Below, in pieces: positions 1 to 23,138 of a DNA stretch of 23,138 nucleotides. Position 1 is the stretch's first letter; every line of letters begins with the position of its first letter. Source of the stretch: Spizellomyces punctatus DAOM BR117 (taxonomy: Eukaryota; Chytridiomycota; Chytridiomycetes; Spizellomycetales; Spizellomycetaceae); assembly GCF_000182565.1 (NCBI RefSeq), contig NW_015971550.1:607027-630164 (forward strand). The letters are read 5' to 3'. Under the pieces are notes generated by a model that saw only the letters and a program-made list of their open reading frames with translations, had not been told where the DNA came from and made no database searches. Made by a program: the position numbers and the translations under genes.

Positions 1-1171
1 GGCATCGGAAATCCATCTGATCAAAGAGAAGTTGTTAGAGTGACGAATTCCCTTAGGTGCAGAAAGCAATATAATCACCGACTCTGGTATCACGAGCTTA
101 TCCGTTTTGTTTGAGTAGTTCGACGATGGGTTGGCTCTCATTCATGAACCTGAGCAGAGTCAGTAATCTTTGTCGTGGCCAAAATAATGCAAGACCACCC
201 AAGTCTACCTACTTTGTATATTTTTCGCTGACACCAGTGGAATCCAATCCCGCACTCCCTTGTTGAATTTCTACCCTGCAGACATCACACAAAGGAACCA
301 TGTTCGCAGTTTTGTCCTTTATCGTGTAAAGAGGTCATTCCCAACATCGTGACCATGTCGAACGTTCTCAGAATCGAAGAATCCATACCAACATTGCAAA
401 ATCGAGTGCCGAGAACTCCTTGTTACATACTGGACACTTGTAAGGCATGTTGGCCATTTGCTACGGTGATCGGGACAATATATTATATCCAGCGCACGAA
501 TGTACGTCAAACGAGCAGGGCACAGAAATAGTACCATTTGAACCTCCTTCTCTATCATTTTCCCGATCTTGTAGATCTTCCATTTGACTACATCAACAAA
601 GTGCTTGTAATCGATATAGTAGTAAGATCTGTTGATCTTTCTTTGAGGCCTATTCTCCACCGCTGGACCGATCTGCTCCCCTCGCGCTTCGCTGCAGAAC
701 TCTATCAGAAGAAAGCTCGCCAACGAGTGTCACATCCAAGAACAGCTATCTTACACTTTCACGAGTCCATCCGATTTTAGCTTTCCGCAGACCTTGTGGA
801 GCTCTTTTGACTGTACTCTGAGTGCTCTGGCCAGTTCCTCATCTCGCTGGCTGCAAACCAATGTGGGATAAATTCAGCGAATGGTACACAGTTCCTGTCG
901 GACAATCAAGACTCTAGATAATGTCACAGACTTCACAGCCAGCCCATGAATCCACCATTTTCCCTTCTCAGTATGATGCACACTTGCTATACGATGGTTG
1001 TGGACATCAATGTCAAGTCATGGCAACTTACGAATTGACTCGAGACAGCAAGTCGAGCACTATTATGTGCTTTGGTTCATAGTAAGCCCGTGCTACTAGA
1101 GCGACGAGCTTTCGTAGAATTCCCTTAGCTGCTGCCGTTTCTTTGGCAGTTGGTGGTGCTATCGTCGACAT
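1..1171 (-). CDS. TFA1: TFIIE alpha subunit (Tfa1/GTF2E1), 3' end cut by window edge
   Basis: Large subunit of general transcription factor TFIIE, which joins the RNA polymerase II preinitiation complex and recruits TFIIH. Exons read on the minus strand: 1171-1032, 850-755, 691-535, 460-389, 316-213, 149-79 and 16-1 (partial). An N-terminal winged helix covers about residues 14-125, with the family-like stretches LVALVARAYYEP, LDLLSRVNS and SYYYIDYKHFVDVVKWK. A zinc ribbon follows, with CPVC at 140-143 and CDVC at 165-168, then FMNESQPIVELLKQ. The ATG at 1171 gives a typical N-terminus. Intron 1 is 181 bp; the others are 62-74 bp. Oddity: exon 6 does not stay open. After LLKQ the frame meets a stop, while the homologous continuation (TDKLVIPES) lies one base out of frame at an A4 run (plus-strand T4, 105-108). 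Family assignment is firm; integrity of this copy is uncertain. Confidence 0.92.
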
Positions 1172-1374
1172 CCTGCTCGTCAACGTTATGATGGAGAGGC
1201 TTTTGGGGGTTCAGTTCTGCTATTCAAGCGACTTCAGATTAGCAGGACGATTGATGAGTCATCACGCACCCGACCTTACAGGCTTTGCAAGATCGCCGTT
1301 CATTTTCGGCGAGCTTCACATCCAAACGAACGGCACACCACCTTGGACAACTGCGAGGTTAACGATGTGGCGAC
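1172..1374. promoter_or_regulatory. Shared divergent promoter region of TFIIE alpha and WDR24
   Basis: Only 203 bp separate the two divergent start codons (ATG at 1171 on the minus strand and at 1375 on the plus strand). It must hold both core promoters and both 5' leaders unless untranslated exons lie elsewhere. I see no convincing TATA box. The arrangement is a compact bidirectional promoter between two housekeeping genes. Confidence 0.6.
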
Positions 1375-4300
1375 ATGAAGAAGGCAGTGCTTTCCAACAT
1401 TGTGCCATCTAAAGGGTCAAGCATACGGCAACAGTTACTTGGCTCGACGGATAGTGGGGGACAGCCTTCCGAAACTGCCTCAACGTCGCGACATGGCGGT
1501 AATTGTTCGAGTTTCTTCCTTTTATTATGGCGGGTGGCTTTCATGTCTAACGATCTCCAATAGTAGGTGAGAGCCTCACAGGTAGCCAGTCATTGGCAAG
1601 CACGGGTCCAGGAGGCGATAAGACGGCAGTGCCCTCTACCTTACAGCGCCCAGTGCGCTTCCGGTTGACCGGAGCATTAAGCGCTCTATCGGCCTCTCCA
1701 GAGCAGGACTGGGTAGCAGTGGCCGGCCGAGAAGGTAGGGAGTGTAGGCTTTGGCAGTCAGAACTTTGGAGATTGGAGGTGAACTGATATGCGCCATTTC
1801 AGTCTTGAAGATATTATCTGTGTATGACAAGGATGTAAAAGAGGTCCTGAATCTTCGTGGGGGAGTCAAGCTCAACCTTAACTTCAGTATAAATGATGTG
1901 AAATGGGGAAATATATGTACGTATTGGCGTTTGCTTCAAGCAGCGCGAATTCCTAACCTAGTGATCAAAATACATAGTTGCCAAAAGCACAATAGCTACA
2001 GCCGCGACCAACGGTGCCGTGGCTATATGGGATTTGAATCGTCCAAATGCTCAGAAATTAGGTATTAATCAGCGAGATCCGTTCGCGGCACTTCTGTGTA
2101 GCTGATGACCCATCTTTAGAGAGGATATTGACGGAACACACACGGGCGGTGAATCGTATAAATTTTCATCCAACCGAACCTGTTCTTTTGTTGAGTGCTT
2201 CGCAGGACGGGACGATGAGACTTTGGGTAAGCATAGAGTGCACCCACTTCACAGTCTCCAAACTTACCTTTCCGCATTTAAGGACCTGCGCGCTAAAAGC
2301 ATTGCCCGAAACGCCTTTGAGGGAAAGGCCGAGAGTGTTAGAGATGTACAGTTTAGTCCGACGAACACGTTCGAGTTTGTAGCGGCTTTCGAGAATGGAA
2401 CTATCCAAGTAATAATATTGGGTTCGATGCAACAGAGGCCAGTCGTATTAACCCTTTCAATAGAAATGGGATATCCGCTACCCCACGCAATATGAGCGCA
2501 AATGGAGTGCCCACAATGGGTTGGCCCTTACGGTGGATTGGCACCCGGAGGGTCGCTGGGTGGCAAGTGGAGGGCGTGATCGACAGATAAAGGTCTGCAC
2601 TTAGCATGGGCATCTGAGTCCCAAGAGACCTTTATATACTGAGCTTCTATATTACTTGGACAGATTTGGGATATGAAGTCTGACAGCCGAAAGCCGCTTT
2701 ACGCGATTCAAACTATTGCGCCTGTGTCTCGTGTAAACTGGCGTCCAGGACATGAAAGTCAGCTTGCCTGCTGTGCCCTGTCAACGGACTTCCGGATCCA
2801 TACGTGGGATGTCGGAAGACCGTATATTGCCCAACATTCCATTGAGGCTCATGATGGAGTTATAACCGGTACGCAAGTCACTGCCGATGAATCTCCGCAT
2901 AACCGTTTGTGACTCTTCTTCAGGATTTTTATGGCGAGATGCGAATAGCATATGGTCCTGTTCAAAAGATCGCACTTTTGCACGCCATGATATCCGTACA
3001 GGCTACAAGCCTCTCAGTCTACTGAACACCTGCGCCGTGAATTGGAACGTCAATGGCGATATAACCTTTGCCATTGATGAGCGCCGACAGGATCCCGCGA
3101 TGGAAGACAGCAGGGCAATGCCCACGGGGTCAAATTATCCCCTGCGAAGAGCGTTTCGTAAACCGATGGTGCCCGAGCGCAGCACAAGCGATGATAAGGT
3201 GAGATTCTTCGAGCATTGCCTGTCCATTTTTCCCATCTTATACCTTGGCAATGCGAAATTTTACCCGCAAAAATAGATTCCGCAACATCGACCGCGTCAG
3301 AAAGTAGGCGTCGTGGATACCGAAACGTTCGATGACTATGCGTTTGTTGTGCTCGCTCAAGATTATGCGATAGAGAGCGACGATATTTGGTCGTCCTGTC
3401 AGCACAACGCGGAGGTGAGGGGGATATCATCAAAATAACGAAATCCCACCGCTGACCCTGGTGTAATTAGGTCGCCATAGATCTTGAACTGCACCGAACA
3501 GCACAGACATGGAAAATCTTGCAGTTATTGTACGGAACTGAACCATCGGAATCTCGGAATTTGACAAAACTCTTCGGACATCCAAACAAGCAGGATGACC
3601 ACAATTGGGATCGTCAAGCAGGTTCGCTGGAGGTTACTGTTAGAGTTTCCAATATCGGTCGCTCATCGTCTCATGTTTATAGGAAACACCCCCGTCGGCA
3701 GGGCTACAGACGTCGATCCCCAGTTAACTGTCGGTAGCGCGCAATCGGATTCTGCGCTGCTGACCGAGATGATGAGGCCAAATGCGGAAGGATGGATGAG
3801 AGACTACGTTGTGCCGCACGGGTCTCAGCGACGCGGTTCGCTATCACCACACCACGATCAACAGGAATTGGTCACGGAAAGTGACATTGATAGCGATGAA
3901 GGATATACGGAGGAAGAACAGCATGACGATGACGGAGATTCAGATGACTCGGAGTCGTCCTTCACATATGGCCTGAAAGTGGGCGCCGGACGAAGAACAT
4001 TGGCTCGTTTCGGAATTGGGACAAACAAAATCTTGAAGCCTTTTTATGGCGGAAAGTCAAACCAGAACCAGTCGCATAGCAAACGTGACAGCAGCAAAGG
4101 GAGACACAAGCATAGTCAACGCACGGTGAAGAGTGCCAAAGTTGTTCATCAAGACGTGGTGATTCCACTTTGGAATCCGGAGGACTTGGTGAGGGATATG
4201 TTAGAATACTATGCGGAACAAGCCAATGTCCAGATGTGTGCCACCATCCTGTTAGTATTAAAGGATCGAATCAGGGCAGGAGAGGAGAAAGAAGAGCTAT

Positions 4301-4925
4301 GGTTCTGTTCCTACATTGGTAAGAAAGAGAATTCGGTTCGACGACGCCCATCGCCCATTGATGCACTCTAATCTTTTGCAGATCTCTTGCATAGGTTTAA
4401 ACTTTGGACAGCTGCTACAGCAATTATTCGAGCGTGTCCTTTGGCCTCCGTGAGGGTTCGCAATCAGGTAGGAACGCTGTCTATGCATGCATTTCACAGG
4501 CGAATATTGATTGTCGCAATCCTGTGCCTAGGAATCCACAACACTCCACACAATATGTTGCCATTGTGGGAAGCCTATGCCGAACATACACACTCCAAAT
4601 TGGGCTTGCGAGAGTTGTGGGAAATTACAAAATCCTTGCTCCTTTTGGTACGTTGAAGCAATCCGGTTCTGAGGCCCAAACATACTAACCTAGGACACTT
4701 GCAGCCATAAAACAGCAAAAGGGTTGTATATATGGTGTCAAGGCTGTGCACATGGTGGACACCTAGACTGCTTAAAAGGTGAATTGGACAAGCTGGAACT
4801 CACTCGTCTACGCTGGTATTAACACACTGCGTTTAGAGTGGTTTTCGCATAGTTTAGAGTGCTGCACAGGGTGTGGGCATCAATGTGTATCAAAATTCTT
4901 TGCACTTCCACGCGGTGTATTATAG
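1375..4925 (+). CDS. WDR24: WDR24/Rtc1 (Sea2), SEA/GATOR2 complex subunit
   Basis: WD40 and zinc-finger subunit of the vacuolar/lysosomal SEACAT (GATOR2) complex, which activates TORC1 by opposing GATOR1. Sixteen exons: 1375-1498, 1567-1734, 1803-1916, 1978-2061, 2120-2226, 2283-2408, 2464-2592, 2664-2868, 2924-3198, 3277-3414, 3471-3621, 3683-4318, 4382-4467, 4532-4647, 4705-4805 and 4858-4925. They encode about 875 residues. Every junction keeps phase. WD repeats show LSASQDGTMRLWDLR, YERKWSAHNGL and SGGRDRQIKIWDM. An acidic, then basic, low-complexity stretch is encoded in 3843-4140. The C-terminus is the Cys/His-rich RING-like end: NQESTTLHTICCHCGKPM, WACESCGK, GLYIWCQGCAHGGH and TGCGHQC. 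Intron 14 contains a perfect TACTAAC branch site. The first acceptor (1563 or 1566) and the last intron (4806-4857 or 4816-4852) have alternatives. The gene is convergent with the F-box gene, 97 bp away. Confidence 0.95.
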
Positions 4926-5022
4926 GCAAGATCAATACGTAAGGGATTACTGTACAGTGAAATAATGGGTGTAACGCTAACGCTGACATACGTCGCATGA
5001 TGATCTCCATGACATTATGGAA

Positions 5023-6349
5023 TCAAAAAGATAATGGCTTCTTTGCAGGAGCCCTGCTGATTTCCAACCGTTCGTACCCTTTACAGATCAGTACATTTTT
5101 TAGCCTCTCAAAGTTACGGGGCGCCAACCCCTGAATATCCTTCATGACCACCTTTCGCAATTTGGCCATCCTTAATAACCAGTCCATTTCGCGACCGGAT
5201 GACAGTCTCATCTTGGATGCAACAAAGATTTCTAAGCTTTCACCAGAATGAGGATATGAGCCCTGATTTACCTCGGCCCAACCACCGCTCGACACCTTGG
5301 TTCCACTCATATCAAGTTCGCGAAGACGAGAACAACGAAATAGTAGCGGTCCAATGCAAACATTATCGAACTGAGGACAATCCCTCACGGAAAGTACTTC
5401 GAGAAAGGCCATGTCTCCCAGTGCAACAAATCCGACTTGTGCAATATTGAAACACTCGGTAAGATTCAGGTGTTTGAGGTGTCGAAATAGATGAAGAAAA
5501 ACGCATAGATCGGTGGAATTCAGTCGCTTACATCCGCTGAGGTTCAGCGTTTCGAGCTTTCCGTGGGTGAAGGTCAATCCATTGTTTCGACCCACAATGG
5601 CTAGTGTCTTGGTCAGATTTTCCAATTTATCACATCCGGAAAGGTCCAAGCTTCTCATATTTGGGCAATTACTGATAAGAAGAGCGATGGATGCAGATCC
5701 AAGAAACTTTGCAGGATCCCATGTATGTTGGAGGACTTGCACCGTCTCCACCCATTGCCGCGCTCCCCGCTGTGATCTCGATGGATTTCCCTCCAGTAAA
5801 AGACGTAGAGTTTCCACACGTATCATAGAGCAACAGGCACCCAAACTTGTCAGATCGAGATGCTTCCAGAAGGGCGCCATGCAAGCCGCAAAAGCAAACG
5901 ATGGCCAATACGCATACCAGCCCTTGTTCAGGAGTCGAAATTTGAGGACAGTAGGAAGATCATCCGCATACAACATGATCAATGCCAAGAGTTCGAGAGG
6001 TAAAGGACGGCGGGTCGTTTCTTTGGGCTCCTTGTTGTTCCCGCGAGCCAGCGGGGAGGCGGAGCACAATGGCTCTGCAGTAGTCCCCAATTGTGATTTA
6101 CTGCACAGGATGCGGCCGCGACGTGATGACTTTCGTGATATGAGATCCAACTGGTTCCCGTCCACTGATAACCAGAGACTATGAATACACCAAGCATGTC
6201 ACGTCGGAATATTCGCAAGGTTCAAACTCACCTCCTCCCAGCTCCTTTGTTTGCACGACATTAACAGTAAGAGGTTCCGATTTCGACAGCTTGAGACGAC
6301 GGCGACGACGAGGAGAGCCTATTATTCTATAAATCGTACTGACAAACAT
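5023..6349 (-). CDS. F-box/leucine-rich-repeat protein
   Basis: Predicted substrate-recognition subunit of an SCF (Skp1-cullin-F-box) ubiquitin ligase. Two exons on the minus strand, 6349-6232 and 6164-5023, encode 419 residues. They are joined in phase 1 across a 67-bp intron with a GTGAGT donor; the long exon by itself has no ATG start. The N-terminus carries an arginine-rich stretch (SPRRRRRLKLSK) that could be a nuclear signal. The F-box lies at about residues 92-134 (RPLPLELLALIMLYADDL, then FRLLNKGWYAYWPS). AMN1-type cysteine-containing LRRs follow at about 204-330: MRSLDLSGCDKL, LETLNLSGCKRL, LKHLNLTECFNI, LEVLSVRDCPQF and LRELDMSGT. The substrate cannot be read from sequence. Fold assignment is secure; no orthologue is claimed. 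Confidence 0.86.
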
Positions 6350-7216
6350 GTCTATGCCGAGGAGAAAGGAGCGAGGAAGGATGGTGTTTGAAGAACGCTT
6401 GAAGGCTGCGCACGCGAATACCAATATTTACGTGAAGGTCGCGGGGGTTACACGGAGGTGAATCTCGTGACCTCGCTATTAAAATCCAATAATCACAACT
6501 GCAACCTATTAATAGGCACAAGTTGGTTATTTGAATTATTTACTTATTTGACATCTTTTGAAAAGTGGAAACGAAATTAGAAACTATCTGCATAAAAACA
6601 ATAAGTCGACTTGCAAGAGGACCTGGTTGACTGGGATAGAGTTCCTTACTTTCGCAGCACATAGCCCCAACAGCTCGGTCACAATATTCTGTTAACTGTC
6701 TCTGCGGCTGAACAAGAACTCTACATAGGACATCTGACGGATATCTCACCATACCAGTCAGTATTTCACAGAAAGAAATTGTAGCGCCGGCCAGATAGCA
6801 GATCCAAGCACTGGATAGTCGCTTCCACAAGTTCTATTTGTACTTGGAAATGCCTTCGAGCGATGTGCGTTGGGAGAACAGACGCCGTACCCCGAGCCCA
6901 AAACATCACACCTAGGAAACCCTCACTCAAATCTATCAGAAACCTGCCTTGCAACCAGAGCGCACCGCACCGGTGAATTGCATGAAAAAGAATAGCATCT
7001 ATTTTAAGCATCCCGTCTATCAAAACCATTAAGTGCGCATGGTTTGACAGGCAAATGCTACTATTAATAGAGATAATGTCACTACTAATACGTTGAGAAT
7101 TTCGACCGACCATTAATGTTATTCAATGCCTCTGACAGCTGCTGCCATAGATAGGCAGCTGCACAGGAGGAGAACCCGATACGTCTTCGGCTGCCATCGC
7201 TTCTTAGCGCATTAAG
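6350..7216. other. Long intergenic region containing direct-repeat copy A
   Basis: An 867-bp gap between the divergent starts of the F-box gene and the ATPase-zincin gene. It must contain both promoters. The only clear structure is repeat copy A at 6518-6604. Two overlapping minus-strand ORFs (6540-6830 and 6766-7113) show no domain and no sign of conserved splicing, so I do not call them genes. Confidence 0.6.
6518..6604 (+). repeat. Direct repeat, copy A (87 bp)
   Basis: Begins ACAAGTTGGTTATTTG and ends AACAATAA. It matches 9896-9981 in the same orientation with five substitutions and one single-base indel (about 81 of 87 columns identical by hand alignment). Similarity stops abruptly on both sides. 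It lies about 170 bp upstream of the F-box gene start and about 610 bp upstream of the ATPase-zincin start. Confidence 0.9.
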
Positions 7217-9781
7217 ATGGCCCACATCCATATTCTTGAGCAACAGCACTCAAGTTATGTGAACGAATTTCTCTTAAATACACGCGGAATGCCTCCCTTG
7301 CCAGAGTGCACACCTGACCAAGACCCTCGCAAGGACTTGAACATTCACAGAACCTATCACGAGACATCGACATCGTTCACAACCCAGAGAGAATTCTTGC
7401 AGAACTGGATTGATCAATGTCGTTCATTGGCTAGAGGAGAACCTGCCTTTGTAGCAACGGAGTGCCGGGTTGGCAACGTCGGGAAGGTCAGATTCTTTGG
7501 TGTTTGTGATAAAACCACCCTATTGGCGTTGGGATACGTCTGTGAGCTGATTTTGACGGATCCGAAAGGGGAGGCTGCCGTCAGAACCTACTTTACCAAT
7601 TATGGGACGGTGCTGAAGCGACATATGATGGCAATGGGAAAATCCAGCAAACGCAATGACACCCGCAGTGCCGGCTATTTTGGGGAAGGGGTCAAGGTGG
7701 CTATTAACCGACTAACTGCCGAGGGTGCCCGCGTGCGATATTTCACTGGATGGAATCTGTGGACCTTTGAGTACGACCAGGAAGATATTTTACAACTCAG
7801 GTTCCAACACCTTTCCAGCCCACAGGCCACTACCGCAATAGTTGATCTGCTGAACGATTCCGGAGTACGCTTTCCTCTACGGCGAAACTTCACGCTTCGG
7901 CCCATTGACACCGCCGACTATCTATTCCTGCATCGAGCCGCATACCCGAACATCCAAACCAATATTCTAAGGACTACGGACATCGAAGTGATTGTTGATG
8001 TTCCGGAATTATTCGGCAACTTGTACGTGAAAGACATCAAATGCATCGCAGATACAGACCTCCGCGTGAAAGGCCGTGTGGACGGGAAGAGTGTTGAGTG
8101 GGGATTTGCTGTGAATTATATCGGGCCACAGACGAACTACAATTTGTTAGGGTTGAGTCGGGACCGAAACACTCTGTATCCGGGCAAAATCCTACGCTTT
8201 GTTCCCGGTTTATTCAGTTCACTCGATACACTGATCTCGCCAAGCGATAAGCGCACGTTCGCTGCCTATCTATTAAAGATGTTGATGCAGCAGTCTCAAA
8301 CATCTGGGGGGCTTTCCAACCAACTCCGCAACTCTAATGATAGAAAGGTCGACCAGATCTTTGCAGATTACATCTTTTTTGCCCTCGCATCGTCTGTTGC
8401 CATGCGTCCGCTAGTCGAAGACGATCTTCAGCACTTCTTTCCTTTCTTGAAATACGAGCAGGATGATGCGAAACAGGCAACTTATCTGGGAGCCTACGTC
8501 ATTGAAGTTCCGCAAGATGTGTTCAACATCCTTGAACTCTCCAGATTTTATCAGAAGCTTACCCAATTATGGGACCGGAAGAAAGAGGAGGCAAAACGAC
8601 AGCCTGACTATGACCTTTCGCCGATTGCCGCATTTGCAGATGATTTATGTAAAGCTATCTATTCATTCTTCCAAATCCCTCGTGAGGCCATCGCATTCAA
8701 GGCTTTCCCGATCAATCGCGAAAACCCGAACCAGACCGTTGTCATCGACGTCCCTGTTCCAAATCTTCCTAGCGGCAAGGGATATATCATTGACGGGAAC
8801 TTATTAAATCGACCCGCTGCACACCGAATTCAACGTAAGCAGACTGGGGAGAAATGTGATAGGACTGATTGTATGTGTGTGCAGATGTGCGTTATTGATG
8901 CGTTGAAGGTGCTTCTGTCAAACGGAAACCGTTCCATGCAACGTAAACTGGAGAAAACGATGTTGAGGAGGAGTTTAGAGGGCTTCATGCAAAACTTGCC
9001 CCCCTCTGTTGCGCAAGAAGAGGAAGAGCAGCAGAAGATTGGAAGCGCCTTCAGTAATCCGAGGGAGCAAGAGACGAATCCTGGTGGCACCCCTTTGCGC
9101 TCATCCTCAACAGGCGAAGCGGGCAATCGCCGCCATACGGGTACCAAAACTCAACCTCCACCCGATATTGCGCAGGACACCGGTGATGAAGGCCCTCGTC
9201 TTCCTGTCAAGCCAACTGACTTGGAATCCTTGGCGAATGATATTGTAAGAGACGTCCAAGAATATGCGCGCAATGCCAGCTCTAGTGCCCCAGACTCTAT
9301 CCTCCACGTCGCGAATCCAGTCAAGAAATGGAAACTGGTGACGTGTGACGGATGTCCTTGTTTGAACCTCGTAAAAGTTCACAATCTCTACATCGACGCC
9401 AATACCACTTCCCCACCCGGAGCAGAAATTCTTAACCTTCGTGATGTCTTCTGGGACCTCGTTCTCGCACCTCTGGCAAATCTCTTCAAATATCCGAAAA
9501 CCAAGGTGCACATATTTTGGGAAGGTAAGGGTTTGATAGCGTTCAACAAAGGCGGAATCCTCTACTACAACCTTCGATATTTTGATGTGCTGCACCGGAA
9601 GAGAGTCGAGTCGTATGAGATTCCGGAGGTTTTGATGTGGTGGTTCGTCATATTTGCCCATGAATGCGCACACAATGTAGCATCCGGACATGACAAAGAA
9701 CACGAATGGGCAGAGGAGATTCTGATTCAGAAACATTTATCAGATTTGATGGAGTTATGTACGACGTACAAGAACTATTAA
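7217..9781 (+). CDS. Intronless GHKL (Hsp90-like) ATPase with C-terminal HExxH zincin motif
   Basis: A single 854-residue ORF with no intron. The ATG at 7217 is preceded by an in-frame stop. The N-terminus looks like a GHKL ATPase: an N-box REFLQNWID (58-66), then NYGTVL (128-133), then MGKSSKRND and a glycine-rich ATP-lid motif GYFGEGVK (153-160). The aspartate usual in the DxG motif is not present at NYG. A central region follows. A hydrophilic segment at about 605-685 carries the E/Q run EEEEQQK. The C-terminus contains HECAH (815-819) followed by GHDKEH (824-829), a plausible zinc-binding HExxH metallopeptidase site with a further His ligand. ATPase-zincin fusions related to sacsin-like proteins are known in fungi and other eukaryotes; their roles are poorly understood. 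Substrate and function are unknown. Flanking direct repeats and lack of introns set it apart from all neighbours. Confidence 0.8.
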   Translation: MAHIHILEQQHSSYVNEFLLNTRGMPPLPECTPDQDPRKDLNIHRTYHETSTSFTTQREFLQNWIDQCRSLARGEPAFVATECRVGNVGKVRFFGVCDKTTLLALGYVCELILTDPKGEAAVRTYFTNYGTVLKRHMMAMGKSSKRNDTRSAGYFGEGVKVAINRLTAEGARVRYFTGWNLWTFEYDQEDILQLRFQHLSSPQATTAIVDLLNDSGVRFPLRRNFTLRPIDTADYLFLHRAAYPNIQTNILRTTDIEVIVDVPELFGNLYVKDIKCIADTDLRVKGRVDGKSVEWGFAVNYIGPQTNYNLLGLSRDRNTLYPGKILRFVPGLFSSLDTLISPSDKRTFAAYLLKMLMQQSQTSGGLSNQLRNSNDRKVDQIFADYIFFALASSVAMRPLVEDDLQHFFPFLKYEQDDAKQATYLGAYVIEVPQDVFNILELSRFYQKLTQLWDRKKEEAKRQPDYDLSPIAAFADDLCKAIYSFFQIPREAIAFKAFPINRENPNQTVVIDVPVPNLPSGKGYIIDGNLLNRPAAHRIQRKQTGEKCDRTDCMCVQMCVIDALKVLLSNGNRSMQRKLEKTMLRRSLEGFMQNLPPSVAQEEEEQQKIGSAFSNPREQETNPGGTPLRSSSTGEAGNRRHTGTKTQPPPDIAQDTGDEGPRLPVKPTDLESLANDIVRDVQEYARNASSSAPDSILHVANPVKKWKLVTCDGCPCLNLVKVHNLYIDANTTSPPGAEILNLRDVFWDLVLAPLANLFKYPKTKVHIFWEGKGLIAFNKGGILYYNLRYFDVLHRKRVESYEIPEVLMWWFVIFAHECAHNVASGHDKEHEWAEEILIQKHLSDLMELCTTYKNY

Positions 9782-9793
9782 CAAGAACTATTA
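9768..9793 (+). repeat. 13-bp tandem duplication across the stop codon
   Basis: ACAAGAACTATTA occurs twice back to back, at 9768-9780 and 9781-9793. The first copy supplies the last codons (KNY) and most of the TAA stop of the ATPase-zincin gene; the second is the start of the 3' untranslated region. It looks like a recent replication slip. Confidence 0.9.
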
Positions 9794-10720
9794 ACTATTT
9801 TGCGTTGGTGGTAGGCAATACCATTAGAGCGGGCGTATCAGATTGTATCAGGGATTTGTAGTGTGCTAATGTATATAGGTTATCACCCCAATCGTACAAG
9901 TTGGTTATTTGAATTATTGATTTATTTGACATCTTTTGAAAAGTGAAACGGAATTAGAAACTGTCTGCATGAAAACAATAATGCAAATGCATTCTGCTAG
10001 TTGGAAATAGGTTTGTTAGGTAGCCTGTCAATCGCGTACGGATTTCCTTCATCAAATGGTATGCTAAATATCATGTCGAAATCGAGCATTTTATTTAGGC
10101 ATTGACTTGGGATCACCATCTTTTGGCAAGAACCCTTTTGGCATCATAGTTTATCTGACATGGTGCATCATGATAATCCTACTCCTCAGCTATCGTGATG
10201 TCCATCTTTCAGAATCCCCTGCTATTAACTGTAATATCTGCCTACTTTAGACGTTACCATGAAGGATGGTTAGAATATTTGTTCAGAATGGATCCACAGA
10301 TATCAACCTTGCTGTAGCAATGATATAGCATAATAATGTGCCATCTCTGACACTTGCAAAATACGGTAATGGCCTCAATCCCACATTAGAACTGCCATTG
10401 TAGCGGTTAAGCAAGTTGGAGTGCGTAATAGTACCAGCAATTGTCGGCTGCGTTTCTGGCCAATTAGCCAAATCCCTTGTTGCGCTTTAAGGACGAGAAT
10501 GAACATACTAATCGACGTGAGTCAAGTAGAACTTTCGATCGTTACAAAGAATCATATTCACCTCCTGAACCCAACTGAATCCGAGTACTTGCAAGGAAAA
10601 TAACAAATGCAATGTTGCAATTTGACCATTAAGGATATCAATACGACATATCGCCCGCCTCTCATACATGCTCCTAGTTTCATATATACACCATCTAATG
10701 CAATCGCTATCGCCGTGCTA
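9782..10720. other. Long AT-rich intergenic region containing direct-repeat copy B
   Basis: A 939-bp gap between the convergent 3' ends of the ATPase-zincin gene and the RING gene. It holds the second 13-bp repeat unit and repeat copy B (9896-9981). The rest, 9982-10720, shows only short random ORFs and no recognisable RNA or element. Confidence 0.6.
9896..9981 (+). repeat. Direct repeat, copy B (86 bp)
   Basis: Second copy of the repeat at 6518-6604, same orientation, offset 3378 bp. It lies 115 bp downstream of the stop codon of the ATPase-zincin gene, so that gene sits between the two copies. No similarity extends beyond the copies. Confidence 0.9.
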
Positions 10721-12645
10721 CTACGCTTGATCATTTTGAAACGCTCGCTTTATCCAGGCCAATTCCACAGCTTCGTACCCGGCCGCCCGGTTCAATCCTA
10801 GTATTATATCTACCTCTCTTGTGGTCACGACAGAATCACACTGTGCTGTCGGGCATTTTACAATATCCTTGGTTCTCATACTTTCGACTATGCGTTTCCT
10901 GAAGCATTTCGTGCATATCGTGTGCTTGCAAGTCAATATGATTCCCTCTCCGCGTTGGCAGGCTACCCGGCAATCACAACAGTCGAATCCCTAGTGAAAC
11001 AATGTGAATGAGCAGAGGATTCAAATGTAGATGAACATCCTCTCAACGTACAGCCAAACACAATTTTAAATCTCTGGCAAGCCTAACGGCCTCCCGATCA
11101 TTCGTCATCCACTTCGTGTTCATCTGTTTCCGCTCACAGAAGCGCTTATATTTTTCATGGAGATCATCACCGCTTGACCTGTTGGACGTTGCGGACGGAG
11201 GAGTAGACCGGCGCGGCTGACCAACTGAGGACCCACCAGAACTGGAGGAGGATGGGCCTGATTCAGACAATACATTTTTGTTCCAACGTGATCGCCGCGG
11301 AGAACGCATCCGATGGGAACTGTCGCTTGAACCAGATGCAGGCGTGCTTGCACTGCCTACCAAGCCCACTGTTTGATCAAAGCGTGAAGCCAGATCCGTG
11401 AGCCACGGGGAGCGACCTCCTCTGTTCCCTGATCTTGCGTTTGCGCCGTCTGCGTTTGTTGTGTCCGGTGCATCAAAGGAGAAACCTGTTGAAAGACCGC
11501 TTCCGAACGTGAAGGTCGCCGGAGGTTCTTGTGGGGGAGGTACTGGTGGTTCACTTGGTGCGAATCTCCCACGCGGGCGGGCGATACGCCTTCGAGTCGG
11601 ACTGGAAGGAGGGTTGTTACCTGTGGTTCCGTTCGTTGGATTGGTAGAGTGCCCTTATGATACACGAAAATGAGCACCTTTTGCGGACCGGCAAATAGCG
11701 TGCACTTCTCACCTTGCTCTGAAGTCGAAACATCACTGTCATGGTCTCCATCCCTCGGGCTCAACATAGAGACGCCAAGCCTGCGCCCATCGCTAAAAAT
11801 GACCTTGTCTGAAGGTTGAAAGCGAGGACGTTGAGTATCTGGCCCCGAGTTTCTGGACGATTCAAAGCGCGAACGCTGCGAGCCTGACGCCTGGTTCCCT
11901 GGGATTTGAGGACCAGGTCGACCTGCTATGACCTGAAAACCAGATACAAGTTGTGGTTCCTTAATACGCACTATTGGGTTACCCGTCACATCAAAATGCT
12001 TACATTGGTCAAGTCCAAAACTCCATCCCTGGACCTCACAGGTAGAGATGGAGACGACCCACTTGGCGTTTCTGCAATATGACCTCGCAGGTGATCAGCG
12101 AGATCTTGGACCTTGAGGCATGGGGATAATTCACGCACGGCAACCTTGAAAAATATGAGACTTGAGCCACTGCGGTATTCTCTACCGTTTGGTGTACCCA
12201 GCGTCGTACCTTTCTTGCGCATAACGGGCACTTTTGATAGCGTCGTAGCGACTGTTCAATGCAAGTCCTGCGCACGAAACCAGGAAAGCTATGATTGACA
12301 GTTGCTAGCCAGAGCAGATAGAGTGACATACCGGCAATACATATGATCACACGGCGTTCTTCTCACGTCGCGATACAGCTCAAAACAGATGCTGCACTGG
12401 AGCTCGTTTGTTATGGTTTCGATGAGCTTGGCGGCCCCGGTACTCTTGTCATGATTGTTAGGATGAACGCAATTTGATTGTGGACTCGTGTTCTGTGGTC
12501 CAGCTGCGGGGTCCTTTCCTTTAGACCTCCTTGGGTTGGCCAAGATGCGAGCCATGATCGCAGGCACGCCAGATTGATAATGGTTGACAGGTTTCACCAG
12601 ATGGTGCGCAGCATTGATCGACATTACGTAATCAAAGCGTTGCAT
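10721..12645 (-). CDS. BRCA1/RAD18-type RING protein with a second RBR-type RING1 at the C-terminus
   Basis: Putative E3 ubiquitin ligase of 543 residues. Minus-strand exons: 12645-12332, 12267-12210, 12144-12004, 11959-11713, 11653-11052 and 10990-10721, all phase-consistent, with introns of 44-65 bp. The N-terminal C3HC4 RING spans residues 84-121 (LQCSICFELYRDV, CDHMYCRTC, CPLCARK). It is followed by VAVRELSP and LADHLRGHI, which resembles the helix after the RING in BRCA1/RAD18-type proteins. The middle is Ser/Pro/Gly-rich and disordered. The last exon (from residue 455) has a second cysteine domain, CCDC-x3-C, CKHTICTKC and CPTAQC, like RING1 of RBR ligases, but no IBR or RING2 follows. 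An alternative start is the internal ATG of MARIL (residue 31). Orthology is not assigned. Confidence 0.85.
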
Positions 12646-12820
12646 TTTCGAAAAACGCCCTGGTGCAAATAGCTGACGACAATTGGTCCGGTTTGAATAG
12701 ATGCATACTCAAATGAGTGACTACATTTACGGCTTCAGAATGTGCTTGTCAGCCAACCTAAGTACAATGTGATGATACAGCTATATAACACGTCCTATCG
12801 TCCTACGCAACCCGCTGTGA

Positions 12821-15143
12821 TCAGGAGGCGACGATCGAACAGACTGTTGCAGAATGCTCATGCGAGCCACATGTTTCGCATGTATGAAGGAAGCGGCACT
12901 GACTGCCGTTTCTACAGTATCCTTTGTTATTATTCCAATAGTGGCATGTTCTTCCGTTTTGCGGAACAGCATTGATGGCAGGCACGCTTTGCTTAAACTT
13001 GCGTGGTGTGGTTTCTTGCAATTGAATTTTGAACTTCTTGTTCCGACCTTCGCGTTCGCCAGTTTCCCCTTCATATCGGCCACGCTTGCGATGACTACCT
13101 ACGTCCATTGTCGCACTGTCAGACGTATGCTGCCGCGAACGGGGTGCGGGACTTCGTCGCCCGGCTGCAAAGCTCTCTTCCGGGTACGCGATCGGTGGAG
13201 GGACTGACCGATTCACATAACGGGTTACAACTACCGGACAATCTAAGCTGGGATGGGCACCGCCGCAATTTATGCATCGGTGAACTCGTTCTGAGTAATG
13301 ATGGGGTTAGTGTTATTGTCCGAGTTTATTTAGGCATCACATTCAACCATGATGTGTTGAGACAATGATCATTACACGTACTGCAGGTATCAAAGCCACA
13401 AAGTCCACTCGAGTTCCAGTTTTGACAAAAGTCCGTATACTTCCTGCCCGGCATTTCTGGCTTGACCTTGTCTTTATGAGGACACTCGAACATTCCATGG
13501 TCTCCATGACAAATCATACAGACATTCAAACGAGGGCACCGGCTTAGGTCGCAATGACTTTTGTTCCAGTGAAGACAGATTTGTGCCTTCCTGTCACACT
13601 CCACAAAGGTATGGGCAGACGAGCCGCAATAAGCGCATTGATGCAAATGGTAACAATTGCGATGAATGCAGTTGCCACGATTCCAATGTAGGCATACACG
13701 TTGTCGTTTTCCAGATGCGAGCAAATAGGGATTTGCACTAGTCCTCTCGGGACTACGGGACTTTTCCGTACGCCTGTTGTCGTTGCCTCGTGTTGGTGTT
13801 ACAGCGCGTGATTCTGACAAGGCCTGCTTCGAAGAATCAGTATCTCTCTCTATAATCGAAATTACGACAGGCCTCTCGTCAGTACGGCTTTCACCCTGCG
13901 GCTCAGAGCCTAATCTTCTAGGAGTCTGGGATATGCTTTCGAAAAGCTTTTGCACAGCATCTTCAAGAGGTGCCTCTGGTGCCGTCTCAATTTCCGAAAT
14001 CGGGGACCATCTGCTCTCAACAGCAGCTCCCTTGTTTTTCAAGATGGGTAACATCGCGCGATTAGAAGCATTTCCCTCAGTCTGCATCGCAATTTCATTA
14101 CTAGACAAAGGGGGTTTGCTTGTATCAAGCACATTTGAGTTGAGGGTGGACATCAACTGGTTTGGAATGCCTGTATGTTTTTCAAGGCTGGATATCCCAA
14201 GGGGTTGAACTCCCGCATTTTGACCAATTTGGACATATTTCAATCGAGCCAGTAGGTCAGCACGCTTTGTTGCGGCTTCAGCTTTCATTTCACCCAACTG
14301 TTGCTTCGACATTGCCAATTTTAGGGAAAGCTGATTCCTTGCTCCGTCTACACGCTGCTTGTGGGCTTCTTTTTCGACTAGTTCTTTTTGCAAGTTCATA
14401 ATGCGCGCTCGTAGAGAATCACATTCGTTAGCCAATCTCGCAATTTCAGCTTGATGCTGATAGGAGGCATTCATGTCTTCAATGAACTGATTTTCGACTA
14501 GATCCACTTTCTCCGAGTGCTCAAGTATCTCCAACTGTAATTGATAAAGCTCTCGCTGTTTAATTTCATCGTTCGCATTATGGATAGCGGCAGCGGTGCG
14601 ACCAAGCAGCCCGGATCCCTCTGGTCTGCAGGTGACCGGTTCTTCATTGTTACGTAAGGACACTCGTCCATTATCCACAGCTGCAAACAGTTTATCGCCT
14701 GCCTGTACAGTTGAACTTGCTGGTACAGACTCCAGTACACTTTGCATTTCACTTATGGGAGATCTCCCAACCGGCTTCGCGGTGGCGAAACGTGCCCATA
14801 TGTTCAGCAAGGCAGGAAAGGATGCAGCTGCGGTCTGAATATTTGTGGGCACCATATCAGACGCACCATTAGATCCTCCACTTGGTGAACCCATTCCGAT
14901 ATCATCTACTTCTGCCAAGCCGTTCAGGGGAGTTCTTATTCCGGCGGTAACGGGCTCATCGGCATGTACTCCCAGCATTTCGTATGACAAGGAGCGTGGG
15001 CTTGGTTCACAGTTGATGTCGCCTATACGAGATGTTGGGGGGCTTTCTGGTTCTTTTTTGGGTGTTACCCAATATGTGCCATTGCTCACCGTCTCATAGG
15101 TCGGTAGACGGTGCACTGCAGGAGTTGAGACTGGACGCTCCAT
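12821..15143 (-). CDS. Coiled-coil protein with four tandem CxHWN/CxxCxxxxHxxxxC zinc modules
   Basis: Protein of 743 residues from minus-strand exons 15143-13382 and 13290-12821, joined in phase 1 across a 91-bp intron. The open frame continues upstream of 15143 without ATG and has an AG acceptor-like site near 15163, so a 5' untranslated intron is possible. Residues 1-185 are low-complexity; about 190-307 is a charged coiled coil. The C-terminus carries four related modules: 484-516 (CLHWNRGNC, CAYCGSSAH), 523-554 (CLHWNKSHC, CMICHGDH), 573-605 (CQNWNSSGLC, CINCGGAH, the last part in exon 2) and 703-738 (CHYWNNNKGYC, CETCGSHEH). Each pairs a CCCH-like half with a CCHC-knuckle half, suggesting RNA or single-stranded nucleic acid binding. 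Basic and SR-like segments precede the array. I do not recognise a named orthologue. It is in tandem with the RING gene, 175 bp apart. Confidence 0.85.
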
Positions 15144-15551
15144 AACAAAATGGATGGGTATCTGTAAGTCCGGAGGAACACAAGGTCGAAGGCTCAAGAA
15201 TTAACAGTCCAGACTTGCAAAATCAAAACACCTTCAAAAGCCAAATGCTACCTGATCACCGCAGATGGTTTCATCGCAAAAAGTTGTGCCATCGTCCACA
15301 GCAGAGTAATATCACGTGACTACGATCACTTCATGTAATCCAGCAGGTAAGCAGGTCTCATTGTGCAAGTCAACTACTTTTGACTTTAGTACTTTACGAC
15401 ATGTATTCATTTAAACAGCAATTTGCAAAAGGCAATAAATGCAAACAATAAGCTCGCCTACGATTCACTTGCATCCCTCACTTGCGATTCAAGCTCCCAC
15501 GACACAATCAACGTTCTCATTTTTCTGATATTTTGTGAATCTTGACCTGGT
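15144..15551. other. Intergenic region upstream of the zinc-module gene
   Basis: A 408-bp gap between the start of the zinc-module gene and the stop of the Stc1-domain gene. It contains the palindrome TCACGTGA at 15312-15319 and may contain a 5' untranslated exon. Nothing else is evident. Confidence 0.5.
15312..15319. promoter_or_regulatory. TCACGTGA palindrome (bHLH/Cbf1-type E-box)
   Basis: A perfect 8-bp CACGTG-core palindrome about 170 bp upstream of the zinc-module gene start codon. In fungi such sites are bound by Cbf1-like bHLH factors. Function here is inferred from sequence only. Confidence 0.4.
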
Positions 15552-16130
15552 TCACTCAACGGTCATATCATCTTTTGCAGAACCATCAGCATCTTCATTG
15601 AAATCGTTCGTTTGCATCCATGCGCGCTCTCCCCATTTTACACACTGTTCACATGTCGGAAGTACTTCCCGTCTCTGCACTTTTGAGAAGGAGCTTTTGA
15701 GCAGGATCCTGTAACAGCACTTGCATCGGAGATGAGTCTCAGGGGTTGCGGTACAGTCGATGCAAGCGTGATTGTGATGCCTGTTCTTGAGACGATCCTT
15801 GAAGGGGAACCAAGGACCAGGCGGCGAGGTGCAATGCATGGCTTGTTCTTCGGGCGAGAATCTAGGTGATTGGGTGAGAGTTGAAACATTGCCTAACTAT
15901 GCAAGTTAGGCGTACCTCGACTGTGGAAGTTGTTTTCGGCAGATATGGCAGAAGAGGCTTTTGGCAATGTTCGCCCGCCGAACGTTCATCATTTCTTGTT
16001 CAGCAATGTCGTAGGTTTCTGGTATGTCAAAATGTTAGCGTCGGTTGCGGTGCGAATCATTGGAACAGAATATACCATAGCTCATATCATCCCACCAGGA
16101 TGGTCCGGTTTTTTCTTGGCTGTCCGACAT
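15552..16130 (-). CDS. Stc1-domain protein (putative RNAi-heterochromatin linker)
   Basis: Small protein of 155 residues from minus-strand exons 16130-16076, 16018-15916 and 15861-15552; introns are 57 and 54 bp and all phases fit. The Stc1 domain shows its duplicated zinc pattern: CHICRKQLPQSRFSPEEQ, then CIDC, then CKCCYRILLKSSFSKVQR and CEQC. A histidine-rich stretch (KNRHHNHACIDC) sits inside the domain. The acidic tail reads NEDADG and then DDMTVE. In fission yeast, Stc1 bridges the Argonaute-containing RITS complex and the CLRC histone methyltransferase complex. Many fungal Stc1-domain proteins are uncharacterised, so the domain call is strong and the function is inference. No separate RNAi gene is visible in this window. 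Confidence 0.88.
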
Positions 16131-16435
16131 TATGTTTAATTCGCAAAAATGTGTAGTGCGAAATGGAAGAAGCTTCGCCAACAGAAAGGCTGTCAGTCAG
16201 TTAACCCACATGACACGTGACATGACTACAGGCAACCAGGACGATAACGACGCTTGGAGTCAAACGACATGTCCTGCGCAGTCACAGAAAAGCAAAAGAA
16301 AGTACAGGACTGAGGGCCATTGGTACGCAATATCTATTATATATTCCAAACAGTAGCCATAGGATAAAACTGCATATAAATCTCATTAAGTATGGATGAT
16401 CCCGCAGTCATCTCCAAGTATATACCAGCGGTCGA
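16131..16435. other. Intergenic region upstream of the Stc1-domain gene
   Basis: A 305-bp gap between the Stc1-domain gene start and the Mub1 stop. It contains a CACGTG core at 16214-16219 (context ACACGTGA), about 85 bp upstream of the Stc1 start codon. No gene or RNA is seen. Confidence 0.5.
16214..16219. promoter_or_regulatory. CACGTG core (E-box) upstream of the Stc1-domain gene
   Basis: CACGTG lies about 85 bp upstream of the ATG at 16130. The same core occurs upstream of the neighbouring zinc-module gene at 15313-15318, so the two genes could share a bHLH regulator. Confidence 0.35.
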
Positions 16436-17679
16436 CTATGATTCCAAGCGCTCTTCATCTCCCCGTCCCGAAATGCTTGCTTCACGTTCTACCAAACTTC
16501 CACATCGTCCCTCAACTTTCAAGCACCAATTTCGGTGGGCAATCCATGACGCGCGCTGGCATTGTTTGCTATCACAAACAAGATTGCTAATGAGATGGAG
16601 AAATCTCTGAGAAAAAAGTAGTCTCAGACATACCTGCAATACACAACCCTTCTACACCGTGAGCATTTTAGAAATTCTCTTTCGATTTTTTCTACGCGCC
16701 CACAGGCGTTTTCGAATCTCTTTTCCGGTCCAAAGTTGCCGCATCTTCGAAAGGGCTGACATCCGTCGGATCTTTTGAACGCGTTTCTCATGCATATGAT
16801 TGCCCATCGTCGAATCTCTGGATTATATTGGGGACCGGTAAAGTGTTCCGTAAGTGCAAAAATATTGGGTGTGCTGCCATGGAGGTGTGCCCGGAGACTG
16901 GCGTATTTCGAGAGGTATGCAGTCAGCTTCAAGGCTGGCAGAAGCGTAGGATGTGTGGAGGCAGGTACAAGAGGAGTCGTGATTGAACTTGTCGTCGTCG
17001 TCGTCGTCGTCGTCGTTGTTGTTGATGTTGTCTGTTCTATATCTGCGGTGCTTGAGAGATTGGGACTCGGAAGACCAAGTAATGTCCCGTTGGAGTTATC
17101 TGGTGGAAGGGAATCTGCTGTAGTTGCGGATAGTTCGGGTTGCAACGATTGTGGGTACGTGGTAGGCATGTTGGGCGAACCATCCTGTGATTCAACGGCC
17201 ATGGCAGCCGCCGCCAGTGGAGAAAGGACATCCTGACCGTCCGCAGTCGTCTTTAGCGCAGGACCTTTCCCGCCTCCCGCCGCAAAGGCGCCGCTCAAAA
17301 CAACAATCAAGACCGGGATCACCTTGGCCTCCACCAAACGTCGCCGCAGTCGCTGATTTCCACGGACAGCAACGTTGCTCAGACAGCACACTCCGGCCAC
17401 AATGCACACTCCCCATTGCTGTGCTCGCGCTCCTTTGGCCACACTGACTTTCTGTACTCCTTTCAGCACAATCCTCACCAGACACTCTAGCCCGCCGTCG
17501 ACAGCCAGTACCTGCGCTATTCTTGCATGTGTGCACGTCAAGTACGTCAAGTTCAGCAGGCTGTGTGAAAGGGCAAGTGGGTCTGTACACGTCAATGCGC
17601 GTTTGTCATAGTGGTTGGGTGTCAGAGTTATGGCTCCTGTTGACGGGTGTAGGGAGGAAAAGTTGGACTGTCGAACCAT
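16436..17679 (-). CDS. MUB1: Mub1/SamB family MYND zinc-finger protein
   Basis: Adaptor for Ubr2-type ubiquitin ligation in yeast (Mub1) and a morphogenesis factor in Aspergillus (SamB). Minus-strand exons 17679-16634 and 16568-16436 encode 392 residues, joined in phase 2 across a 65-bp intron. The open frame runs upstream to 17763, but the first ATG (MVRQSNFSSLHP) is at 17679 and leads into family-typical sequence: ITLTPNHYDKRAL, then LLNLTYLT and VLAVDGGLECLVRI. An armadillo-like segment follows. The MYND finger uses C339, C342, C348, C352, H360 and C364 (KCSRCRRVVYCSKQC, then HRNWC), with the upstream Cys of FRRCGNFG. The splice falls inside the finger. A poly-threonine tract is encoded by a GTC microsatellite on the plus strand. 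It is shorter than yeast Mub1 (about 620 residues). Confidence 0.93.
16991..17019 (+). repeat. GTC/GTT trinucleotide microsatellite inside MUB1
   Basis: Eight GTC units run into GTT units. Read on the minus strand it encodes the poly-threonine tract of the Mub1 protein, between the armadillo-like and MYND parts. Confidence 0.9.
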
Positions 17680-18488
17680 TGTCTTTCTAGGTAGGAGATG
17701 GGAAGGAGGAGGAGTGCTTGAAATGGACACTTTTCTTCGCGCTAGCTGGCCCGACCCCTCCAAAATATAAAGGACTGCGCGCGTTGTGTGTGCTCGGGTG
17801 TGCTGTGTCTGGGCTGGTTTCGTTTATAAACTCGTCGATGCGCAGTAACAAGTCAAAGCAGTTGTCTCGCCCCGATATTTTCTTCTTTTCTATTTCGACC
17901 CTTCTCCTTCCGCCAAACGACGTCAACAAAATCAAAGTTCAAATAGTGTCGTCACTTGTTTATTTTTTTTTTTTTGCTTGTGCTGCGCTCTCTCCTTTTT
18001 AGCTGGTTTGCATTTTCAACTTGAATGTGTGCTCCCTTGTCGCCAACTCTTGAAACCACGGCGTGCAAAACAAACGGGCCGTGACCAACAAATCACACTC
18101 AAGGCCCAAACGAACACACACACAGCAGCAGCAAAAACCTAGAGATTGCTTTCAAAACGGCCAGGAAACCGAGCATTTCGAAAACGTTTTTTTCTTTTTT
18201 TTCTTTGTTATTTTATATGTCTGTTTTTTTTGTTTTTTGATATCTCCCAAAACATAAACTTGATCATCTTCCCCCGGCCCATCCAAATCCATTCCAGCCA
18301 TTGAAATCTACTGAATTTTTATTTCTTGTTTTTTGCGTACATAAATCTAAGAGCAACTTCTAAACAGTAAACACAAAGCGGCCCGCGCTCCAGGTACACT
18401 GAAGTTTCTAAGTGTAAAAACTCGCCCGAGTGAAAGGGACGGGAGCGAAAGTTTCATAGAAGAACACCGAGCCCCAACTGTTGATATT
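17680..18488. other. Intergenic region upstream of MUB1 and downstream of the CAP gene
   Basis: A 809-bp gap. It holds the MUB1 promoter and the CAP gene 3' untranslated region. Low-complexity sequence includes a 13-T run at 17963-17975, T-rich stretches near 18185-18240 and a CA/CAG-rich patch near 18115-18130. No supported gene or RNA is seen. Confidence 0.6.
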
Positions 18489-19378
18489 TCAAGGAATCGG
18501 TTGGCCAACAAAGTTGCCGCTGTCAAAGCAAGAAAAAAGGATTAAAAACTTGGTATCCCTTATTAATAACGCAGGAGACATGTCAAAAAAACTCACGCAG
18601 GAAAGTACTCGCAGACAACAAATGAAAGCTTTTGGCCAGTTCCGTCATTCACACCGAGGGCACAACCCAATTCCTTTGTCGTGCCCCATACAACTTGAGA
18701 GTAATGTCCATAGGCGTGAAAGTCGCCATCGCCAATCAGCCCACTTTTGGGCATTAAGCTCTTTTCATCGTACCAACTCTGAACGGCAGGTCCGCACGCC
18801 TGATTCTCGTCGCCACTTGTTGAAGAGGCAAAAAGATTTTCACCAAAGGGACCTCCCGAATGTTCAAGATCAAATTTGCCAGAGGCCGCAAGCGTGTTGG
18901 CCCAGTTCTGAGCATGTGCAGCAGCCTTGGCTGACCACACGAGAGCGCCCTTGCCATCTTGAGCACGAAGGCGGTTGTGAGTGGCGAGACAATCATCCTG
19001 GAATGAGCCCTTTGGGACCGGTTTGGGCTCTGGCTTTGGAATAGGAGTCGGCGTGGGTTCGGGTTTGGGTTTGGGTACGGTGGGTACGGACACGAACTTG
19101 GCCGGTTCCGGTTTAGGTGTAGAAATAGGTTTTGGCGAATCGACGGGTTTCGGAGCGGGAAGCGCAGGTGTCGGCACGACTTTGGGCAGTTCCACATATG
19201 AAGGAGGTTCTGGCGTCGCTGTGGGAAAGACTGCGGCTGTTGATGTGACCCGCTTCTTGCAGTTTCCCTCGTGACGTGCAGCGAGCCGGCGCCTGCACTT
19301 TAGACCCGCAGCGGATACAGAGTCCGTCGCACTGAGAGCCGCGACGGCGATAACCATGATACTTGCCAACTTGACCAT
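18489..19378 (-). CDS. Secreted CAP/PR-1 (Pry-like) protein with Pro-Lys-rich spacer
   Basis: Extracellular CAP-superfamily protein of 270 residues. Members bind sterols and lipids in yeast and are common secreted fungal proteins. Two minus-strand exons: 19378-18597 and a 31-nt terminal exon 18519-18489. The long exon alone would stop at VCEYFPA, but a GTGAGT donor there joins to GNFVGQPIP, restoring the conserved CxYxPxGN motif. Signal peptide: residues 1 to about 23 (hydrophobic MVIAVAALSA, then SVSA). Residues about 55-127 are a low-complexity Pro/Lys/Glu spacer with PKPEP-like repeats. The CAP domain follows: CLATHNRLRAQ, LEHSGGPFGENLF, GHYSQVVWGTTKELGCA and VVCEYFPAGN. It is divergent from the adenylate kinase gene. 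Confidence 0.95.
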
Positions 19379-20019
19379 AATGAGAGAGGGCGACCTGCGC
19401 TTTACGTTCTATGTAATTCTATATATATAATACAGACGCACAAACACGGCAGTGCAAAGACCAGCTTGCAATCCGAAAGTGTTGAAATGAGGAGGAACAC
19501 GTTGGGGGGGAGGAAGCGGAGGTGCTGGCACTTTAATACCCATTTTTTTCCCTTCCTTCTTTTTACGCCTGCCGTTTTTTTTGCAAGTCGGCTGGTCGCA
19601 CGGATGAGCCGCTCACTAGCGCAAAAAATTACAATTTTTAAGTTTTCGGACAAACGGTACGGCTTACATAAGCATGTCGGACGGCCAATTCCGCTTGTGC
19701 GCATTGTAGTTGCCATGTCGTTGTGCATGGGCATTTTGTTTGTCAGTGCATGTGCTGCACTTGTTCGAGATGGGGGTTTGTAGGTCGATCGGTTAAGGGA
19801 GCTGGCGGCGTCAGCATTCTATTGTTCCCCTTTGGCAATAAAGGATCATTTCCCGTAGATACCCTCCATATTCCTTTGCCAATTAAATGTCATGACACTA
19901 TATTCGTAACATTCCTTGAATGGCCGAGTTTCTGTCCTGTATCATAGTGTGATTTTTTACTCATTGTGCCGGGAGACCTTGGACCACATACACATCTTTT
20001 GGATTCTCTGGACAAGAAC
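19379..20019. promoter_or_regulatory. Divergent promoter region, CAP gene and adenylate kinase gene
   Basis: A 641-bp gap between divergent starts. A TATATATATAA-like run at about 19421-19433 sits some 45-55 bp upstream of the CAP start codon and is a good TATA candidate for that gene. No similar element is obvious for the adenylate kinase. Confidence 0.5.
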
Positions 20020-23000
20020 ATGAGCAGAAATCAACCTTTTCCACCAGATCCACATTTGGATGCAACAACATACTTTGAGCGAAATCACATTAATCAGATT
20101 TTAGAGGTCGGTGTTTGGCTCAAAAGTCCTTTGTTTTTGGGTGTCCATTGACACACAGTTTGTTTAAAGAGTATCGTGACGGGCCTGACCTTTACCAGGC
20201 CGGATGATCCACTTGCTTACATTGAAGACTGCGTGCATCGTATCCGCCTGGGGGATCTGCCTGGTGGAAAGGCAAAACTAAAGTGGGACATTTTCATTCC
20301 ATCATCAACGTCGACTTCAACTCAACGTAAAGAATTGCCCGGACGACAGCCAGAGCAAAGAAAATCTAAAGCGGTTGTTCCTCCCCTGCGAAAGAAACCG
20401 CCAGCCCCTCATACATTACCTCCTATGCAGCAGCAGTTCAGTCCAGTCGTGAGTGGGCCTGGGATCTTGCTGGATGTGTCATCCAAACCGCTCTTGCGAA
20501 GGAATGACAGTGGCGCCCGGGACACCGACGCTCGGCCAATCAAATCAGCCACAAAAAGGGTAGAAGAACGTAGTTTGGAACCAGAGTCGCCCCAGTCACC
20601 TCTTCCCAGTGGCACTGAGCCGATGACGACCCAAAGTCGTCCAGCAACAAGGACACTGGGAGGTCCAACACCTTTGCCTCCTATCAAAGCTGCCAACATC
20701 GCAGACGTACCTACACTAGACCAGCAAGTGCCAGTGCAGAGCGTTTCGACGTCGAGTGCACCTGAGCCCGTGCAAGTAAAGGAATCTGGGGAGGAAATCA
20801 CTCAGACCTTGGCGGTTCCTGAAAGAAAACAAGTGTTGGGCAAGGCTTGGGATAACATTGTGTTTGTATTGGGAGGCCCTGGATGCGGTATGTGGTCTTG
20901 TACTCTACCAGATATTTTCACGCAGCTGCGAAACTCAATCTGGAATTTACTGCCCCAGGAAAGGGAACGCAATGCGCACAGATTGCAAAGGACTTTAACT
21001 ACACTCATCTTTCCGCCGGGGATCTTCTCCGCGCTGAAGTCGCCACTGGCTCCGATCTTGGTAGAGAGCTGGACTTGATGATGCGCGAGGGAAGGATTGT
21101 ACCCATGGTATTCATTACAAAATGTCTTGCAGTTTTGTGTCCTGTGGTCAATCTCTCACACTCTAATACGCCAGCATGTCACGGTCCGACTCCTTCGTGA
21201 AGCCATGGAAAGAGCAGAGGCGTCAGAAGGATTTCTCATTGACGGGTTTCCGCGACAACTTGACCAGGCGACGGCTTTCGAAGAAGAGGTGCATATACTG
21301 GTCTCAATTCTTGACTGCAGATTGTTTGCTCACAGCATACTATTCTTCGAAATGCAGATTCGACCATGTAAATTCGTCTTGTACTTTGAGTGCTCTGAAG
21401 AGCAGCTCGAAAAGCGTTTACTGAAGCGTGGCGAGACAAGCGGACGAGCAGATGACAACATTGAAACTATCAAGAAGAGGTTCAGAACATTTATTGAAAC
21501 ATCGTTGCCTGTTATCCAAGATTTTGAAAGAAAAGGAAAGTGCATAAAGGTAAAAATGTGTTCAGTCACGGGTGTGTCTGACATTATCCGTACTGACATT
21601 TGTTGCGTGAGAATGTAGATATCGTCTGAACCACCTGTCGATGAAGTTTACAATACGGTGAGAAAACATTTTGAAGAACCGCTGCCTTTGAACCATCCAA
21701 ATGTCGTGTTCGTGCTCGGTAAGATATGTGCCTTGGCTTGTGCGGACGAAATTGATAGACTAATTGAGCTGAACTCACCATCAAGGCGGCCCCGGATCTG
21801 GTATGTCATCGAGTTACTAGTGCTCCCACATGCATATGTTTACCATGCTCTGCTCGTCTGCGAAGGCAAAGGCACACAATGTGTGCGGTTAGCGGAAGAA
21901 TTCGGACTTACGCATCTGTCTACCGGTGATCTTCTTCGGGCAGAAATTGGAAAAGCATCGGCGATCGGCAGAGAGGTTGAAGGAATCATGAAGGAGGGCA
22001 AGATGGTTCCGATGGTCGGTGACAAACTTTAGGAAGTCACTCGCCTCTATGTGTGGTACTCACAGGCTGAACGTTTTGGCAGCGCGTTATCATGCAGCTG
22101 CTTCGAAGTGCAATGGAGGGAAAGGGCCTAGATACACACGGATTCCTCATTGGTAATGTACCGAGATGCTGAGAGTAATGCCACATTGATGAAGTCCCCA
22201 AACCTAACAAGGATCCATATAGATGGATTTCCGCGCGCCATGTCGCAAGCCCATGAATTCGAAAAATCAGTATGTAAAATGCTTGGTGTTCGTGAGGCCC
22301 GTTGCTAACGATTTTCCCAAGATCGGGCCGTGTCGCAAAGTCTTGTTTTTCAACTGCTCTCTTCCAGTGTTGGAGCAGCGACTTTTGGAGCGTGGAAAGA
22401 CTAGCGGGCGAGTAGATGACAATTTGGAGACGATACGGAAACGCTTCCAAACATTCCAGGACGAGAGTGTGGAGGTCATAAATTGGTTTAAAGCCAAAGG
22501 CAAGGTCATAGAGGTATGTGTCGCTTGGCATTATGACAGCTTGTATTGTGGGTGAATCTAAGTCCTCACTGATGACGGATAAAACAATCAGATTTCCTCT
22601 GAGCGAGCCATTGATGAAGTGTATCAAGAAGCCAGAAAGGTGTTCATCTTGCCAGAGCCATTGAATCACCCCAACGTCGTGTTTATTCTGGGTGAGTCCT
22701 TATCTCTTAGTGTTACAGCTCCCTCAACTTCTAATGTTTTGTGCGTCCAATCGAAGGTGGCCCTGGGTCAGGTTAGTATCCCTGGCCATAGAACACACTA
22801 TCTGCAAGTCGTCTTACCTTGACTAGGCAAAGGCACACAATGCTCTCGCCTGGCTAACGACTACCAGCTGAAACATATCTCCACCGGTGATTTATTGCGA
22901 AATGAGGTCGCTAAGGGTTCTGAAATTGGTCAATTTGTGCAGAAAATCATGATCGAGGGGGGAATGGTTCCAATGGTATGAAACTGACGTCAGATGTCTA

Positions 23001-23138
23001 TACAGAGCATCTACCTAAACCTCATTTTTTCTTATAGAACGTAATGATGGGTCTGCTAGTCCAAGAGATAGAAGAAAACTTTGAAGCCAAAGGATTTCTT
23101 ATAGGTGAGGATGTGACAGCTTTTGTTAAACGTCCAGT
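20020..23138 (+). CDS. AK5-like multidomain adenylate kinase (at least three kinase domains), 3' end cut
   Basis: Catalyses ATP + AMP to 2 ADP. Exons: 20020-20106, 20170-20887, 20959-21107, 21175-21288, 21358-21549, 21619-21718, 21786-21800, 21866-22014, 22083-22152, 22223-22269, 22322-22513, 22592-22691, 22757-22771, 22827-22975, 23038-23104, then a donor at 23105. About 721 residues are visible. Residues 10-70 match the AK5 N-terminal docking-like region (TTYFERNHINQILES, RPDDPLAYIEDC, LKWDIFIP). A proline-rich linker follows to about 250. P-loops lie at 264-272 (GGPGCGKGT), from 454 (GGPGSGKGT) and from 645, a period of 190-191. Each domain has the AMP-site motif L(S)(A/T)GDLLR. The first two show DGFPR and the lid GR-x-DDN. 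The start codon is the first in-frame ATG. AK5-type and other multi-AK proteins often work in cilia; a flagellar role is inference. Confidence 0.95.
21786..21800 (+). other. 15-nt microexon encoding P-loop residues of kinase domain 2
   Basis: GCGGCCCCGGATCTG lies between AAG (acceptor, 21785) and GTATGT (donor). With phase-1 introns on both sides it supplies G-G-P-G-S and the first base of the next Gly codon, completing GGPGSGKGT. Without it the P-loop is lost. Confidence 0.9.
22757..22771 (+). other. 15-nt microexon encoding P-loop residues of kinase domain 3
   Basis: GTGGCCCTGGGTCAG between an AAG acceptor and a GTTAGT donor. It has the same length, phase and coding content as the microexon at 21786-21800, one domain period later. 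Confidence 0.9.

Follow-up and report, generated by a model that had tools for sequence, protein, structure and literature searches.

A single uninterrupted gene of the chytrid Spizellomyces punctatus encodes a protein that joins a phage-type GHKL ATPase to a C-terminal tail with a zincin-like metal site, and the same tail stands at the end of a second gene of this genome, behind a DUF3684 body. On balance, and by a modest margin of belief, we read the protein as an ATP-gated metalloprotease that arose by fusion of a phage-type clamp gene and the protease-bearing 3' end of the host DUF3684 gene, or of that gene's ancestor. The window (the whole stretch of 23,138 nucleotides that was analyzed) is contig C14, positions 607027-630164, and reaches the contig end at 630164; the genome searched comprised 23,997,880 bases in 29 contigs. 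The features discussed below are, in window coordinates:

7217..9781, + strand: intronless gene (open frame) for an 854-aa protein consisting of a phage-type GHKL ATPase, a linker and a zincin-like tail
7334..8251, + strand: GHKL ATPase domain and second (transducer-like) domain, residues about 40-345
7388..7414, + strand: N-box REFLQNWID (E59, N63, D66), from an alignment of 13 proteins
7634..7702, + strand: ATP-lid region MGKSSKRND...GYFGEGVKVA, with residues invariant between the fungal and phage proteins
8153..8170, + strand: LSRDRN motif (L-x-R-D-R) of the second domain, likewise with residues invariant with the phage proteins
8252..8611, + strand: helical stretch, residues about 346-465, perhaps collinear with the C-terminal part of the phage proteins (BFVD, HMM)
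9005..9286, + strand: low-complexity, mostly disordered-looking linker, residues 597-690 (composition, pLDDT)
9365..9757, + strand: zincin-like tail, residues 717-847 (homology to C4:352878-353318)
9659..9691, + strand: HECAHNVASGH, putative zinc site (H815, E816, H819, H825), its spacing found also in the gene on contig C4
6518..6604, + strand: 87-bp direct repeat, upstream copy (93% identical to 9896-9981)
9896..9981, + strand: 87-bp direct repeat, downstream copy (paired with 6518-6604)

The gene model agrees with the original prediction of a single-frame, intronless gene. An open-frame scan of the window gave an uninterrupted frame of 854 codons at 7217-9781, and no frame longer than 254 codons arose when the bases of the window were shuffled 300 times. 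The database's own prediction for this protein starts at M25 and has 830 aa, so the start codon could be either of the two. The companion claim that all nine other genes of the window have introns was not confirmed: at least one of them, a CAP-domain gene (18596-19408, - strand), looks intronless. It consists of one open frame running from a signal-peptide-like start, via a proline-rich stretch, through a complete CAP domain. Absence of introns is thus not unique to 7217-9781 in the window.

That the N-terminal part is a GHKL ATPase, as first proposed, was borne out by profile searches and by fold comparison. Residues 125-200 match PHROG 6077 (E 1.2e-11, the match covering only positions 47-127 of the 366 in the profile), and PHROG 8203 (phrog_8203) also matches the ATPase half (E 3.5e-5). 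A profile made from 25 phage and viral-contig sequences scored 48.5 bits on the fungal protein; the best score over 200 shuffles and one reversal was 1.8 bits, and the runner-up among 498 open frames (taken from the window and eight partly overlapping loci of the same genome, four of which hold other GHKL genes) scored 5.5 bits. With a second profile, built on 47 sequences, the fungal ATPase scored 55.1 bits. The other GHKL genes of the host are not close to it in sequence. Fifty phage records were found by tblastn at E values up to 1, the best among the 20 listed being from Escherichia phage 4MG (2e-3), and two profile-based scans of IMG/VR returned 26 and 49 loci, with many contigs common to both scans. 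BFVD gave six matches at E ≤ 0.001 (1.1e-11 to 3.6e-5); all three that carry names are phage proteins, and the best match spans 458 columns. The HMM segment at residues 414-453 is collinear with the phage proteins, yet taken alone is below noise (-3.3 bits). When the fold was compared with the PDB, 47 of the 50 rows shown were GHKL proteins by entry title, aligned within residues 24-404. Pfam has no HATPase match and nothing significant on the ATPase half, and searches of NCBIfam, PADLOC and PDB sequences with the protein gave no match.

The motifs point the same way, with one exception. Q62, N63, D66, G141, K145, G153, G156, E157, G158, L313, R315, D316 and R317 are invariant across 13 aligned proteins, and E59 is present in at least 90% of them. 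E59 and N63 provide the N-box Glu and Asn of the GHKL superfamily. Members of this superfamily also have a G1 box, DxGxG, and a G2 box, GxxGxG, with a lid lysine. The G2 box is found as GYFGEG (G153-G158) and the lysine as K145; the G1 box is degenerate, the protein reading TNYG, as it is in several of the aligned phage relatives.

The original prediction also placed a zincin site near the C-terminus, and the motif HECAHNVASGHDKEH is indeed there, at residues 815-829, and is supported by homology to a second gene. The arrangement H815-E-x-x-H819-x5-H825 includes the third ligand as well as HExxH, and is common to both genes. By itself the bare HExxHx5H motif proves little, because a DNA-level search for HExxHN gave 54 matches in the genome and 37 in a reversed control, and because an unrelated antisense frame among the 498 open frames also has HExxHx5H. 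The same spacing is found in the host's own WLM protein. The tail (residues 717-847) has a single further counterpart in the genome, C4:352878-353318 (30-33% identity), and all zinc-site residues are shared, conservation here being judged from two tails only. The counterpart is the last large frame of a gene that is broken up into several frames, as introns would make it, and in which the frame upstream matches DUF3684 (E 2.5e-150; a sacsin match is sub-threshold). Only the tail is common to the two proteins: DUF3684 (PF12449) does not match the body of the 7217-9781 protein, and the Pfam DUF3684 model misses the tail in the C4 gene too.

Placing the tail in a named metalloprotease family met with little success. 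The WLM profile (PF08325) has no match over its cut-off on the gene, in which respect the protein differs from Wss1-type WLM metalloproteases. Reprolysin_5, for the metzincins, scored 11.6 bits (cut-off 27); the metzincin pattern carries Gly at the position where this protein has A822. When the two tails were run as a profile against the PDB, the matches began with snake-venom metalloproteinases at E 0.011-0.019, which we do not use as proof because ribosomal proteins come next. In viral contigs 115 stretches matched the tail pattern, none of which was confirmed, and a DNA pattern also gave none; nor was the tail found in phages. The predicted two-domain architecture holds in outline for the ATPase and is plausible for the zincin, the structure models (which are poor) containing a GHKL-like fold and no convincing zincin fold. 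In the model the linker (597-690) has pLDDT <50 nearly throughout and a predicted helix at 666-686. The protein has in addition two cysteine clusters, CDRTDCMCVQMC at 8846-8890 and CDGCPC at 9341-9361, that could be metal binders; the CDGCPC cluster is absent from the C4 tail.

The C4 gene deserves a brief description of its own. This DUF3684/sacsin-like gene extends from L007:5926 to L008:5345, and its body also matches the PADLOC TmtA models, which stand for bacterial defence (best E 1.5e-12). Its 3' end is adjoined by a Fanzor-like transposon gene (L008:5772-7355, - strand, about C4:353772-355355) of which one frame aligns over 253 residues (E 1.4e-120) with the Spizellomyces punctatus Fanzor of solved structure. 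The match makes a Spizellomyces host probable, although the two sequences differ. The Fanzor-like gene consists of successive frames split by stops, and so is probably a decayed copy.

How might the two halves work together? In the scheme that we propose, residues 40 to about 465, as a phage-type (PHROG 6077) GHKL ATPase, would bind ATP and close as a dimeric clamp, as in the ATPases of Hsp90, MORC and type II topoisomerases. The closed clamp would capture a client, either a protein or a protein on nucleic acid, and the zincin-like protease domain, tethered by the flexible linker, would bind zinc and cut what had been captured, with ATP turnover gating the cycle. In origin the gene would be a phage-type ATPase gene joined to that part of the DUF3684 gene, or of its ancestor, which encodes the protease at the 3' end; this direction, like any date for the event, we infer. 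The C4 DUF3684 protein would then be a second enzyme built on the clamp-plus-protease plan. What argues most strongly for the scheme is that this tail occurs twice in one genome, each time after a different clamp body. The early suggestion of a chaperone-like ATPase fused to a protease gains from this, the second body being sacsin/Hsp90-like.

Among known systems, the phage proteins of PHROG 6077 are closest for the ATPase half. Those of Escherichia phage 4MG (4MG_173) and Pseudomonas phage PAKlein3 (deposited as 'RIIA lysis inhibitor') have the N-box, the GxxGEG lid and LxRDR in common with the fungal protein, and perhaps its helical C-terminal part. They differ in length and in the tail. Over 74 viral loci, among which some contigs are counted twice, the ATPase frames have 165-449 codons, mostly about 350-420, and none contains HExxHx5H, whereas the fungal protein has 854 aa and the tail. 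One of these frames has HExxH without a third ligand, and one frame neighbouring a viral ATPase (the same contig in two fetches) has HEINHCVPLHH. In spite of the deposited name, no firm link to the T4 rIIA family emerged: scans of the fungal protein and of six relatives from phages or viral contigs hit no PHROG of the name rIIA, and in BFVD a phage protein of 1021 aa that is called RIIA matched the fungal protein only at E 0.6. We therefore group the fungal protein with the PHROG 6077 kind of GHKL ATPase, plus a host-type zincin-like tail. It nevertheless resembles rII systems in its plan; divergent rII modules are reported to counter the Rex system (PMC11879866). The C4 gene shares the C-terminal zincin-like domain and differs in that its body is DUF3684, not PHROG 6077, and in having several frames where 7217-9781 has one.

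Where the gene came from is the point on which the fusion scheme has its most serious competitor, to which we give appreciable though lesser credence: that the full-length protein belongs to an old, ordinary, vertically inherited fungal family of which the phage proteins are distant cousins and not the source. The gene is not compositionally foreign and shows no sign of recent arrival, its GC of 0.484 (window, 0.478) and third-position GC of 0.535 (0.49-0.55 over three other coding stretches) being host-like, and its tail recurs in a host gene. Kin may moreover sit outside the viral, bacterial, archaeal and plasmid collections that were compared. Against this, no second copy of the ATPase part was found in this genome, in which PHROG 6077 finds only the 7217-9781 gene, and 5.8 billion proteins, searched with the full-length sequence and separately with residues 715-850 and 40-360, yielded only the window's own protein. 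Neither point bears on other fungi; the protein searches need shared exact words and have an uncertain coverage of eukaryotes, and so say little about them. A viral-contig scan with the protein alone yielded six pattern-matching stretches and no confirmed relative, and two scans of bacterial and archaeal genomes yielded 316 and 383 such stretches with none confirmed, at a confirmation step using the fungal sequence that distant kin could slip through. Plasmids contained no relative. In the open-licence literature we found no paper on an ATPase-zincin fusion, nor any under the name DUF3684.

The horizontal transfer first suggested is accordingly plausible for the ATPase part only, whose nearest kin found are phage proteins, and the host-like GC speaks against a recent event; it stays unproven because the comparison set had no fungal collection. 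A bolder version of the fusion reading is that the chytrid took a GHKL ATPase from a tailed-phage family and armed it with its own DUF3684 protease tail, making a new eukaryotic ATP-gated protease, with the same tail on two unrelated clamps. We consider this rather unlikely, and slightly more so since PHROG 6077 was also matched in two of 14 control bacterial genomes, those of Thermus composti and Deinobacterium chartae, which indicates that the family is not confined to phages.

A quite improbable alternative is that the clamp or the protease site is non-catalytic and that the protein is a pseudoenzyme or scaffold, acting as a regulator or binder. The degenerate G1 box would fit, as would the narrow base, two tails, on which conservation is judged; but E59, N63, GEG, H815, E816, H819 and H825 are all kept.

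The 87-bp direct repeats noted earlier at the flanks are real (81 of 87 positions identical) and bracket a 3.4-kb segment that contains the gene. They could reflect an insertion that left a long target duplication, or else duplication in place. A genome search that skips very common words found the repeats only as the two copies at this locus, and the tested flanks nowhere else; the proposed mobile unit, with the gene as its cargo, is not supported. No inverted repeat of at least 16 bases occurs at the ends of the segment, inverted repeats inside each flank revealed nothing telling, and Rfam and tRNA scans of the window gave no hits. The proposed retroposition is not supported either, because no intron-bearing parent of the ATPase part was found in the genome and no A-run follows the stop. 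The lack of introns and the bracketing repeats might speak for arrival in the form of processed cDNA, or inside an element delimited by the repeats, but both are very improbable, the more so as the target duplications known for such elements are far shorter than 87 bp.

The bolder version of the fusion reading, if true, would make 'clamp plus protease' a general fungal design, perhaps serving in quality control, in dealing with protein-DNA crosslinks or in defence. The zincin-like tail of the fungal DUF3684 gene is a region beyond the coverage of the Pfam model. PHROG 6077 is listed without function; a fungal protein that combines such an ATPase with a protease would link the family to the capture of clients, and would allow ATP binding and proteolysis to be measured on one and the same molecule.
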